Assembly (NCBI RefSeq): GCF_002161055.1
Contig: NZ_NFLT01000001.1
Span: forward strand, 1-64,000
DNA: 64,000 nt
Origin: Tyzzerella sp. An114
GTDB lineage: Bacteria; Bacillota; Clostridia; Lachnospirales; Anaerotignaceae
Direction: 5' to 3'
Both the position numbers and the translations under genes were made by a program. Under the pieces are notes generated by a model, which saw only the letters and a program-made list of their open reading frames with translations, did no database searches and had not been told where the DNA came from. Below, in pieces: positions 1-64,000 of the stretch (position 1 is its first letter; the number at the start of each line of letters is the position of its first letter).

Positions 1-422
1 TAAGTATATATTATAGCAGACATATACCATAAATGTCCAGAAACATAATCTATTTTAAAAAAAGGACACTCATTAAATATTATAAATTTTAACATACTAT
101 TAATTGTAAACATGTTGTCTAAATCTATATAAAAAATATTGCTTATAATCATTTTTTCTAAAAAAGCTAATATAAAAAAAATTAAATATATATATATCAA
201 ATACTTCAAAATTTTTAATATCTGTCTTTTTAAATTTCCACTTTCAACAAGATTTTGATAAAAAAAACCACTTATCATAAAAAATAATGGTACGGCTGTT
301 CTTATAATAGGCTCAATATATTTTTGTATGCTGTTTGGAAATTTTATGTGTATAAAAACTACAAAAACAGCACATATAAATCTAAGAACGTCTAAACCAT
401 TATATCTAATTTTATCTTCCAT
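1..422 (-). CDS. Acyltransferase family 3 membrane protein, N-terminal part (cut by window start)
   Basis: An open frame runs leftward from ATG at 422 to the window edge without a stop (140 codons visible). The first residues read LDVLRFICAVFVVFIHI, followed by a hydrophobic PLFFMISGFF and later GHLWYMSAIIY. This is the usual N-terminal layout of acyltransferase-3 (OafA/WecH-like) integral membrane enzymes, which transfer acyl groups to surface sugars or other extracytoplasmic targets. The catalytic-type His sits in the first membrane segment. A GGGGGAT ribosome site lies 7 to 10 bases upstream. It is divergent from the VanZ-like gene at 536. The substrate cannot be told from this part, and the C-terminal half lies outside the window. 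Confidence 0.8.
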   Translation of the reverse strand, partial: MEDKIRYNGLDVLRFICAVFVVFIHIKFPNSIQKYIEPIIRTAVPLFFMISGFFYQNLVESGNLKRQILKILKYLIYIYLIFFILAFLEKMIISNIFYIDLDNMFTINSMLKFIIFNECPFFKIDYVSGHLWYMSAIIYT

Positions 423-535
423 AAATATTTATCCCCCTTAAAATATATATTAAGAAAAATTTAAACTTTTTATAAACCTTCTCTTTAAAATATGGTGATA
501 GAATATACTCATAATACAACAGAGGAGGTTTTTTA

Positions 536-1159
536 ATGATAAGAATACACTCAGCGATACTAAACACAATTTTTTCTTACATAATAATGTTTGTACTTAT
601 AACACCTTTTTTAAAAAATTCAAAAAAGCACAGTACAGCCATTGAACACAGAACAGGAATTATACTTTTTTCACTTTTTATAATAACAGTTTTCAATATT
701 ACAGGAATACCTAATTTTGAGAATATAGCCTATTCACCAAATATAAATTTTCAACCTTTTAAGTATTTCTCAAGAAATTTTATTGAATACTTTTTAAATG
801 TAATACTTTTTATACCTCTTGGATTTTTTCTTCCATCCCTTTGGAAAGGTTTTCAGAAATTCAAATATGTATTTATATCAGGCTTTATGATTTCAGCTTT
901 TATAGAACTTTTCCAACTTTTCGCAGTCAGAGTTACAGACATAAACGATATATTTACAAACACATTAGGTGCAATTATAGGTTATTATTTCTACAAATCA
1001 ACAAAAAAAGTAATACCAAACACAACAGAAGCCATGTGTCTTTCAGATACAAAAAACTCACTTTTTTTAAAGACAGAACCCTTTTTATATTTTACAGTCT
1101 GTTGGGCATCAATGTTTTTTATAAAACCTGTAATCGAAACATATATTTCATTTAGATAG
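536..1159 (+). CDS. VanZ-like family membrane protein
   Basis: The 207-residue protein has about five hydrophobic segments. The VanZ-like core is FLNVILFIPLGFFLPSLW (about residues 87-104), then ELFQLFAVRVTDINDIFTN and TLGAIIGYYFY. VanZ gives low-level teicoplanin resistance in enterococci, but most chromosomal homologues have no proven role. The ATG is placed well behind AGAGGAGG at 521-528. It stands alone: an intrinsic terminator follows within a few bases. No other glycopeptide-resistance gene is nearby, so a resistance function should not be assumed. Confidence 0.85.
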   Translation: MIRIHSAILNTIFSYIIMFVLITPFLKNSKKHSTAIEHRTGIILFSLFIITVFNITGIPNFENIAYSPNINFQPFKYFSRNFIEYFLNVILFIPLGFFLPSLWKGFQKFKYVFISGFMISAFIELFQLFAVRVTDINDIFTNTLGAIIGYYFYKSTKKVIPNTTEAMCLSDTKNSLFLKTEPFLYFTVCWASMFFIKPVIETYISFR

Positions 1160-1187
1160 AAAAAAGCCCTTTATTGGGGCTTTTTTA
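1160..1187. terminator. Bidirectional intrinsic terminator between VanZ-like gene and aroQ
   Basis: A stem of AAAAAGCCC pairs with GGGCTTTTT around a short AT loop. The T run on the plus strand follows the VanZ-like gene. The A run at the left arm serves as a T run for aroQ on the minus strand. Confidence 0.8.
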
Positions 1188-1189
1188 TT

Positions 1190-1642
1190 TTATTTATCTT
1201 TTTTATTTTCCAAATAATTTTCAAGTGCCATAAGTGCCATAACATAGCCAAACTCACCGAAACCGCAAATCTGACCTATACAAGCAGGAGCAGTTCTTGA
1301 AATATGTCTAAATTCCTCTCTTGCATGGACATTTGATAAATGTATCTCAACAGTAGGTATCTCTGAATTTCCTTTTATTGCGTCATGTATAGCATAGCTA
1401 TAATGAGTATATGCACCAGGATTTATTATAACACCGTCATAATTTTCAAAATATGCAGTCTGTAAAAAATCTATTATACCACCTTCACTATTACTCTGTA
1501 AGAGAGTAACTACATGACCTCTTTTTTCAAACTCATCTTTTATATAACGGCAAATATCGCTGAATGTTTTTGTGCCGTATATCCCCTTTTCTCTTACACC
1601 AACCATATTAAGATTTGGTCCATTTATAACCATAACTTTCAC
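1190..1642 (-). CDS. aroQ: Type II 3-dehydroquinate dehydratase
   Basis: This small 150-residue cytosolic enzyme dehydrates 3-dehydroquinate to 3-dehydroshikimate in the shikimate pathway. Family signatures are MVINGPNLNMVG at the N-terminus, the flexible-loop VREKGIYG with the catalytic-type Arg and Tyr, VIINPGAYTHYSYAIHDAI, and VEIHLSNVHAREEFR. The length is typical for the type II enzyme. The start is a GTG at 1642, about seven bases behind GGGGGA; the in-frame ATG at 1633 lies too far from that site. It follows ppiB on the same strand, but a hairpin separates them, so it may have its own promoter. No other aromatic-pathway gene is near. Confidence 0.93.
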   Translation of the reverse strand: MKVMVINGPNLNMVGVREKGIYGTKTFSDICRYIKDEFEKRGHVVTLLQSNSEGGIIDFLQTAYFENYDGVIINPGAYTHYSYAIHDAIKGNSEIPTVEIHLSNVHAREEFRHISRTAPACIGQICGFGEFGYVMALMALENYLENKKDK

Positions 1643-1663
1643 AAAAAATTCCCCCTAAAAAAT

Positions 1664-1693
1664 AAATGTGTCTACATTTAAGCAGACACATTT
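1664..1693. terminator. Hairpin terminator between ppiB and aroQ
   Basis: AATGTGTCT pairs with AGACACATT around a ten-base loop, flanked by T-rich sequence on both strands. It lies directly downstream of ppiB in its reading direction. Confidence 0.65.
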
Positions 1694-1721
1694 TTATTTA
1701 TATAATTATAAAAATTTTAAA

Positions 1722-2243
1722 TTAACATTTTATAGGTTCAGGATACTCCTCGCCAAAAAGCTCAACAGTAACCTTTTTCATAACCTGAGGTTTCACAGGT
1801 TTATCACCGAAAGATGTTTTTGTCTCTGCGATTTTATTTACATTTTCAAGTCCCTCTATAACTTTACCGAAAGCAGCATAAGCACCGTCAAGATGAGGTG
1901 ATTTCTCATGCATAATAAAGAACTGAGAACCAGCAGAGTTAGGCATCATTGTTCTAGCCATTGATATAACTCCCGGCTCATGGGCAAGGTCATTTTTAAA
2001 GCCATTCTGTGAAAATTCTCCTTTAATTGAGTATCCAGGACCACCCATACCTGTTCCATCAGGACAACCGCCTTGTATCATAAAGCCTCTTATTACTCTG
2101 TGGAATATAACTCCATCATAGAAACCTTTTTTTACAAGTGAAATAAAGTTGTTTACTGTGTTAGGAGCAACATCAGGATATAATTCAACTTTTATAATAT
2201 CTCCGTTTTCCATTTCAATGGTTACGATAGGATTTTTTTTCAA
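1722..2243 (-). CDS. Cyclophilin-type peptidyl-prolyl cis-trans isomerase
   Basis: This is a cytosolic cyclophilin-like protein folding catalyst with no export signal. Conserved blocks are YDGVIFHRVIRGFMIQGG (active-site Arg and the FMIQGG strand), MARTMMPNSAGSQFFI and LDGAYAAFGKVIEG. The position that is Trp in human cyclophilin A is His here (SPHLDG), as expected for a bacterial form with weak cyclosporin binding. The frame reaches a TTG at 2252, but the AAAGGAA ribosome site then touches the start codon. The TTG at 2243 (protein begins MKKNPIVTIE, 173 residues) has about ten bases of spacing and is preferred. Confidence 0.9.
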   Translation of the reverse strand: MKKNPIVTIEMENGDIIKVELYPDVAPNTVNNFISLVKKGFYDGVIFHRVIRGFMIQGGCPDGTGMGGPGYSIKGEFSQNGFKNDLAHEPGVISMARTMMPNSAGSQFFIMHEKSPHLDGAYAAFGKVIEGLENVNKIAETKTSFGDKPVKPQVMKKVTVELFGEEYPEPIKC

Positions 2244-2292
2244 ATCAATCAATTCCTTTCAAATTATATTTTTATTTATTATATAACAAGGC

Positions 2293-3108
2293 TTATTCAC
2301 TGTAAAGTGTGGTTACAGTAATTTCAGGTCTATTAAATATTCTGAAAGGAAAAACACTGTTTCCAAGCCCTCTACTTATAACCATAGCAGAGTTATCAAA
2401 ATATCTTAAACCACTTGTATATTTAGGGAAAGCCCCTTGATTTGGTGCAAAAAGACCATCTGTAAAAGGAAGTCTTATTTGACCACCATGGGCATGACCT
2501 GTAAAAGAAAGGTCAACGCCCTTTTCATCATATACAGAGTACAATTCCGGTCTGTGGGATAAAAGTATTTTGAAATATCCTTCATTTTTATTAGACATAT
2601 CTTCTATGACTTCATCAAAATCATAATTCATTCTTATATCTTTTATTCCCATAATAGCAATTTTATCGCCATTTCTATCAATATACTCATATGTATTTTC
2701 AAGTATATTGACACCTCTAATTTTAAGACCTTCCAAAAGTTCCTCATAAACACCAGAAGCATTTTCATGATTTCCAGAAACATAATAAACTGGTGCTATT
2801 TTTACAGCCTCATCTATAAAAATATAAGCATTATCAATATTTGTTCTGTTAGCGTCAACAAGGTCACCTGTTATGACTATAATATCAGCATCTGTTTTTT
2901 TCAAGTTTTTTATAAGGCTACTTTGATTTTTAAAAAACATTTTATTTTGTAAATCAGAAACTTGTGCTATTTTAAATCCTTCAAAGCCCTCAGGGACTTT
3001 TTCACTTTTATATTCATATTTTGTAACAACAATATCATTATCCTGCCAATAAAGAAAAACTGATACTGCCAAAACTGTTCCAAGTAATATTTTTATAAAC
3101 TTCTTCAT
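2293..3108 (-). CDS. Membrane-anchored calcineurin-like metallophosphoesterase (YaeI/YkuE type)
   Basis: The 271-residue protein has one N-terminal membrane segment (about residues 5-20) and then a metallophosphoesterase domain. Visible metal-site blocks are GDLVD, SGNHE, LLSHRPELY and FTGHAHGGQ. The first block, normally D-x-H, reads VSDLQN here, so the expected metal-ligand histidine is glutamine (codon CAA). Relatives hydrolyse phosphoesters at the membrane; the substrate here is unknown. The ATG sits behind AAAGGAGG. A GC-rich terminator lies just downstream of the next gene pair boundary at 3201-3229, but that one serves the opposite end of the DUF1700 operon. Confidence 0.85.
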   Translation of the reverse strand: MKKFIKILLGTVLAVSVFLYWQDNDIVVTKYEYKSEKVPEGFEGFKIAQVSDLQNKMFFKNQSSLIKNLKKTDADIIVITGDLVDANRTNIDNAYIFIDEAVKIAPVYYVSGNHENASGVYEELLEGLKIRGVNILENTYEYIDRNGDKIAIMGIKDIRMNYDFDEVIEDMSNKNEGYFKILLSHRPELYSVYDEKGVDLSFTGHAHGGQIRLPFTDGLFAPNQGAFPKYTSGLRYFDNSAMVISRGLGNSVFPFRIFNRPEITVTTLYSE

Positions 3109-3200
3109 ATAAAACCTCCTTTTTGTTATTATATACTATTATTTGTAACTTTTGTTAAAGTTCATAAAAAATTAATATTTATTTATGAAAATAGAAAAAT

Positions 3201-3229
3201 AAAAAGCCCTGTACATTACAGGGCTTTTT
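3201..3229. terminator. Intrinsic terminator after the PadR operon
   Basis: AAAAAGCCCTGTA pairs perfectly with TACAGGGCTTTTT around a three-base loop. Reading leftward it ends the PadR-DUF1700-membrane protein operon, whose last stop codon is at 3237-3239. Confidence 0.85.
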
Positions 3230-3236
3230 ATAAAAA

Positions 3237-3962
3237 TTAATTCATTTCTGTTGTTGTTTGATTATTATATATTTCATTGTATAATTCTTCCCTCAAAATA
3301 CTTATCTCAGTCATAAGTTCACTTCTCATGTTTTCCATTTCAATTCTTAAAGCATCATTTTCAGCCTGAATATCAGATATATTTTGATTAACACTTAATT
3401 CCATTTCTCTTTGATTTTCAGCTTCCATTTCAGCCTGAATAGTTTCTTTATTTGCAAAATCAATATTGCTATAAATCAATTGCTCAATATGATAATATTC
3501 CCCTTTTGTCTCAATCTCTATATTTTCAGGTATATATACAATTAAATCTGGATGATAAAAAAACTCTCTTGAAACAAACTGATTAAAAGTATCCTTTGTA
3601 AACCTCTTTGAATTTTCATAATCTTTTTCAATATCAAGATAAGCTATATTTCCGTTTTCTGTAAGCTCAACTTTATTTTCAATATAAGAAAAATTTCTTA
3701 TATCCCCTGAACCTTCAAAAACTTCAACATAAAATTTACCATTTTTAGACTGTCTAAATCTTATATCACAATAATCATTTACCGAAATAACAGCTTTTGT
3801 AATATTAGTATTTGCTTCTTTTGTCTCCATTTTTGTTTGAACACTTGATATATCATTCATAAAAGACTTTATACCAAAAGGAAGGCATATGAGAAAAAGC
3901 ACAAATGTTGCAAGCATAACAGCACCTGTATATATAGCTATTTTTTTCAAAACTCCATTCAT
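3237..3962 (-). CDS. Membrane protein with extracytoplasmic beta-rich region and C-terminal coiled coil
   Basis: The 241-residue protein has one strong membrane segment near residues 7-30. A region with strands follows, including DLIVYIPENIEIETKGEYYHI at about 140-160, which resembles DUF4097-type adhesin-like repeats. The last 70 residues are a Glu/Met-rich likely coiled coil. Its start codon follows the DUF1700 stop codon with no gap, and AAAGGAGG lies inside the end of that gene, so the two are translationally coupled. PadR, DUF1700 and DUF4097-like proteins often form one operon in Firmicutes. No biochemical role is known. The coiled-coil tail is not usual for DUF4097 proteins. Confidence 0.75.
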   Translation of the reverse strand: MNGVLKKIAIYTGAVMLATFVLFLICLPFGIKSFMNDISSVQTKMETKEANTNITKAVISVNDYCDIRFRQSKNGKFYVEVFEGSGDIRNFSYIENKVELTENGNIAYLDIEKDYENSKRFTKDTFNQFVSREFFYHPDLIVYIPENIEIETKGEYYHIEQLIYSNIDFANKETIQAEMEAENQREMELSVNQNISDIQAENDALRIEMENMRSELMTEISILREELYNEIYNNQTTTEMN

Positions 3963-4658
3963 TTAAAAAACCTCCTTTTTGATAAAAAGTGTATCAAAAC
4001 CATATTTAAAACATTTTAAAGTATACTGTATTACAACTATAAAAAGTAGTGTCAACATCACAGCTAAACCAAGGACAAATATAGAACCAAAAACTCCACT
4101 GGCAATTATAAAACCTGACACAAATCCTATAACTGAAACACTAAACACAACTCCTCCAATTCCCAAAGCAGCACAGAATAAAACTGCACTACCTAAAATA
4201 CCGAGAATTGTAAAAACTGCACCAATTATAATAAAACATAAAAATCCAAAGAAAATTGCTTTTACAATTGTAGCCATAAAATCAATAATAGATTGAAAAA
4301 TTCCTTTTTCATTTCTTTTTACTCTAACATATGTTAAATCATCATCTTTTTCTGATTTTCTGCCTAAAAATTCAGTTTTTTCCTTTATATTTTTAACCAC
4401 AGAAGATGCTGTGTCTTTTATTTTTTCCATTTCATCTTCATGTTTTTTTCTTCTTTCTTCTCTTACCTCATCTATAAATTGAGATGCTATAACTTCTGGG
4501 TCTCCCAATTTTGCTGATATTTCTATATCAGATTTATTTTGTCTTCTTCCATCTTCAAAATATTCACCATAATCCATAAGTATATCTTCTATTTCATCTC
4601 TTGAGAGATATTTTTTAAGGTACTGTTCAAGTTTCTGAAGATATTCTTCTTTATTCAT
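3963..4658 (-). CDS. DUF1700 (HAAS-domain) membrane protein
   Basis: The N-terminal 70 residues read like the HAAS/DUF1700 domain: NKEEYLQKLEQYLKKYL, DILMDYGEYFEDG and KLGDPEVIASQFI. A charged linker and four or so hydrophobic segments follow (about residues 125-225). The frame opens at 4715, but the real start is the ATG at 4658, behind GGAGGGGGAAA; this gives 231 residues. It overlaps the end of the PadR gene by eight bases. DUF1700 proteins are regularly cotranscribed with PadR regulators and are thought to take part in envelope-related signalling, without a proven mechanism. Confidence 0.85.
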   Translation of the reverse strand: MNKEEYLQKLEQYLKKYLSRDEIEDILMDYGEYFEDGRRQNKSDIEISAKLGDPEVIASQFIDEVREERRKKHEDEMEKIKDTASSVVKNIKEKTEFLGRKSEKDDDLTYVRVKRNEKGIFQSIIDFMATIVKAIFFGFLCFIIIGAVFTILGILGSAVLFCAALGIGGVVFSVSVIGFVSGFIIASGVFGSIFVLGLAVMLTLLFIVVIQYTLKCFKYGFDTLFIKKEVF

Positions 4659-5004
4659 ATTCTGTTTCCCCCTCCATTTTTTCAAAATCATCATCAGATG
4701 AATTAAGAATATCATTTACCATTTTTGAAAAGTCTAGCCAGTCTGCTTTTATAGAACCAAAATATCCTTGTCCTTTTTCTGTTATATGATAATATTTTCT
4801 GGCTGGTCCTATTGTACTTTCCTTTAGATATGTGACAAAATACTCTTCCTTTGTCAATCTTCTAAGTATTGGATAAACTGTTCCCTCATTTATTTCCATA
4901 TATGAAGCAATTTTCTGTACTATCTCGTATCCATACATATCGCCTTTTGCTATGAGAGCCAAAACGCACATTTCAATTACGCCTTTTCTGAACTGAGTAT
5001 TCAT
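4651..5004 (-). CDS. PadR family transcriptional regulator
   Basis: This 117-residue winged-helix protein has the PadR signatures: FRKGVIEMCVLALIAKGDMYGYEIVQKI, INEGTVYPILRRLTKEEY and the wing ARKYYHITEKGQGYF. The C-terminal dimerisation helix is short, as in the small PadR subgroup that sits with DUF1700 genes. The ATG follows GGAGGGAGAAA. It is the first gene of a three-gene operon, and an inverted repeat lies over its own -35 box (see 5025-5066), so autorepression is likely. The ligand is unknown. Confidence 0.92.
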   Translation of the reverse strand: MNTQFRKGVIEMCVLALIAKGDMYGYEIVQKIASYMEINEGTVYPILRRLTKEEYFVTYLKESTIGPARKYYHITEKGQGYFGSIKADWLDFSKMVNDILNSSDDDFEKMEGETEYE

Positions 5005-5024
5005 TTTCTCCCTCCTTTGTACTG

Positions 5025-5066
5025 ATTATAACACACTACTTTGTATTACACAATACTAAATACAAA
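5025..5066 (-). promoter_or_regulatory. PadR operon promoter with overlapping operator dyad
   Basis: On the minus strand, TTGTGT (5053-5048) and TATAAT (5030-5025) are separated by 17 bases. An inverted repeat TTTGTATT (5040-5047) / AATACAAA (5059-5066), with an inner GTATT-ACAC-AATAC, covers the -35 box. PadR regulators typically bind ATGTAT-N8-ATACAT-like dyads, so this fits an autoregulatory operator. The binding itself is inferred. Confidence 0.7.
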
Positions 5067-5221
5067 CAAGTATTAAACCTTAAAGAGTTCTTAAGAAATT
5101 ATTTAAAGATTTGATAATAATAACAAAATTCTACATTAATATTTAAACAAAAATTACGAAACTTTTAAGGACTTTAAAACGTCAATATAATATAATTAGA
5201 TATATAAGGAGGCGATAAATT

Positions 5222-6409
5222 ATGAAGAAAATATTATACATACTAGCCCTTACAATATCAATGAATGCTTTTTCTTTAGCCGTCTATGCTGATGAAAAAG
5301 GATTTGACAAAACTATTGTTCCTACATATTCGGAAAGACAGAATTATTATATAGATAAAGGTGAACTTTCAACATATATATCAGAATTATATAAAGGTCT
5401 TTCAGGAAAAGAACTTCCTGAAGTCGAAAACACTTTTACGGATATAAATATCAACACTCAAGATTACATACCAAAATTAGTTTCTCTTGGAATTATGTCA
5501 AAAACTTCAGACACAGAATTTTCACCGGAAAAAACTTTGACAGGTGATGAATTTTCTAGTGTTATAACAAACACAATAAAATCTGTATATCCTGACATTG
5601 AAATAGGAGAAAGCTCCTATGAATTTTTAAAAACAAGAGGAATATGGGATAATACAGCTAAAAGAGACCAAAAAATCACATTGGGAAATGCAATAAATAT
5701 GATTGATGCTACATTAAAATCTGCACCAGAATTTAAAATAGTTGAAGAACCAAAAAAAGAGTCCTCAAATCCTGTTACATATGACAAAATTGCATATTTA
5801 ACATTTGACGACTCACCTTCTGAAAATACAATAAAGATACTTGACACATTGAAAGAATACAATGTAAAAGCAACATTCTATCTTACAGGAAAGGCAGACC
5901 CTGCAATTATTAAAAGAATGGTTGATGAAGGTCATGCAATAGGAAATCACACATACAGTCATGATTATGCTTATATATACTCAAGTGTTGATAATTTCTT
6001 TGAAGATTTTTACAAAGAAGAAGCATATCTTGAGTCTATAATAGGATATAAACCTAAATTGGTAAGACTTCCGGGAGGTTCAAACAACACAGTAAGTAAT
6101 AAATATGGTGGAAGTCAGATTATGAAAGAAATAACAGCTGAATTAACAAAACGAGGATATATATATACAGACTGGAACTCTGAAGCTAAAGACGCCACAA
6201 CAAAAAATATAACTCCACAACAAGTTAAAGACAACATATTCTCAACAGTATCAAAAAATAGAAATGCTGTTGTTTTAATGCATCAGACTGTTGGAAAAGA
6301 AGCCACAGCAGAGGCCTTACCTTCTGTAATAGAAGAATTTAAAAAATTAGGCTTTGGCTTTGATGTTATATCAGAAACCTCTTATAATACTCAATTTACT
6401 TTAAAATAA
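5222..6409 (+). CDS. Secreted polysaccharide deacetylase (NodB domain) with N-terminal SLH-like region
   Basis: The 395-residue protein starts with a signal peptide (about residues 1-23). Residues 60-160 look like degenerate SLH repeats (for example YIPKLVSLGIMSKTSDTEFSP). The NodB domain runs from about 185 to 385. It shows motif 1 TFDDSPS near residue 194, the metal-binding NHTYSH near 241, RLPGGSNN near 283 and LMH near 350. Such enzymes remove N-acetyl groups from peptidoglycan or other GlcNAc polymers outside the cell. Ser replaces the usual Gly in TFDDGPS, while both Asp residues are present. The ATG follows AAGGAGGCGATAA. A 22-bp hairpin begins at the stop codon. Confidence 0.88.
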   Translation: MKKILYILALTISMNAFSLAVYADEKGFDKTIVPTYSERQNYYIDKGELSTYISELYKGLSGKELPEVENTFTDININTQDYIPKLVSLGIMSKTSDTEFSPEKTLTGDEFSSVITNTIKSVYPDIEIGESSYEFLKTRGIWDNTAKRDQKITLGNAINMIDATLKSAPEFKIVEEPKKESSNPVTYDKIAYLTFDDSPSENTIKILDTLKEYNVKATFYLTGKADPAIIKRMVDEGHAIGNHTYSHDYAYIYSSVDNFFEDFYKEEAYLESIIGYKPKLVRLPGGSNNTVSNKYGGSQIMKEITAELTKRGYIYTDWNSEAKDATTKNITPQQVKDNIFSTVSKNRNAVVLMHQTVGKEATAEALPSVIEEFKKLGFGFDVISETSYNTQFTLK

Positions 6410-6453
6410 CACAAAAAATCCGATAACAAAAGTTATCGGATTTTTTGTGTTAT
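6406..6453 (+). terminator. Perfect 22-bp hairpin terminator overlapping the deacetylase stop codon
   Basis: The left arm 6406-6427 and the right arm 6432-6453 are fully complementary around an AAAA loop. The run of six T sits inside the right arm rather than after it. Confidence 0.75.
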
Positions 6454-6515
6454 GTCTGATATTAAATTCAAACATATACATATTACAAGAGAAGAATTAT
6501 GAAGTTTGTTTATTT

Positions 6516-6550
6516 AAAGAGTTGGGAGAAAATCTCCCAAACTCTTTTTT
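6516..6550. terminator. Hairpin between the convergent deacetylase and GH20 genes
   Basis: AAAGAGTTGGGAGA pairs with TCTCCCAAACTCTTT with one bulged base. The T run is on the plus strand. On the minus strand it lies 28 bases after the GH20 gene with only a weak T tail. Confidence 0.6.
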
Positions 6551-6577
6551 GTGTTTTTAAATTTTAATACAAATTTC

Positions 6578-9500
6578 TTATTTATTTTCTGTTGTCTCAG
6601 TTGTTGTCTCTGTGTTTTCTGTTGTTTCTTCTGTAACTTCTTCAGTTTCATCAACTTTATCAACTATTTCTGACATACGCATAACCATTGATGCAACTTC
6701 TGCACGAGTAGCTTTACCCTGTGGGTCAAGTTTTCCATCAACACGTCCTGAAATTATGCCATTTTCAACAGCCCAATTAACTGCATCTGTTGCCCATGTT
6801 GATATTGAAGCACTGTCTGTAAATTCAGCAGTTTTTTCAACTTTTGGTGAACCGTTGTAGCGATAAAGTATAGTTGCAAGCTGTTCACGAGTTATAGGAC
6901 TATCCGGAGCAAACTCATCAGCTGTAATTCCTGCAACAATTCCTTCTGAAGCAGCCCATGCAATAGCGTCTGCATAGTATTTATCTGATGTAACATCTTT
7001 AAATGGAGATGCTTCTGTAACTTCTGGCTGTCCTTCTATGCGATAGAGTACAGTTGCTAACATTCCTCTTGTCATCTGCATATCTGGTCCAAACTGTGCT
7101 GGTGTAATACCCGCAAATATATTGTTTTCTGTTACATATTCAACAGCTTCTTTAAACCAGCTATTTTCAAATACATCTTTAAATCCTTCTACTATTTCTG
7201 GAGTTTCTGTCATTGGAACATCATCATCTTTAATTTCTGAGCTTTCTCCAGGTCTTGTTGGTTTTACAGTATAGTGTCCACCGCCTGATGATGTGTTGTT
7301 ATCATCATTATTATTATCCTCTGTTTTATCATCGCCAGTAATTGTAAATGTCTTTTCAAATGTTCCTGTATACATTCCAGCACCTGTAATTATAACTTTA
7401 GCTTCTCCAGGAGCTTCATTATTTTCATATGAGAGTGTATAGTCAACATCTTTTTCAAGTAAGTATCCTTCAAATACAACCTTTGGTTCTGGTGTAACAG
7501 CTTTTCCGTCAAATTCAAATTTTTCTTCCATTTCAACTTTTGCTTCTGAAATATTTGGAGCTACACATACACGAATTTCTGCCGCTGACATAAATCTCTT
7601 ACCAGAGTCAGTTGCTGTCTCAAGACCTTTAAGACGAACATATTTAGCTTCAACTGCATCAAATGTTACAGTTTTCCAATCAGCTTTTCTGTTCCATACT
7701 CCAGTAGCAACGTCTGTCCATTCTTCACCGTCCATACTTACCTGTATTAAGTATTTATCAACTGTACCATTGATACCATTTGGACGTGGAAGATATCTAA
7801 ATCCACTTACAACAGTAGCTTCATCAAGTTCTACCTGTATCCAAGATTCATCAACTGAACAACCATTCCAGTTGCTATGCCATATTGATGTTGTATCTTC
7901 GTCAATAGCTTTCTGTGGACCTTCTCCACTCTGTGAACTTCCTGCTGTAACATTTGCATATTTATCAACAGATATATCATATTTTCCTTCTGTCATAACA
8001 TTGTCAGTCTGTGCTGTTGTCATGACAACGTTGTCAATAAGACCTGTAAATGCATTTGTTGTACTTCCTATACGTGATACAGGAATACTGAATGATGAAT
8101 TTGTAATTCCAGTTTTACCTTTAAACTGGCTGTTTGAGTTTTCATCTGGAAGGAACGAACCTACTGCACTTACTGTCTGTCCATTAACAATAAGTTTTGT
8201 TGATAATTCTTCACTTACTATTTCAACATCTACCCATTCATTTTCTGGTAAATCATAGTCAAATACATAATCATAAAGTTCACGTGAGAAACCAAGTTTC
8301 CATGTTGTAGCATCTTCGCTTTCACGTATAGCTTTTATAGCATAATCACCATAAGCATGGTCGCTTTCAAATATTACCTGTTCTAAAGCTCCGCCAGCTG
8401 TCTTTTTAACTTTGAATGAGAGTTTATCTCCCCAAGCCATTTTATCAAGACCAGTTGAAGCATAGCTTGAACCACCATTTAAGCTTAAAGCTCCATTGTT
8501 AATTTCAGCACCATTAAGTGTAAGATTATGATTATTTCCTGATTTATCGTTTAATGACTCAAAATCATAAGAAGCATAATCACGTGTTCCAGCTGCTTTT
8601 TCAACAGTGTTAAGAGGATTTGTTCCAGGTGCAAGACCTATAATTTTTCCGTCATCCTGTACTTCTTTAACTGTACGGTCAAGGCCGTCTCCACCTTCAC
8701 CCCACATTTTAACACTTGCAGGAATGATTGCATCATACATACGAACAAATGTATCCTGCTCATTTATACCAGCAGCACGAGTGTCAATATTATCCTGCCA
8801 TATAGCAAATGAACCACCGAGAACCTGACTTGAACTTGCAGGAAGTTTTGTTCCACCCATGTTATTAGGTGTCCAACTGTAAACAGCGTTAGGGTCAAGA
8901 TAATCTCCATAGCCGCCTCTATTACCATTTCCATTAGGAACCATATACATAGGTCCGTCTGTTATATTTATAAGGTCAAATCCAAGGTCAAACATAGCTT
9001 TTGGATTTGCCCAACCTGTATTCCAAATATCAAGCTGTGCACCTTTAACGTCTTCAGGTGTAAATGGACTTTCTGAAGGATTGTTGCTCATACTTGTCAA
9101 ACTTCCCCATACACGAACCTGACGTCCCATGTCTTCCTCTATAAATGTAATCATTTCTTTAAGGAAGTTACGATATGCAGGGTGGCTGTCATAGAATTCA
9201 TCAGCACCAATATGAACAACTGTATCTTCATCACCAAATGTTCCATTTTCAATATATTCTCTAAATATATCTTTTATAACTTCAATAGCTTCAGGGTTTG
9301 AAATATCCATATGGTCAATCCAAGGACGACTTCCACCTGCTTTATGAAGTGCTAATTCTTTATAAACTTTAGCTATTGAGAGAGCATGAGCAGGAACGTC
9401 AATTTCTGGAACAACATTTACGCCCATAGCTTTACAACCATCTATAAATCCTCTAAACTCTTCATTTGTATAATAATAGTCTTTTGACTGAAGCTGATGT

Positions 9501-12193
9501 CCGTTGCCTTCTCTGTCTGACTCAAGACGGAAACCGTCATAAGCATTCCAAGCTGCCTCAATGCTGCCATAGTCTTCCATGAATATAAGGTTATCACTTA
9601 AGTGAACATGAAGGTCATTAAGTTTGAACCATTCCATTGTTTTTGCAACCTGTTTAAGCATATCCATTGAGAATGGTTTACGTCCAACGTCAATCATAAA
9701 TCCACGAAGTCTAAATTCTGGATAATCTTTTGCAGTACCTTGGTCAATAGTGTGAGCATCTCCGCTTAATGTGAGAGCCTGTAATACTGAACGAGTACCC
9801 CAGTTAATACCTGTTGGATGAATAGCTGTTATTGTAACGAAGTTTCTTACCTTCATTTCATAAGTCTCATCATCGTATCCCGGAAGGGCTTCTGTATCTT
9901 TTATTGTAAGATAAATATCGCCTTTTTCTGGCTGACCTGTAACTATTTCAAGGTTCCAACCAAACATATTAAGTATATCAGCCTGAAGGTTTTTACTTAC
10001 TTCTCCAAGTTCTGAAGCTCCAGCACCTAAAACAATACGGCTTTGTGATGTAAGTTCAAATACTTTTCCTTCCTCATCAGATGAGCTGTACCATTCTGTA
10101 ATTTCTGGAACAACTTTAGGTTTTGCATTTCCTTCATTTTCAGAATGTTGTCCCGGTATTGTGAGAACACGAGCCATATCTATGGCTTTATCCTCTGGGT
10201 CAGACTGATTTACTGCTGTAATATCAAATTCAATGTTCATATCAACAAGAGGTGTATAAATTGTGCCATCAGCACCTACAACCTGCTCATAGTTTGCCGC
10301 AAAAGTAATATCAAATCCCTCTGTAAGATTTTTTGCAACTACTTTTCCGTCCTCTATCTCAAGAGTAACTTTTTTAGCAACATTTGCTGCTGTATCTTTA
10401 GGAACTTGTTTTTCCTGATATGCTTCAAGTTCATACATTGAAACATTGTTCCATCCTGAGTTTGAATACTCTGCAATTCTTACTCTCAAATACTTAGCAT
10501 CAACAGCTTTATCAAAGTTTATTGTTTCACCAGTTGATGCGTCAGCTTTTTCAGTGCGAGTTGCCTGTGTTGTCCATTCTTCTCCATCAAGAGATGTCTC
10601 TATATAATATTTACTTGCATTTGATTTCGAAGTATTAAGTCCAGCTTCCCAATATATAATAACACTATTTACAGAACGTATCTTTTTGAAATCAAGAGTT
10701 ATTGTAGGCTCTTTTGCATTCATGTTTGTAGCCCAACGAGAAGGTTTGTCTTTTTTGTTTCCGTCAATAGCCTTATCTGCTGTAAACTGTGTTCCATTTT
10801 CATAGTCTGTTGCACTTGCTGTTGTGCCTTCATAACGAGCAAGGTTTGTTCCTTCTGGAGCTTTTACAGCCTGACTTGGAGCTTCTTCTTCCTGAGCTTC
10901 CTGATATACTTCAAATTCATACATTGAAACATTATTCCAACCTGAGTTTGAATACTCTTTAATTCTTACTCTTATGTACTGTGCTTCAACATCTGAATCA
11001 AAGTTTATTATTTCTTTAATAGCTGCACCTGCTGCTCTTGTCTGTGGAGCTTGTGGTTTTTCAGTGCGAGTTGCCTGTGTTGTCCACTCCTCTCCATCAA
11101 CAGATGTTTCTATGTAATATTTACTTGCATTTGCAGTGTCTGCTTCAAAACCAGCTTCCCAATAAATAACTGCACTTCTTATTGAACGAAGAGCACCAAG
11201 ATCAAGTGTTAATGTAGGCTCAGATACATCTCTGTTTGTAGCCCAACGAGAAGAACCATCTGTGTGATTTCCGTCAATAGCTTTATCCGCTGTAAACTGT
11301 GTTCCAGTTTCATAATCTGTTACAGTAGCTGTTACACCTTCAACTGTTGCAAGATTTGTTCCTTCTGGAAGTTTCTCAGCTCCACTTTCCTCTCCGCCTT
11401 CAACTTTCTGGTCTTCCTGATAAACTTCAAGTTCATACATTGAAACATTATTCCAACCAGAACATGAATATTCAGCTATTCTTACACGTATATACTGTGC
11501 TTCAACTGCATTATCAAAATTAATAACTTCTGGAGTTGCTGCATTAGCTTTCTCTGTGCGAGTTGCCTGTATTGTCCATTCTTCTCCGTCAACTGATGTC
11601 TCTACATAATATTTGCTTGCACTTGCAACCTGTTCGCCATATCCAGCTTCCCAGTATATTACTGTGCTTTTTATTGAGCGAAGTGTTCCAAGGTCAAGAG
11701 TTATTGTAGGTTCAGAAACATCAACATCAGTAGCCCAACGAGAAGGTTTTTCTGTGCGGTTTCCGTCAATAGCTTTATCTGCTGTGAAACTTGTTCCAGC
11801 CTCTGAATTTGTAGCAGTAGCTTTTACACCTTCAACTCTTGCAAGATTTGTTCCTTCCGGAAGTGTTTCAGCTGCTTTAATTTCAAGAGTAGTAGCTATA
11901 TCCTCAATTAATTCTGCATTAATTACAGTTCCTTCTGTTTCTTCTGTTTTTTCTGTCTCTCCTGTTACAATTCCATCTGTTTCCTCTGTTTCTTCTGTCT
12001 CTCCTGTTACAGTTCCTTCTGTTTCCTCTGTCTTAGGAGTTTCTTCTTCTGGCTTTTCTATTTCCGTTGCCTCAATAGACTCTTTTCTAAAATCATCAGC
12101 AATTTCTGTTGCAATAGCTGATACCCCTGTTCCAAGAGTCATACATGATGCCAAAAGAAGCGAAATACTCTTCTTATAGAAATTCTTTTTCAT
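6578..12193 (-). CDS. Giant S-layer-anchored GH20 beta-N-acetylhexosaminidase / lacto-N-biosidase-like protein
   Basis: The 1871-residue surface enzyme has this order: signal peptide (1-29); Thr/Glu-rich repeats (about 45-95); three F5/8-type C (CBM32-like) modules at about 112-262, 274-435 and 445-597; GH20 N-terminal domain (about 698-820); GH20 barrel (about 820-1170); LamG-like domain (1211-1388); a fourth F5/8-type C module (1403-1540); an Ig-like surface repeat (1553-1617); three SLH repeats (1667-1850); and a Thr/Glu tail. The GH20 catalytic pair is visible as HIGADEF, D998-E999, where the Asp assists the substrate N-acetyl group and the Glu is the acid. It should cut terminal GlcNAc/GalNAc or lacto-N-biose from host glycans at the cell surface; which one cannot be told. 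The leader carries a RAT antiterminator. GGGGGAT precedes the ATG. Confidence 0.92.
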   Translation of the reverse strand: MKKNFYKKSISLLLASCMTLGTGVSAIATEIADDFRKESIEATEIEKPEEETPKTEETEGTVTGETEETEETDGIVTGETEKTEETEGTVINAELIEDIATTLEIKAAETLPEGTNLARVEGVKATATNSEAGTSFTADKAIDGNRTEKPSRWATDVDVSEPTITLDLGTLRSIKSTVIYWEAGYGEQVASASKYYVETSVDGEEWTIQATRTEKANAATPEVINFDNAVEAQYIRVRIAEYSCSGWNNVSMYELEVYQEDQKVEGGEESGAEKLPEGTNLATVEGVTATVTDYETGTQFTADKAIDGNHTDGSSRWATNRDVSEPTLTLDLGALRSIRSAVIYWEAGFEADTANASKYYIETSVDGEEWTTQATRTEKPQAPQTRAAGAAIKEIINFDSDVEAQYIRVRIKEYSNSGWNNVSMYEFEVYQEAQEEEAPSQAVKAPEGTNLARYEGTTASATDYENGTQFTADKAIDGNKKDKPSRWATNMNAKEPTITLDFKKIRSVNSVIIYWEAGLNTSKSNASKYYIETSLDGEEWTTQATRTEKADASTGETINFDKAVDAKYLRVRIAEYSNSGWNNVSMYELEAYQEKQVPKDTAANVAKKVTLEIEDGKVVAKNLTEGFDITFAANYEQVVGADGTIYTPLVDMNIEFDITAVNQSDPEDKAIDMARVLTIPGQHSENEGNAKPKVVPEITEWYSSSDEEGKVFELTSQSRIVLGAGASELGEVSKNLQADILNMFGWNLEIVTGQPEKGDIYLTIKDTEALPGYDDETYEMKVRNFVTITAIHPTGINWGTRSVLQALTLSGDAHTIDQGTAKDYPEFRLRGFMIDVGRKPFSMDMLKQVAKTMEWFKLNDLHVHLSDNLIFMEDYGSIEAAWNAYDGFRLESDREGNGHQLQSKDYYYTNEEFRGFIDGCKAMGVNVVPEIDVPAHALSIAKVYKELALHKAGGSRPWIDHMDISNPEAIEVIKDIFREYIENGTFGDEDTVVHIGADEFYDSHPAYRNFLKEMITFIEEDMGRQVRVWGSLTSMSNNPSESPFTPEDVKGAQLDIWNTGWANPKAMFDLGFDLINITDGPMYMVPNGNGNRGGYGDYLDPNAVYSWTPNNMGGTKLPASSSQVLGGSFAIWQDNIDTRAAGINEQDTFVRMYDAIIPASVKMWGEGGDGLDRTVKEVQDDGKIIGLAPGTNPLNTVEKAAGTRDYASYDFESLNDKSGNNHNLTLNGAEINNGALSLNGGSSYASTGLDKMAWGDKLSFKVKKTAGGALEQVIFESDHAYGDYAIKAIRESEDATTWKLGFSRELYDYVFDYDLPENEWVDVEIVSEELSTKLIVNGQTVSAVGSFLPDENSNSQFKGKTGITNSSFSIPVSRIGSTTNAFTGLIDNVVMTTAQTDNVMTEGKYDISVDKYANVTAGSSQSGEGPQKAIDEDTTSIWHSNWNGCSVDESWIQVELDEATVVSGFRYLPRPNGINGTVDKYLIQVSMDGEEWTDVATGVWNRKADWKTVTFDAVEAKYVRLKGLETATDSGKRFMSAAEIRVCVAPNISEAKVEMEEKFEFDGKAVTPEPKVVFEGYLLEKDVDYTLSYENNEAPGEAKVIITGAGMYTGTFEKTFTITGDDKTEDNNNDDNNTSSGGGHYTVKPTRPGESSEIKDDDVPMTETPEIVEGFKDVFENSWFKEAVEYVTENNIFAGITPAQFGPDMQMTRGMLATVLYRIEGQPEVTEASPFKDVTSDKYYADAIAWAASEGIVAGITADEFAPDSPITREQLATILYRYNGSPKVEKTAEFTDSASISTWATDAVNWAVENGIISGRVDGKLDPQGKATRAEVASMVMRMSEIVDKVDETEEVTEETTENTETTTETTENK
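10405..11860 (-). repeat. Three tandem CBM32-like modules encoded by similar DNA (about 450-500 bp units)
   Basis: Units at about 11860-11410, 11373-10890 and 10860-10405 share protein blocks such as EGTNLA, FTADKAIDGN, SRWAT, IYWEAG, YYVETS-or-YYIETS, DGEEWT and GWNNVSMYE. They also share long near-identical DNA stretches, pointing to recent internal duplication. The second unit carries an extra insert of about twelve residues (PQAPQTRAAGAA). Confidence 0.85.
11925..12040 (-). repeat. Short tandem repeat coding a Thr/Glu-rich linker
   Basis: The DNA repeats units coding variants of VTGETEETEETDG and VTGETEKTEETEG, giving an acidic extended spacer right after the signal peptide. Copy number is likely variable between strains. 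Confidence 0.7.
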
Positions 12194-12215
12194 TTTTTAT
12201 CCCCCTTTTTCTATA

Positions 12216-12238
12216 AATACCCTAATTAAAACAATTAG
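12216..12238 (-). other. Small hairpin just upstream of the GH20 ribosome binding site
   Basis: CCTAATT and AATTAGG flank a five-base loop, about ten bases ahead of the ribosome site. There is no T tract, so it is not a terminator. It may stabilise the mRNA or shape initiation. Confidence 0.4.
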
Positions 12239-12257
12239 GTTTAAAATTCCAGACAAA

Positions 12258-12342
12258 AATAAAAAAAACCAAACCATAAAAACTCAGTATCACATTTTAT
12301 ATAAAAGAATAGAATAATACTGCGACTTTATGGTTCGGTTTT
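12258..12342 (-). terminator. Leader terminator (attenuator) of the GH20 gene
   Basis: In the transcript, AAAACCGAACCATAAA (12342-12327) pairs with TTTATGGTTTGGTTTT (12280-12265) with one G-U pair. An inner CAGTAT/ATACTG stem adds to it. A run of T follows (12264-12258). This long stem lies about 70 bases before the start codon, so by default it would stop transcription before the coding region. Confidence 0.85.
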
Positions 12343-12365
12343 GCCTGCATTACCAGTAACAATCC
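12337..12365 (-). promoter_or_regulatory. RAT: ribonucleic antiterminator site for a BglG/LicT/SacY-family protein
   Basis: The transcript reads GGATTGTTACTGG then TAATGCAGGCAAAACC. This is the 29-base RAT known from sacB, bglP and bgl leaders, with its conserved GGATTGT and GCAGGCAAAACC halves. Its last six bases are the first six of the terminator stem, so the two folds exclude each other. A bound, PTS-controlled antiterminator protein would let transcription pass. No BglG-family gene or PTS gene is in the window. Confidence 0.9.
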
Positions 12366-12391
12366 GAATAACGAATTTTACTTATGGATAA

Positions 12392-12420
12392 AGCATATCA
12401 TGAAAATAAAATAGTTTAAA
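12392..12420 (-). promoter_or_regulatory. Candidate promoter of the GH20 gene
   Basis: On the minus strand, TTTAAA (12420-12415) and TATGCT (12397-12392) are 17 bases apart and just upstream of the RAT. Both boxes are imperfect. The rest of 12421-12600 is AT-rich and shows nothing I recognise. Confidence 0.4.
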
Positions 12421-12600
12421 TAGGCAAATTAGACATACTTTTTCAAAAAATTATGTTAAATATCAACAATAAGATTACAAAAAATAACTTTTTATAGTAT
12501 ATAATTATATTATTTTTAAAAAATAATAAATTTAAAATTTATTCTTTGTAATATTTATTATTGTAACAAAACTATTTTCTTCACAATACTTCACAAAACA

Positions 12601-12637
12601 AAAAGAGCTTCTATCTATAAAGATAGAAGCCTTTTTT
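12601..12637. terminator. Intrinsic terminator after clpB
   Basis: GCTTCTATCT pairs with AGATAGAAGC, with A and T runs on the outer sides. It lies some 30 bases downstream of the clpB stop codon. Confidence 0.8.
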
Positions 12638-12666
12638 ATTAAAATTAATGTACTTTTATTGATACA

Positions 12667-15261
12667 TTAACGTATTACAAACTCATCATTCTCAACATCA
12701 ATAACAAATTTTGTTTCAGGTGCAACATCATCTCTTATGATTTTCTTAGCAATAAGAGTTTCTATATATCTCTGTATAAATCTCTTAAGAGGTCTTGCAC
12801 CATAAACAGGGTCATATGCACTTTCGATAATGTAATTTTTAGCATTTTCAGTAAGTTCACATGAAAGTTGTTTATCTTCAAGACGTTTATTAAGGTCTTT
12901 TACAATAAGGTCAATAATAAATGTTATGTCATTCTTTGTAAGTGGTTTGTAGAATACAATTTCATCAAGTCTGTTTAAAAATTCAGGACGGAAAGAACGT
13001 CTTAAAAGTTCATTAACTTGTTCTTTTGCCTCCTCTTTAATCTCTCCACTTTCGTCAATACCGTCAAGAAGATAGTTTGAACCAAGGTTTGATGTAAGAA
13101 TAATTATTGTGTTTTTAAAATCCACAGTTCTACCCTGTGAATCTGTAATTCTACCATCATCAAGAACCTGTAAAAGAATATTAAATACATCAGGATGAGC
13201 CTTTTCGACTTCATCAAAAAGTACAACTGAATAAGGTTTTCTTCTTACAGCTTCTGTAAGCTGTCCACCCTCCTCATAACCTACATATCCTGGAGGAGCT
13301 CCGATAAGTCTTGATACTGAGAATTTTTCCATATATTCAGTCATATCAATTCTTACAATATTCTTTTCATCATCAAAAAGTGTTTCTGCAAGAGCTTTTG
13401 CAAGTTCCGTTTTACCTACACCAGTAGGACCTAAGAAAAGGAATGAACCTATTGGTCTTTGTGGATTTTGGATACCTGCACGACTTCTCATAATAGCTTC
13501 TGAAACCTTTGTGACAGCTTCATTTTGACCGATAACTCTTTCATGGAGTATGTCCTCAAGATTTATGAGTTTCTCTTTTTCTCCCTCCATAAGTTTTGAT
13601 GTAGGAATACCAGTCCATCTCTCAATAATCTTTGCAATTTCTTCTTCTGTAACTTTATCACGAAGGAGAGTTGCTCTATTTTTTTCCTCTGCAATAGCTT
13701 CTTCCTGTGCCAATTCTTTTTGAAGTTGTGGAAGTTTGCCATATTTAAGTTCAGCAGCCTTATTTAAGTCATAGCTTCTTTCAGCCTTTTCAATTTCAAT
13801 ATTTACATTGTCAATGTCTTCTCTTAATTTCTGAACTTTATTTATTGCATTTTTCTCATTATCCCATTTTGCTTTAAGTGTGTTAAACTCATCACGCATT
13901 TCTGCAAGCTCTTTTTGTATTTCTTTTAAATGTTCCTGAGATATTTTGTCACTTTCTTTTTTAAGAGCAGCCTCCTCAATTTCATGCTGAATTATTTTTC
14001 TCTGTATAATATCAAGCTCCATAGGCATTGAGTCAATTTCAGTTCTTATCATAGCACAAGCCTCATCAACAAGGTCAATGGCTTTATCCGGTAAAAATCT
14101 GTCTGAAATATATCTGTTTGAAAGTGTAGCAGCAGCAATTATAGCTTGGTCTTGAATTTTAACTCCATGATAAAGTTCATATCTTTCTTTAAGACCTCTT
14201 AAAATTGCTATTGTATCTTCAACAGTAGGCTCATTAACCATTACAGGCTGGAAACGTCTTTCAAGAGCTGGGTCTTTTTCAATATACTGTCTATATTCAT
14301 TAAGTGTTGTAGCACCTATACAATGAAGTTCACCTCTAGCAAGCATTGGTTTTAAAAGGTTTCCGGCGTCCATAGCACCATCACTCTTACCCGCTCCAAC
14401 AATAGTATGAAGTTCATCAATGAAAAGTATAATTTTTCCTTCACTCTTTTTAACTTCGTTTAATACAGCTTTAAGTCTTTCTTCAAACTCTCCTCTAAAT
14501 TTAGCTCCGGCAATTAAAGCACCCATATCAAGAGAGAATATAGTTTTATCTTTAAGACTGTTTGGAACGTCCTCTTTAACAATACGCTGAGCAAGTCCCT
14601 CGGCAATAGCTGTTTTACCTACACCAGGCTCACCTATAAGAACAGGATTATTTTTTGTCTTTCTTGAAAGTATTCTTATTACATTACGAATTTCGTCATC
14701 TCTACCGATTACAGGGTCAAGTTTTTTACTTCTTGCCCTCTCAACAAGGTCTGTACCATATTTTTTGAGTACATCATAAGTTGATTCTGGATTATCACTT
14801 GTAACTCTTGTATTTCCTCTTACTGTTGCAAGAATTTTATAAAAATCTTCACTCTCTATATTAAAAAGTTTGAAAAGTTTTTTGTCTACTGGATTAGGAT
14901 TTTTAAGTATACACATAAAAATATGTTCAACAGAAACATATTCGTCTTTCATATTTTCTGCAAGTTTTTCTGCGGCAACAAGAACCTTGTCAACATCAGC
15001 TGAAACATATATGTTGTTTGCAGGTCTGCCGCTTCCTGAAACATGAGGAAGTTTTTCAATTTCACGCATCAGTTCAGCCTGAAAGGCATTTACATTTACG
15101 TTCATTTTCATAAGAAGCTGAGGGATAAGTCCGTCTTCCTGTGTAAGCAACGAATATAATAAATGCTGTTCTTCTATCTGAGGGTTCTGATGCTCTACTG
15201 CAATATTTTGAGCATTCTGTATTGCTCCCAATGAATTCTGTGTAAATTTTTGAGCGTTCAT
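12667..15261 (-). CDS. clpB: ClpB ATP-dependent disaggregase (Hsp104 family)
   Basis: This 864-residue hexameric cytosolic chaperone pulls polypeptides out of aggregates together with DnaK. Order: N-domain (1-145); first AAA+ domain with GEPGVGKTA near residue 208; the ClpB-specific coiled-coil middle domain (about 400-525), which separates it from ClpA and ClpC; second AAA+ domain with GPTGVGKTE near 610; and small C-terminal domain with [12 protein letters not shown]. The length is normal. The ATG follows AGGAAG. A perfect CIRCE element overlaps its promoter, so HrcA control is expected. It stands as a single gene. Confidence 0.97.
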
Positions 15262-15311
15262 ATATACATCTTCCTTTCTACAATATTTTAAGATTTCTAA
15301 TCTATGAATGT

Positions 15312-15349
15312 ATTATAACTCATTAGCACTCACTTGACAAGAGTGCTAA
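15312..15349 (-). promoter_or_regulatory. clpB promoter with perfect CIRCE (HrcA operator)
   Basis: TTAGCACTC (15323-15331), nine bases, then GAGTGCTAA (15341-15349) is the consensus CIRCE inverted repeat. On the minus strand TTGTCA (15340-15335) and TATAAT (15317-15312), 17 bases apart, form the promoter, and the operator covers the -35 box and spacer. HrcA repression released by heat is established for this element. Confidence 0.95.
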
Positions 15350-15413
15350 CAAATTATTTACATATAAATTTACGCTAAATTTTATTACAAAGTCTGTACT
15401 ATTTTTAAAATTT

Positions 15414-15442
15414 TTAACACTTTTTTTGAAAATACATATAAT
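15414..15442 (+). promoter_or_regulatory. Promoter of the substrate-binding lipoprotein gene
   Basis: TTAACA (15414-15419) and TATAAT (15437-15442) are 17 bases apart, 28 bases before the start codon. Confidence 0.6.
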
Positions 15443-15469
15443 ATACTATGAATTCAGGGAGGATTGAAA

Positions 15470-16474
15470 ATGAAATTTTATAAAAAATCAACTGTTTTTG
15501 TATCAATTATGATTGTTTTTGCAATTATATTTTCAGGCTGTCAGAGTGAAAAAAGTGAACTTACAAAAGTAAGACTTAATGAGGTAGTTCACTCTGTATT
15601 TTATGCCCCACAGTATGTAGCTTTGGAAAAAGGATTTTTTGAAGATGAAGGACTTGAAATTGAAATGAGTGTTGGTCAGGGTGCTGACAAATCAATGACA
15701 GCTCTTATATCAAATTCCGCAGACATTGCACTTTTAGGTACAGAAGCCGGAATTTATGTATATAACGAGGGAAAAGAAGACTTCCCTAAAATTTTTGCAC
15801 AGCTTACTCAAAGAGCTGGAAACTTCCTTGTATCAAGAGAGGAAGAACCAAATTTTAAATGGGAAAACTTAAAAGGCAAATCATTGATTGGCGGAAGAAC
15901 TGGCGGAATGCCACAACTTGTACTGGAATATGTTTTAAAGAATAATAATTTAAAAATTGGGGAAGATTTAGATATTATAAATAACATTGCTTTTGAAAGT
16001 ACAGCAGGAGCATTTCAAGGAAATTTAGGAGATTACACAGCAGAATTTGAGCCTACTGCAACAGCTCTTGAAAATAGCGGAGCAGGTCATGTTGTGGCAT
16101 CACTTGGAACAGAGAGCGGATACATTCCATATACTGTTTACATGGCAACAGGAAAATATATGGAAGAAAATCCAGACATTATTCAAAAGTTTACAAATGC
16201 CATATATAAAGGTCAAGAATGGGTTGACACTCACACATCAAAAGAAATTGCAGAAGTTATATATCCACAGTTTAAAGAGTCTGACATAGACACATTGACA
16301 AAGATTATAGAAAGATATAAATCTCAAGACACATGGAAAACAAACCCACAGATTGACGAAGATGGTTTTGAACTTATACAGGACATTATGGAAGAAGGCG
16401 GAGAGTTATCAAAAAGAGTGCCTTATAATGATATTGTAGTTACAGATTTTTCAGAAAAAGCAGAAATAAAATAA
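15470..16474 (+). CDS. ABC transporter substrate-binding lipoprotein (NMT1/ThiY/SsuA-like)
   Basis: The 334-residue exported protein has a lipoprotein signal ending in IFSGC (lipid-modified Cys24). The mature part is a periplasmic-binding fold of the NMT1/THI5 kind: VHSVFYAPQYVALEKGFFEDEGLEIEM is the family N-terminal block, followed by GQGADKSMTALISNSADIALLG. Relatives bind pyrimidine thiamin precursors, sulfonates, nitrate or similar small ligands. The start is the ATG at 15470, seven bases behind GGGAGG; an upstream in-frame TTG at 15464 overlaps that site. No permease or ATPase gene is adjacent, so it is an orphan component here. Confidence 0.85.
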   Translation: MKFYKKSTVFVSIMIVFAIIFSGCQSEKSELTKVRLNEVVHSVFYAPQYVALEKGFFEDEGLEIEMSVGQGADKSMTALISNSADIALLGTEAGIYVYNEGKEDFPKIFAQLTQRAGNFLVSREEEPNFKWENLKGKSLIGGRTGGMPQLVLEYVLKNNNLKIGEDLDIINNIAFESTAGAFQGNLGDYTAEFEPTATALENSGAGHVVASLGTESGYIPYTVYMATGKYMEENPDIIQKFTNAIYKGQEWVDTHTSKEIAEVIYPQFKESDIDTLTKIIERYKSQDTWKTNPQIDEDGFELIQDIMEEGGELSKRVPYNDIVVTDFSEKAEIK

Positions 16475-16480
16475 AAACAC

Positions 16481-16515
16481 CGAATATTTATTTATAAAAT
16501 ATAAATAAATATTCG
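16481..16515 (+). terminator. Hairpin after the lipoprotein gene
   Basis: A perfect 16-bp AT-rich stem starts with CGAATATTTA and closes at 16515, with a three-base loop and a weak T tail. Confidence 0.6.
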
Positions 16516-16524
16516 TTTATATAA

Positions 16525-16556
16525 AAAAGCAGACCGAAAATTTTTTCAGTCTGCTT
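16525..16556. terminator. Intrinsic terminator of the aminotransferase operon
   Basis: AAAGCAGAC and GTCTGCTTT close a mostly A/T hairpin, with A and T runs on the outer flanks, just beyond the aminotransferase stop codon. It can also serve the plus strand. Confidence 0.75.
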
Positions 16557-16562
16557 TACTTT

Positions 16563-17693
16563 TTATATACTATAAACTTCTTTTATAAAATTTTCACTTA
16601 TAGAACATTTCAAATCAAATTTAAGCTGTAAAAGTGTATTTTCAAGGGCTTTTAATGTTTCAAAAACATCACTTACATTACAATTTTCACCCATGTGACC
16701 TATTCTCAAAACTTTACCTTCCATAATATCGAAAGAGCCAGCTATAAGTATATTATATTTATTTTTCATAATATCAATAATTTCTTTTGCCAAAATTTTT
16801 TCAGGCACATTAAAAACCGTTACAGTATTTGAAAAACCGCTTTCAGTATAAAGATGAAGTCCACCTTTTACAATAGAATTTCTAACAGCAGAACCAATTT
16901 TTTTATGGCGTTCAAATATATCTTTATCATTTAAAATATTTTCCAAAGCACTTCTTAAAGCATAAATATCATAAATAGGCATTGTATAAGGGAACCACTT
17001 ATCTCTATAATATGTCTTAAATGTTGAAAGATTAGCATAAAAAGAAGCTATTGGAGTTTTTCTTTCTTCCATAGATTTTTTAGCTCTATCACTAACTCCA
17101 ACTATTGTAAGCCCCGTAGGAGCAGACAAAGCCTTTTGAGAACCAAGACAAAGTATATCAATATGTCCCATTGATAAAGGTTCACCGAAAGAAGCTGAAA
17201 CACTATCAACAACAGTCATAATTCCATAATTATTTAATACATTTGATATGCTTTCAACATCGTTTAATATTCCGCTAGGTGTATCACAATGAACAACAGT
17301 AGCATATTTAAAATTACTGTCTTTTTTGAGATAATCATCAAGTTTATTTACATCAACAGGATTTTTATAATCAACAGTATATAAAACAGGTTCTCCCCCA
17401 TACATACTTACAAAACCTTCAAATCCTCTGCCATAAACTCCATTATCTATAACAAGAACTCTATCACCTTTTTCAGTTAAAGAAGCACAGGCAGCCTCAA
17501 GCCCCAAAATACCTTCTCCCCCAAGTATATAAAACTCATTTTCAGTATTAAAAAACTTAGAAAACATTAAACAAGTTTCGTGATAAAATTCACAAAATTC
17601 CTCATAAATATCAGGATTTCCCCTCTCAATACTCATTGACATTCGTACATTTTCCCTTATCTGAGTAGGTCCCGGTGTCATCATTTTATACAT
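16563..17693 (-). CDS. Class V aminotransferase (alanine-glyoxylate / serine-pyruvate type)
   Basis: The 376-residue PLP enzyme of fold type I belongs to the AGXT/SPT branch. Seen: MTPGPTQIRENV at the N-terminus, IERGNPD, the glycine-rich ILGGEGILGLEAA, the cofactor-binding VVDSVSASFGE, and GSQKALSAPTG with Lys187 as the Schiff-base lysine. Likely amino donors are alanine or serine and the acceptor glyoxylate or pyruvate; 2-aminoethylphosphonate relatives cannot be excluded. It begins four bases after the ECF S-component gene, with its GGGAGTG ribosome site inside that gene's end, so the two are one operon. A MocR regulator lies divergent to the pair. Confidence 0.85.
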   Translation of the reverse strand: MYKMMTPGPTQIRENVRMSMSIERGNPDIYEEFCEFYHETCLMFSKFFNTENEFYILGGEGILGLEAACASLTEKGDRVLVIDNGVYGRGFEGFVSMYGGEPVLYTVDYKNPVDVNKLDDYLKKDSNFKYATVVHCDTPSGILNDVESISNVLNNYGIMTVVDSVSASFGEPLSMGHIDILCLGSQKALSAPTGLTIVGVSDRAKKSMEERKTPIASFYANLSTFKTYYRDKWFPYTMPIYDIYALRSALENILNDKDIFERHKKIGSAVRNSIVKGGLHLYTESGFSNTVTVFNVPEKILAKEIIDIMKNKYNILIAGSFDIMEGKVLRIGHMGENCNVSDVFETLKALENTLLQLKFDLKCSISENFIKEVYSI

Positions 17694-17697
17694 ATAT

Positions 17698-18216
17698 TTA
17701 CACTCCCAATCTTATATATTTCTTAATAACAAATACAACAGGTAATGTGACAACTGCTGCTGTCATAATCTGAACAACATTTCCCGGTATAGAATATACA
17801 GGTGCAATTATATTTCCTGTTATAATAATTTCAGCTATATAATAACCTATAATTTTCACAAAAAGAGCCACAATAACTGACAAAACATACTTAAAAACAG
17901 TGAAATTTTTTTCTGTAATTTTCCCAAAAGTCCAACCTATAAGACCACATATAATAAATGTAAAAGGTGACCATAAAACCCAACCGGAAACCAAATCAAA
18001 AAATCCCATTCCGAAAGCTCCAGCATACATTCCTGTTTTTTTACCAAATATTACAGCTGCCACAAAAACAGGCACATTCCCCAAATGGACAAGTCCCCCG
18101 CTAGACATTAAAGGCAATTTTATATTTATGCACATAGTAGCAACAAATGTCATAGCTATAAAACAGGCTGTAACTGTAATTTCTTTTGTACTTTTTAAAG
18201 CAAAAACATTATTCAC
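17698..18216 (-). CDS. ECF transporter S component (substrate-binding membrane subunit)
   Basis: The 172-residue protein has about six membrane segments. The block GGLVHLGNVPVFVAAVIFGKKTGMYAGAFGMGFFDLVSGW is typical of the ECF S-component family that includes vitamin and precursor importers. It would work with the shared EcfA1-EcfA2-EcfT module encoded elsewhere (the cbiQO genes in this window belong to a dedicated cobalt system). Coupling with a PLP enzyme gene and a MocR regulator suggests a vitamin B6 vitamer or an amino compound as substrate; this is inference. The ATG follows GGAGGAA. Confidence 0.8.
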   Translation of the reverse strand: MNNVFALKSTKEITVTACFIAMTFVATMCINIKLPLMSSGGLVHLGNVPVFVAAVIFGKKTGMYAGAFGMGFFDLVSGWVLWSPFTFIICGLIGWTFGKITEKNFTVFKYVLSVIVALFVKIIGYYIAEIIITGNIIAPVYSIPGNVVQIMTAAVVTLPVVFVIKKYIRLGV

Positions 18217-18275
18217 TTTAATTCCTCCTTTGTATTTTCATTGACTGTAAAAAATCATAGACGTATAATAACAGC

Positions 18276-18329
18276 AAACTGATATTATTAAAAATATCAG
18301 TTTATTAAAATTTAATAGTATCAGTTTAT
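18276..18329. promoter_or_regulatory. Repeated operator-like sites between the ECF and MocR genes
   Basis: TATCAGTTTAT occurs twice as perfect direct repeats (18295-18305 and 18319-18329, 24 bases apart). An inverted partial copy, AAACTGATA, lies at 18276-18284 and makes a dyad with the first. MocR/PdxR regulators commonly bind direct and inverted repeats in such divergent regions. Binding is inferred. Confidence 0.6.
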
Positions 18330-18370
18330 GTTTATAAAATTGTATGGGTACAATTTTTAAGGGAGGAAAT

Positions 18371-19762
18371 ATGATAAATATAAATCCAAAATCAAAAGAG
18401 CCTTTATACAGTCAAATATACAATCAAATAAAACAGTCAATAATAGAAGGCAGAATAAAATCAGGGGAAAAACTAAAATCAAAGAGAAATCTATCGAAAG
18501 AACTTTCAGTCAGTGTAAATACAATTGATACAGCATACGGTCAGCTTGTATCAGAAGGTTTTATAAAATCTGTTCCCCAAAGTGGTTTCTATGTCTGTGA
18601 TATAGAAAGTCTTGACATAATAAATTTTGATAAAAAAGAAATCAAAAAAAATATAACAGAACAGAAAGAAAATAATAATTACATTGATTTTTCACTTTAT
18701 GGTATAGACATCCCCTCTTTTCCCTACACATCATGGAAAAAACTTATAAGAGAAGTAATATCATTGAGTCCAGAGGAATTTTTAAAAACTTCACCATCAC
18801 AGGGAGAGTTTTCACTTAGATGTGCTATATCTTCACATATATACATAAGACGAGGAGTTATAACTTCACCGGATAACATTGTAATAGGAGCAGGAACAGA
18901 CAATCTTATGGAAATTTTAAATGGAATACTTGAAAAAGATTGTAAAATAGCCATGGAAGACCCTGTGTATAGTAACTCTTACAGATATTTTAATAGAATG
19001 GGACATAAAATAATATCTGTTCCAACTGATGAAAAAGGAGTAATAACGGATAATATTAAAAATATAGATAACACAGCTCTTTATATAACACCCTCTCATC
19101 AGTTCCCTTTAGGTATAACAATGCCTGTAAGTAGAAGAATAGAAATTTTAAAATGGGCAAAGAAAGGAGAAAAACGCTATATAATAGAAGATGACTATGA
19201 CAGCGAGTTTAGATACAATTCAAAGCCTATATCCTCATTACAGAGCATAGACCGAAATGGAAATATAATATATCTAGGAAGTTTTTCAAGAAGTATATCA
19301 CCCTCACTGAGAATAAGCTATATTGTTTTGCCTGAAAAACTTATGGAAACATACAAAGAAAACTATAAAGACACCAGTTGTCCCGTATCACGATTGGAAC
19401 AGCTTGTTTTAGAAAAATTCATATCATCAGGACAATATGAAAAACACATAAACAGAATGAGAAAAATTTATAGTGAAAAGAGAGATTATACAATAAAAAA
19501 ATTAGTTTATGAATTTGGAGAAGATATAAGTTTTTATGGAGAAAACGCCGGTCATCATATACTTTTTAAAATAAAAAACTATAAAGATGAAAAAGAGATA
19601 TGTAAAAAAGCTTTTTTAAACAACATTAAAATATATGCTGTATCTGATTTTTATAAGGGAACTGTTCCTGAAAAATTTAAAGGAGCTGTAATGGCAGGCT
19701 ATGGAAATTTAAGTTTTGAAGATATTGAAAAAGGTATAAAAATATTAAAAAAATCTCTTTAA
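18371..19762 (+). CDS. MocR-type regulator (GntR winged helix fused to aminotransferase-like domain)
   Basis: The 463-residue protein has a GntR winged helix at residues 1-72 (EPLYSQIYNQIKQSIIEG, then SKELSVSVNTIDTAYGQLVSEGF). An aminotransferase fold follows at about 100-460, with IIEDDYDSEFRY. In MocR proteins PLP binds a lysine in the motif FSKxxxPSLR; here the motif reads GSFSRSISPSLRISY, with Arg307 (codon AGA) at that place. It probably controls the divergent ECF-aminotransferase pair and itself. The start is ATG at 18371 behind GGGAGGAAAT; an upstream ATG at 18344 has no ribosome site. Confidence 0.88.
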   Translation: MININPKSKEPLYSQIYNQIKQSIIEGRIKSGEKLKSKRNLSKELSVSVNTIDTAYGQLVSEGFIKSVPQSGFYVCDIESLDIINFDKKEIKKNITEQKENNNYIDFSLYGIDIPSFPYTSWKKLIREVISLSPEEFLKTSPSQGEFSLRCAISSHIYIRRGVITSPDNIVIGAGTDNLMEILNGILEKDCKIAMEDPVYSNSYRYFNRMGHKIISVPTDEKGVITDNIKNIDNTALYITPSHQFPLGITMPVSRRIEILKWAKKGEKRYIIEDDYDSEFRYNSKPISSLQSIDRNGNIIYLGSFSRSISPSLRISYIVLPEKLMETYKENYKDTSCPVSRLEQLVLEKFISSGQYEKHINRMRKIYSEKRDYTIKKLVYEFGEDISFYGENAGHHILFKIKNYKDEKEICKKAFLNNIKIYAVSDFYKGTVPEKFKGAVMAGYGNLSFEDIEKGIKILKKSL

Positions 19763-19764
19763 AC

Positions 19765-19796
19765 AAAAAAAGGCTGATTAAAAATCAGCCCTTTTA
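19765..19796. terminator. Bidirectional terminator between convergent MocR and DUF3006 genes
   Basis: AAAAGGCTGATT pairs with AATCAGCC plus T run around AAA. Confidence 0.75.
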
Positions 19797-20012
19797 TTAT
19801 TTATTAAAAAGTTTTTTCATTTTTTCTTCTATACGTTTTATTCTTTCTTGTTCCTCAAAAACATCTATAAAAAAACCCTTTTCGTTTTCAGAAATAATAT
19901 TGCCCTCTTTTATGCCAAAGGGAAGATTTTCAAGGGGAATATTTTTAATTTCACCGTTTTCAAGTTCACAAACAGCAAAATCACCCTCTATTCTGTCAAC
20001 AGTCATACTCAT
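19797..20012 (-). CDS. DUF3006 family small protein
   Basis: This 71-residue protein starts MSMTVDRIEGDFAVCELENG and continues with IPLENLPFGIKEGNII, the DUF3006 pattern. A basic helical tail ends it. It lies 35 bases after the ComEC-like lipoprotein gene in the same direction. DUF3006 genes are regularly found next to secreted ComEC-type metallo-hydrolases. No role has been shown. GAGGTGAT precedes the ATG. Confidence 0.8.
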   Translation of the reverse strand: MSMTVDRIEGDFAVCELENGEIKNIPLENLPFGIKEGNIISENEKGFFIDVFEEQERIKRIEEKMKKLFNK

Positions 20013-20047
20013 TAAATATCACCTCAAAATACATTATATATTATGTA

Positions 20048-21106
20048 TTATGGATTACATCTTCCACAAGGTTCATATCCTTCAGATACAGCCTCATTAC
20101 GGCTATCAAAATAAACACTGTTACTTTCAGAAGGAAGTGATGAACAATTTTCTGTGTGGAATTTTTTTGAATTAACATTTCCTATGTAAACTGTATTTTC
20201 TGTATTTGTAGCTTGTGTATCACCCTTTGAGAGTTCATAAGTTGTTCCATCACTTGCTGTAACAGAAATATTTTTGCCATCAGACTTCATTACAATCTCG
20301 CCCATTGTATCATTTCTGAATATCTGTATTTTAGCATTATTAAGTTTTTCAATAGTTTCTTTATGAGGGTGTCCATAGTCGTTTCCTGTTTCAGACTGTA
20401 TAACAGCATAGCTAGGAGATACAGCAGTAAGCCAAGCATCAGATGTTGATGTACTTGAACCATGATGACCAACCTTTAAAACATCAGCTTTAAGGTCATA
20501 CCCCTTTGATAAAATATCACTTTCAGCCTCAGCCTCTGCATCACCAGTAAACATAAACGAAACATCACCATAAGTCAATTTAAGAACTATTGAATTATTA
20601 TTATGGTCGCTATACTTTTTCTGAGGTCCTAATATTTTAAATGTTCCTCCACCTACATTAAAAGTGTCTCCCATAACAGGTTCTGTAATAGACAATCCCT
20701 TTTCATCTATTGCATCAATGACATCTTCAAAAGTCTTTGTTGTAGCAACATCGTCAGGCATATATACAGCACCAACATCAAAATTTTTAATAACAGTGTC
20801 AAGAGAACCTATATGGTCTTCATGAGGGTGTGTTCCAACAACAACATCAAGTTTTTTAACATCTTCATTCTGAAGATATTCTGTTATATAACTACCATCA
20901 GCATTATTTCCAGCATCTATAAGCACATTTGAACCGTCACTGAATTTAATAAGTGAACAGTCAGCCTGTCCCACATTTAAAAAGTGAACCTCCATTCCCT
21001 CCAAATTATTAGAAACGGAACCTGATACACTATCCATAGCACAGCCTGTAAAAAATAATGATGTCAAAGCTGCTATGGAAATCAATTTTTTTAAAAATTT
21101 AGTCAT
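20048..21106 (-). CDS. Secreted lipoprotein, ComEC/Rec2-type metallo-beta-lactamase-fold hydrolase
   Basis: The 352-residue protein carries a lipoprotein signal with LFFTGC (Cys22). The metallo-beta-lactamase fold (about residues 37-290) begins VHFLNVGQADCSLI, and the metal motif is THPHEDHIGSL. Further ligands lie in FTGDAEAEAE and KVGHHGS. This matches the extracellular hydrolase domain of ComEC, which is thought to act on DNA. The last 45 residues, with HTENCSSLP and EGYEPCGRCNP, resemble the cysteine-bearing Ada-type zinc module seen at the end of secreted nucleases. No membrane channel domain is present, so this is a free surface enzyme, not the uptake pore. Confidence 0.85.
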   Translation of the reverse strand: MTKFLKKLISIAALTSLFFTGCAMDSVSGSVSNNLEGMEVHFLNVGQADCSLIKFSDGSNVLIDAGNNADGSYITEYLQNEDVKKLDVVVGTHPHEDHIGSLDTVIKNFDVGAVYMPDDVATTKTFEDVIDAIDEKGLSITEPVMGDTFNVGGGTFKILGPQKKYSDHNNNSIVLKLTYGDVSFMFTGDAEAEAESDILSKGYDLKADVLKVGHHGSSTSTSDAWLTAVSPSYAVIQSETGNDYGHPHKETIEKLNNAKIQIFRNDTMGEIVMKSDGKNISVTASDGTTYELSKGDTQATNTENTVYIGNVNSKKFHTENCSSLPSESNSVYFDSRNEAVSEGYEPCGRCNP

Positions 21107-21146
21107 AAAATTCTCCTCTCATAATAATATCTAAATTATTTCAATT

Positions 21147-21323
21147 TCAGACAAAACGATTTTCAGCCTTAGAATAATCATATCCTATTGTTTTTATTTT
21201 TCCTACAACCTCTGTTTTATCTATATCAAGACTTTTACAAAGGTCGTCAAGGTCAGAAAACTCATCACGAAGTTTAAGGTTTAAAAAACTTAAAAGCATA
21301 ACAGGGTCTTTTGGTATATTCAT
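21147..21323 (-). CDS. DUF4250 family small protein
   Basis: A 58-residue frame starts MNIPKDPVMLLSFLNLKLRD, followed by DLDDLCKSLDIDKTEVV and KTIGYDY. This is the DUF4250 pattern of clostridial small proteins. An exact GGAGGAAT site lies before its ATG, and the stop codon is TGA at 21147. It has no signal peptide or membrane segment. The gene is followed 40 bases later by the ComEC-like lipoprotein and comes 23 bases after the Crp/Fnr gene. Function unknown. Confidence 0.85.
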   Translation of the reverse strand: MNIPKDPVMLLSFLNLKLRDEFSDLDDLCKSLDIDKTEVVGKIKTIGYDYSKAENRFV

Positions 21324-21346
21324 AATAAAAATTCCTCCATATATTT

Positions 21347-21997
21347 TTAATTTTCACTGTATTTAAGTGTAAACAAATTTTTATTAAAGTCAAGTATTCC
21401 TTCTTTTCTAAGTTTAGAAAGTTCATTTGATAATGCACTTCTATCAACGGATAAATAATCAGCCATTTCCTGACGGTTAAGCTTTATTTTAAATGTACTA
21501 CTTCCATTTTTGACAGCTTCCTCAGAGAGAAAAGAAAGTATTTTATCTCTTGTAGTTTTTTTCATAATATGTTCCATTTTTCTTGTAAGCATAATATTTT
21601 TTTCACTTATCATTCTAATCATATTTTCAGTCAAAATTCTATGGAAACCACAGCCATTATCACATGAAAACAAAATTTTATGACAATCAAGGAAAAGTAT
21701 TTCTGTTTTTTCAGAGGCAACAACACTTACATCAAGCTTTTTTTCTTTAGAGAAAGCAAAAGCCTCACCAAAAAGGTCACCTTCCCCCATTTTAGCTATA
21801 ATGGCACGATTGCCCCAAAAATCCTCTTTTATAATATTAACTCCACCACACAATACAACACCTATTTCTTTTATAATATCGCCAGTATGAAATATATATT
21901 GTTCTCTATTAAATTTTTTACTGTATGCAGAAAAACATGAAAGCATTTTTTTCAAATCTTCTTCCGATATATCTTTAAAAAGCATATTTTTTATCAT
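21347..21997 (-). CDS. Crp/Fnr family transcriptional regulator
   Basis: The 216-residue protein has a cyclic-nucleotide-like beta-barrel (about 10-125; QYIFHTGDIIKEIGVVLCGGVNI and MGEGDLFGEAFAF), a dimer helix, and a winged helix (LNRQEMADYLSVDRSALSNELSKLRKEGIL). There are no N-terminal Fnr-type iron-sulfur cysteines; Cys residues in the barrel (SCDNGCGF) are worth noting. The start is ATG at 21997 behind AGAGGA; an upstream in-frame ATG at 22057 would run through the promoter. It is divergent from a Nim-like flavoprotein and a ferredoxin, which are its probable targets. Confidence 0.88.
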   Translation of the reverse strand: MIKNMLFKDISEEDLKKMLSCFSAYSKKFNREQYIFHTGDIIKEIGVVLCGGVNIIKEDFWGNRAIIAKMGEGDLFGEAFAFSKEKKLDVSVVASEKTEILFLDCHKILFSCDNGCGFHRILTENMIRMISEKNIMLTRKMEHIMKKTTRDKILSFLSEEAVKNGSSTFKIKLNRQEMADYLSVDRSALSNELSKLRKEGILDFNKNLFTLKYSEN

Positions 21998-22031
21998 AAT
22001 TCCTCTTTTCCGTTGTAAAAACAACCGATAT

Positions 22032-22053
22032 AATATGATTATCATATTATAAT
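22032..22053. promoter_or_regulatory. Palindromic operator and divergent -10 region between crp-like and nim-like genes
   Basis: AATATGAT-T-ATCATATT (22032-22048) is a perfect dyad. A TATAAT at 22048-22053 serves the plus strand, and an overlapping TATAAT on the minus strand (22052-22047) serves the regulator gene. The dyad is suited to a dimeric Crp/Fnr protein. Confidence 0.6.
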
Positions 22054-22082
22054 ACAATTATTAAATCAAGGAGGAATTTTTT

Positions 22083-22580
22083 ATGAGAAGAAAAGACAGA
22101 GAAATGGGAGAAGAGTTTGCCCTTAATGTATTAAAGAACTGCGAATATGCTTTTCTTTCAATGAACCTTGATGACAACACTCCCTATTGTATACCAATAT
22201 CCCCAGTTTTAGAGGGAAAAAGCATATATTTTCACAGTGCCAAGGCAGGAACAAAAACAGATATATTAAACAAAAAAAATAATGTCTGTGTTACTTGTGT
22301 AGGAAAAACAAATCTTGTACCTGAAAAATTTACAACAGAATATGAGTCTGCCATAGCTTTTGGAAAAGCCTATGAAATAACAGATGACAAATCAAAAATA
22401 GATGCCTTAAAACTTATATGTGAAAAATTTGCAAAAAGCAATATGGAAAACTTTAATGATGCAATAGAGAGAAGTCTTGCTATTACAGCAATATGGCGAA
22501 TAGATATTGATAGTATAACAGGAAAAAGAAAAAAATATGATAAAGACGGAAAAGAAATGAAATTTGGAAGAATGGAGTAA
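22083..22580 (+). CDS. Pyridoxamine 5'-phosphate oxidase-like flavoprotein (NimA-related)
   Basis: This 165-residue split-barrel protein contains the blocks MRRKDREMGEEFALNVLKNC, YCIPISPVLEGKSIYFHSAKAGTK and VCVTCVG. They match the PPOX family of FMN-binding proteins that includes nitroimidazole reductases (Nim). The typical Nim His/Lys region (FHSAKAGTK) is present. The role is probably reduction of an aromatic or quinone-like compound; drug resistance is only a possibility. It is the first of two genes, five bases before the ferredoxin. AAGGAGGAA precedes the ATG. Confidence 0.83.
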   Translation: MRRKDREMGEEFALNVLKNCEYAFLSMNLDDNTPYCIPISPVLEGKSIYFHSAKAGTKTDILNKKNNVCVTCVGKTNLVPEKFTTEYESAIAFGKAYEITDDKSKIDALKLICEKFAKSNMENFNDAIERSLAITAIWRIDIDSITGKRKKYDKDGKEMKFGRME

Positions 22581-22585
22581 AAAAC

Positions 22586-23278
22586 ATGATAAAAAGAAGA
22601 ATTATAAAAATAGATACAGAAAAATGTAATGGCTGTGGAATATGTGCAAGAGCTTGCCATGAAGGAGCAATAGGAATGGTAGATGGAAAAGCTGTTCTTT
22701 TAAGAGATGACTACTGTGACGGTTTAGGAGATTGTCTCCCTGCTTGTCCTGTGTCTGCCATATCCTTTGAGGAGAGAGAAGCCCTTGAATATGACGAGGA
22801 AGCTGTTAAAAAACATATGGCTGAAAGAAAAATGGCTGAAAACACTTGTAGTTGTGCCGGCTCTGCCTCAAAAGCAATAGACAGAGAATTTTCAGAGGAA
22901 ACAAATACAAACATAAAAAGTTGTCTTTCTCAGTGGCCTGTACAAATTAAGTTAGCACCTATAAACGCTCCTTATTTTGACAACTGTGATTTACTTATAG
23001 CTGCTGACTGTACAGCTTATGCCTATGGAGATTTCCACAATAAATTTATCAAAAACAGAGTAACTTTAATAGGCTGTCCAAAACTTGACATGACAGACTA
23101 TTCAGAAAAATTATCTGAAATATTAAGATATAACAACATAAACACAATAACAGTTACAAGAATGTCTGTACCTTGCTGTGGCGGAATTGAAAACGCTGTA
23201 AAAAATGCAGTTATAAAATCAGGAAAAAATATACCTATTGAAGTTGTTGTAATATCAACAGAGGGAAATATAATATAA
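22586..23278 (+). CDS. 4Fe-4S ferredoxin-type protein with extra cysteine domain
   Basis: The 230-residue protein has two ferredoxin clusters at the N-terminus: CNGCGICARAC near residue 15 and CDGLGDCLPACP near 45. A linker follows, then a C-terminal domain (about 110-230) with GCPKLDMTDYSEKL and a CCGG motif (VPCCGGIEN). That domain is shared with clostridial iron-sulfur proteins of unknown role. It probably passes electrons to the flavoprotein encoded just before it. It is cytosolic, with no signal peptide. A terminator follows at 23285. Confidence 0.85.
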   Translation: MIKRRIIKIDTEKCNGCGICARACHEGAIGMVDGKAVLLRDDYCDGLGDCLPACPVSAISFEEREALEYDEEAVKKHMAERKMAENTCSCAGSASKAIDREFSEETNTNIKSCLSQWPVQIKLAPINAPYFDNCDLLIAADCTAYAYGDFHNKFIKNRVTLIGCPKLDMTDYSEKLSEILRYNNINTITVTRMSVPCCGGIENAVKNAVIKSGKNIPIEVVVISTEGNII

Positions 23279-23284
23279 TATAAA

Positions 23285-23314
23285 AAAATAAGGCACAATA
23301 TTGTGCCTTATTTT
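23285..23314. terminator. Terminator between ferredoxin and carbonic anhydrase genes
   Basis: AATAAGGCACAAT pairs with ATTGTGCCTTATT with no unpaired loop beyond the centre. A and T runs on both sides serve the two convergent genes. Confidence 0.8.
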
Positions 23315-23321
23315 TATGTTT

Positions 23322-23870
23322 TTATGCCCTTCTCAAAGCTCCCGTTTTAGGGTCTATAACGAGACCATTTACAATTATACCTTCAGGTATAAGAGGGTGA
23401 TTTTTTATAATATCAACACTCTTTCTAACAGCCTCCTCAACATTCTCAAAACCTGTGAGCCAGCTATCCATATTAGTTTCACAGCAAATATGACTGTCAA
23501 GGTGTTTTTCATCAATTCCTCTTTCTCTCATTTCATTTATAAGCTTGTCCGATTTTAATCCCTGCATACCGCAATCGTCATGACCTATAACAATAATTTC
23601 TTTAACTCCCATATCGTATATACCAACAAGTATACTTCTCATCTCACTGCCATAAGGGTTTGTTATAACAGCTCCGGCAGTTTTTACAACCTGTGCATCA
23701 CCATTTTTAATACCTATTGCATGAGATAAAAGCTCTGTAAGTCTTGTATCCATACAAGTCACAATCAATAAATGTCTATCTGGGTATTTACTTGTCTCAT
23801 ACTGCACATACTCTTTATTTTCAACAAAAGATTTATTATATTGAAGTATTTTATCAATCTGTAACATCAT
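23322..23870 (-). CDS. Beta-class carbonic anhydrase
   Basis: The 182-residue cytosolic zinc enzyme interconverts carbon dioxide and bicarbonate. Zinc ligands are visible as Cys39 (CMDTR), His97 and Cys100 (GHDDCGM). Asp41 and Arg43 form the conserved catalytic dyad. AGAVITNPYGSEMRS is the second family block. It belongs to the short plant-like bacterial clade. It likely supplies bicarbonate for carboxylations. The first of two adjacent ATG codons is behind AAGGAGTG. It is a single-gene unit. Confidence 0.92.
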   Translation of the reverse strand: MMLQIDKILQYNKSFVENKEYVQYETSKYPDRHLLIVTCMDTRLTELLSHAIGIKNGDAQVVKTAGAVITNPYGSEMRSILVGIYDMGVKEIIVIGHDDCGMQGLKSDKLINEMRERGIDEKHLDSHICCETNMDSWLTGFENVEEAVRKSVDIIKNHPLIPEGIIVNGLVIDPKTGALRRA

Positions 23871-23971
23871 TTACACTCCTTAAAATTATTTTTAATATAT
23901 ATTATATACGAAACATTGGAAAATTTTATTAAAAATGATATAATTCAAATAAAAAATTAAAGGTGGAAAAT

Positions 23972-24415
23972 ATGAAAATACTTGTAGATGCAGATGCTTG
24001 CCCTGTAAGAGACATAATTGTGTCTGAGGCAAAGGCTTTTAATATACCTGTCATAATGGTGACAGACACAAGTCATATAATTGACGAAAAAGGATTTAAA
24101 GTTATAACAGTTGATAAATCTTTTGACAGTGCAGATTTTGTTATTGCAAACATGGCACAAAAGGGAGATATTTCAGTAACACAAGATTATGGACTAGCTA
24201 CACTTCTTATATCTAAAGGCGTTTATACTGTCAATCAAAACGGATTTATATATACAAATGAAAATATAGACAGAATGTTATTTGAAAGGCATATATCAAA
24301 GGAACAGAGAAGAAAAAAACACAGATTTAAAGGTGGAATGAAAAAACGCACAAAGGAAGATGACGAAAAATTCAGAAAATGTTTTGTAGAGCTTTTAGAA
24401 AGACTTTGCAAATAA
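23972..24415 (+). CDS. YaiI/YqxD (DUF188) family protein
   Basis: This 147-residue protein is PIN-like: MKILVDADACPVRDIIV is the DUF188 signature, followed by VITVDKSFDSADFVI, ISVTQDYGLATLLI and HISKEQRRKK. Members are conserved in many bacteria without an agreed function; a nuclease-like fold has been proposed. The frame opens at a GTG at 23963, but that codon is part of the AAAGGTGG ribosome site, so the ATG at 23972 is used. A terminator follows at once. Confidence 0.88.
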   Translation: MKILVDADACPVRDIIVSEAKAFNIPVIMVTDTSHIIDEKGFKVITVDKSFDSADFVIANMAQKGDISVTQDYGLATLLISKGVYTVNQNGFIYTNENIDRMLFERHISKEQRRKKHRFKGGMKKRTKEDDEKFRKCFVELLERLCK

Positions 24416-24442
24416 AAAAAGGTATCATAATGATACCTTTTT
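24416..24442. terminator. Bidirectional terminator between DUF188 and dCMP deaminase genes
   Basis: AAAGGTATCA pairs with TGATACCTTT around TAA, with flanking A and T runs. Confidence 0.8.
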
Positions 24443-24445
24443 ATT

Positions 24446-24889
24446 TTATTTCATCACAACAAGCTCTATATCAGCCTCATTAAGTATTCTCATTGAAAGT
24501 TCATCAGGATATGTTCCTTTATACACAATTTTAATAATACCTGCATTTACAGCCATTTTAGCACATATAACACAAGGCTGTAATGTGACATATAAAGTAG
24601 CACCCTGTGTACTTACTCCCATGTTAGCCGCCTGTATAATAGCATTCTGTTCAGCATGTAAAGCTCTACAAAGCTCATGTCTCTGACCTGAAGGAATATT
24701 AAGTTTTTCTCTTTCACAGTATCCCATATCACTACAATGCATAAGACCGGAAGGAGCCCCATTATATCCTGTTGTTATTATTCTGTTATCTTTTACAATA
24801 ACCGCTCCAACCTGTCTTCTAAGGCAAGTTGAACGAGTTTTGACTATCTCTGCAATTTCCATAAAGTATTCGTCCCAAGTTGCACGCAT
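24446..24889 (-). CDS. Deoxycytidylate deaminase (ComEB-like)
   Basis: The 147-residue zinc enzyme converts dCMP to dUMP for thymidylate synthesis. The zinc and catalytic motifs are HAEQNAI (His ligand and catalytic Glu) and [10 protein letters not shown] (two Cys ligands). CxxxH-like positions in [12 protein letters not shown] are typical of the dCMP deaminase branch rather than tRNA adenosine deaminase. The length is typical. It is on the minus strand, 53 bases downstream of the C_GCAxxG_C_C gene, so cotranscription is possible. Confidence 0.9.
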
Positions 24890-24942
24890 ATTTTAAAAAC
24901 CCCCTTAAAAATAATTTTTATAAAAGTATATCAAAAACAAAT

Positions 24943-25389
24943 TTATTTTAAAAGTTCTTTTTCAACTATCTCAGCGGCAAGTTTAACAATATCACCACAA
25001 GGACGTTTTTTATAATATTCATCAGTACGCTTTGAAGGCTCTGGATTATCTTTTTTTACATTAATACCCAAAAGATTTCGACATATAATAGAACCATTTT
25101 CGTCCTCAAAAGATTTAGCTAAATTTTGAACTTTTTCATAAAGTTCTTTTTTCTCATCAAAGGCTTTAGGGTCATTATATCCATTTTTCATTCCAAGAAC
25201 AATAAACATTCCAGAAACAGCACCACAAACCTCTCTCATTCTTCCCATACCTGCACCCAGCGGAGATACCATTTTAACTGTTGTATCAAAATCAAGTCCA
25301 AAATCCTCACAGAAAGCCCCAACAACAGATTGACAACAATTAAAACCGGAATTAAAAAGATTTTTGGCTTTATCGCCCTTTTCACTCAT
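24943..25389 (-). CDS. C_GCAxxG_C_C family redox protein
   Basis: The 148-residue protein has the conserved cysteine pattern that names the family: FNCCQSVVGAFCEDFG near the N-terminus, REVCGAVSGM in the middle, and single cysteines at CRNLLG and RPCGD near the C-terminus. Relatives are probable metal- or cluster-binding redox proteins of anaerobes; no reaction is established. The ATG at 25389 follows GGAGG. A 190-base leader with hairpins and an intrinsic terminator precedes it (see 25429-25577), so expression may be conditional. Confidence 0.88.
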   Translation of the reverse strand: MSEKGDKAKNLFNSGFNCCQSVVGAFCEDFGLDFDTTVKMVSPLGAGMGRMREVCGAVSGMFIVLGMKNGYNDPKAFDEKKELYEKVQNLAKSFEDENGSIICRNLLGINVKKDNPEPSKRTDEYYKKRPCGDIVKLAAEIVEKELLK

Positions 25390-25428
25390 AAATCATACCT
25401 CCAAATTTTAAATTTATTTTTAAAAACT

Positions 25429-25466
25429 AAAAAATCCATCGGCAGGATAAGGGTCGATGGATTTTT
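25429..25466 (-). terminator. Intrinsic terminator inside the leader of the C_GCAxxG_C_C gene
   Basis: In the transcript ATCCATCG pairs with CGATGGAT around a 13-base loop, extended by A-T pairs and followed by TTTTTTAGTTTTT. It lies about 40 bases upstream of the start codon, placing it as an attenuator rather than a gene-end terminator. Confidence 0.7.
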
Positions 25467-25577
25467 AGTACTTCTTAATCTTTAATTTTGGGGGAATTAA
25501 AAGATTAAATAAATATATAAAGCACAAAATGCTTTAAAGCTTATTTAGTTTTACAGCAAGTACACATTGTTACTTAC
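25467..25577 (-). promoter_or_regulatory. Unassigned structured leader RNA (possible riboswitch)
   Basis: Between the promoter and the leader terminator, GTACTT (25563-25558) can pair with AAGTAC (25473-25468). This encloses two hairpins: one at about 25547-25506 with an AAAGCA/TGCTTT inner stem, and one at about 25508-25475 with a CCCCC-containing loop. This makes a three-way junction of about 100 bases. I could not match it to purine, SAM, c-di-GMP or other classes I know. Confidence 0.45.
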
Positions 25578-25583
25578 TTTACT

Positions 25584-25611
25584 ATTTTAACATATTTATT
25601 ATAAAAGTAAA
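25584..25611 (-). promoter_or_regulatory. Candidate promoter of the C_GCAxxG_C_C transcript
   Basis: On the minus strand TTTACT (25611-25606) and TAAAAT (25589-25584) are 16 bases apart. The remaining stretch to 25751 is AT-rich with no gene seen. Confidence 0.45.
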
Positions 25612-25751
25612 CTATTTTTAATGTAAATTTTAAAATTTTTATATTTAAAACAACTTATATATACATATTAGTATAAAATTTAATATATTTGTATATAATT
25701 AAGTGAATTTATTATACTTTTAATATAAAAAATAGTAAAACGATGTACCAA

Positions 25752-26693
25752 TTATACGAAGTTTCTTACAGCACTTCCGTCTGTATACATATATAAATCC
25801 CCCTGTATATACCCTTTTTCTGTCATTTCTTTTTCTATTTCGTCATGTATCTTCCACCAGCTCATACTCCAATTTGAAAATAAAGTATTTTCCTCAGGAG
25901 CTCTGCCTATTATTCTTTGAACGGCAATATCAGGAGATAAATGACGCAAAAAGGCAATAACTCTATCTTTATATTCAGAGACAGAGCAAATTTCAAAATC
26001 CCCTCTCATATATTCATCTGCCATGTCTGTATCTTTCTCAATATATAAAGCGTGAAGTTTTATATAGTCAGAGCCTAAAACAGACACAATTTTTGCACAT
26101 TCAACAGAGTCATCAATATTATCCCAAGGTAAATTTAATATAATATGGGTACATATTTGAAAGCCGTATTTTTTAATTCTAAGTACAGCGTCAATATACT
26201 CTGCCAAAGTATGACCTCTATTTACTTTTTTCAAAGAATGATAATTAACTGTTTGAAGTCCCAACTCAACAGTAATATTAATATTTTTTTCCTCTTTTAT
26301 CTTTTTAAGAACATCAAGATACTTTTCATGTATACAATCAGGTCGAGTTGAAACGGCAATCTCAACAATATCAGAAACTTCGGAAGCCTCATTTATATAC
26401 TTTTCAAAATCACAAACAGGTAAAAAAGTATTTGTAAAACTTTGAAAATAGGCTATAAACTTTTTAGCTTTATACCTTTTTCCAATATATTCTTTATTTT
26501 TTGAAAGTTGTTCATAAACAGAAAAAGTACCGGATAAGTTTTCAAATCCGGCACCTTCTCCTCCACAATATGAACAACCTTTTTTTCCATTTAATCTATT
26601 AGGACAACTCACAGGTATTGAAACCGGAAGTTTATAAACCCTCTCTTTGTATCTGTCTTTAAGATAATCGGAATAACGGTTGTAAATGCTCAT
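25752..26693 (-). CDS. TIGR01212-type radical SAM protein (YhcC/YtqA family)
   Basis: The 313-residue protein has the radical SAM cluster cysteines in the spaced form of this family: SCPNRLNGKKGCSYCGGEG, residues about 29-46. Further family blocks are YFQSFTNTF, STRPDC, VELGLQTVNYHSLKKVNRGHT and HIILNLPWD. Relatives are conserved in bacteria and linked to tRNA or rRNA modification by context only; the reaction is unknown. It starts two bases after the P-loop gene's stop codon without a strong ribosome site of its own, so translation is probably coupled. Confidence 0.88.
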   Translation of the reverse strand: MSIYNRYSDYLKDRYKERVYKLPVSIPVSCPNRLNGKKGCSYCGGEGAGFENLSGTFSVYEQLSKNKEYIGKRYKAKKFIAYFQSFTNTFLPVCDFEKYINEASEVSDIVEIAVSTRPDCIHEKYLDVLKKIKEEKNINITVELGLQTVNYHSLKKVNRGHTLAEYIDAVLRIKKYGFQICTHIILNLPWDNIDDSVECAKIVSVLGSDYIKLHALYIEKDTDMADEYMRGDFEICSVSEYKDRVIAFLRHLSPDIAVQRIIGRAPEENTLFSNWSMSWWKIHDEIEKEMTEKGYIQGDLYMYTDGSAVRNFV

Positions 26694-26695
26694 AA

Positions 26696-27109
26696 TTAAA
26701 TAACGTACTCCTTAGCTTTTTCAGGAAGATTTTCTAAAACTTCGCTGATAATCATAACAAAATCAACGTTTGAAGAAGCAGAAGTTTTTTCAAGCTCCTT
26801 AATAAATTCTGTAAGTGACTCATTGTCAACTTCTTTAACGATGTTATGAAGACCATCAATAAAAATTTTCTCTATATCGTTATCCTGTGAAAGTATACCA
26901 CAAATGAACCCAAATAATACTTTTAAGTCCTTCATAACAAAGCCAGATGTTTCAACAAAACGAATATCGTAATGTAAATCATACATATGTCTGTTGTCAT
27001 CATCAATAAAAACAACGTGACCTTTAGCCACTTTACCAGCATCATTAGCCATAGCTAAGAGCTTTTTACTTTTTCCTTCACCTTTACCACCAGCAAGAAT
27101 CTGAATCAT
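26696..27109 (-). CDS. Small P-loop protein of unknown function
   Basis: The 137-residue protein begins MIQILAGGKGEGKSKKLLAM, a Walker A-like GGKGEGKSK at residues 7-15. A hydrophobic strand ending in a Walker B-like IEKIFIDGLHNI lies near residue 85. The size is too small for a full AAA+ or PilT protein, although such genes have been labelled PilT-like in clostridial genomes. It precedes the TIGR01212 radical SAM gene in one operon. GGGGGAG lies before the ATG. I can only support nucleotide binding. Confidence 0.75.
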   Translation of the reverse strand: MIQILAGGKGEGKSKKLLAMANDAGKVAKGHVVFIDDDNRHMYDLHYDIRFVETSGFVMKDLKVLFGFICGILSQDNDIEKIFIDGLHNIVKEVDNESLTEFIKELEKTSASSNVDFVMIISEVLENLPEKAKEYVI

Positions 27110-27315
27110 TGCAATCTCCCCCTTTTACTTGGATATGATATACTTTTGATTTAATAACATAATAATTAATAAAATAAATTTATTTTTATTTGTTTAATGT
27201 TATATTAATATTATTCTACCATTCAGCAAGAATTCCTCTTTTTTTTTATAACTTTTTTCACCAATGGTGTTTTTTGTATATATTATATATAAATCAATAA
27301 CATTTTTTATATATA

Positions 27316-28167
27316 TTACATATTGAAATTCCAGCCACAGGTGGTACAAAGATGTTCAACTCTCTTATTTCTTCTAAAACCTTCAACTATATTTAAAGCT
27401 CTTTCACTCTGCAAAATATCAGATAAATTTTCATCAAATATATTTCCTAAATTTATATTTCCGCCACTATCAAGACAACAAGGCACAACAGTTCCATCAA
27501 CAAGTATTCCTATATGACTTTTAAGCCCAAAACATTTTCCTTCAAAAAACTCAGGTTCTCTTTTTATATCAGGCCAAAAGAAAACTTTATCCTGTTGTAA
27601 AAAAACTCTGTCTTTAAGTTTTATACCATTTCTGTCAGTACGCATTATTTTTATATCTGTATTAAAATTTTCTTTTAAAAGTTTAAATGTCAAAGCGTTT
27701 TCAGAAAAAAGGCTACTTTCCATATTCCAAAGTCTTAAACAATTTATTATTCTTCCTTCAATATCAGTCTTTTTTATAAAATCAAATATATTATTCAAAT
27801 ATTCCTCATTTGTAAAATTAACTGTATTAGCAGGAAAACTGTGTAAAGAATAATTTATCTGTCTAAGAGCTTTTTTATTAAGTATAATATCCCCTTTTTC
27901 TTTTATGAGAGTTCCGTTTGTAGTCATGTTAGCTTCTATATCATAGTAACTACAAATATCAAGTATCTCTCCAATATCAGGGTGTAAAAGAGGTTCTCCC
28001 ATAACATGAAGATATATAAAATCAGTATGAGGCTTTATTTTTTCAAGTACAGTTGAAAATTCATCTGTACTCATAAATTTAGGTTTTCTCTCTGTTTTAG
28101 GACAAAAAGAGCAATTCATATTACATATATTTGTTATCTCAACATATATTTTTTTGAATTTTTTCAT
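27316..28167 (-). CDS. Radical SAM protein with SPASM-like C-terminus
   Basis: The 283-residue protein has the radical SAM motif CNMNCSFC at residues 14-21 and the following HVMGEPLLHPDI block. A C-terminal segment with GTVVPCCLDSGG, GNIF and LCTTCGW resembles the SPASM auxiliary cluster. Such proteins modify peptides, sugars or RNA. No small precursor peptide gene is seen beside it. It starts three bases after the CDF exporter stop codon, and the AGGTGAG ribosome site overlaps that stop codon, so it shares the exporter transcript and its leader. Confidence 0.85.
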   Translation of the reverse strand: MKKFKKIYVEITNICNMNCSFCPKTERKPKFMSTDEFSTVLEKIKPHTDFIYLHVMGEPLLHPDIGEILDICSYYDIEANMTTNGTLIKEKGDIILNKKALRQINYSLHSFPANTVNFTNEEYLNNIFDFIKKTDIEGRIINCLRLWNMESSLFSENALTFKLLKENFNTDIKIMRTDRNGIKLKDRVFLQQDKVFFWPDIKREPEFFEGKCFGLKSHIGILVDGTVVPCCLDSGGNINLGNIFDENLSDILQSERALNIVEGFRRNKRVEHLCTTCGWNFNM

Positions 28168-28170
28168 ATC

Positions 28171-29082
28171 TCACCTTTTCTTAGTTTTATAAGGGTTTAC
28201 ATGAACCATACAATGTTTAACATCAGGTATAGTTTTTTCTATATTTTTATGAACAGTTTCAGCAATGCTGTGACCTTCTCCAACAGTTATATTACTATCA
28301 ACGGATATTTCAACATCAACATAAAGTCTTGAACCGTGAAGTCTTGTTTTCACATCATCAACCCTCAAAACACCTTTAACATTTTCAATATTTTTTTCAA
28401 TGTTTTTAATTATATCACCATCAGCGGCTCTGTCAACAAGCTGATTAAGTCCTTGCATAAGTATTTCAAAACCAACTCTAATTATGAGAACAGAAACTAT
28501 TATACCAGCAATAGGGTCAAGAATTTGAAGTCCAAGGATAGCTCCACCAATACCTACAAGAGTACCGATAGATGAAAAAGCGTCAGAACGATGATGCCAA
28601 GCGTCAGCCTTCAATGCTGTACTGTTTATTTTTTCAGCTGCCTTTAAAGTATATCTATACATAAGCTCTTTTACAACTATTGAGGCGAAAGCTGCCGCAA
28701 GAGCTAAAGCTCCGGGAGTTGTAAACTCTCTGTAAACTATTGTTTTTATACCTGAAAAAGCTATACCAAATCCAGTAACTGAAAGCATTAATGACAAGAG
28801 AACAGTTACAACAGACTCAATTCTCTCATGACCATAAGGGTGTCCCTCATCGGCTTCTTTCTCAGAAAATTTAACACCTATCATAACAGCCACTGTTGAT
28901 ATAACGTCTGAAACAGTATGAACACCGTCAGCAATCATAGCACTACTTTGTGCCACAAATCCAGCTATTATTTTTACCACAGAAAGTATAACATTTGCAA
29001 TAAGTGTTTTCATTCCCACATCATTTACAACATCCATTCTGTCCTTACCATTAATATTATTGTTCTTCATAATTTCCTCCAT
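28171..29082 (-). CDS. Cation diffusion facilitator (CDF) family metal exporter
   Basis: The 303-residue protein has six membrane segments and a cytosolic C-terminal domain. The metal sites HTVSDVISTVAVMIG and HRSDAFSSIGTLVG, each with paired His/Asp positions, and the family block HPYGHERIESV are present. It exports divalent ions such as zinc, manganese, iron, cobalt or nickel in exchange for protons; the choice cannot be made here. The ATG at 29082 follows AAGGAGATG. A second ATG at 29070 follows GGAGGAAATT and is equally possible. The 5' leader contains a strong terminator, which suggests metal-responsive control. Confidence 0.92.
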   Translation of the reverse strand: MEEIMKNNNINGKDRMDVVNDVGMKTLIANVILSVVKIIAGFVAQSSAMIADGVHTVSDVISTVAVMIGVKFSEKEADEGHPYGHERIESVVTVLLSLMLSVTGFGIAFSGIKTIVYREFTTPGALALAAAFASIVVKELMYRYTLKAAEKINSTALKADAWHHRSDAFSSIGTLVGIGGAILGLQILDPIAGIIVSVLIIRVGFEILMQGLNQLVDRAADGDIIKNIEKNIENVKGVLRVDDVKTRLHGSRLYVDVEISVDSNITVGEGHSIAETVHKNIEKTIPDVKHCMVHVNPYKTKKR

Positions 29083-29112
29083 AAAAAATTCATCTCCTTA
29101 TAATATATTCAT

Positions 29113-29146
29113 AAAAAAAAGGGACAATTTATAAAAAAATTGTCCC
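29113..29146 (-). terminator. Strong intrinsic terminator in the CDF gene leader
   Basis: GGGACAATTT pairs with AAATTGTCCC and is followed by eight T in the transcript, about 30 bases before the start codon. A gene-end role is unlikely because the upstream gene ends 130 bases away with an intervening promoter. Confidence 0.8.
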
Positions 29147-29203
29147 ACAGAATATTCTGCTGCCAAAAGGCCCGAGATTTTTTAAATTTTTAAATCTCTG
29201 ATT
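29147..29203 (-). promoter_or_regulatory. Short structured leader of the CDF exporter operon (possible metal-sensing RNA)
   Basis: The transcript forms three small stems before the terminator: GAGATTT/AAATCTC (29198-29174), GCC-TTTT-GGC (29171-29162) and CAGAAT/ATTCTG (29159-29148). CDF genes in Firmicutes can be preceded by NiCo riboswitches, but this leader is shorter and I cannot match the consensus. Confidence 0.4.
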
Positions 29204-29209
29204 TATCAG

Positions 29210-29239
29210 ATTATAACTAATAAAAATCCTCTTAGTCAA
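29210..29239 (-). promoter_or_regulatory. Promoter of the CDF-radical SAM operon
   Basis: On the minus strand TTGACT (29239-29234) and TATAAT (29215-29210) are 18 bases apart. Confidence 0.7.
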
Positions 29240-29279
29240 TACTAACATAATTTAGTTTTTAAATTTTTACAATATTTTT

Positions 29280-30548
29280 TTAAAATCCTATTTTTATTTC
29301 TATTGGCTGACTTAAAGCTGACACAACTCCATTTTTAACGGAAGCCACTTTTATATACATTTTAAGTGGTCCTTCACTTTTAAGTCCAAATCCTTTAGGA
29401 TAACCCCAATACCATAAATAATCCCCAGTATTAGGATTTTTAGCCTCTTTATACTGACCACTTACAGTATTTGAAATATAAACATAATATCCATCAGCAC
29501 CATAAACCGGTTCCCAATATACATTAACAGAATTTTGTGTTGTTGTAACATCAAATCTTGAAGGTGGATTTATATTTACCTCAAGTGCTTTATACTGTTC
29601 AAGAGTAAGGTTTTTATCAAGAGTCACATTTTTTATGTCATTTACAGGTATTGAAAAATAATTATTTCCTGTGTCATAGGAAAAAGTCATTCCAACAATT
29701 TCCCCCACACTATTTAAAAGAACTCCGCCACTGCTACCCTGTTCAATTTTAGCAGATGTAACAATAAGTCCAGGCATTTTTCCTGTTACAATTCCTGTTG
29801 TAACAACATTAAGTCGTCCCATAGGTGAACCTATTGCAGTCACACTGTCACCAACATTTAAACTATCAGAGTTTCCCATATTGAGATATGTATTTCCTGT
29901 TTTATTTATTTTTATAACAGCAATATCATTTGTAGGGTCATATCCTATTACCTTAACATCACCGTCATATATTGAATAATCATTGAAAACAACACTAAGC
30001 TCAGAAGCATTTTTTAAAACGTGTCTATTTGTAACAATAATTCCGTCACCTATCATAAAACCACTGCCCTGTGTTACATCAGTATTAATTTGTACAACAG
30101 CCTTTGAAGTTTCATTCATTGAGAAACCATACTGATTTGATATATAAACCGTACTTGTTGAACCGTCCCATTGTACATTAGCCCCAGAATGGTCAGAAAC
30201 AAATCTAACAGGAACCATTGTAGTTCCGTCTACAAGAACAGGAGGAGAGTCCAAAGTATATTTTTCTCCGTTCACATCAGCAAGCATACTGCCAATTCTT
30301 AATTTTATTGTAACTCCCTCTTTTGTTGCCGTAACACTTTTGTTTGACTCTTTCCAGTCTATTGTATATCCAAGACTTTCAAAAATCCCCCTCATAGGAA
30401 CCATTACTCTATCATTCATTATTACAGGTTCATGGGAAAATTCTATGGGTGTGCCGTTAAGTTTTACAGTAATACCAGAACCCATCACAGAAACTGTAAG
30501 TATAAATACGCTTATAATTGCAAGTATAAGTCCTCTTATTTTTTTCAT
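29280..30548 (-). CDS. Exported trypsin-like serine protease with copper-amine-oxidase-type stalk domain
   Basis: The 422-residue protein has a signal peptide (1-27), then a stalk domain of the copper amine oxidase N-terminal type (about 30-138: VKLNGTPIEFSHEPVIMNDRVMVPMR and TMVPVRFVSD). The trypsin-like HtrA-type domain covers about 145-315, with His in VTNRHVLKN, Asp in PTNDIAVIKI and Ser in EQGSSGGVLL. A fibronectin III-like end (about 335-422) follows. There is no PDZ domain. It likely acts in envelope quality control or surface processing. The start is ATG at 30548 behind AGAGGTGA, not the upstream ATG at 30581. Confidence 0.85.
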   Translation of the reverse strand: MKKIRGLILAIISVFILTVSVMGSGITVKLNGTPIEFSHEPVIMNDRVMVPMRGIFESLGYTIDWKESNKSVTATKEGVTIKLRIGSMLADVNGEKYTLDSPPVLVDGTTMVPVRFVSDHSGANVQWDGSTSTVYISNQYGFSMNETSKAVVQINTDVTQGSGFMIGDGIIVTNRHVLKNASELSVVFNDYSIYDGDVKVIGYDPTNDIAVIKINKTGNTYLNMGNSDSLNVGDSVTAIGSPMGRLNVVTTGIVTGKMPGLIVTSAKIEQGSSGGVLLNSVGEIVGMTFSYDTGNNYFSIPVNDIKNVTLDKNLTLEQYKALEVNINPPSRFDVTTTQNSVNVYWEPVYGADGYYVYISNTVSGQYKEAKNPNTGDYLWYWGYPKGFGLKSEGPLKMYIKVASVKNGVVSALSQPIEIKIGF

Positions 30549-30711
30549 TTGTGTTTCACCTCTTTTATTAAATAAAATCATATAGAATTAAGTATACACC
30601 AAAATGCACAATAAATGATTACAATTATTTTACAATTTTGTTAATTCGACTGGCTATTGTTATTCAAAAAATGTATATATTTTAAAAAATATCAGTTATC
30701 AAATTTTATTA

Positions 30712-30760
30712 TTGATTTTCATTTATTTCTGTTGTAATATATAGCTAACAATAAGTTAGC
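30712..30760 (+). promoter_or_regulatory. feoAB promoter with dyad operator over the start site
   Basis: TTGATT (30712-30717) and TAATAT (30735-30740) are 17 bases apart. GCTAAC-AATAA-GTTAGC (30744-30760) lies where transcription should begin. A TTAGCC-rich dyad here recalls DtxR/IdeR-type iron operators, but it is not a consensus match. Confidence 0.55.
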
Positions 30761-30791
30761 CTGATTTAACAATATTGGAGGTAATATAAAA

Positions 30792-31022
30792 ATGCTTGTT
30801 TCACTTGATAAATTTAAACCGGGAGAAAAAGGCACTGTACAGAAAGTTACAGGAGAAGGAGCCGTAAGAAGAAGGCTTTTCGACCTTGGAATAACACCTG
30901 GAGCATTTATAATACACAGAAAAACAGCTCCTTTTGGAGACCCTATTGAAATTACAGTGAGAGGCTATCAATTAAGCCTTAGAAAATCAGAAGCCGAGTC
31001 AGTTTTAATAGAAAAAGAATAG
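30792..31022 (+). CDS. feoA: FeoA ferrous iron transport accessory protein
   Basis: The 76-residue SH3-like cytosolic protein shows the FeoA pattern: KFKPGEKGTVQKVTGEG, RRRLFDLGITPGA, and APFGDPIEITVRGYQLSLRKSEA. FeoA binds FeoB and is needed for ferrous iron uptake. The ribosome site GGAGG is about eleven bases from the ATG. FeoB begins 14 bases after the stop codon. Confidence 0.93.
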   Translation: MLVSLDKFKPGEKGTVQKVTGEGAVRRRLFDLGITPGAFIIHRKTAPFGDPIEITVRGYQLSLRKSEAESVLIEKE

Positions 31023-31036
31023 TATTGGAGGAATAT

Positions 31037-33118
31037 ATGCTGAGATTTGGACTTGCTGGAAACCCAAACTGTGGAAAAACGGCACTTTTTAATGAACTTA
31101 CAGGAAGTACAGCCCATGTAGGAAACTGGGCGGGAGTTACTGTTGACAGAAAAGAAGGTACATATCGAAACAAAAAAGGAGAAGATGTAAGTATAATTGA
31201 CCTTCCTGGTATATACTCTCTTTCACCCTACACCCCCGAGGAGATTATCGCAAGAAATTTCATAATAAACGATACTCCAGACCTTATAATAAACATAATA
31301 GATGCAACAAACATTGAGAGAAATCTCTATCTGACAACACAGATACTTGAAATAGATTGTCCTGTTGTAATAGCTCTTAACATGATGGATATAGTTGAAA
31401 AACAGGGAGATACAATAGACATAGCTGGTTTATCATCAATATTAGGAGTGCCTGTTGTTCCAATATCAGCCTTAACCGGTGAAGGAACAGAAAAACTTAT
31501 GGATACAGCCATAAAAACAGCAAAAAACAAACGTTTAGGAAAATCTGTTCTTATGGAAAGCCATATAAAAGATGCCATAATACAGGTAAAAACACTTCTT
31601 GAGGAACACAATATTCCCCATGTTGTATTTAACTCTGTAAAACTTCTTGAGGCAGATTCAATATCTCTTGAAAATCCTCTGCTTTCAGACCATAAAGAGG
31701 AACTTCACAATATACTTAATGAGATAGCAAAGAAAGATATATATAACGATGTTGAAGCTGTTGTTGCCGACCTTAGATACAAATTTATAACAGAATATTG
31801 TTCTCCAAGAATAAAGAGAAAAAGAAAGGTCACAGATTTAAGCCCTTCAGATAAATTTGACAGAATACTTACAAACAAATTTTTAGGAATACCTATATTT
31901 CTTATATTTATGTTTCTTGTATTCCACCTTACATTCAGCGAATCACTTTTCGGAATTGAAGGTTTATCCTCTCCAGGAGTATTTTTAAAAACTCTTGCTG
32001 AAAATGGTGTTGGTGTTATAAGCGAAACAGTTTCATCACTTCTTGTGAAAGCTGGTGCTTCTGACTGGGTATTTGGATTTTTAGTTGATGGTGTAATAGG
32101 TGGCGTTGGTTCTGTGCTTTCATTTGTGCCACAGATACTTTGTCTTTTCCTTTTCCTCTCAATACTTGAAGATAGCGGATATATGGCAAGAGCTGCTTTT
32201 ATAATGGATAGAATACTTAGACATTTTGGTCTTTCAGGTCGTTCATTCCTTCCCCTTCTCATGGGCTTTGGTTGTTCTGTACCTGCCATAATGGGAGCAA
32301 GAACCCTTGAAAATGAGAGAGACAGAAAAATAACAATGCTTATTGTACCTTTCTTCTCATGTGGTGCTAAACTTCCAATATACGCTATGTTTACAGCAGC
32401 ACTTTTTAAAGAGAACTCTGACATAGTAGTATTTGGAATGTATCTTATAGGAATTGTTACAGCTGTTATATCTGCAATAATACTTAAAAAAGTTATATTT
32501 AGAGACGAAAACGCTCCTTTCATAATGGAGTTACCACAGTATCACTGTCCAAGAGCAAAAAGCCTTATACTTCTTTTATGGGAAAAACTCAAAGGTTATC
32601 TTTTAAGAGCGGGAACTGTTATACTTGCATCAACAATAGTTATATGGTTCTTATCAAACTTCTCATTTAAACTTGAAATGGTTGGAAGTGGTTCAGCAGA
32701 AAGTATACTGGGAGTTTTAGGAACAGCTCTCGTTCCATTCTTCAAACCATTAGGCTTTGTAAATGGCTCTGACGGTTGGAAAGCTATCGTTGCAATAATA
32801 ACAGGTCTTATTGCAAAAGAGGCTGTTGTATCTACAATGGGTGTACTTTACACACCTTCTGCCGGAGGAGATGCCCTTGAAAATGCAGAGGCAAGAGAAG
32901 CTCTTTTAGCTGTTGTAGCCTCATCATTCTCACCTGCCGCCGCAATTGCTTTCATGGCATTCAATCTTCTCTGTGTGCCTTGTATAGCTGCTGTATCTGC
33001 TGCAAGAGCAGAACTTAACTCTGGAAAATGGACTGCCTTTGCAATTCTTTTCTGGATTTTCACAGCTTGGGTTGTATCTTTCATAATATACAACGTGGGA
33101 ACACTTTTAGGATTTTAA
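31037..33118 (+). CDS. feoB: FeoB ferrous iron transporter
   Basis: The 693-residue protein has an N-terminal G domain: G1 GNPNCGKTALFN, G3 DLPGIYSL, G4 NMMD. A helical GDI-like linker and a membrane part follow, with Cys-bearing Gate motifs (LLMGFGCSVPAIMGARTLE and PFFSCGAKLPIY). It imports ferrous iron under anaerobic conditions. The true start is ATG at 31037 behind TTGGAGG; the in-frame TTG at 31025 is inside that ribosome site. No feoC is seen. The pair ends at a terminator at 33148. Confidence 0.96.
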   Translation: MLRFGLAGNPNCGKTALFNELTGSTAHVGNWAGVTVDRKEGTYRNKKGEDVSIIDLPGIYSLSPYTPEEIIARNFIINDTPDLIINIIDATNIERNLYLTTQILEIDCPVVIALNMMDIVEKQGDTIDIAGLSSILGVPVVPISALTGEGTEKLMDTAIKTAKNKRLGKSVLMESHIKDAIIQVKTLLEEHNIPHVVFNSVKLLEADSISLENPLLSDHKEELHNILNEIAKKDIYNDVEAVVADLRYKFITEYCSPRIKRKRKVTDLSPSDKFDRILTNKFLGIPIFLIFMFLVFHLTFSESLFGIEGLSSPGVFLKTLAENGVGVISETVSSLLVKAGASDWVFGFLVDGVIGGVGSVLSFVPQILCLFLFLSILEDSGYMARAAFIMDRILRHFGLSGRSFLPLLMGFGCSVPAIMGARTLENERDRKITMLIVPFFSCGAKLPIYAMFTAALFKENSDIVVFGMYLIGIVTAVISAIILKKVIFRDENAPFIMELPQYHCPRAKSLILLLWEKLKGYLLRAGTVILASTIVIWFLSNFSFKLEMVGSGSAESILGVLGTALVPFFKPLGFVNGSDGWKAIVAIITGLIAKEAVVSTMGVLYTPSAGGDALENAEAREALLAVVASSFSPAAAIAFMAFNLLCVPCIAAVSAARAELNSGKWTAFAILFWIFTAWVVSFIIYNVGTLLGF

Positions 33119-33147
33119 TATTTTAATATTTTTTAAATAAATATATA

Positions 33148-33188
33148 AAAAAGCTCCTCTTTTTTACATTTAAAGAGGGGCTTTTTAT
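33148..33188 (+). terminator. Intrinsic terminator after feoB
   Basis: AAAAAGC and CCTCTTT pair with AAAGAGG and GGCTTTTT, including a G-U pair; a T run follows. Confidence 0.8.
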
Positions 33189-33251
33189 TATATATAAATT
33201 GTGTTAGAATATAAAAAAATAATATAAATACAAATTTAGGAGTTTGATAAA

Positions 33252-33773
33252 ATGCTTTCAGAAATGAAATCTGATGAATTTGATTATGTTTTCAAAATAA
33301 TGGACGAGTCCTTTCCAAATACAGAAATGAGAGTATATGAAGGACAGAAAAACCTACTTTTAGAAGACAAATATTCAATAATCGTAAAAAGAAATGACAG
33401 TGGAGATATACAAGGTTTTATATCCTGTTGGGATTTGACAGACTTTAAATATATAGAACATTTTGCTGTTGATAAAAACCAAAGAGGAAACAACATTGGC
33501 GGTAAAATGATTACAGAATTTTGTAAATCTCAAAATAGACCTGTTGTTTTGGAAGTAGAGTTTCCAGAAGATGATATGTCTATACGTCGCATAGGTTTTT
33601 ACGAAAGAAACGGATTTTTAATGAATGAATATGATTATCTTCAACCACCTATGAGAAAAGGCAACGATTTTTTGCCATTAAAAATTATGAGCACTCCTCG
33701 CTCTATAACAGAGAAGGAGTTTAAAACACTTAAAGATGATTTATATAATGTAGTATATAAATATAAAAAATAA
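33252..33773 (+). CDS. GNAT family N-acetyltransferase
   Basis: The 173-residue protein has the GNAT core: a central strand FKYIEHFAVDKNQRGNNIGGKMI (coenzyme A loop with the R-G-x-G-like pattern) and later IGFYERNGFLMNEYDYLQPPM. The first 60 residues and GFISCW are also typical of the fold. It should transfer an acetyl group from acetyl-CoA to an amine; the acceptor is unknown. AGGAG precedes the ATG. Twenty-one bases separate it from the glucokinase gene, so they may share a transcript. Confidence 0.8.
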   Translation: MLSEMKSDEFDYVFKIMDESFPNTEMRVYEGQKNLLLEDKYSIIVKRNDSGDIQGFISCWDLTDFKYIEHFAVDKNQRGNNIGGKMITEFCKSQNRPVVLEVEFPEDDMSIRRIGFYERNGFLMNEYDYLQPPMRKGNDFLPLKIMSTPRSITEKEFKTLKDDLYNVVYKYKK

Positions 33774-33794
33774 ATTCTTGGGGAGGAAATTAAT

Positions 33795-34736
33795 ATGAGT
33801 AAATTCTGCTTTGGTGCTGACATGGGCGGAACAACTGTCAAAATGGGACTTTTTACAACAGAGGGAGAGCTTCTTGACAAATGGGAGATTGTAACAGACA
33901 AAACAGAAGGTGGTAAAAATATTCTTTCTGACATTGCAAATACAATAAATGATAAAATTGCCGAAAAAAATATATCAAAAGATGAAATAACAGGTATAGG
34001 ACTTGATGTTCCAGGCCCTGTAACTGATGACGGTTATGTTAATGGTTGTGTAAATGTAGGTTGGTCAGCTTTCAATGTACGTGAAGCTTTAGAAAAACTT
34101 ACAGGATTTAAAGTGCGTGTTGCCAATGATGCCAATGCAGCAGCTTTAGGCGAAATGTGGCAAGGTGGCGGAAAAGGTCACGACAGCATTGTAATGGTTA
34201 CACTTGGAACAGGTGTAGGCGGTGGAATTATAATAAATGGTGATATTGTAGCTGGATTTAAAGGTGCTGGCGGTGAAATTGGACATATCACAGTATCAAA
34301 AGATGAAGAAGATTACTGTAACTGTAAGAGAAAAGGCTGTCTTGAACAGTATGCTTCAGCAACAGGAATTGTAAAATCAGCAAAAAGATTTATGGCAAAA
34401 TGTGATACACCTTCACCATTAAGAGACATTGAAAATGTTACAGCAAAAGATGTCCTTGACTATGCAAAAGAAGGAGACAAACTTGCAAACGATATAATGG
34501 ACTTTGTATGTGATTGCCTTGGTTTTGCTCTTTCAAATATTGCCTGTGTAGTAGACCCTGAGGCGTTTGTTATAGGTGGTGGAGTTTCAAAGGCTGGAAA
34601 ATTCCTTCTTGACAAAATTTCACATTTCTATAATATATATGCTTTTGATGCTTGCAAAGACAAAGAATTCCGTATAGCAACCCTTGAAAATGATGCTGGA
34701 ATTTATGGTTGTGCAAAAATGATTTTAGGTAAATAA
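33795..34736 (+). CDS. glkA: ROK family glucokinase
   Basis: The 313-residue cytosolic kinase phosphorylates glucose to glucose 6-phosphate with ATP. The phosphate-binding ADMGGTTVKMGLF lies at the N-terminus. GLDVPGPV, NDANAAALGE and MVTLGTGVGGGII follow. The ROK zinc motif near residue 175 reads CNCKRKGCLEQYAS, keeping the cysteines while replacing the usual glycine. GGGGAGGAAA precedes the ATG. It forms a possible operon with the gene at 34751. Confidence 0.92.
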   Translation: MSKFCFGADMGGTTVKMGLFTTEGELLDKWEIVTDKTEGGKNILSDIANTINDKIAEKNISKDEITGIGLDVPGPVTDDGYVNGCVNVGWSAFNVREALEKLTGFKVRVANDANAAALGEMWQGGGKGHDSIVMVTLGTGVGGGIIINGDIVAGFKGAGGEIGHITVSKDEEDYCNCKRKGCLEQYASATGIVKSAKRFMAKCDTPSPLRDIENVTAKDVLDYAKEGDKLANDIMDFVCDCLGFALSNIACVVDPEAFVIGGGVSKAGKFLLDKISHFYNIYAFDACKDKEFRIATLENDAGIYGCAKMILGK

Positions 34737-34750
34737 ACCGGAGGAATATA

Positions 34751-35164
34751 ATGGCTTTTAAGAATGACAAAAAAGGAAAATTTTATAAAAATAATTTTTT
34801 CAAAAAAAATACTGTAAAAAAGGTAAAACCAACAGAAAAATATAATACTCCTTCATATGTTCTCAAAAAAATTGAGGACTGTGTGGAAGTTGCTCTCACA
34901 GCCAACAAAACAGCTCTTATAGCAGGTAAAATTTATGAAGCTTCAAAATACATAAAAGAGCTTGAAAAGTTGGAGGAAATGGGTATATATAAGGGAAAAA
35001 CAAAATCAAAAGACTATACAGCAACTCTTATACACAGAAAAGATAAAATACTCATTGACGGTATAAAAAGAGCTTACGCTGCCGGAGAGACTAAAGAACA
35101 GATTATGGAAAACAGCAAATATTTTAGCGATGAAGTAAAAGATTTTGTTGATACATTAGAATAA
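34751..35164 (+). CDS. Hypothetical basic protein downstream of glucokinase
   Basis: The 137-residue protein has a Lys-rich N-terminus (first 28 residues), followed by a helical part with AGKIYEASKYIKELEKLEEMG and a C-terminal ILIDGIKRAYAAGETKEQIMENS. No signal peptide, membrane segment or known motif is seen. The start is 14 bases after the glkA stop codon behind GGAGGAA, so it is likely cotranscribed. I do not recognise the family. Confidence 0.75.
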   Translation: MAFKNDKKGKFYKNNFFKKNTVKKVKPTEKYNTPSYVLKKIEDCVEVALTANKTALIAGKIYEASKYIKELEKLEEMGIYKGKTKSKDYTATLIHRKDKILIDGIKRAYAAGETKEQIMENSKYFSDEVKDFVDTLE

Positions 35165-35174
35165 TATATTATAC

Positions 35175-35210
35175 AGGGACATACATAAGTAATATGTATG
35201 TCCCCTTTTT
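35175..35210 (+). terminator. Intrinsic terminator after the glkA transcript
   Basis: AGGGACATACATA pairs with TATGTATGTCCC around a five-base loop, with a run of T after it. Confidence 0.85.
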
Positions 35211-35292
35211 AATTTTACTAAAATATAAATTTTAATAAAACTTAAGAAAATTTTAATAGTAGTCTTAATATTTTTATTTTATAGTTGTTATA

Positions 35293-35321
35293 TTGCAATA
35301 GCTTTTTTACGGTATTATAAT
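35293..35321 (+). promoter_or_regulatory. Promoter of the DUF6762 transcript
   Basis: TTGCAA (35293-35298) and TATAAT (35316-35321) are 17 bases apart, 44 bases before the start codon. Confidence 0.7.
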
Positions 35322-35364
35322 TGTATAAAATATAAATTATTAATTTATAAGGAGATTTTAAACT

Positions 35365-35796
35365 ATGGAAGATACAGTAATCGTAATAATGCTTAAGGAT
35401 ATTAAAACAGGATTTCTTGACAAAGAGCTTGCAAGCTACACAATAAGCGAAAACGAAAATCTTATATATAATACTTATGCCGTTGAAAAAGAAGATGGAA
35501 CAATAGAGGTTTTTATGCGTCTTACATGTGACAGAGAGCTTTCAGATTGGGAATACGAAGCAGTATTTGATTACTATGATGATGAAACAATTAAGCCCTT
35601 TGTTGCGTCTATTAAAGAGAACGATGATTTTTTCAATCCATGCTGGGATATAACATTTGATTTTTCGGACAATACAACAGAGATGGAGGAAAAAATCCAG
35701 AAACTGTTAACGCTTCACAAACAGGAACTCCTTTCTGTTTACGAGGCAATAGCCGACAAAAAGGATGAATATATGAATGAAGAAACGAATATTTAA
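35365..35796 (+). CDS. DUF6762 family protein
   Basis: The 143-residue cytosolic acidic protein begins MEDTVIVIMLKDIKTGFLDKEL and has MRLTCDRELSDWEYEAVFDYYD in the middle, the pattern of the clostridial DUF6762 family. It is strictly conserved in many Clostridia without known function. AAGGAG precedes the ATG. Its last 20 bases overlap the start of the lipoprotein gene, in another frame. Confidence 0.8.
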   Translation: MEDTVIVIMLKDIKTGFLDKELASYTISENENLIYNTYAVEKEDGTIEVFMRLTCDRELSDWEYEAVFDYYDDETIKPFVASIKENDDFFNPCWDITFDFSDNTTEMEEKIQKLLTLHKQELLSVYEAIADKKDEYMNEETNI

Positions 35797-37117
35797 AATT
35801 TTTATGATGTCAGCTCTTACACTGGCTGTTTCAATGGCAGTTTTTGGCTGCAAAAATTCAGAAAAAGAAAATAATATTAAACCAAATGATACTACTGTAT
35901 CAGAAAACAATGATAATTCCAACGAAAACACACAGGACAAAGAAACTTCTACTGATGATGATTTTGTCATAACAGATAATGAACAAAACTCAAACTTTGA
36001 AACTATTACAGAAAACAACAACGATACAACAGAAAATAAAAATACATCAAAACAGAAGTTTTCACTCCATGATGCACTATCAAAAATATTTGGTAGTCCT
36101 ACAAAAAATGAACAACACACAGCATCTGTGGAAAAACCAACTGTGTCAGAGGAAGTTCAAAGTTCAGAATGGGATGCTATTGATGCCATTTCAGCCTTTG
36201 CAGATGATTATTACACTGAAAATTACTCAAAAACACGTCTTGTAACAAAAAATGGTCGTCTTTATAACAAGGCTTCTGAAACTTACATTGATGTAAACTA
36301 TCTTATTGACAGAGGTCTTGATGAAAGTTACAGGGATTATCCTTGTGATATACTTTTAATTGACCCTGATGATTTAAGAGAATTTGACAGTTTATCAATT
36401 AAAAATGCTGAAAAAAATTTGACAGTTTTTGTATCTGTAAAATCATCTGACCAAAAAGGTTATATGATAGCTTCAGCAAATAGTGCCGGTGGAATAATTA
36501 CAGATGATGAATACAACAAACTTATGTATAAATACTCTCAAAATCACGGAACACCTCTCGATATAAACCCATATTCAGAAAAATATCAAGATATATTGGG
36601 CTTTATAAAGCTTTATGAAGGTGTTTATTCAGATTATTTTGTAAGAAGTATGAAAAGTGATGATAAATACGCCTGTGTTGTTCTCTCCCCTACTTCAAAC
36701 ATAAATGATGTAAGACAATACATACTTGTAAATGAAAATAATTTCTGGGAGGTTGCCATATCCGACCTTCAAAGTGTTTCAAGGGTTCCTGTATATGTAA
36801 ATGAAAAACTTCCTGATTTTAATCTTGACATTCTTCCTAAATATGAGATAAGCAGTTATAATCTTGACAACTATAATCCAAATGACATATACTATACACT
36901 TATAAAGAATGGATATATACAAGGTATGACAGACATTGTATATATTGCAGGTGCAGGAAAATATTACTATGCAAGAGACTATAAAAAGAACTGCTATCTT
37001 CTCAAATATGACAATAATGTTTGGAATATATATCATCCAGCTAACTATAAAGAAGCCTATGAAATGATGATAAAAGATGACAGTTTTGCACCTACATTCA
37101 TACTGCTTAATGAATAG
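35777..37117 (+). CDS. Putative lipoprotein with Asn/Thr/Glu-rich spacer
   Basis: The 446-residue protein has a lipoprotein signal ending in AVFGC (Cys25). A low-complexity acidic and Asn/Thr-rich spacer covers about residues 26-100, and a larger folded region with no motif I know covers about 130-446. The gene overlaps the DUF6762 gene by 20 bases and precedes the DNA glycosylase gene by 13. It is probably anchored on the outer face of the membrane. Family unknown. Confidence 0.8.
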   Translation: MKKRIFKIFMMSALTLAVSMAVFGCKNSEKENNIKPNDTTVSENNDNSNENTQDKETSTDDDFVITDNEQNSNFETITENNNDTTENKNTSKQKFSLHDALSKIFGSPTKNEQHTASVEKPTVSEEVQSSEWDAIDAISAFADDYYTENYSKTRLVTKNGRLYNKASETYIDVNYLIDRGLDESYRDYPCDILLIDPDDLREFDSLSIKNAEKNLTVFVSVKSSDQKGYMIASANSAGGIITDDEYNKLMYKYSQNHGTPLDINPYSEKYQDILGFIKLYEGVYSDYFVRSMKSDDKYACVVLSPTSNINDVRQYILVNENNFWEVAISDLQSVSRVPVYVNEKLPDFNLDILPKYEISSYNLDNYNPNDIYYTLIKNGYIQGMTDIVYIAGAGKYYYARDYKKNCYLLKYDNNVWNIYHPANYKEAYEMMIKDDSFAPTFILLNE

Positions 37118-37130
37118 GAGTTTTTAAATT

Positions 37131-38012
37131 ATGGAATACAATTTTGAAAATAAAAAAATAACACTTCCAAAGAGTGATAGTTTTAAAATATCTGAAACTT
37201 TAGAGTGTGGTCAGTGTTTTAGATTTGAAAAATTAGGCGAAGAAAAATACACTGTTACAGCTTTCGGAAAAGTTATACTTTTACAGGAAAATGAAGATAA
37301 AACAATAACAATTTATGGTGTTGATGAAAAAGATTTCTCCGAAATTTGGGAAAATTACTTTGATTTCAAAAGAGATTATGACAGTATGAAAAAATTACTT
37401 TCAGAAAAAGACAGTGTTCTTAAAGAGGCAATTGACTATGCACCGGGAATAAGAATACTAAATCAAGAGTTTTTTGAGTGTCTTATATCCTTCATAATAT
37501 CACAGAATAACCGTATACCTATGATTAAAAAAGTTATCAAAAACATAAGTGAGAAATACGGAAAATTTATATGTGAGTATGAAGGAGAAAAATACTATTC
37601 TTTCCCAACTCCTGAAGAACTCTCAAAGGCTGATGAGGAAGGTCTTAAGGAGTGTAAAGCAGGATTTAGAGCAAAATATATAATGGACGCAGTTTCAAGA
37701 GTTATAAGCGGGGAAATAAACTTTGATGAAATCAAAGAAATGACATCAGATGAAGTCAAAACTAAACTTATGACAATAAAAGGTGTTGGACCAAAAGTTG
37801 CCGACTGTGTGACACTTTTTTCTTGTAACAAATGCGACTCATTCCCTGTTGATGTTTGGGTAAAAAGAATAATGTCCCACTTCTATTTTGACGGTGAAGA
37901 AGCCAGCATAAAGGATATACACAAAATAGCTGATGAGAGATTTGGTGAGTATGCCGGATTTGCTCAGCAATATTTATTCAACTATGCAAGACAGTTTCAA
38001 ATAGGAAAATAA
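37131..38012 (+). CDS. 8-oxoguanine DNA glycosylase (OGG1-type, HhH-GPD)
   Basis: The 293-residue base-excision repair enzyme removes oxidised guanine. The N-terminal OGG domain (about 10-110) has LECGQCFRFEK. The HhH-GPD domain has IISQNNRIPMI, the catalytic lysine in KAGFRAKYI (second Lys, near residue 184), the hairpin-helix-hairpin IKGVGPKVADCV and the catalytic Asp in FPVDVWVKR. It is of the eukaryotic-like OGG1 kind found in Clostridia. It follows the lipoprotein gene by 13 bases and ends at a terminator. Confidence 0.9.
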   Translation: MEYNFENKKITLPKSDSFKISETLECGQCFRFEKLGEEKYTVTAFGKVILLQENEDKTITIYGVDEKDFSEIWENYFDFKRDYDSMKKLLSEKDSVLKEAIDYAPGIRILNQEFFECLISFIISQNNRIPMIKKVIKNISEKYGKFICEYEGEKYYSFPTPEELSKADEEGLKECKAGFRAKYIMDAVSRVISGEINFDEIKEMTSDEVKTKLMTIKGVGPKVADCVTLFSCNKCDSFPVDVWVKRIMSHFYFDGEEASIKDIHKIADERFGEYAGFAQQYLFNYARQFQIGK

Positions 38013-38045
38013 ACATTTTGACAATTAAAAATTTATAGTATAATA

Positions 38046-38080
38046 AAACAGACAGTTTATAAAGCTGTCTGTTTTTTTGT
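38046..38080 (+). terminator. Intrinsic terminator after the glycosylase gene
   Basis: AACAGACAG pairs with CTGTCTGTT around a nine-base loop, followed by a long T run. Confidence 0.85.
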
Positions 38081-38105
38081 TTTTATTTTAAGGGGGAATT
38101 TTTAG

Positions 38106-38834
38106 ATGTTAGGAACAATAGTAAACTCATTAGCCATAATATTTGGCAGTATTTTGGGACTTTTTTTGAGAGGTGGACTTAAAGAAAACTATAAATCAAT
38201 AGTTATGAATGCCCTTGCCCTATCTGTAATATTTATAGGTTCATCATCCGCCATAGGAGGTATAAACAGCGGTAATGCAAACCCTGTACTTTTCATAGTA
38301 AGCCTTGTGTTAGGCTCATTGATAGGTGAATTTTTGAAAATAGAAGAAAAACTTCAATCATTAGGTGAAAGCTTACAATCAAAGTGTGGTGGAGAAAATA
38401 GCACAATAGCTCAAGGTTTTGTAACAGCCAGTCTTGTATTTTGTATAGGTACAATGGCAGTTGTAGGCTCAATGGAAAGTGGTATAAATCACAATCACAC
38501 AACACTCTTTGTAAAAAGCCTTATAGACGGCACAGCCGCCATAATTTTTTCATCAACTCTTGGAATAGGTGTAATTTTTTCTGCTGTATCTGTATTTATA
38601 TATCAAGGTATATTGACAGTTTTTGCATCATTTTTAAAACCTTATCTCACAGATAATATGCTTCTTGAAATATCAATAACAGGAGGAATACTTATAGCAG
38701 CCATTGGAATAAATATGTTTGAGATAAAAAAGATAAAAGTTGGAAATATGCTTCCTGCTATATTTATACCTGTAATATTCTACACACCATTTTTTCAGAA
38801 TATAATAAACTTTTTTAAGGGATTATTTTTTTAA
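38106..38834 (+). CDS. DUF554 family membrane protein
   Basis: The 242-residue protein has six to seven hydrophobic segments. The pattern MLGTIVNSLAIIFGSILGLFL, ALALSVIFIGSSSAI and VGSMESGINHNHTTLFVKSLIDG is that of the DUF554 (YdfK) family, a putative transporter of unknown substrate. AAGGGGGAA precedes the ATG. It is a single gene. Confidence 0.88.
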   Translation: MLGTIVNSLAIIFGSILGLFLRGGLKENYKSIVMNALALSVIFIGSSSAIGGINSGNANPVLFIVSLVLGSLIGEFLKIEEKLQSLGESLQSKCGGENSTIAQGFVTASLVFCIGTMAVVGSMESGINHNHTTLFVKSLIDGTAAIIFSSTLGIGVIFSAVSVFIYQGILTVFASFLKPYLTDNMLLEISITGGILIAAIGINMFEIKKIKVGNMLPAIFIPVIFYTPFFQNIINFFKGLFF

Positions 38835-38847
38835 TTATAATTATGTA

Positions 38848-38876
38848 TTGAAAAAATATCATATTATCTGTATAAT
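38848..38876 (+). promoter_or_regulatory. Promoter of the cobalt transport operon
   Basis: TTGAAA (38848-38853) and TATAAT (38871-38876) are 17 bases apart, upstream of the cobalamin riboswitch. Confidence 0.75.
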
Positions 38877-38881
38877 CTCTC

Positions 38882-38895
38882 TGTAAACGTTTACA
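38882..38895 (+). promoter_or_regulatory. CcpA-like cre box over the transcription start of cbiMNQO
   Basis: The 14-base perfect palindrome TGTAAACGTTTACA fits the cre consensus for CcpA (and LacI-type operators in general). It begins five bases after the -10 box, a position where binding would block transcription. Confidence 0.7.
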
Positions 38896-38913
38896 AATTT
38901 ATAAAACCCAATA

Positions 38914-39087
38914 AATTTTTGGTGGTCGCTAACGACGACATAATAGGGAAACAGGTGTAAATCCTGTGCGGTCCCGCCGCTGTAAGAGAGGAGTTTTTAT
39001 CCGATATATCACTGTATTTTAATTTTAAAAAATATGGGAAGATGGATAAAAGTTATGATACTCAAGCCAGAATACCTGCCAAAAAAT
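38914..39087 (+). promoter_or_regulatory. Cobalamin riboswitch
   Basis: Conserved parts are seen in order: AATAGGGAAACAGGTG, AATCCTGTGCGGTCCCGCC, GCTGTAAGAGAGGAG and, 3', CAAGCCAGAATACCTGCC. The outer stem is ATTTTTGG with CCAAAAAAT. It senses adenosylcobalamin and turns down the following cobalt importer genes. Further hairpins at 39101-39117 and 39131-39144 probably belong to the switching region. Confidence 0.95.
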
Positions 39088-39150
39088 ACTGTAACTTTAT
39101 CTCTACGAGCGATGGAGAAAAGGCTTTTTTACACTTTATAGTGTAACTAT

Positions 39151-39187
39151 GCCCTCTTTGTATCTCGAAGAAAGGGCTTTTTTTATT
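39151..39187 (+). terminator. Expression-platform terminator of the cobalamin riboswitch
   Basis: GCCCTCTTT pairs with AGAAAGGGC around an eight-base loop and is followed by seven T. Confidence 0.8.
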
Positions 39188-39236
39188 TTAAAATATAATA
39201 AAAAAGCCCCTTATTTAATCAAAGGAGGATTTATTA

Positions 39237-39986
39237 ATGAAAAAAATCAATGTATTTATTATCTGTGCCATAATAACTCTTATGGTGTCAGTGAACGCTT
39301 TTGGTATGCACATAGCAGAAGGCTTTTTGCCAAAAGAATGGTGTATAGGTTGGGATATAGTAGCCCTTCCCTTTATGATATATGGCTATATATCAATCAA
39401 AAAAACAGTTGAAAACAATCCAAAAATAAAACTCATATTAGCAATGGCAGGAGCATTTATATTTGTTCTGTCAGCTTTAAAGATACCTTCATTTAACGGA
39501 AGTTGTTCCCACCCTACTGGAATAGGTCTTGGAGCAATACTTTTCGGTCCTGGTGTAACCTGTCTTTTAGGTCTTATAGTTCTTATTTTTCAGGCTTTAC
39601 TCCTTGCCCATGGTGGTATATCCACTTTAGGAGCTAATGTTTTTTCAATGGCAATAGTAGGCTCATTTACAGCATGGGGAGTTTATAAAATTTCAAGAAA
39701 ACTCAATATATCCACAGAGATAAGTATATTTTTAGGTGCATTTTTAGGAGACCTTTTAACATATGTTGTAACATCAATACAGCTTGCCATTTGTTATCCT
39801 TCAGAAGTTGGAGGAATTTTTGCGTCATTTATAAAATTTGCAGGAGTATTTGCAGTAACACAACTTCCTCTTGCCATAAGTGAAGGCATACTTACAGTAG
39901 TTATTTTTAGAGGTATATCAAAATATTTCGGAGAAGAAATATCATATCTTGGTTTTATAAATGAAAATAAGGGGGCTAGAATATGA
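39237..39986 (+). CDS. cbiM: CbiM, cobalt ECF transporter S component
   Basis: The 249-residue protein has a cleavable-looking N-terminal segment that ends in NAFGMHIAEGFLP. The metal-binding N-terminus (Met-His-Ile-Ala-Glu-Gly) is exposed after processing. Family blocks SFNGSCSHPTGIGLGAILFGPGVT and AHGGISTLGANVFSMAIVG follow. It binds cobalt(II) for import into B12 synthesis. The ATG follows AAAGGAGG. It overlaps cbiN by four bases and lies under the cobalamin riboswitch. Confidence 0.96.
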   Translation: MKKINVFIICAIITLMVSVNAFGMHIAEGFLPKEWCIGWDIVALPFMIYGYISIKKTVENNPKIKLILAMAGAFIFVLSALKIPSFNGSCSHPTGIGLGAILFGPGVTCLLGLIVLIFQALLLAHGGISTLGANVFSMAIVGSFTAWGVYKISRKLNISTEISIFLGAFLGDLLTYVVTSIQLAICYPSEVGGIFASFIKFAGVFAVTQLPLAISEGILTVVIFRGISKYFGEEISYLGFINENKGARI

Positions 39987-40258
39987 AAAAGAACATAATA
40001 CTTTTAATTATAGTTGTAATACTTGCAGTTGTCCCTCTTTTTATAAATTCTGAAAAAGAATTCGGCGGAGCTGACGGTGAAGCCGAAAACGTTATAATGG
40101 AAATAAATGAAAACTATGAACCATGGACAGAAAGTTTCTGGGAGCCACCAAGCGGAGAAGTTGAAAGTCTTATATTTGCCCTTCAGGCTTCCGCTGGAAC
40201 AGCTGTAATAGCTTTTGGTTTTGGTTATGCTTTGGGAAAGAGGAAAAGGGATAAATAA
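39983..40258 (+). CDS. cbiN: CbiN, small cobalt transport subunit
   Basis: The 91-residue protein has two membrane segments flanking an extracytoplasmic loop with FGGADGEAENVI and YEPWTESFWEPPSGEVESLIFALQA, the CbiN pattern. It helps load cobalt into CbiM. It overlaps cbiM by four bases and cbiQ by one (TAATG). Confidence 0.94.
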   Translation: MKKNIILLIIVVILAVVPLFINSEKEFGGADGEAENVIMEINENYEPWTESFWEPPSGEVESLIFALQASAGTAVIAFGFGYALGKRKRDK

Positions 40259-41037
40259 TGAAATATTTTATAGAATATGCCGCTTATACATCAAAACTTA
40301 AAAATAAAGACACAAGGGGAAAAGCTCTTTTTGCTTTAATTCTACTTTTATGTGGAATTTTAGGAAATAATATATTTTCACTTTCATTTATATTTTTAGT
40401 GTCAATATATTTTACAGTTATAAAAAGCGGTACACCAATTATAAAATACATTAAAATGTACATATCCCCTGCCCTTTTTATATTCATGGGCATTATTGCA
40501 GTATCTGCAAATATATATAGTGAGAGGACAGGCATAATATGCCTGCCCTTTTTTGCAGATAAATTTATATGTACAACAGAAAGCTCAATACACAGAGGAA
40601 TTTTAACAGGACTTAGGGCTTTTTCCTGTATATCATCAATGTATTTTTTAATACTAACAACAGACATATACAGCATAACAGCTCTTTTTACAAAATTAAA
40701 ATTCCCACAGATAATAACAGAGCTTATGTTTTTAATTTATCGTTTTATATTTGTTTTGACTGAACGACGAGACGCCATTATAATTTCCCAAAAATCACGA
40801 TTGGGCTATGAAAATTTTAAACTTTCAATAAAATCACTGGCTATGATGTTTTCATCAGTATTTATAATATCAATGACAAAGGTCTCAAAAATATATGACT
40901 CTTTAGAGTCAAGATGTTTTGACGGAAAATTTATATTTTCAGATACAAAATATAATAAAAAAGATTTTATATATTTTATATTAGTTTCAATAATTGTTTT
41001 AACTATATTTATATTTATGGAGGTAAATTTAAAATGA
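40258..41037 (+). CDS. cbiQ: CbiQ, T component of the cobalt ECF transporter
   Basis: The 259-residue membrane protein couples CbiMN to the ATPase. Five or so membrane segments are seen, with the charged T-component coupling helices around RLGYENFKLSIKSLAMM and the second Ala-Arg-Gly-like signature replaced by SLESRCFDG. It overlaps cbiO by four bases. Confidence 0.9.
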   Translation: MKYFIEYAAYTSKLKNKDTRGKALFALILLLCGILGNNIFSLSFIFLVSIYFTVIKSGTPIIKYIKMYISPALFIFMGIIAVSANIYSERTGIICLPFFADKFICTTESSIHRGILTGLRAFSCISSMYFLILTTDIYSITALFTKLKFPQIITELMFLIYRFIFVLTERRDAIIISQKSRLGYENFKLSIKSLAMMFSSVFIISMTKVSKIYDSLESRCFDGKFIFSDTKYNKKDFIYFILVSIIVLTIFIFMEVNLK

Positions 41038-41867
41038 AAAACATAATAGAACTTAAAAACATAAATTTTTCATATGCTGATAAAACAGAAGCCTTAAAAA
41101 ACATAAATATAAATATAGAAGAAGGCAAGACAACAGTAATATTAGGTGAAAATGGGGCTGGAAAATCAACACTTTTTACAATTTTAAATGGTATATCAAA
41201 GCCTTCATCAGGAGAATATATATTTAATGGAAACAAAGTAAATTATTCAAAAAAAGAACTTTATAACATAAGAAAAAATATAGGTATAGTATTTCAAGAA
41301 CCGGACAATCAAATTTTTTCATCAAGTGTATATGATGAAATAGCTTTTGGTGTGAGAAATTTGGGATATAATGAAAATGAAGTAAAAGAGTTTGTAAATA
41401 AATCGGCAGTTGAGACAGGAGTGACAGAATTTTTTGATAAGCCTGTTCATTTTTTATCCTACGGACAGAAAAAACGAGTTTCAATAGCATCAATATTATC
41501 AATGAACCCTTCTGTAATAATATTTGATGAGCCTTCAGCCTGTCTTGACAATAAACAGACAGAGAGACTTTATAATATTTATGAAAATCTAAACAAAAAA
41601 GGTATAACTCTAATAATATCTACCCATGATATGGATTTTGCTTATAAAATATCAGAAAATGCTATTGTTTTACATGAAGGTACAGTTATTTTTAATGGAA
41701 AAACAGAGGATTTATTCAAAAATGTAGAAATTGTACAAAAAGCCGGTTTAAAAGTGCCAGCTATACACATTTTGTACAATAAACTTGTTGAGAAATCTAT
41801 AATTAAAAATGCAGATTATACACCAAAATCTATCGACAGCCTTATATCAATCTTAAATAGTTTATAA
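41034..41867 (+). CDS. cbiO: CbiO, ATPase of the cobalt ECF transporter
   Basis: The 277-residue ABC ATPase has Walker A LGENGAGKSTLF, Q-loop FQEPDNQIFSSSV, signature LSYGQKKRVSIA, Walker B VIIFDEPSACLD and the H-loop STHDMDF. The single ATPase gene indicates a homodimer, usual for dedicated cobalt ECF systems. It is the last gene of the operon. Confidence 0.94.
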   Translation: MKNIIELKNINFSYADKTEALKNININIEEGKTTVILGENGAGKSTLFTILNGISKPSSGEYIFNGNKVNYSKKELYNIRKNIGIVFQEPDNQIFSSSVYDEIAFGVRNLGYNENEVKEFVNKSAVETGVTEFFDKPVHFLSYGQKKRVSIASILSMNPSVIIFDEPSACLDNKQTERLYNIYENLNKKGITLIISTHDMDFAYKISENAIVLHEGTVIFNGKTEDLFKNVEIVQKAGLKVPAIHILYNKLVEKSIIKNADYTPKSIDSLISILNSL

Positions 41868-41917
41868 ATTAACAATATATATTTCACACATTAAAAGTGC
41901 AAAAAATTTGAAACCCC

Positions 41918-41946
41918 TTGTAAAAAATGCTTGTACGTATTATAAT
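41918..41946 (+). promoter_or_regulatory. Promoter of fba
   Basis: TTGTAA (41918-41923) and TATAAT (41941-41946) are 17 bases apart. Confidence 0.8.
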
Positions 41947-42002
41947 TTTATTGTGTAACTTATGTTTTAAGGGACAAAAAAATATAGAGAGGTGTTTTTA
42001 AA

Positions 42003-42950
42003 ATGGCATTAGTAACAACAAAAGAAATGTTCGCAAAAGCTTATGAAGGACATTACGCAATCGGTGCGTTCAACATCAACAACATGGAAATTATTCAGGG
42101 AGTTGTTCGTGCTGCAAAATCACAGAATTCTGCAGTTATTTTACAGGTATCAAAGAGTGCATTAAAATATGCTAATCCTCTTTACTTAAAAGGAATGGTA
42201 GATGCTGCTGTTGCTGAAACAGGTATCGACATTGCTCTCCACTTAGACCACGGCCCAGACTTAGAAACAGTTAAAGAATGTATCGACGCTGGTTTCACAT
42301 CAGTTATGTTTGACGGTTCACACTACGATTATGAAGAAAACGTAGCTAAAACAAAAGAAGTTGTTGAGTATGCTCATGCTCACGGCGTAGTTGTTGAAGC
42401 TGAACTTGGAAAATTAGCAGGTGTTGAAGACGAAGTTAGTGTTGACGCTGCTAATGCAACATACACAGACCCAGACCAGGCTGTTGATTTCGTAAAACGT
42501 ACAGGTGTTGACTCACTTGCAATCGCTATCGGAACAAGCCACGGTGCTTACAAATTCAAAGGTGAAGCTAAACTTGACTTTGAAAGACTTGAATCAATCA
42601 CAGCTAAATTAGAAGCAGAAGGAATTCATAACTTCCCAATCGTATTACACGGTGCTTCTTCAGTAGACCAGGCTTCAGTTGAAACTTGCAACAAATACGG
42701 CGGACAGATTAACGGTGCTAAAGGTATGCCAGCTGAAATGCTTAGAAAAGCTGCATCTATGGCTGTATGTAAAATCAACATGGACACAGACTTAAGACTT
42801 GCTATGACAGCTGCTATAAGAAAGAGCTTTGCTGAAAAACCAGAAGCATTCGACCCAAGAGGATACTGTGGTGCTGCTAGAGAATATATCCAGGAAATCG
42901 TTACAAAGAAAATCCAGGAAGCTCTTGGTTCAGTAGACTCAATGAAATAA
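42003..42950 (+). CDS. fba: Class II fructose-bisphosphate aldolase
   Basis: The 315-residue zinc enzyme of glycolysis splits fructose 1,6-bisphosphate into two triose phosphates. Zinc ligands are visible in HLDHGP, VEAELG and LHGASS; GTSHGAYKF and CKINMDTDLR bind phosphate and substrate. Codon use is unlike its neighbours: many C-ending codons, CGT for Arg and AAC for Asn, as expected for a very highly expressed gene. The ATG follows AGAGAGGTG. Confidence 0.97.
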   Translation: MALVTTKEMFAKAYEGHYAIGAFNINNMEIIQGVVRAAKSQNSAVILQVSKSALKYANPLYLKGMVDAAVAETGIDIALHLDHGPDLETVKECIDAGFTSVMFDGSHYDYEENVAKTKEVVEYAHAHGVVVEAELGKLAGVEDEVSVDAANATYTDPDQAVDFVKRTGVDSLAIAIGTSHGAYKFKGEAKLDFERLESITAKLEAEGIHNFPIVLHGASSVDQASVETCNKYGGQINGAKGMPAEMLRKAASMAVCKINMDTDLRLAMTAAIRKSFAEKPEAFDPRGYCGAAREYIQEIVTKKIQEALGSVDSMK

Positions 42951-42970
42951 TTTTTTAAAATAAAAAATAC

Positions 42971-42997
42971 GGGTGTCTTTTAAAGACACCCTTTTTT
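42971..42997. terminator. Terminator between fba and the DUF2161 gene
   Basis: GGGTGTCTT pairs with AAGACACCC, with T runs on the plus strand side. Confidence 0.85.
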
Positions 42998-43703
42998 ATT
43001 TATCATTTATAATATTTCTATAATACTCTTTAACCTCTCTATACTCATCAGAATTAATAAATTCTTTACCTTTTTCTGATACTCTATAAGTCCCCTTTTT
43101 AACTCTCTCAAACCACCCATAAACATTGTTTTGAAGTATATTTCCCGTTTTTTCTTCATTACAGATTGATTTTATATCCTTTGGTGATGATGTTTGAAGT
43201 TTATAAAGAGTACAGAGTACATTTATTGATTTTTCCATATAGGCAGTCAATATTCTTCTCTTATTTATACCTCCAGAATTTAAGTCCATATTCCTTTCAG
43301 AAAATTCTTTTTTCAAAAGAGATTGTTTCTTTTTGTTTTTATAACTTTTGCCCTCAAAAGGTTCAATTATAACTTCAACAATTTTAATAGGACTATCTAA
43401 GGCAACTGTTATAAGTCCCACATTAAGTAATTTTAAAAGTTTCACCATATTTTTAAAATCTTTTGTATTCTGTCCTTTTTCCGGTCTTGGTATAACAGCA
43501 TAAACATTTTCACTAATTGTTTTTCTATCCATAACTTGATATACAAGTTTTAAATTAAATGCTGTTTTAAGTTCACATATAACAGTAATATCATCTTTTA
43601 ATGCCACAATATCACAGTTTTTAACTTCTCCCTTAACAGAAAAACCTTTATTCTCAAAAAAGTTTTTTACAGGTAAAAAAAGTTCTTCCTCTTTATATTT
43701 CAT
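42996..43703 (-). CDS. DUF2161 family protein with PD-(D/E)XK nuclease-like core
   Basis: The 235-residue protein has the N-terminal motif series GEVKNCDIVALKDD then VICELKTAFN, the D and E-x-K arrangement of the PD-(D/E)XK fold. A winged-helix-like C-terminus (about 150-230) ends with GWFERVKKGTYRVSEKG. Members are called putative PDDEXK-type phosphodiesterases without biochemical proof. Its start codon overlaps the stop codon of the aminopeptidase gene by four bases (ATGA), so the two are coupled. Confidence 0.8.
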   Translation of the reverse strand: MKYKEEELFLPVKNFFENKGFSVKGEVKNCDIVALKDDITVICELKTAFNLKLVYQVMDRKTISENVYAVIPRPEKGQNTKDFKNMVKLLKLLNVGLITVALDSPIKIVEVIIEPFEGKSYKNKKKQSLLKKEFSERNMDLNSGGINKRRILTAYMEKSINVLCTLYKLQTSSPKDIKSICNEEKTGNILQNNVYGWFERVKKGTYRVSEKGKEFINSDEYREVKEYYRNIINDK

Positions 43704-44953
43704 AACTCTTTAGCCTTTGCCATAAATTTTTCTATATCCTCAACAGTTTTTATCATATCTTTAGAGAGAACTTCATTTCCATTTTCAGTTATAAGAACAT
43801 CGTCCTCAATTCTTATACCTATTCCATATTCTTCAATATATAATCCCGGCTCAACAGTTATAACCATACCCTTTTCAAGAACTCTGTCTTTATATCTTCC
43901 AACGTCATGGGTTTCAGCACCTAAGAAATGACCTACACTATGATAATAGTATTTTGATACATCTTCAAAATTTTTAACAAGACCAATTTTTTTAAGTTCT
44001 TCAAAGTAATGTTCCTTTAATATCTCATTAAGTCTTGAATAATTCTCTCCCGGTTTCATAGCATCAATAACTTTAAGCTGACCTTCAAGAACTATATTAT
44101 ATATTTTTTTCTGTAAATCAGTGAATTTTCCATTTACAGGGAATGTCCTTGTCAAATCACCGTTATAATACCCCCACTGTGCCCCCACATCAAAAAGTAT
44201 AAGGTCGCCATCATTTGTTTTACAATTATTTTTAGAATAGTGAAGAATAGTTCCATTTTTTCCAGAAGCACCTATTGTCTGAAAAGCCTTATCCATAACA
44301 CCATTCTTTTTAAGTATAAAATCAAAATAAGCCTCTATCTCATACTCATACATACCGGCACGAGAATTTTTCATCATTTCTTCAATACCCAGTCTTGTTA
44401 TATCAATAGCCTTTCTCATAAGTGATATTTCATAATCACTTTTTATAACTCTTAAATCTCCAATAATGTCATATACATTTATAATTTTTATATGAGGATA
44501 TCTTTTTGAGAAACCTTCATAAAAAGCCACAGAAGGAGTTATATTTGATGTAATATCTCTACACTCCAAATCAAGATATAAATTTTTAATATTATTTTTA
44601 AATATAAATGATGAAATATCATCATTGTACCAGTCAATATAATTTATATTTTCAATGCCTGATTTAAAAGAGGCTTCTTCCGGTGTAATATTAGCACCAA
44701 TCCATTTTGCAAGATATCCATTATCACGCTTTATATATAAAGTTTCACCATATTCACCATTATTTTTTGTAAGTACAAATATAGCTTCCTCTCTGTCAAT
44801 GCCTGTAAGATAATAAAAATTTCTATCAGGAGTAAAAGGATAATTTTCATCACCTCTTTTTACAGGAGCTTTTCCTGCAAAAAGTATAACCGCTGATGAG
44901 TCCTCTATATTTTTAAAAAGTTTTTTTCTGTTATTTTTAAAAAATTCTGTCAA
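43700..44953 (-). CDS. Xaa-Pro aminopeptidase (M24 family, PepP-like)
   Basis: The enzyme has the PepP N-terminal domain (about 1-130; SSAVILFAGKAP and FTPDRNFYYLTGIDRE) and the pita-bread domain. The dinuclear-metal ligands are Asp in LFDVGAQWGYYNGD, His in HSVGHFLGAETHD, and Glu in VEPGLYIEEYGIGIRIEDD. It removes N-terminal residues ahead of proline. The start is uncertain: an ATG at 44962 abuts the GGAG site with no spacing, while TTG at 44953 has nine bases and is preferred (417 residues). Confidence 0.92.
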   Translation of the reverse strand: MTEFFKNNRKKLFKNIEDSSAVILFAGKAPVKRGDENYPFTPDRNFYYLTGIDREEAIFVLTKNNGEYGETLYIKRDNGYLAKWIGANITPEEASFKSGIENINYIDWYNDDISSFIFKNNIKNLYLDLECRDITSNITPSVAFYEGFSKRYPHIKIINVYDIIGDLRVIKSDYEISLMRKAIDITRLGIEEMMKNSRAGMYEYEIEAYFDFILKKNGVMDKAFQTIGASGKNGTILHYSKNNCKTNDGDLILFDVGAQWGYYNGDLTRTFPVNGKFTDLQKKIYNIVLEGQLKVIDAMKPGENYSRLNEILKEHYFEELKKIGLVKNFEDVSKYYYHSVGHFLGAETHDVGRYKDRVLEKGMVITVEPGLYIEEYGIGIRIEDDVLITENGNEVLSKDMIKTVEDIEKFMAKAKEL

Positions 44954-44993
44954 TAGTATCATCTCCAAAAATATATAATTGTGTATTATTATA

Positions 44994-47621
44994 TTATCTT
45001 TTTCCCAAAAGTTTTTCAAGTTCCACAATTACAATAGGCATAAATGATAATATAAAAACTATAAGCCATTTATCAAAATCAAGAGTACAAACTTTAAAAA
45101 TATACGAAAGTTTTGGAACGGTTATTACAGCAGACTGTAATATTAAACCAACGATAAATGAAACTACAAGAATTTTATTTGAAAATATATTTATTTTAAA
45201 TATAGAACCTTCTGAACGCATATTAAAAGCATGAACAAGCTGTGAAATACTTAAAACAGCAAAAGCCATTGTTCTTCCATAACTATATCCAACACCTTCA
45301 TCAAAATATACATGACCTATGGCAAAGGCTAAAAGTGAAAGCATACCTATCATACAGCCTTCAAGGGCAATTCTTAAACCAAGTCCCCCTGAAAATATAT
45401 TACCATTATCAGAAACAGGAGGTTTCTCCATAATATCTTTATCAGCCTTGTCCATACCTAAAGCCACAGCCGGCAGAGAGTCTGTAACCAAATTAACCCA
45501 CAAAAGTTGAATAGGCAAAAGAGGTGTAGCCCAACCAAAACACATAGCTACAAATATTGTTATAATCTCACCAATATTACTTGATATTAGAAAATGTATT
45601 GATTTTTTTATATTGGCATAAATTCTTCTTCCCTCTCTTACAGCCTCTGTTATAGTTGCAAAATTATCATCGGCAAGTATCATATCAGCTGCACCCTTAG
45701 CCACATCTGTTCCATTTTTACCCATAGCACAGCCTATATCTGCACTTTTCAAAGCTGGTGCATCGTTTACACCATCACCAGTCATAGCTGTTATATAGCC
45801 TTTACTTTTAAAAGCCTTAACAATTCTAACTTTATGTTCAGGAGAAACCCTTGCAAAAACACTATATTTTTCTATATTTTCCCTCAAATACTCATCAGGG
45901 ACAATATTAAGTTCAGCCCCTGTCATTGTTCTGTCACCATCTTTATATATTCCTATCTCTTTAGCTATTGCCTTAGCTGTAACAACATGGTCTCCTGTAA
46001 TCATAACAGGCTTTATTCCAGCTCTAACACAAGTTTTTACAGCATCATATACTTCCGGTCTAGGTGGGTCTGAAATACCAGCCAAGCCGGCAAAAACAAG
46101 ATTTTTTTCAATAAACTCACTTTTAATTGACAAAGGTTTTTCATTATACCAATTATAAGCAACAGCGATAACTCTCAAAGCTCCCTCAGCCATGTTATTA
46201 TTTAATTTTTTTATATTTTCAATGTCAATACTGTTTATATTTCTTTCCACATCTCTATCAAGAACCCTATCACAAAGTTTTATTAAAACATCAGGTGCAC
46301 CCTTTGTAATTGATATGTATTTTCCATTTTTCATTTTATGAACAGTTGTCATAAGTTTTCTCTCTGATGAAAAAGGTATCTCATAAATTCTTTTATAATC
46401 ACTGTTTATATTAAAAATACTCTCTCCACACTCAATAGCACCTTCCATAAGAGCTTTCTCCGTAGGTTCTCCCAAAACTTTTCTGTCTTCATATCTGCAA
46501 TTATTACATAAAGCTGAAAGTTTTAATATAAATTTTTTCTTTGAAATATCATCAGTAATCTTTTTTACACTGTCCGTAACTGTAACAACTCTCATTCTAT
46601 TTTGTGTCAAAGTTCCTGTTTTATCGGAACATATAACAGAAGCACTTCCAAGAGTTTCAACGGCAGGAAGTTTTCTTATTATGGCATTCTTTTTTGACAT
46701 ATTTTGCATACCAATAGCAAGAACTATTGTTACTATGGCTGGTAGACCTTCCGGTATAGCAGCAACAGCAAGACTTATTGAAGTCATAAACATTTCAAAC
46801 CAATCGCCCTTTCTAAAAACTCCCATAAGAAATATAACAAGACATATAATTACAGCAGCTGTTCCCAAAGTTTGTCCCGTTTTTGAAAGACGTTTTTGCA
46901 TAGGTGTTTCAGTTTCCTCCTCATCAATCATCATTTTTGCAATTCTTCCAACTTCTGTATTAAGTCCTGTACTTATAACAACAGCTTTTCCCTTTCCTGC
47001 TGTAATATAAGATGAGGCAAAAACCATATTTTTTCTATCTCCGAGAGATGTTTTTTCATTTGTCTTAAAATTTATATCTTTCGATACAGCTAAAGACTCA
47101 CCAGTAAGTGAGGACTCCTCAGCCTTTATGCCATTACATTCTATAATTCTTCCGTCAGCAGATATAAAATCTCCTGTTTCTATTAAAACAACATCACCTA
47201 AAACAACATCCTCCGACAATATTTCTTTAACCTTTCCCTCTCTTATAACCTTTGTATGGGGTGATGACAGCTTTTTCAATGCCTCAATAGCCTTTTCAGC
47301 TCTACTCTCTTGAACAACTCCCAAAACAGCGTTAAACACAACTATTACAAGTATTATAAAGGAGTCTATATAATCACTTTCACCTTGCATTTTTGAAACA
47401 ACGAAAGACACCACAGAGGCAATAATAAGCGTTATAACCATAAAGTCTGAAAACTGCATAATAAATCTTACAAATATATTTTTTCTCTTATCATTGTGAG
47501 AAATTATATTTTTTCCATTTTCATGTAGTCTCTTTTCAGCCTCATAATCAGAAATTCCCCTTTCAAAATCAGTATTCAATATACTTTCAAGTTCTTTCAA
47601 TGACATATTTCTTTTATCCAT
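44994..47621 (-). CDS. Calcium-transporting P-type ATPase (P2A-like)
   Basis: The 875-residue membrane pump has the actuator TGES (SSLTGESLAV), membrane helix M4 with AAIPEGLPAIV, the phosphorylation site SDKTGTLTQN, the nucleotide-binding KGAPD, and the hinge TGDGVNDAPALKSADIG. N-terminal cation ATPase and C-terminal segments of the SERCA-like type are complete. It likely exports calcium, possibly manganese. An upstream ATG at 47756 would overlap the divergent gene; the ATG at 47621 behind GGGAGAG is preferred. It leads a three-gene operon with the aminopeptidase and DUF2161. Confidence 0.92.
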   Translation of the reverse strand: MDKRNMSLKELESILNTDFERGISDYEAEKRLHENGKNIISHNDKRKNIFVRFIMQFSDFMVITLIIASVVSFVVSKMQGESDYIDSFIILVIVVFNAVLGVVQESRAEKAIEALKKLSSPHTKVIREGKVKEILSEDVVLGDVVLIETGDFISADGRIIECNGIKAEESSLTGESLAVSKDINFKTNEKTSLGDRKNMVFASSYITAGKGKAVVISTGLNTEVGRIAKMMIDEEETETPMQKRLSKTGQTLGTAAVIICLVIFLMGVFRKGDWFEMFMTSISLAVAAIPEGLPAIVTIVLAIGMQNMSKKNAIIRKLPAVETLGSASVICSDKTGTLTQNRMRVVTVTDSVKKITDDISKKKFILKLSALCNNCRYEDRKVLGEPTEKALMEGAIECGESIFNINSDYKRIYEIPFSSERKLMTTVHKMKNGKYISITKGAPDVLIKLCDRVLDRDVERNINSIDIENIKKLNNNMAEGALRVIAVAYNWYNEKPLSIKSEFIEKNLVFAGLAGISDPPRPEVYDAVKTCVRAGIKPVMITGDHVVTAKAIAKEIGIYKDGDRTMTGAELNIVPDEYLRENIEKYSVFARVSPEHKVRIVKAFKSKGYITAMTGDGVNDAPALKSADIGCAMGKNGTDVAKGAADMILADDNFATITEAVREGRRIYANIKKSIHFLISSNIGEIITIFVAMCFGWATPLLPIQLLWVNLVTDSLPAVALGMDKADKDIMEKPPVSDNGNIFSGGLGLRIALEGCMIGMLSLLAFAIGHVYFDEGVGYSYGRTMAFAVLSISQLVHAFNMRSEGSIFKINIFSNKILVVSFIVGLILQSAVITVPKLSYIFKVCTLDFDKWLIVFILSFMPIVIVELEKLLGKR

Positions 47622-47728
47622 TGTTTTTTCACTCTCCCAAGACAAGCTTTTGTATATTGAAAATATATTCCACACTGTCAGAAATAATGCCATAAACATA
47701 ATATATTTAAAAAAGGATTTATAAAAAA

Positions 47729-48352
47729 ATGGATACCAGTATAATAATACTTTCATTGTCGCTCAGTATAGACGCTTTAGGAATAGGCATATCCTATGGA
47801 ATGAAAGACATAAACATTCCCATTGTCTCAAAAATAATAATATCAGCTCAATCATTTTTAATAATAGCCCTATCACTTTTTATGGGAAATAAAATATTTC
47901 AAATTTTGCCTTCATATGTGGGAAAATATACAGGAACAATAATACTTTTATCAATGGGAATTTTTATGATTTTTCAAGGAATTTCATCTAAAAAAGAAAA
48001 ACAGGAAACTACAAAGATATTTTCAATAAAACAATGGGGAATTACTGTAAAAATAATAAAGTCCCCTCCTATTTGTGACTTTAACCGTTCAAAAAAAATA
48101 GAGCCAAAAGAAGCTATATATTTAGGTTTAGCTTTGTCTTTGGACTCTTTGGGAGTATCTTTGGGAAGTGGTATATCAGGAAATTTCAGTATTTTTCTAC
48201 CTCTTTTCGCTGTAATATTTCAATCTTTATTTATGCAAATGGGAGTATACTCAGGTAAAAAAATTAAAGGTGTATCAAAACTTTCAGAAAACATATGGGT
48301 TATAATTTCAGGTTCTCTGTTAATACTAATTGGTATTTTAAAATTTATATAG
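47729..48352 (+). CDS. YtaF / MntP-family sporulation membrane protein
   Basis: The 207-residue protein has six membrane segments in two related halves: LSLSIDALGIGISYGMK near the N-terminus and LALSLDSLGVSLGSGISG near residue 140, each with an Asp within the membrane. This is the MntP/YtaF pattern. YtaF relatives occur in spore formers; MntP relatives export manganese. It is divergent from the P-type ATPase. The region just upstream has only weak ribosome-site sequence (AAAGGATT). Confidence 0.85.
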   Translation: MDTSIIILSLSLSIDALGIGISYGMKDINIPIVSKIIISAQSFLIIALSLFMGNKIFQILPSYVGKYTGTIILLSMGIFMIFQGISSKKEKQETTKIFSIKQWGITVKIIKSPPICDFNRSKKIEPKEAIYLGLALSLDSLGVSLGSGISGNFSIFLPLFAVIFQSLFMQMGVYSGKKIKGVSKLSENIWVIISGSLLILIGILKFI

Positions 48353-48382
48353 TAAAATATATTTATAAAGGGGTGATTTATT

Positions 48383-48628
48383 ATGTTAGAGTTTATTATT
48401 TTTCCATTTATTATAAATATAATAATATATATAGTGAAACCCAAATATATTTTACTTTGTCCCGTTATAACAGCAATATTAAACATAATTGTTTACAGAA
48501 TAATGTTTAATAATATTTTTTCAGTCAATGAATACAGAGGTTTTTTATTAATAAATACATCTTTAAAAATAGTCATATCTCTTATAATTTCTTTAATTCT
48601 ATATTTCATATATAGAAATAAAAATTAA
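48383..48628 (+). CDS. Small hydrophobic membrane protein of unknown function
   Basis: The 81-residue protein is hydrophobic throughout, with about three membrane segments and few charges apart from the Arg/Lys tail. GGGGTGA precedes the ATG by about eight bases. It follows the YtaF-like gene by 30 bases, so both are probably on one transcript ending at 48632. I do not recognise the family; a DUF2651-like relation is a weak guess. Confidence 0.65.
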   Translation: MLEFIIFPFIINIIIYIVKPKYILLCPVITAILNIIVYRIMFNNIFSVNEYRGFLLINTSLKIVISLIISLILYFIYRNKN

Positions 48629-48631
48629 CAT

Positions 48632-48666
48632 AAAAAAGACCGAAAATTTTTAATTTCGGTCTTTTT
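48632..48666. terminator. Bidirectional terminator between small membrane protein and Gld-type operon
   Basis: AAAAAGACCGAAA pairs with TTTCGGTCTTTTT around an eight-base loop. Confidence 0.85.
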
Positions 48667-48671
48667 ATTAT

Positions 48672-50099
48672 TTATTTACTTTTTCTCTTTGCCATATTAA
48701 TAATACCATAAGCAGCTATTACAAAAGGAATTAAAACAACACTTATAAACATTATAATAATAGAAGCTGTTGCTCCAATATTAAGATATCTGTTACCCTC
48801 AATATTTTTAGAAGGAACAGATGTGCTTTGGTCTTTATCAATAAGCCAATTTATAGAATTTAATATAAAGTCATAATTTCCGCCGTCAACATAGCTATCT
48901 ATGTTTGAGTCAGTAATAGAACTTCCACCTAAAGCCACAATTTTTGTAGTATGTTCTGTATCTGTTGTGAATTTATCAGTTACAGCCACAGCTAAGTTAA
49001 AAGGTCCTGAAATGTCATTATCTGTCTTTTGGAAATTTTCTATACTGTCAAGCTCTTTTTTGCCATAGGACTGTCCAGAAGTTGTGAGAAGTGGTTCTAT
49101 TGTTAAAGTATCTTTTTTATTTTCAACTTCCTCAAATCCTTGAGCATAGGGGAAAAATACTTCTTCCTCATCACTAACCATATTTTTTGTTATATCATGT
49201 TGTTCAACATGAGGCATAATATAATATGGATTATTTCCATAAACATAGTCCTGTGAACCTTCAATAGTCATTGCATTATTTGCCTCAATGCCATAATTTG
49301 ATAAAAGCACAGACATATTTGTCATTGTCTCAGTACCTATACCAACATTTATAAAGGCTCTACCATCATTTGAAAGATATGTTGAAAGTTTTTGAAGTTC
49401 ACCTTCTGTTATATCTGTCATAGGACTATTTATAACAACAATGTCAGCGTCTTCAGGAACAGACTCCTCACTGTCAAGATAAAGACTTTCAATTTCATAA
49501 TTATCATTTTGAAGTTTTGTCAAAAGACTACTTCCAAAATCCTGTTCACTGTGACCTTTAAGCATATATATTTTATTCATTTCAGCCCCAGAAACATATA
49601 AAACAGCACTTGTTATACAAGTCTCAACATTGAAACTTTTCATATACATCATATTAGTAGCTTCATCAACACCATATTCAGCCATATCATTTTGAGTTAT
49701 AACCCTATATTTTTCTCCACTCTCAACTATGACTGTACCAACAGATAAATTTTGAGTTGTAGTTGAATACATCATAGCGATTTGTGGATTTTCATAAGGG
49801 TCAACAAACTCTGTATGTATATGAGAAGATAAATTTTCATAATTTTCAAAAATCTCCTCTATAACAGGGTCTTCACTTCCCTTTTCATATAAAGCATACA
49901 TATTTACATCTGTATCAAGAGATGAAATTATATTTTTGCTCTGTTCAGAGAGAGTATAAAGTTTTTCTTTTGTGGCATCAAATTTTATATTTAAACTGCC
50001 AGCAAAAACATTTAAAACAATTATCACAGCCAAAACAACAGCTGTTATAATAGCACTTTTTGTGCCATATTTTAATACAATATTATTCTTATCCTTCAA
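48672..50099 (-). CDS. GldG-like ABC transporter auxiliary protein
   Basis: The 475-residue protein has an N-terminal membrane segment (about 12-33), then an extracytoplasmic region with GAEMNKIYMLKGHSEQDF and DADIVVINSPMTDITEGELQKLSTYLSN, as in GldG/DUF4350 ABC auxiliary proteins. A C-terminal membrane segment (about 445-468) ends it. The start is TTG at 50099, eight bases behind AAGGAGG; this leaves 13 bases after the permease gene. In Firmicutes these systems have unknown cargo; the gliding-motility name comes from Bacteroidetes. Confidence 0.85.
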   Translation of the reverse strand: MKDKNNIVLKYGTKSAIITAVVLAVIIVLNVFAGSLNIKFDATKEKLYTLSEQSKNIISSLDTDVNMYALYEKGSEDPVIEEIFENYENLSSHIHTEFVDPYENPQIAMMYSTTTQNLSVGTVIVESGEKYRVITQNDMAEYGVDEATNMMYMKSFNVETCITSAVLYVSGAEMNKIYMLKGHSEQDFGSSLLTKLQNDNYEIESLYLDSEESVPEDADIVVINSPMTDITEGELQKLSTYLSNDGRAFINVGIGTETMTNMSVLLSNYGIEANNAMTIEGSQDYVYGNNPYYIMPHVEQHDITKNMVSDEEEVFFPYAQGFEEVENKKDTLTIEPLLTTSGQSYGKKELDSIENFQKTDNDISGPFNLAVAVTDKFTTDTEHTTKIVALGGSSITDSNIDSYVDGGNYDFILNSINWLIDKDQSTSVPSKNIEGNRYLNIGATASIIIMFISVVLIPFVIAAYGIINMAKRKSK

Positions 50100-50112
50100 A
50101 ATTTTTACCTCC

Positions 50113-50976
50113 TTAACTCCAGCGTTTTTTATCAACACTTCTTACGGTTAAGTATATAAAGCCTGCCGCAAAAGTAATATAATACACAATAGTTGTAAAA
50201 TCAAAAATACCCAACATAAATTTAGAAAATTTGGATATTACAGCAAAGCTCATAACAAAATTGTAAAGGAAAGTATCATAAAATTCAGGCTTAACAAAAA
50301 ATACTATCAAACCTATAACAAAAAACACACCGCCTGAAATAACTGAATATTTTATATTATTTACAGAATTATACACAAAAAGTCCTATAATAATACAAAT
50401 CAAAATAGCCAAACCACAGCCATAATTTCTTCCTTCAGGCACGCCTTTTCCTATTGCCTCTATCATAAAAAGTACAAACAATATGCCGAAAGTTCCAATT
50501 CCTGCCACAACTTGGTTATCTGTCAAAGATGAAACCCATATTCCAACAGCTATAAAACACATACCCATAAAAAAGAAACCTACATAGGCACTTATAATCT
50601 GACCTGTGGGAACATTTCCAAAGAAACTTAAAATTATAGGAAATATTAATGTAATTATAAGACCCATAGCAAAAAGTGCAGAAGCTGCAAAAAATTTAGC
50701 TAAAACTATTTCATAAACCTTAACAGGGGCAGTCAAAAGAAGTTGGTCTGTTTTCTGTTTTGACTCCTCACTAAAAAGTCTCATTGTTATAATAGGTACA
50801 AGTATAAGTAAAACTATAACAACATTTGATAAAATCAAATGATAATCAGGGCTTAATGATAGCACATTATAAAGTGAAAAATATATGGCTGTAACAAGTA
50901 CAAATATTGTCAAAAAAGCATATCCTATAAATGAACAAAAATAATTGCCAAATTCTCTTTTAAATATAGCTGACAT
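50113..50976 (-). CDS. ABC-2 type permease (GldF-like)
   Basis: The 287-residue protein has six membrane segments. The N-terminus MSAIFKREFGNYFCSFIGYAF and the region PIITMRLFSEESKQKTDQLLLTAPV are the GldF-like ABC-2 permease signature. It forms the channel of a predicted exporter together with the ATPase gene just upstream; their stop and start codons overlap (TAATG). Cargo unknown. Confidence 0.88.
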   Translation of the reverse strand: MSAIFKREFGNYFCSFIGYAFLTIFVLVTAIYFSLYNVLSLSPDYHLILSNVVIVLLILVPIITMRLFSEESKQKTDQLLLTAPVKVYEIVLAKFFAASALFAMGLIITLIFPIILSFFGNVPTGQIISAYVGFFFMGMCFIAVGIWVSSLTDNQVVAGIGTFGILFVLFMIEAIGKGVPEGRNYGCGLAILICIIIGLFVYNSVNNIKYSVISGGVFFVIGLIVFFVKPEFYDTFLYNFVMSFAVISKFSKFMLGIFDFTTIVYYITFAAGFIYLTVRSVDKKRWS

Positions 50977-52031
50977 TATAAGTCACTCTCCTTTTTTTCA
51001 TCAGAGGATATATTTTCTGTTTTTTCTTCATTTTCAGCATCTTCAGAATTTTTTTCATCAGAAACTTCTTCCTCTTTATTTTCTTCATCACATTCAAAAT
51101 CAGAGTTTGTGACCTCCATAAATATTTCTTCAAGAGACATTTCAACAGGTTTTATAACAAGTATTTTATATCCGTTAGAAATTGCATTGTCAAACAAAAT
51201 TTCTCTTAAATCACAATTTTCATCAGTTTCAAGTATAAAATCAAAAGAACCTTCCTCTTTATCTTCCTGTCTCTCTATATTTATTATTTTTTCTTCTTTT
51301 TCAAGAGCTTTTTCAATAATATCAATATCACCTTTCAAACAAACTCTAAGTTTATGAGTTTTAGATAAAGTATCTGAGAGTCTTTCTGTTGTGTCCTGTG
51401 CAACAATTTTTCCGTTATTTATAATCATTACTCTGTCACAAATCTCTTGAACTTCTGAAAGTATATGAGAGCTTAATATAACAGTATGATTTTTTCCCAG
51501 AGATTTTATAACATTTCTTATATCTATAATCTGTTTAGGGTCAAGACCAGAAGTAGGTTCATCAAGTATTATTATTTCAGGATTTCCAATAATAGCCTGT
51601 GCAATACCCACTCTCTGTTTATATCCTTTTGATAAGTTTTTTATAAGTTTTTCTGAAACGTGAGATATTTTAACTTTATCCTTAACATCTTCAATCATAT
51701 TTTGTATTTCAGACTTTTTGACCTTTTTCAGTCTACAAACAAATTTTAAATACTCGTCAACTGTCATATCCTGATAAAGAGGTGGATTTTCAGGCAAATA
51801 TCCTATTTTAGATTTCGCCTTATAGGCATCTTTGATAATGTCAAATCCTGCAACTTTAACAGTACCTTCACTAGGTGAAAGATAACCTGTTATAATATTC
51901 ATTGTAGTTGATTTTCCGGCACCATTAGGCCCAAGAAAACCTAAAATTTCTCCATCGCTGACTGTAAAAGATATACCCTTTACAGCAGTATAGCTTCCGT
52001 AGTTTTTAAAAAGATTATTTACTTCCAGCAA
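50976..52031 (-). CDS. ABC transporter ATP-binding protein (GldA-like) with acidic tail
   Basis: The 351-residue ATPase has Walker A LGPNGAGKSTTMN, signature LSKGYKQRVGIAQA, Walker B IIILDEPTSGLD and H-loop SSHILSEV. After the ATPase core (about residue 230) is a C-terminal domain. The last 40 residues are almost all Glu, Asp, Lys and Ser, an unusual acidic tail for this family. It is the first gene of a three-gene exporter operon. Confidence 0.9.
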   Translation of the reverse strand: MLEVNNLFKNYGSYTAVKGISFTVSDGEILGFLGPNGAGKSTTMNIITGYLSPSEGTVKVAGFDIIKDAYKAKSKIGYLPENPPLYQDMTVDEYLKFVCRLKKVKKSEIQNMIEDVKDKVKISHVSEKLIKNLSKGYKQRVGIAQAIIGNPEIIILDEPTSGLDPKQIIDIRNVIKSLGKNHTVILSSHILSEVQEICDRVMIINNGKIVAQDTTERLSDTLSKTHKLRVCLKGDIDIIEKALEKEEKIINIERQEDKEEGSFDFILETDENCDLREILFDNAISNGYKILVIKPVEMSLEEIFMEVTNSDFECDEENKEEEVSDEKNSEDAENEEKTENISSDEKKESDL

Positions 52032-52123
52032 AGCTATCCCTCCATTATAATATTAATCAAATATTATTTTATAACATATGACTTAAAAAAGTGTGAATAT
52101 TTTATGAACTTTTTACAAATAAA

Positions 52124-52849
52124 TTATGATGAAGCAAAAGTAAAAAACACGACACTTTTAGCACCAGAAGATACAAGAAGTTTTGAACATTCATTTATTG
52201 TTGTACCTGTTGTAAATATATCATCAACAATCATTATTCTTTTATCCTGTATAATATCAGTATTTTTAATGTCAAAAGCATCTTTTATGTTATATATTTT
52301 TTCTTTAGGTTGAAGTCTACTTTGTGGAATTGTCTTTTTAATTCTCTCAATAACTGTATCACTGTACTCTATATTATATTTTTCACTTATAAAACGACCT
52401 ATAATATCAGCTTGATTAAAGCCTCTTTTTTTCATTTTACTTGAATGTATTGGAACAGGTATTATAATGTCAATATCATTCATAACATTAGGATAATTTC
52501 TTTCCAAAAATATACACATAAGTTCAGCCATATAAAAACCAAGTTTTTTAATTCCCTTATATTTAAAACGGGCTATACTTCTTTTTATAAGCCTATATTC
52601 AAAAGCAGAAAATCCAAAATCAAAGGCAAAAGACTTTTCCATACATCTCAAACATAAATTTCCATGCTCAACAGGTCTTCCGCATTTTTCACAAAACTTT
52701 CCCTTCAAAAAAGGTATATCATCACTACACTTTTTACATAAATATCCTTCTCTTATATTAAACTCAATAATATTACTGCAAACAGCACATTTAGGAGGAT
52801 AAATTACATTTATAATAAATTTAATAATATTTTTAATATACTTTCTCAT
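52124..52849 (-). CDS. comFC: ComFC-like phosphoribosyltransferase-family protein
   Basis: The 241-residue protein begins with a zinc-binding cysteine region: CAVC, CKKC, CEKCGRP and CLRC. It then has the phosphoribosyltransferase fold with IIPVPIHSSKMKKRGFNQA and the PRPP loop IMIVDDIFTTGTTI. In competent bacteria ComFC helps DNA uptake or recombination. Its start codon overlaps the recD2 stop codon by four bases. Confidence 0.93.
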   Translation of the reverse strand: MRKYIKNIIKFIINVIYPPKCAVCSNIIEFNIREGYLCKKCSDDIPFLKGKFCEKCGRPVEHGNLCLRCMEKSFAFDFGFSAFEYRLIKRSIARFKYKGIKKLGFYMAELMCIFLERNYPNVMNDIDIIIPVPIHSSKMKKRGFNQADIIGRFISEKYNIEYSDTVIERIKKTIPQSRLQPKEKIYNIKDAFDIKNTDIIQDKRIMIVDDIFTTGTTINECSKLLVSSGAKSVVFFTFASS

Positions 52850-55089
52850 AACTCCATATTCATAAAATCATAAAGACTTTGTATTCTATATGCAAGGGTT
52901 GAATATCTGTTTATCTCTCTGTTATTTAAAACCATAGATGAGACAGTCTCAACAAGTCCAACCAACACAACAAGTTTTCTAGCCCTTGTAACACCTGTAT
53001 AAAGTAAATTTCTTGACATAAGCATAGGAGGTCCACTGTGTATAGGCATAATTACAACAGGATATTCACTACCCTGTGACTTATGTATAGTAATAGCATA
53101 AGCAAGTTCCAACTCCTCAATTTGAGTAAAGTCATATACAACTTCCCTATTATCGTCAAACATAACTGTTATTGTCTCATCAACTTTATCAATAGACAGT
53201 ATTATACCTTGGTCACCATTAAAAACTCCTGCTCCCTCATCAATTTTTCTGCCTGCTTTATTATATATTTTCCATACAGCATTATAATTATTTTTAATCT
53301 GCATTACCTTATCCCCTTCACGGAATATAACATCTCTGAACTCTTTTTCTTTTTTATCTTTCTCAGGGGGATTTAATACACTTTGTAATACGGCATTAAG
53401 ATTTTGAACACCTATTTTACTTTTTCTCATAGGTGTTAAAACCTGTATATCTTCCATACTGTCACAATTTAGAAAATTAGGTATTCTCCTTGTAACAAGG
53501 TCAGCAATAGTTGTAACAACATCATCACCATTTAATCTTCTCAAGAAAAAGAAATCTTTTTCTTTCTCATTTAAAACAGGCTGTTCACCCATATTAATTC
53601 TATGAGCATTCATTACAATAGCACTTTCCTGTGCTTGACGGAATATTTTATCAAGTTTTACAACTTTAAGTTTTCCTGAATTTATAATATCTTTCAAAAC
53701 ATTTCCCGGACCAACAGAAGGAAGCTGGTCAACATCTCCCACAAGTATAAGCCTTGTACCTCTCGCAATAGCTCTTGTAAGACCAAACATAAGATTTATA
53801 TCAACCATTGAAGTTTCATCAATTATAATAACATCGGCATCAATAGTATTTTCTTCATTTTTATCATAAATTTGTCGTCTGCCTTCCTCATCAGCAAATG
53901 TTATACCTAAAAGCCTATGTATAGTTTGAGCCTCCATACCTGTTGCTTCTGTCATTCGTTTAGCTGCTCGTCCTGTTGGTGCTGCCAATACAATTTCATT
54001 TTCCTCATCAGACAGAATTTGTATTATAGTATTTATAGTTGTTGTTTTACCTGTTCCCGGACCACCTGTAATAATTAAAAGTCCATTGTTCATAGACTCC
54101 TTAACAGCTTCTCTCTGATTGACATCAAGAACAACTCCCGTTTTTCTCTCTGCTTTCTCAATTATTTTATCTATATTTTTATAATTTTCAGAGGAATATT
54201 CCATTGAAAGCTCAAGAAGTTTTCTAGCAACAGCAATTTCAGAATAATAATACATTGACAAATATACACAATCCACACCATTAATTTTTTCTTGCCAAAG
54301 TTGATTATCCACTTGTAACTCTTTAAGACAGTTTTCAATAATAAGTGGATTTATACCTAAAAGCTCCGATGTTGTTTGTATAAGCTCTGTTTTAGGCAAA
54401 TATACATGGCCATTTTGTGTAGCTTGATTTAAAACATACTTTACACCGGATTTTATACGGTTAGGGCTATCCGGTTCTATTCCCGAATTTTGAGCCATTT
54501 TATCGGCCATTTTAAAACCTATTCCCGAAATATCATCAGCCAATCTATAAGGATTTTCTTTCACAATCTCAAAGGTTTTACCCTTATATCTTTTATATAT
54601 TTTCATAGCATAGGAAGGAGTTACACCAAAATCCTGCAAAAAAAGCATAGCACGTCTAAGTTCGTGCTGTTCACAAAAAACATTATGTATTGTCATAGCT
54701 TTTTCATAGCTTATTCCCTTTATCTCTGCCAATTTATCAGGTTTCTCCTCTATAACATAAAATGAAGCCTCGCCGAATTTATCAACAATTCTTTCTGCTG
54801 TTTTCTTTCCTATACCCTTTATAACTCCTGAGGCAAGATATTTTTGTATTCCCTCGGCTGTTGTAGGTATTGTTTTTTCAAAAAAACTGACTTGAAATTG
54901 TTTTCCATAGGTAGGATGTACAGACCAATTTCCCGACATTGTTACTTCTTCGCCTTCATGTATCTGTGTTACATTTCCCACACAGGTCACTTCTTCCCCC
55001 TCAGAGTCAACAGAAAAAACACAATAACCGTTATCAATATTATGAAATATAATATCCTCAACAGAGCCTGTTATAACTATATTTTCCAA
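52846..55089 (-). CDS. recD2: RecD2 family DNA helicase (SF1B)
   Basis: The 747-residue helicase has an N-terminal OB-like region, a helix-hairpin-helix array (IKGIGKKTAERIVDKFG and AEIKGISYEKA) and the motor: motif I ITGGPGTGKTTTINT, AAPTGRAAKRM, DETSMVD, VGDVDQLPSVGPG and the C-terminal YAITIHKSQGSEYP. It unwinds 5' to 3' in repair without RecBC. The frame reaches GTG at 55137, but AAGGTGA sits just before TTG at 55089, which is preferred. Confidence 0.93.
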   Translation of the reverse strand: MENIVITGSVEDIIFHNIDNGYCVFSVDSEGEEVTCVGNVTQIHEGEEVTMSGNWSVHPTYGKQFQVSFFEKTIPTTAEGIQKYLASGVIKGIGKKTAERIVDKFGEASFYVIEEKPDKLAEIKGISYEKAMTIHNVFCEQHELRRAMLFLQDFGVTPSYAMKIYKRYKGKTFEIVKENPYRLADDISGIGFKMADKMAQNSGIEPDSPNRIKSGVKYVLNQATQNGHVYLPKTELIQTTSELLGINPLIIENCLKELQVDNQLWQEKINGVDCVYLSMYYYSEIAVARKLLELSMEYSSENYKNIDKIIEKAERKTGVVLDVNQREAVKESMNNGLLIITGGPGTGKTTTINTIIQILSDEENEIVLAAPTGRAAKRMTEATGMEAQTIHRLLGITFADEEGRRQIYDKNEENTIDADVIIIDETSMVDINLMFGLTRAIARGTRLILVGDVDQLPSVGPGNVLKDIINSGKLKVVKLDKIFRQAQESAIVMNAHRINMGEQPVLNEKEKDFFFLRRLNGDDVVTTIADLVTRRIPNFLNCDSMEDIQVLTPMRKSKIGVQNLNAVLQSVLNPPEKDKKEKEFRDVIFREGDKVMQIKNNYNAVWKIYNKAGRKIDEGAGVFNGDQGIILSIDKVDETITVMFDDNREVVYDFTQIEELELAYAITIHKSQGSEYPVVIMPIHSGPPMLMSRNLLYTGVTRARKLVVLVGLVETVSSMVLNNREINRYSTLAYRIQSLYDFMNMEL

Positions 55090-55148
55090 AAAATCACCTT
55101 CTTCTTGCCCAAAATCGATATTTATATATTGTACCACCTTTAAATATA

Positions 55149-55177
55149 TAAAAAAAGAGCCCTAATAAAATCAGGGC
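55149..55177 (-). terminator. Intrinsic terminator after metK
   Basis: GCCCT pairs with AGGGC around a nine-base loop and is followed by CTTTTTTT in the metK direction. Confidence 0.75.
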
Positions 55178-55197
55178 AATTTAAAACATACAATTTA

Positions 55198-56379
55198 TTA
55201 TTTAACAGCAGAGCTGAAAACTTCTGTTTTATCTATTTTTTCCCAAGGAAGGTTAAGGTCATTTCTTCCAAAGTGTCCATAAGCTGCTGTCTGTTTGTAT
55301 ATAGGTCTTCTAAGGTCAAAGTTTTTGATTATTGCAGCTGGACGAAGATCAAAGTTCTTTTTAACGATTTCTGTAATTTCAGCGTCTGAAATTTTACCTG
55401 TACCGTATGTATTTACAAGTATTGAAACAGGTTTAGCAACACCGATTGCATAAGAAAGCTGAATTTCACATTTTTTAGCTATTCCTGAAGCTACAATGTT
55501 TTTAGCAACATATCTTGCAGCATAGCAAGCTGAACGGTCAACTTTTGTAGGGTCTTTTCCTGAGAAAGCACCGCCACCGTGGCTAGCGTATCCGCCGTAT
55601 GTGTCAACTATAATCTTTCTTCCTGTAAGACCACTGTCACCCTGTGGACCACCTATAACAAATCTACCTGTTGGATTTATAAAGTATTTTGTTTTGTCAT
55701 CAAGAAGATTTTCAGGAATAACAACTTTTATAATATTTTCTTTAACATCTTTTTCAATCTGTTCCTGTGTAACATCTGGGCTATGCTGTGTTGAAAGAAC
55801 GATAGTGTCAATTCTTACAACTTTGTCATCATCATATTCAACAGTAACCTGTGCTTTACCGTCTGGACGAAGATAAGGCATTGTTCCGTCTTTTCTAACC
55901 TCTGTAAGTCTTCTTGTAAGTTTATGAGCAAGATATATAGGCATAGGCATATATTCTTCTGTCTCATCACAAGCGAAACCAAACATCATACCCTGGTCAC
56001 CAGCACCTGTGTCAAATTCACTTGTGTCCTCGCCAGTTTTATTTTCATAAGCTTTATCAACACCCATAGCAATGTCAGGTGACTGACCATGTAAAGATGT
56101 TATAACTGAGCAAGAATCACAGTCGAAACCATATTTTGCTCTGTCGTAACCAATTTCACGAACTGTTTCACGAACGATGTTTTCAACATCTACATAACAA
56201 TCAGTTGTAATTTCACCCATAACAAAAACTATACCTGTTGTTGTACAAGTTTCACAAGCAACACGAGCCATAGGGTCTTTTGCAAGAATATTATCAAGAA
56301 TTGCGTCAGAAATCTGGTCACAGATTTTATCTGGATGTCCCTCTGTTACAGACTCTGAAGTAAATAATCTTTTAGCCAT
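55198..56379 (-). CDS. metK: S-adenosylmethionine synthetase
   Basis: The 393-residue cytosolic enzyme makes SAM from methionine and ATP. Seen: [24 protein letters not shown] at the N-terminus, [12 protein letters not shown], and [15 protein letters not shown] near the C-terminus, all MetK signatures. The length is normal. The ATG follows GGAGG. The leader is a SAM-I riboswitch with its own terminator, giving feedback control by the product. Confidence 0.98.
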
Positions 56380-56432
56380 TTTTAAACCTCCTAATGATTA
56401 CTGTTTTATTTATAAAATTTGTTTTTTTGCAA

Positions 56433-56454
56433 TAAAAAAAGCCTCTAGGGCTTA
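56433..56454 (-). terminator. Expression-platform terminator of the SAM-I riboswitch
   Basis: AAGCC pairs with GGCTT around CTAGA-like loop bases and is followed by TTTTTTT, 54 bases before the metK start codon. Confidence 0.8.
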
Positions 56455-56459
56455 ATAAC

Positions 56460-56575
56460 AAAATCCTCATCTTCCACAATATATTTATATATAATGCGGG
56501 GGAATTGGCACCGTGCTATTATGCCGGTTGCCGGGTGTCACAGGGCCCTGTCCCTCAACCTCTCTTGATAAGTTT
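56460..56575 (-). promoter_or_regulatory. SAM-I (S-box) riboswitch
   Basis: In the transcript: CTTATCAAGAGAGGTTGAGG, then GACAGGGCCCTGTGACACCC, GGCAACC, GGTGCCAATTCC and the closing GATGAGGA. These are the S-box conserved elements in order. When SAM binds, the terminator at 56433 forms and metK is turned off. Confidence 0.97.
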
Positions 56576-56592
56576 ATATTCAATTCTGTGAT

Positions 56593-56621
56593 ATTATATC
56601 AATATAATCCACTATTGTCAA
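56593..56621 (-). promoter_or_regulatory. metK promoter
   Basis: On the minus strand a perfect TTGACA (56621-56616) and TATAAT (56598-56593) are 17 bases apart, just upstream of the riboswitch. Confidence 0.9.
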
Positions 56622-56683
56622 CAATATTTTTTAAAAACAGCAGACACATATAAAATATATGTATCTGCTTATAATTTCAAATA

Positions 56684-57766
56684 TTATTCTTCATCTTCTT
56701 TTGTTGCTACAAAATCAGAAGATTTATTATTGTGTGGTTTTCCGAAAATATCAAATTTGCCTTTTCCTCTACCTTCACCGAGGAATTCAATATATTTTCC
56801 TGTACCAATAGCAACACAAGAAACTGAGTCCTCTGCAATAATTGCATTTATGCCTGTTCTTGATTTTATAAGTTTATCAAGACCATAGAGAAGACTTCCA
56901 CCACCTGTCATTACAATACCTCTATCAGAAATATCAGCAGCAAGTTCAGGAGGAGTTTTTTCTAAAACTGTATGTACAGCGTCACATATAGCGAGAACAG
57001 ACTCTTTTAAAGCCTCATGCATTTCCTCTGATGTAACAGTAATATTTTTAGGAAGACCTGTTATAAGGTTTCTACCTCTAACCTCAAGGCTTACAGGGGT
57101 TGTCCTCTCATAAGCTGTACCAACATGTATTTTAAGGTCCTCAGCAGTTCTCTCACCAATAAGGACATTATGTTTCTTTCTCATATATCTTATAATATTT
57201 TCGTCAAAGTTATCTCCGGCAATTTTTAAAGATGTGCTAACAACAGTACCACCTAAAGATATTACAGCAATATCAGTTGTACCGCCTCCAATATCAACAA
57301 CCATGCTTCCGCAAGCTCTTGAAATATCAATACCAGCACCAATAGCCGCAGCGATAGGCTCCTCTATAATATGAACCTGTCTAGCACCAGCCTGTTTTGT
57401 AGCATCCTCAACAGCACGTCTTTCAACTTCTGTTACACTGCTAGGAACGCAAACAGCGATAGTAGGTTTAACAAAAGAGCGTTTTCCTATTGCTTTTTCA
57501 ATAAAATATTTAAGCATTTTTTCAGTGATTTCATAATTTGAAATAACACCTTCACGGAGAGGTCTTATTGCAACAATATTTCCCGGAGTTCTTCCGAGCA
57601 TTCTTCTTGCCTCCTCACCAACAGCAAGAATAGTATTTGTATCTTTATCAATAGCAACAACAGAGGGTTCTCTTATAACAATCCCCTGACCTTTTATATA
57701 AACCAGAACTGTGGCAGTACCAAGGTCTATACCTATGTCCTCGCCAAATCCCATAAAACCAAACAT
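56684..57766 (-). CDS. Actin-like rod shape protein (MreB/Mbl family)
   Basis: The 360-residue protein builds membrane-bound filaments guiding lateral wall synthesis. Phosphate loops IGIDLGTATVLVYIKGQGI and VVDIGGGTTDIAVISLGG, and the adenosine motif VMTGGGSLLYGLDKLI, are clear. The start is the ATG at 57766 behind AAAAGGAG, with the usual short amphipathic-like MFGFMGFGED N-terminus; the frame extends to 57811. No mreC or mreD follows, as for Mbl-type genes. A Lys/Asp-rich tail after residue 335 is extra. Confidence 0.93.
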   Translation of the reverse strand: MFGFMGFGEDIGIDLGTATVLVYIKGQGIVIREPSVVAIDKDTNTILAVGEEARRMLGRTPGNIVAIRPLREGVISNYEITEKMLKYFIEKAIGKRSFVKPTIAVCVPSSVTEVERRAVEDATKQAGARQVHIIEEPIAAAIGAGIDISRACGSMVVDIGGGTTDIAVISLGGTVVSTSLKIAGDNFDENIIRYMRKKHNVLIGERTAEDLKIHVGTAYERTTPVSLEVRGRNLITGLPKNITVTSEEMHEALKESVLAICDAVHTVLEKTPPELAADISDRGIVMTGGGSLLYGLDKLIKSRTGINAIIAEDSVSCVAIGTGKYIEFLGEGRGKGKFDIFGKPHNNKSSDFVATKEDEE

Positions 57767-57894
57767 GGCAATTCTCCTTTTCATTGCAAAATACATTCCC
57801 ATAACCTTCAATAATTATACATAATTATTCCGTTCTTTTAAAGAGAATAGACAAAAATATATAAAAATCGTCAATATAGTCATTTAATAAAAAA

Positions 57895-57922
57895 GACAGA
57901 ATCTTTTTTTAGAGATTCTGTC
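57895..57922 (-). terminator. Terminator after ctpA
   Basis: GACAGAATCT pairs with AGATTCTGTC, followed in the ctpA direction by TTTTTT. Confidence 0.85.
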
Positions 57923-57954
57923 AACATAAAATCACAAAATATAGAACTACTGTG

Positions 57955-59139
57955 TTATTTTAACTGTTCCTCTATAACCTCCAAAGCTTTTTGAAGCTGA
58001 GTATCTTTGTCTTCTTCTATTGTAAGCTGGTACTGAAGTTCTTCTGGAAGCTCAACAACATAATCTGGTGTGATACCTTCACCCTGTATACAAACTCCCT
58101 TAGGTGTATAATATTTCTGTATTGTTATTTTAAGTCCTGAACCGTCAGAAAGAGGATAAAGCCCTTGAACAAGACCTTTTCCAAAAGTCTGTGTTCCAAC
58201 AAGTTTTCCTGTTCCTGTATCCTGAACAGCACCGGAAAGAATTTCAGAAGCACTGGCACTATTGCCATTTACAAGAACACAGAGAGGAATATTTATACAA
58301 TTAGCATCAGAAGTATAATCCTCACGTTTTCCCTCTTTATCTATTGTATATACAAGTGTTCCTTCCGGTATAAGCATATCTGTTATTTTCTCAACAACGT
58401 CAAGATTTCCTCCCGGATTATTTCTGACATCAATAACAAGACCTTTTATATTTTGTCCCATAAGATTGTCATAATGCTCTTTAAACTGGTCATATGTATT
58501 TTCTTTAAAACTTGTTATTCTTAAATATCCAATATTGTCATCAACAATTTTACTTTCAACAGTCTGAACATTTATTTTTTCTCTTACAATGTCAAAATCT
58601 TTTATCTCACCTGTACTCTGTCTATAAATAGTAACTTTAACAGATGTACCTTCCTCACCTTTTATAAGTTTTATAGCTTCATCTATGCTTTCAGCTGAAA
58701 CATCTGTATCATTTACTTTTATTATTCTATCATCAGGAAGTATTCCCGCTTTTTCCGCTGGTGTTCCAATAATAGGAGAAATTACACGAATACTTCCGTC
58801 TGTTGTGTCACCTATAACTTCAACGCCTATTCCGTAAAATTCACCTTCATTATCTTCTAAAAACTGAGAAAACTCCTCAGCTGTCATATAATCAGTATAT
58901 GGGTCTCCTAAGGCTCTAACCATACCGTCATATACTCCTTCTTCCATTTTGTCAAAGTCAATTTCATCAACATACTTTTGGTCAAGTATTGTAGCTATTG
59001 TTGATATTTTTTCGGAAAGCCCCATATCTTTATACATACCTATACCAAGAGCAGATACAGCAAAATTACCACCTATACCTACAACAACAGTAAGGGCAAT
59101 ACCAAGTATGAGACCTTTCAAAAATGGTCTTTTTTTCAT
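57955..59139 (-). CDS. S41 family carboxy-terminal processing protease (CtpA/CtpB-like)
   Basis: The 394-residue exported protease has an N-terminal membrane anchor (about 9-30), a PDZ domain (about 95-185; GEFYGIGVEV and VISPIIGTPAEKAGILPDD), and the S41 domain. Catalytic Ser is in NGNSASASEIL and Lys in GTQTFGKGLVQG. Family members cut proteins at C-termini during wall growth or sporulation. It follows the M23 gene by 109 bases and has its own terminator. Confidence 0.93.
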   Translation of the reverse strand: MKKRPFLKGLILGIALTVVVGIGGNFAVSALGIGMYKDMGLSEKISTIATILDQKYVDEIDFDKMEEGVYDGMVRALGDPYTDYMTAEEFSQFLEDNEGEFYGIGVEVIGDTTDGSIRVISPIIGTPAEKAGILPDDRIIKVNDTDVSAESIDEAIKLIKGEEGTSVKVTIYRQSTGEIKDFDIVREKINVQTVESKIVDDNIGYLRITSFKENTYDQFKEHYDNLMGQNIKGLVIDVRNNPGGNLDVVEKITDMLIPEGTLVYTIDKEGKREDYTSDANCINIPLCVLVNGNSASASEILSGAVQDTGTGKLVGTQTFGKGLVQGLYPLSDGSGLKITIQKYYTPKGVCIQGEGITPDYVVELPEELQYQLTIEEDKDTQLQKALEVIEEQLK

Positions 59140-59198
59140 AACTTCACTCCTGATTTTTGTTATTATAAATTCTATTAAAAAAATTTTTATATTATTCT

Positions 59199-59241
59199 AA
59201 AAAAGGCTAAAAGGCATAAAAGCCTTAAAGCCCCTTTTTTT
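59199..59241 (-). terminator. Hairpin terminator after the M23 gene
   Basis: GGCTTTAAGGC pairs imperfectly with GCCTTTTAGCC, followed by TTTTTT in the minus direction. Confidence 0.65.
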
Positions 59242-59248
59242 TAATATA

Positions 59249-60424
59249 TTATACTCCTAAATATGGTTTAGGACTTGTGTGACTGCCGTTAAGTCTAACC
59301 TCAAAGTGACAGTGATTTCCAGTAGAATTTCCTGTACTTCCTGCTTTAGCTATAACTTGTCCTCTTGAAACAGTATCACCTTTTGAAACTACAAGTTTTG
59401 AGTTATGACCGTAAAGAGTAACCAATCCGCCCCCGTGATTAATCATTACTGTATATCCATAACCATTCATGTAGCTTGCATATATTACAGTGCCCGCCTC
59501 AGCAGCAACAATGTTTGCACCGTAAGAAGCCGGTATGTCATAACCTGTGTGGAATTCGCTTCCACTTCCAATAGGTCTTGACCTATAACCGTAACCACTG
59601 CTTATGTAAGAACGTCCAGGAACAGGCCAAGCAAACTGACCTCCTGTATATGTAACGTTGCCCATTGCTGAGCCACCTGAATTTGATGAACTTCTTGTAG
59701 AAGCTGCACTTGCCTGAGCTATAAGACTTTCAACTTCTTTACTTGCCTTATCCCATGAAGCAAGCTCCTGTTCATATTTTGCAGCGTCAAGCTGATACTG
59801 GCTGTATGTAGCTTGTTTTTCAGCCATTTTTGCATTGAGTTCATCAGTTTTTGTCTGTTGTTCAGCCACAAGGACTTCAACTCTCGTTTTGTCCTCTGCA
59901 ATCTCTTTTGTTTTTTCTTCAATAACTCTTTCGCTTTCCTTTAATTCTCCTAAAAGCTTGTTGTCATAATTCATAATGTCGTTTACATACTGCATTCTAG
60001 TGAGAAAATCAGTAAAGCTCTCTGCACTTAATATAATCTGAAGATAGCCTATTGAACCATTTTCATGTAAGAATTTAATTCTTGTCTCAAAACTCTTAAG
60101 CTGAGCTTCTTTTTTATCTGTTGCTTCTTTAAGCTGTATTTCAGACTCTGCAAGTCTTGCTGTCACTTCATTAAGTTCTGTTTTAACTGCATCAAGCTGA
60201 TTTTGAGCCTCAGTAACAACCTTATCAAGACTCTCAATCTCAGCACTTATATCCTGCTGTTTAGCTTTTGTCTCATTAAGTGCATTCTGTGTTTGCTGTT
60301 TTTTGTTTGCCAAGTCACTCTGCTCCTGTTTAAGCTCATTGAGAGTTTTGGCATCTGCCACCTGACTAAAAGCAAGTGAGAAAGCAAATGTAACAGCAAA
60401 AAAACCTCTTAAATACTTCTTCAT
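59249..60424 (-). CDS. M23 murein hydrolase / EnvC-type activator with coiled coil
   Basis: The 391-residue exported protein has a signal peptide (1-25), a long coiled coil (about 26-230) and a LytM domain (about 265-391). Zinc ligands are all visible: His and Asp in FHTGYDIPA and the HxH in NHCHFEVRL, plus the YGHNSKL strand. With all ligands kept, it could cut peptidoglycan itself. Placed directly after ftsEX, it matches the FtsEX-controlled hydrolase role known from PcsB, CwlO and EnvC systems. Confidence 0.93.
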   Translation of the reverse strand: MKKYLRGFFAVTFAFSLAFSQVADAKTLNELKQEQSDLANKKQQTQNALNETKAKQQDISAEIESLDKVVTEAQNQLDAVKTELNEVTARLAESEIQLKEATDKKEAQLKSFETRIKFLHENGSIGYLQIILSAESFTDFLTRMQYVNDIMNYDNKLLGELKESERVIEEKTKEIAEDKTRVEVLVAEQQTKTDELNAKMAEKQATYSQYQLDAAKYEQELASWDKASKEVESLIAQASAASTRSSSNSGGSAMGNVTYTGGQFAWPVPGRSYISSGYGYRSRPIGSGSEFHTGYDIPASYGANIVAAEAGTVIYASYMNGYGYTVMINHGGGLVTLYGHNSKLVVSKGDTVSRGQVIAKAGSTGNSTGNHCHFEVRLNGSHTSPKPYLGV

Positions 60425-60449
60425 TATTTGTTTCCTTCCTTTGAAAAAA

Positions 60450-61349
60450 TTATACTTTGAGGTGTTTTCTTATAGATGTAACACTTCCGACAGTTCCCAA
60501 AAGTATTCCTGCCAGTATTGAAACAGGTACAAGCACAGAGAAAATGTCTATACTGTATCTGAAAGTAACCATATTTTTAATTACTGGCAGATTTGTGTAT
60601 AATACATCTATTATTTTACTGTATGCCGGCCAAGAAATCAACATAGGAATGAGAGAACCAATAATTCCTATTAACATTCCTTCTATGATGAAAGGCCAAC
60701 GTATAAACCAGTCTGTGGCACCTACATATTTCATAATGTTTATTTCATTTCTTCTTGAGTATACAGAAATCTTTATTGTATTCATAATTATAACAATGGA
60801 TATAACACCAAGTATAATTATTACTAAAACACCTGTAACCTGAGTAATATTATTTATTTTAATTAAAACTTCTGTCTCTGTATGGGCATCTCTTACACTG
60901 TCAATACCTTCAATTTCAGATAAAGCTTTTGAAACGTCTCCCTGATATTCAACACCTTCAAGGGCTATTTCAAAAGAGCTTGAAAGAGGATTATTTTCAC
61001 CACTAAATCCATCAAGTATTCCAGCCATATCCCAATCTTCCTGAAGTTCTTTAAGGGCATCATCAGGAGATGTATATATAACCTGTTTAACATGAGGAAT
61101 TTCTTTTATTTCAGTACTTATTCTCTCAACATCTTCACTTGTAAGTTCTTCATTCAAAAATACTGCAATTCCAATGGAGTCTTCCATCTGTCTTAAAACA
61201 TACTGAAGATTACTCACAACACAGTATGAGAAAGACATAATAAAAATACATGCTGCAACAGTAGCAATAGATGCAACTGTCATAAGTCTGTTTCTTAAAA
61301 GGCTTGTGAAGCCCTCTTTAAAATAATATCTTATAGAACTAGGCCTCAT
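60450..61349 (-). CDS. ftsX: FtsX cell-division ABC permease-like protein
   Basis: The 300-residue protein has four membrane segments with a large extracellular loop (about 50-165) between the first and second. The N-terminal block PSSIRYYFKEGFTSLLRNRLMT is typical of FtsX. It works with FtsE to switch on a wall hydrolase, here likely the M23 protein encoded next. Of several in-frame ATG codons, the one at 61349 is best placed behind AGGTGG. It overlaps ftsE by 11 bases. Confidence 0.94.
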   Translation of the reverse strand: MRPSSIRYYFKEGFTSLLRNRLMTVASIATVAACIFIMSFSYCVVSNLQYVLRQMEDSIGIAVFLNEELTSEDVERISTEIKEIPHVKQVIYTSPDDALKELQEDWDMAGILDGFSGENNPLSSSFEIALEGVEYQGDVSKALSEIEGIDSVRDAHTETEVLIKINNITQVTGVLVIIILGVISIVIIMNTIKISVYSRRNEINIMKYVGATDWFIRWPFIIEGMLIGIIGSLIPMLISWPAYSKIIDVLYTNLPVIKNMVTFRYSIDIFSVLVPVSILAGILLGTVGSVTSIRKHLKV

Positions 61350-62025
61350 TATCATAACCACCTTTTTCAACATCTCTTATAATAACACCTTTTTTAAGTG
61401 TTATAACTCTTTTTTGCATAGCGTCAACAATATCTTTAGCATGAGTAGCAACAACAACAGTTGTACCTCTGCTGTTTATATCCTCAAGCAAATTCATAAT
61501 ACCCCAAGCAGTATCAGGGTCAAGGTTTCCTGTTGGTTCGTCTGCAATAAGTATAGGTGGATTATTAACAATAGCTCTAGCAAGAGCAGTTCTCTGCTGT
61601 TCACCACCAGAAAGCTGATTTGGATAAGCTCTCAATTTTTTCTGCAAACCTACAAGAGAAAGAACTGTTGGAACATTTCTTCTTATTATTCTTGAAGGTG
61701 CTTCAATTACCCTCATAGCAAAAGCAACATTTTCATATACTGTTTTGTTTGGCAAAAGTCTAAAGTCTTGGAAAACAACACCAAGGTTTCTTCTGAGATA
61801 AGGTATCTCATTTCTGGCAAGATTTGTTGTATCTATACCATTTATAGTAATTTTTCCTTCTGTGGGGTCAAGCTCTTTCAAAAGGAGCTTTATAAGAGTT
61901 GATTTTCCGGAACCACTGGAACCGATTATGAAAACAAACTCGCCTTTTTTGATGTGTATTGAAACTCCCTTAAGGGCTTGGGAGCCGTTAGGATACACTT
62001 TTTTAACATTTTCAAGTTGTATCAA
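61339..62025 (-). CDS. ftsE: FtsE cell-division ATPase
   Basis: The 228-residue ABC ATPase has Walker A IGSSGSGKSTLIKL, Q-loop VFQDFRLLPNKTVYEN, signature LSGGEQQRTALARA, Walker B ILIADEPTGNLD and H-loop ATHAKDI, all as in FtsE. It drives FtsX through ATP hydrolysis. It heads the ftsE-ftsX-M23 operon. GGAAGATT precedes the ATG. Confidence 0.95.
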   Translation of the reverse strand: MIQLENVKKVYPNGSQALKGVSIHIKKGEFVFIIGSSGSGKSTLIKLLLKELDPTEGKITINGIDTTNLARNEIPYLRRNLGVVFQDFRLLPNKTVYENVAFAMRVIEAPSRIIRRNVPTVLSLVGLQKKLRAYPNQLSGGEQQRTALARAIVNNPPILIADEPTGNLDPDTAWGIMNLLEDINSRGTTVVVATHAKDIVDAMQKRVITLKKGVIIRDVEKGGYDNEA

Positions 62026-62049
62026 AAAAATCTTCCTTTCTTAACTCAT

Positions 62050-62097
62050 AAAAAGACAGGGAACGCCCCTTTTTTTTAAATTACGCCCCTGTCCTTT
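62050..62097 (-). terminator. Hairpin terminator after the CdaR-type gene
   Basis: GACAGGG and CCCTGTC pair around a long AT-rich loop that includes a second GGGGCG/CGCCCC possibility. T runs follow in the minus direction. Confidence 0.65.
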
Positions 62098-62121
62098 GCA
62101 TTGTGTATTATTTTTTAAATT

Positions 62122-63213
62122 TTAATAAGACATCTTGTCCATATAAATCATATATTTGCTTACCATAAGAGTTATTTTGAATATTATGGCATCATCAAAA
62201 TTTCTAAGGTCAAGACCTGTCATTTTCTGAAGTTTATCAAGTCTGTATACAAGTGTGTTTCTGTGTATATAGAGCTGTCTTGATGTTTCAGAAACATTAA
62301 GATTATTTTCAAAGAATTTATTTACTGTTGCAAGAGTTTCATCGTCAAAATCGTCCATTGTAAGACCATGTAAAACCTCTTTTATGAACATTCTGCAAAG
62401 AGGAAGTGGAAGCTGATATATAAGTCTACCTATACCAAGTTTCTCATAGTTTACAATAAATTTATCTCCTTCAAAAATCTTTCCAACTTCAAGAGCCATT
62501 TTAGCCTCTTTATAAGAACGGGAAACATCTTTAAGGTCATTTACAACTGTACCGATGGAGATATAAACTTTGCTCTTAATTTCATTATTGAGAGTATCGG
62601 CAATCATTTTAGCAATCTTTTCGATTTCGTCCATAGTTTCCTTTTCTCTCAATTCTTTAACGAGTATTATGCTATGCTCGTCAACAGCTGTAACAAAATC
62701 TTTTGTCTTTGCTGGGAATATACTTCTTACTATCTCAACAATATTCATATCTTTGTCGATATTAGTTTCTATAAGATATACAATTCTTCTTATATTGTTT
62801 TCAATGTGAAGTTTTTTAGCTCTGCTGTAAATATCAACAAGAAGAAGATTGTCAAGAAGAAGATTTTTGATAAAGTTATCTTTGTCGTATCTTTCTTTGT
62901 AAGCAACAAGGAGACTCTGAATTTGGAAAGCAGCAATTTTACCTATTCTGTAACCTTCTTCATCCTCACCTTTAACCTGTACAACATATTCAGGAATACC
63001 GTTATCATATATTTTGAAATACTGATAACCGAGTATAAGCTGGCTTTCAGCCTGAGAACCAATAAAATTCTCAATGGCATCAATCTGTCTGCCAATCATG
63101 TTTTCCTCTGTTGTAGCAATAACCTTTCCTTCTTTCTCAACAACACTAAGCTCTTTACGAGTTATGTTCTTAAGACCATCGATTGTGTTTTGTAAAATTT
63201 GATTTGAAATCAT
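62122..63213 (-). CDS. CdaR/PucR-type transcriptional regulator
   Basis: The 363-residue protein has an N-terminal sugar-diacid-recognition-like region (about 1-125) with ENFIGSQAESQLILGYQYFKI, a GGDEF-like middle region, and a PucR-type C-terminal helix-turn-helix (LNVSETSRQLYIHRNTLVYRLDKLQKMTGLDLRN). Members respond to metabolites, and several control cell-wall or carbon genes. It sits upstream of ftsE with a terminator between. The ATG at 63213 follows GGGGTGAGGG; the frame opens at 63267. Confidence 0.85.
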   Translation of the reverse strand: MISNQILQNTIDGLKNITRKELSVVEKEGKVIATTEENMIGRQIDAIENFIGSQAESQLILGYQYFKIYDNGIPEYVVQVKGEDEEGYRIGKIAAFQIQSLLVAYKERYDKDNFIKNLLLDNLLLVDIYSRAKKLHIENNIRRIVYLIETNIDKDMNIVEIVRSIFPAKTKDFVTAVDEHSIILVKELREKETMDEIEKIAKMIADTLNNEIKSKVYISIGTVVNDLKDVSRSYKEAKMALEVGKIFEGDKFIVNYEKLGIGRLIYQLPLPLCRMFIKEVLHGLTMDDFDDETLATVNKFFENNLNVSETSRQLYIHRNTLVYRLDKLQKMTGLDLRNFDDAIIFKITLMVSKYMIYMDKMSY

Positions 63214-63543
63214 ACCCTCACCCCAGAAAAAATTATTTTTTTGTTTCCCCAAATGACTTTTTTGCAAAACCTTAAGCTGTCAATTAGAACAAATTGTACA
63301 TACAAAACATCTTTTTTGCCCTATTACATTTTATAACAAAATACCAAAAAAATAAAGAGAAATATTTAAAAAAAGTACAAACTTTCTTCAAAATATTTAT
63401 TTTTTAATAAAAATAGCAAATTAAATTTGTCTATAAAGTGATTTTTCACTGTCTGAGTTCAAAAAGTGGGCACTTTTTACAATCAAAGTTTTTATATTAC
63501 ACAGTATTGTCATACAGTAAATTTCAACAAAATTATTTTAATA
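63214..63543. other. Intergenic region without gene
   Basis: This 330-base stretch between two minus-strand genes is AT-rich. It holds the ribosome site of the CdaR-type gene and a TTGACA-like box at about 63284-63279 without a clear -10 partner. Two small hairpins are seen, AGTGA/TCACT near 63437-63450 and the terminator at 63461-63478. I see no other feature. Confidence 0.5.
63461..63478. terminator. Short terminator after the YitT/DUF2179 gene
   Basis: AAAAAGTG and CACTTTTT pair around GG; about 66 bases beyond the stop codon of the minus-strand gene. Confidence 0.55.
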
Positions 63544-64000
63544 TCACAATTTGTATGTGACAAAACCTTCACCCATAACCTCTTTTATGTCTGTTACCAT
63601 CATAAAAGCACTACTGTCAATATTCATAACAATTTCTTTTACAATAGAAATTTCCTTCTGTGAGAAAACACATAAAAGAACATCTTTATCATTATTTGTA
63701 TACATTCCCTTACCTTTAAGAGCAGTAACTCCTCTTTTAAGGTCTTTCATAAGACTTTCTGATATTTCATCGGATTTATCTGATATTATAAAAACAGCCT
63801 TGGCAAATCCTATACCGTCTATTATACCTCCAGCAACCTTAGTACATATAAAAACAGATATTACAGAGTACATAGATTTTTCAATACCAAAAACAAAAAG
63901 TCCCATAGCAATAACAACAGCATCTATAACAAAAAGTATTTTGGATATAGATATATGACTATTATACTTATATATTATAGCGGCCAAAAGGTCTGAACCG
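63544..64000 (-). CDS. YitT/DUF2179 family membrane protein, C-terminal part (cut by window end)
   Basis: The frame runs off the right edge. Visible residues begin GSDLLAAIIYKYNSHIS, matching the internal GSD/GTD repeat of YitT-type membrane proteins, so the true N-terminus lies outside the window. After two membrane segments, the C-terminal 90 residues (FIISDKSDEISESLMKDLKRGVTALKGKGMYTN and VLLCVFSQKEISIVKEIV) are the DUF2179 domain. Family members are widespread in Firmicutes without known substrate. A hairpin terminator follows. Confidence 0.88.
   Translation of the reverse strand, partial: GSDLLAAIIYKYNSHISISKILFVIDAVVIAMGLFVFGIEKSMYSVISVFICTKVAGGIIDGIGFAKAVFIISDKSDEISESLMKDLKRGVTALKGKGMYTNNDKDVLLCVFSQKEISIVKEIVMNIDSSAFMMVTDIKEVMGEGFVTYKL

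Follow-up and report, generated by a model that had tools for sequence, protein, structure and literature searches.

The leader of the GH20 gene in Tyzzerella sp. An114 is, with near certainty as judged from its sequence, an attenuator of the LicT class in which an antiterminator hairpin (RAT) overlaps an intrinsic terminator. It is quite probably read by a LicT-type antiterminator encoded beside GlcNAc-type PTS genes on contig C34, and would be induced by GlcNAc jointly with the operon of this antiterminator and a GH84 gene. The pairing of protein and RNA, the control by phosphorylation and the role of GlcNAc as inducer are what we infer from these arrangements, with partner and inducer both likely. 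The window, i.e. the whole 64,000-nt stretch of DNA that was analysed, belongs to contig C1. The features of the locus are listed in Table 1.

Table 1 Features of the GH20 locus in the window
Feature	Position	Strand	Basis and remarks
RAT, antiterminator hairpin and putative LicT-type binding site	12337..12365	-	Exact consensus, covariance model, covariation
Intrinsic terminator sharing the last 6 RAT bases	12255..12342	-	Stem 12342-12326 with 12265-12281, then U tract
Likely ribosome-binding site GGGGG	12201..12205	-	7 nt ahead of the ATG; by eye
Terminator-like hairpin 3' of the upstream ClpB/ClpC-type gene (12667-15261)	12606..12631	-	
Putatively controlled gene, GH20 beta-hexosaminidase-like, 1871 aa	6578..12193	-	F5/8C, GH20b, GH20 and three SLH domains

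Leader and product of the GH20 gene

The RAT reads GGATTGTTACTGGTAATGCAGGCAAAACC and matches the consensus pattern with 0 mismatches. No other site in the window matches when as many as 3 mismatches are permitted, and 0 matches were found in 100 shuffles. Covariance model R1, which was trained on 10 sequences including this RAT and the other two of the same genome, recovers it in the genome with an E value of 4.8e-14. A chance origin is ruled out by the shuffles and this E value. A scan of the window at the Rfam gathering threshold gave no match at the GH20 leader. An initial covariation count over 10 RATs was weak, with 48 of 500 shuffles as high. In a larger set of 61 matches (51 distinct), the alignment of which was fitted to the model and leans towards the structure, 6 of the 8 hairpin pairs are changed on both sides (17 cells), a result reached in 0 of 500 shuffles. 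Slid registers all do worse in this set.

Folded freely, the segment 12365-12255 forms a 17-bp stem (12342-12326 with 12265-12281) and an inner stem, followed by the U tract, at -31.9 kcal/mol. The z score of this fold is -4.89, and equal stability was found in 0 of 200 shuffles. The 3' bases of the RAT (12342-12337) are paired with 12265-12270 and form the foot of the terminator, ahead of the GH20 start codon (12193-12191). When the RAT fold is forced, the energy is -23.6 kcal/mol and the stem retreats 6 nt from the U run. The two folds are predicted to be mutually exclusive across six base pairs, while the upper stem can persist. Since the forced RAT fold is weaker by about 8 kcal/mol, the leader is expected to form the terminator by default and to adopt the RAT fold only with the help of a protein. 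The hairpin that follows the Clp gene makes the RAT leader look like a separate unit of its own. A promoter scan of the leader gave nothing clear (7 matches against 4.1 in shuffles, sd 1.8).

The encoded protein has a secretion-signal-like start (by eye). Its GH20 domain contains a HIGADE motif with a DE pair, which we take to be catalytic in GH20, and its nearest relative of solved structure is the beta-N-acetylhexosaminidase 6jqf/7ezt (E 1e-78). The protein is probably a beta-N-acetylhexosaminidase-like enzyme, with the activity predicted from these features, and its three SLH domains point to anchoring at the surface. The original prediction of an S-layer GH20 protein of 1871 residues agrees with the domains found (GH20, GH20b, F5/8C, three SLH). 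The RAT, described there as near-exact at 12365-12337, turned out to match the consensus exactly. The further claim that its last six bases begin the terminator, so that the folds exclude each other, holds for the six pairs that are lost when the RAT is constrained; the upper stem can persist. Elsewhere in the window, a gene for an SLH-domain polysaccharide deacetylase (5222-6409, forward strand) converges on the GH20 gene, and cobalamin and SAM riboswitches are located at 38903-39097 (forward strand) and 56464-56574 (reverse strand), respectively.

Antiterminator genes and RATs across the genome

The genome contains three genes with a CAT_RBD domain, i.e. BglG-family antiterminators, located on contigs C34 and C4. 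None lies on contig C1 of the window, which rules out a partner in cis and is in line with the original prediction of an antiterminator encoded elsewhere. The absence of BglG-family genes had been named beforehand as the finding that would speak against this prediction; one of the three genes found is linked to PTS genes for EIIA and a GlcNAc-type EIIBC. This nag-linked antiterminator (G000:C34, CAT domain at 169268) passes the NCBIfam LicT equivalog model with 361.6 bits (cut-off 300). It is followed by a glucose-type EIIA gene and an EIIBC gene that passes PTS-II-BC-nag with 593.8 (cut-off 553.2). The protein consists of CAT_RBD and two PRDs, in which four histidines align to LicT; these are presumably the LicT phospho-sites. 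It also has N10, G26, R27 and F31, which we take to be the RNA contacts of LicT. A RAT and then a terminator precede the gene.

A pattern search of the genome with up to 3 mismatches found three RATs, the reversed control pattern 0. Covariance model R1 recovered the same three at E values of at most 1.8e-11, with the next match at 0.04, in a scan that scored 150 of 3354 first-look candidates. Besides the copy ahead of the 1871-aa GH20 gene, the search for further copies thus yielded two, one preceding licT-EIIA-EIIBC(nag) and one, on contig C45, preceding a 2110-aa gene with GH84, F5/8C and SLH domains. The licT-nag RAT differs from the GH20 RAT in only 2 apical-loop bases. The GH84 RAT departs from the consensus at 3 positions; its pairs are kept or wobbled, and these mismatches could change affinity or partner. 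The GH84 part of the 2110-aa protein resembles solved GH84 enzymes (6pv4, E 4e-179). A single GH20 gene and a single GH84 gene were detected genome-wide, each of them behind a RAT. The RATs found appear to mark a GlcNAc transporter operon and two enzymes expected to free GlcNAc, and nothing else that was found. GlcNAc is preferred as the inducer because the licT-nag RAT matches the GH20 RAT and because the set of enzymes fits. Among the sugars considered originally (GlcNAc, lacto-N-biose or a beta-glucoside), it is best supported by this matching RAT beside the GlcNAc-type EIIBC.

The second antiterminator gene, C34:210617, adjoins a glucose-type PTS IICBA gene and is GlcT-like, with GlcT as its best model at 233.8 bits (below the cut-off of 320) and the IICBA at 531.9 (below 591.8). 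With such a gene present, the GH20 leader might be read by the GlcT-like protein and follow the state of the glucose PTS rather than GlcNAc, a pattern that would also suit two other genomes, G764 and G769, in which a RAT-GH20 is carried yet the sole antiterminator found is IICBA-linked. We consider this unlikely, since the RAT-like site ahead of the glucose-type PTS gene (C34:208198) is weak and since its sequence, AGTGTGTTACTGGAATGCAGGCATTAACT, has a lower stem unlike that of the GH20 RAT; in this stem, the licT-nag and GH20 RATs are identical. This site (E 0.297) was kept solely as a probable GlcT-type site. Other sub-threshold matches were rejected, such as C23:217006 (E 0.04), which lies among fatty-acid-like genes (by eye).

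The third gene, on contig C4 (L009:7031-7870), is LicT-type and lies between sucrose-type and beta-glucoside PTS genes, accompanied by a 6-phospho-beta-glucosidase. This context would suit a GH20 leader that answers to beta-glucosides or sucrose; such a role is highly improbable, as the reading frame is interrupted in the assembly by a stop that follows codon 75 and the gene's own upstream RAT-like site is degenerate, with 13.7 bits only. The nag-linked LicT on C34 is thus preferred over both other proteins.

Four other SLH proteins, taken from a genome in which further SLH genes exist, are at no RAT match: a GH2 galactosidase-like protein, an M60 peptidase, a metallophosphatase/choice-of-anchor protein and one with Ig repeats. 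Lacking a RAT, the GH2 and M60 proteins appear to be outside the regulon. The GH84 gene follows genes for a response regulator, a histidine kinase and a trypsin/PDZ (HtrA-like) protease on the same strand (L010:1306-4994).

Proposed mechanism and known antitermination systems

In LicT biology, EIIB loses its phosphate to the cognate sugar during uptake; the antiterminator is then freed from phosphorylation of PRD1, dimerises and binds the RAT. Applied to the GH20 leader, the PTS would phosphorylate the nag-linked antiterminator on one PRD when GlcNAc is absent, leaving it inactive, and transcription would end at the terminator. Uptake of GlcNAc would release the antiterminator, which could then dimerise and bind the RAT. 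With the RAT bound, bases 12342-12337 would be unavailable to the foot of the terminator, allowing RNA polymerase to continue into the GH20 gene. The same LicT would open its own PTS operon and the gene for the SLH-domain GH84 on C45, so that import, autoregulator, GH20 and GH84 are predicted to be jointly induced by GlcNAc. GlcNAc freed at the surface would induce both its own import and more surface hexosaminidase, i.e. a feed-forward regulon for GlcNAc scavenging. This leads to a testable rule: surface hexosaminidases would be deployed when GlcNAc is imported, not merely when glucose is scarce.

RATs with an overlapping terminator are known from LicT and bglPH of Bacillus subtilis and from BglG and bgl of Escherichia coli, where the sugars are beta-glucosides. 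The system described here resembles B. subtilis LicT in protein family (LicT equivalog above cut-off), RAT class and overlapping terminator. Unlike in LicT/bglPH and BglG/bgl, the sugar and the target genes would be different ones. Within Clostridia, antitermination at the same type of RAT was shown experimentally for BglG of Clostridium acetobutylicum at the bgl operon (PMC12628678). The RAT given there, 5'-GGATTGTTACTG-N6/7-CAGGCGAGACC-3' with an overlapping terminator, is like the one found here. That system differs in being a beta-glucoside PTS operon in cis, and the accessible part notes no surface enzyme in trans (PMC12628678). According to a 2016 review, clostridial antiterminators had not been tested by then (PMC4706839).

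The closest parallel is NagY of Enterococcus faecalis. According to one report, GlcNAc induces nagE in a NagY-dependent manner through a RAT and terminator, expression of hylA, which encodes the cell-wall-anchored PL8 hyaluronate lyase HylA, depends on nagY, and the NagY RAT is of low similarity to the consensus (PMC9981650). Targets of NagY identified by RNA-seq and RIP-seq include the GH20 protein EF0114, according to a second report (PMC12502629). Both systems share a BglG/SacY-family antiterminator with a link to a GlcNAc PTS and a RAT and terminator of its own, and have large surface enzymes degrading glycans as (here predicted) targets. In the present genome, this is seen as an antiterminator beside a GlcNAc-type PTS under its own RAT, with RAT copies on unlinked genes for surface enzymes. 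The two differ in class (Bacilli versus Clostridia), in target enzymes (a PL8 lyase versus SLH-domain GH20 and GH84) and in the gene arrangement, since EIIA and EIIBC are separate genes here, unlike NagE, which we take to be a single gene. The RAT found here is an exact LicT-type RAT, as opposed to the low similarity described for that of NagY; the system is therefore considered to work like NagY and is not filed as NagY. A clostridial case of the already known NagY-like regulon idea, with different enzymes and a LicT-type RAT, is well supported. With it, the idea would reach beyond the Bacilli, where it stems from an opportunistic pathogen, into Clostridia and other enzyme families.

The original prediction knew of no described case for an S-layer-anchored GH20 enzyme. 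Among the literature matches listed, which cover the field in part, none describes a RAT that controls an SLH-anchored GH20 or a GH84 enzyme, and the claim stands for the former. In its broader sense it does not, since NagY links a GlcNAc-PTS antiterminator to a wall-anchored lyase (PMC9981650) and to a GH20 (PMC12502629).

RATs, surface enzymes and antiterminators in related genomes

When the complete GH20 protein was used for a family-wide search, most matches were to SLH domains. A scan of genome contigs for GH20 relatives gave 8 loci. Six of them (L011-L016, best segment 46-51% identical) all have a RAT match in the leader (E 7e-10 to 0.001). L012 and L013 belong to Pseudoflavonifractor, L014-L016 are titled Oscillospiraceae, and L011 is from Candidatus Enterenecus, which is unplaced at family level. 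In five of the six, the 3' end of the RAT becomes part of a terminator-like stem followed by a T-rich stretch; L014 has the weakest RAT (20.4 bits) and a less clean predicted terminator overlap. Because the six loci are related, and the leaders of L012 and L015 nearly identical, the set amounts to fewer than six independent cases. The proteins of L012 and L016 have GH20 and F5/8C and no SLH match. As to the remaining loci, L017 (33% identical, partial) has no RAT and L018 matches in the SLH part only. That the RAT and terminator of the GH20 leader in Tyzzerella sp. An114 are a relic, present yet not regulating expression, is very hard to reconcile with the exact consensus and the intact strong terminator, and also with the leader RATs that these six relatives have though their leaders otherwise differ.

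GH20 is present in 69 of 392 order-level genomes, and a credible RAT was found in 0 of 36 other GH20 upstream regions from the order-level genomes (23 large and 13 small genes). A 14-bit match in L239 (G738; E 0.16), about 60-80 nt before a guessed GH20 start, is GC-rich and coding-like with no terminator and was not counted. The order search gave its highest score to a RAT (G744:C45) that precedes a gene for a 1624-aa GH20 protein that is only 27% identical to the 1871-aa protein in the catalytic part. At class level, GH84 is found in 17 of 381 genomes with 25 genes (26 rows, two of which are one split match). The 25 include two genes with short upstream DNA (76 and 526 nt). Four of the 25 are preceded by a RAT: the one described above, G390:C26 and two in G092, the latter with shorter variants of 25 nt. 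In a GH84 tree of 24 rows, from which the split G412 gene was left out, three of these four genes form one clade (100/99) and the fourth stands apart, which amounts to at least two changes. G351 has a RAT-licT-nag operon but 0 RATs in the regions of its GH20 genes (three) and GH84 genes (two). In the two other genomes of the genus, GH20 is absent and a single RAT was found, in either case ahead of an antiterminator gene.

The GH20 RATs of L011-L016 have no close match to any antiterminator leader of their own genomes. They share with the GH84 RAT of Tyzzerella sp. An114 a base pair A4-U25 in place of U4-A25. RATs with the flipped pair may be tuned for weaker binding or for a second antiterminator; if true, this would allow staged or integrated expression of the enzymes.

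A RAT-GH20 or RAT-GH84 was found in nine genomes, with G092 and the genome of L012 (Pseudoflavonifractor sp. An44), which have all three antiterminator places in common, counted once. Seven of the nine also carry an antiterminator gene that is preceded by a RAT and adjoins a nag-like EIIA gene; EIIBC itself is covered for Tyzzerella sp. An114 and G744 only. In G764 and G769, the genomes of L011 and L016 (assemblies of 1.7 and 1.8 Mb), the finding of only an IICBA-linked antiterminator besides the RAT-GH20 may reflect incomplete assembly or a different partner. An antiterminator tree of 63 rows places 26 nag-type rows, i.e. those with an adjoining nag EIIA or EIIBC, in one group (SH-aLRT 85); it is a quick tree with several long branches, and most rows were chosen for a nearby RAT.

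A tentative wider reading sees a GlcNAc antitermination regulon common to gut Clostridia. Scattered RATs and one PTS-linked antiterminator family would place GlcNAc import under common control with GH20 and GH84 enzymes (at the surface or secreted) and, for certain lineages, with nagB or ptsHI. RATs would have been kept on, or repeatedly recruited to, related enzymes across orders, and the A4-U25 variants may be tuned. A RAT scan is suggested as a way to assign giant surface glycosidases to the regulon of a sugar.

RATs in the order are common and not GlcNAc-specific; they mostly serve other sugars as well. A RAT match at E <= 0.01 is found in 89 of 392 order-level genomes. The contexts were surveyed for 67 loci with up to 3 mismatches (part of the order list, Tyzzerella sp. 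An114 and its genus), corresponding to 65 distinct sites. An antiterminator gene is next at 46 sites (21 nag-type, 19 beta-glucoside/sucrose, 4 IICBA, 2 unclear). Another 9 sites directly precede a PTS or phospho-glucosidase gene, 2 precede the surface enzymes of Tyzzerella sp. An114, and 8 have no reference-set match. One of these 8 is the site before the GH20 gene of G744; the other seven are the general PTS and 1-phosphofructokinase contexts given next.

Some RATs are located before genes of the general PTS. The gene behind the RAT at L088:1501 passes the NCBIfam model of PTS enzyme I, and a ptsH-ptsI-like gene at L074:1501, cut by the end of the locus, is just under the cut-off of this model. 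By eye, ptsI-like genes also follow RATs at L075:1501, L112:140 and L114:183, and ptsH-ptsI-like genes follow at L119:138 (minus strand). At L091:1501, a RAT precedes a gene for 1-phosphofructokinase (NCBIfam). These contexts suggest antitermination control of the phosphate relay itself. Outside the order, a RAT in G175 (L055:1501-1529) precedes a nagB-like gene (by eye), and the antiterminator gene of this genome (L269) is located about 1.8 kb upstream of this RAT on the same strand.
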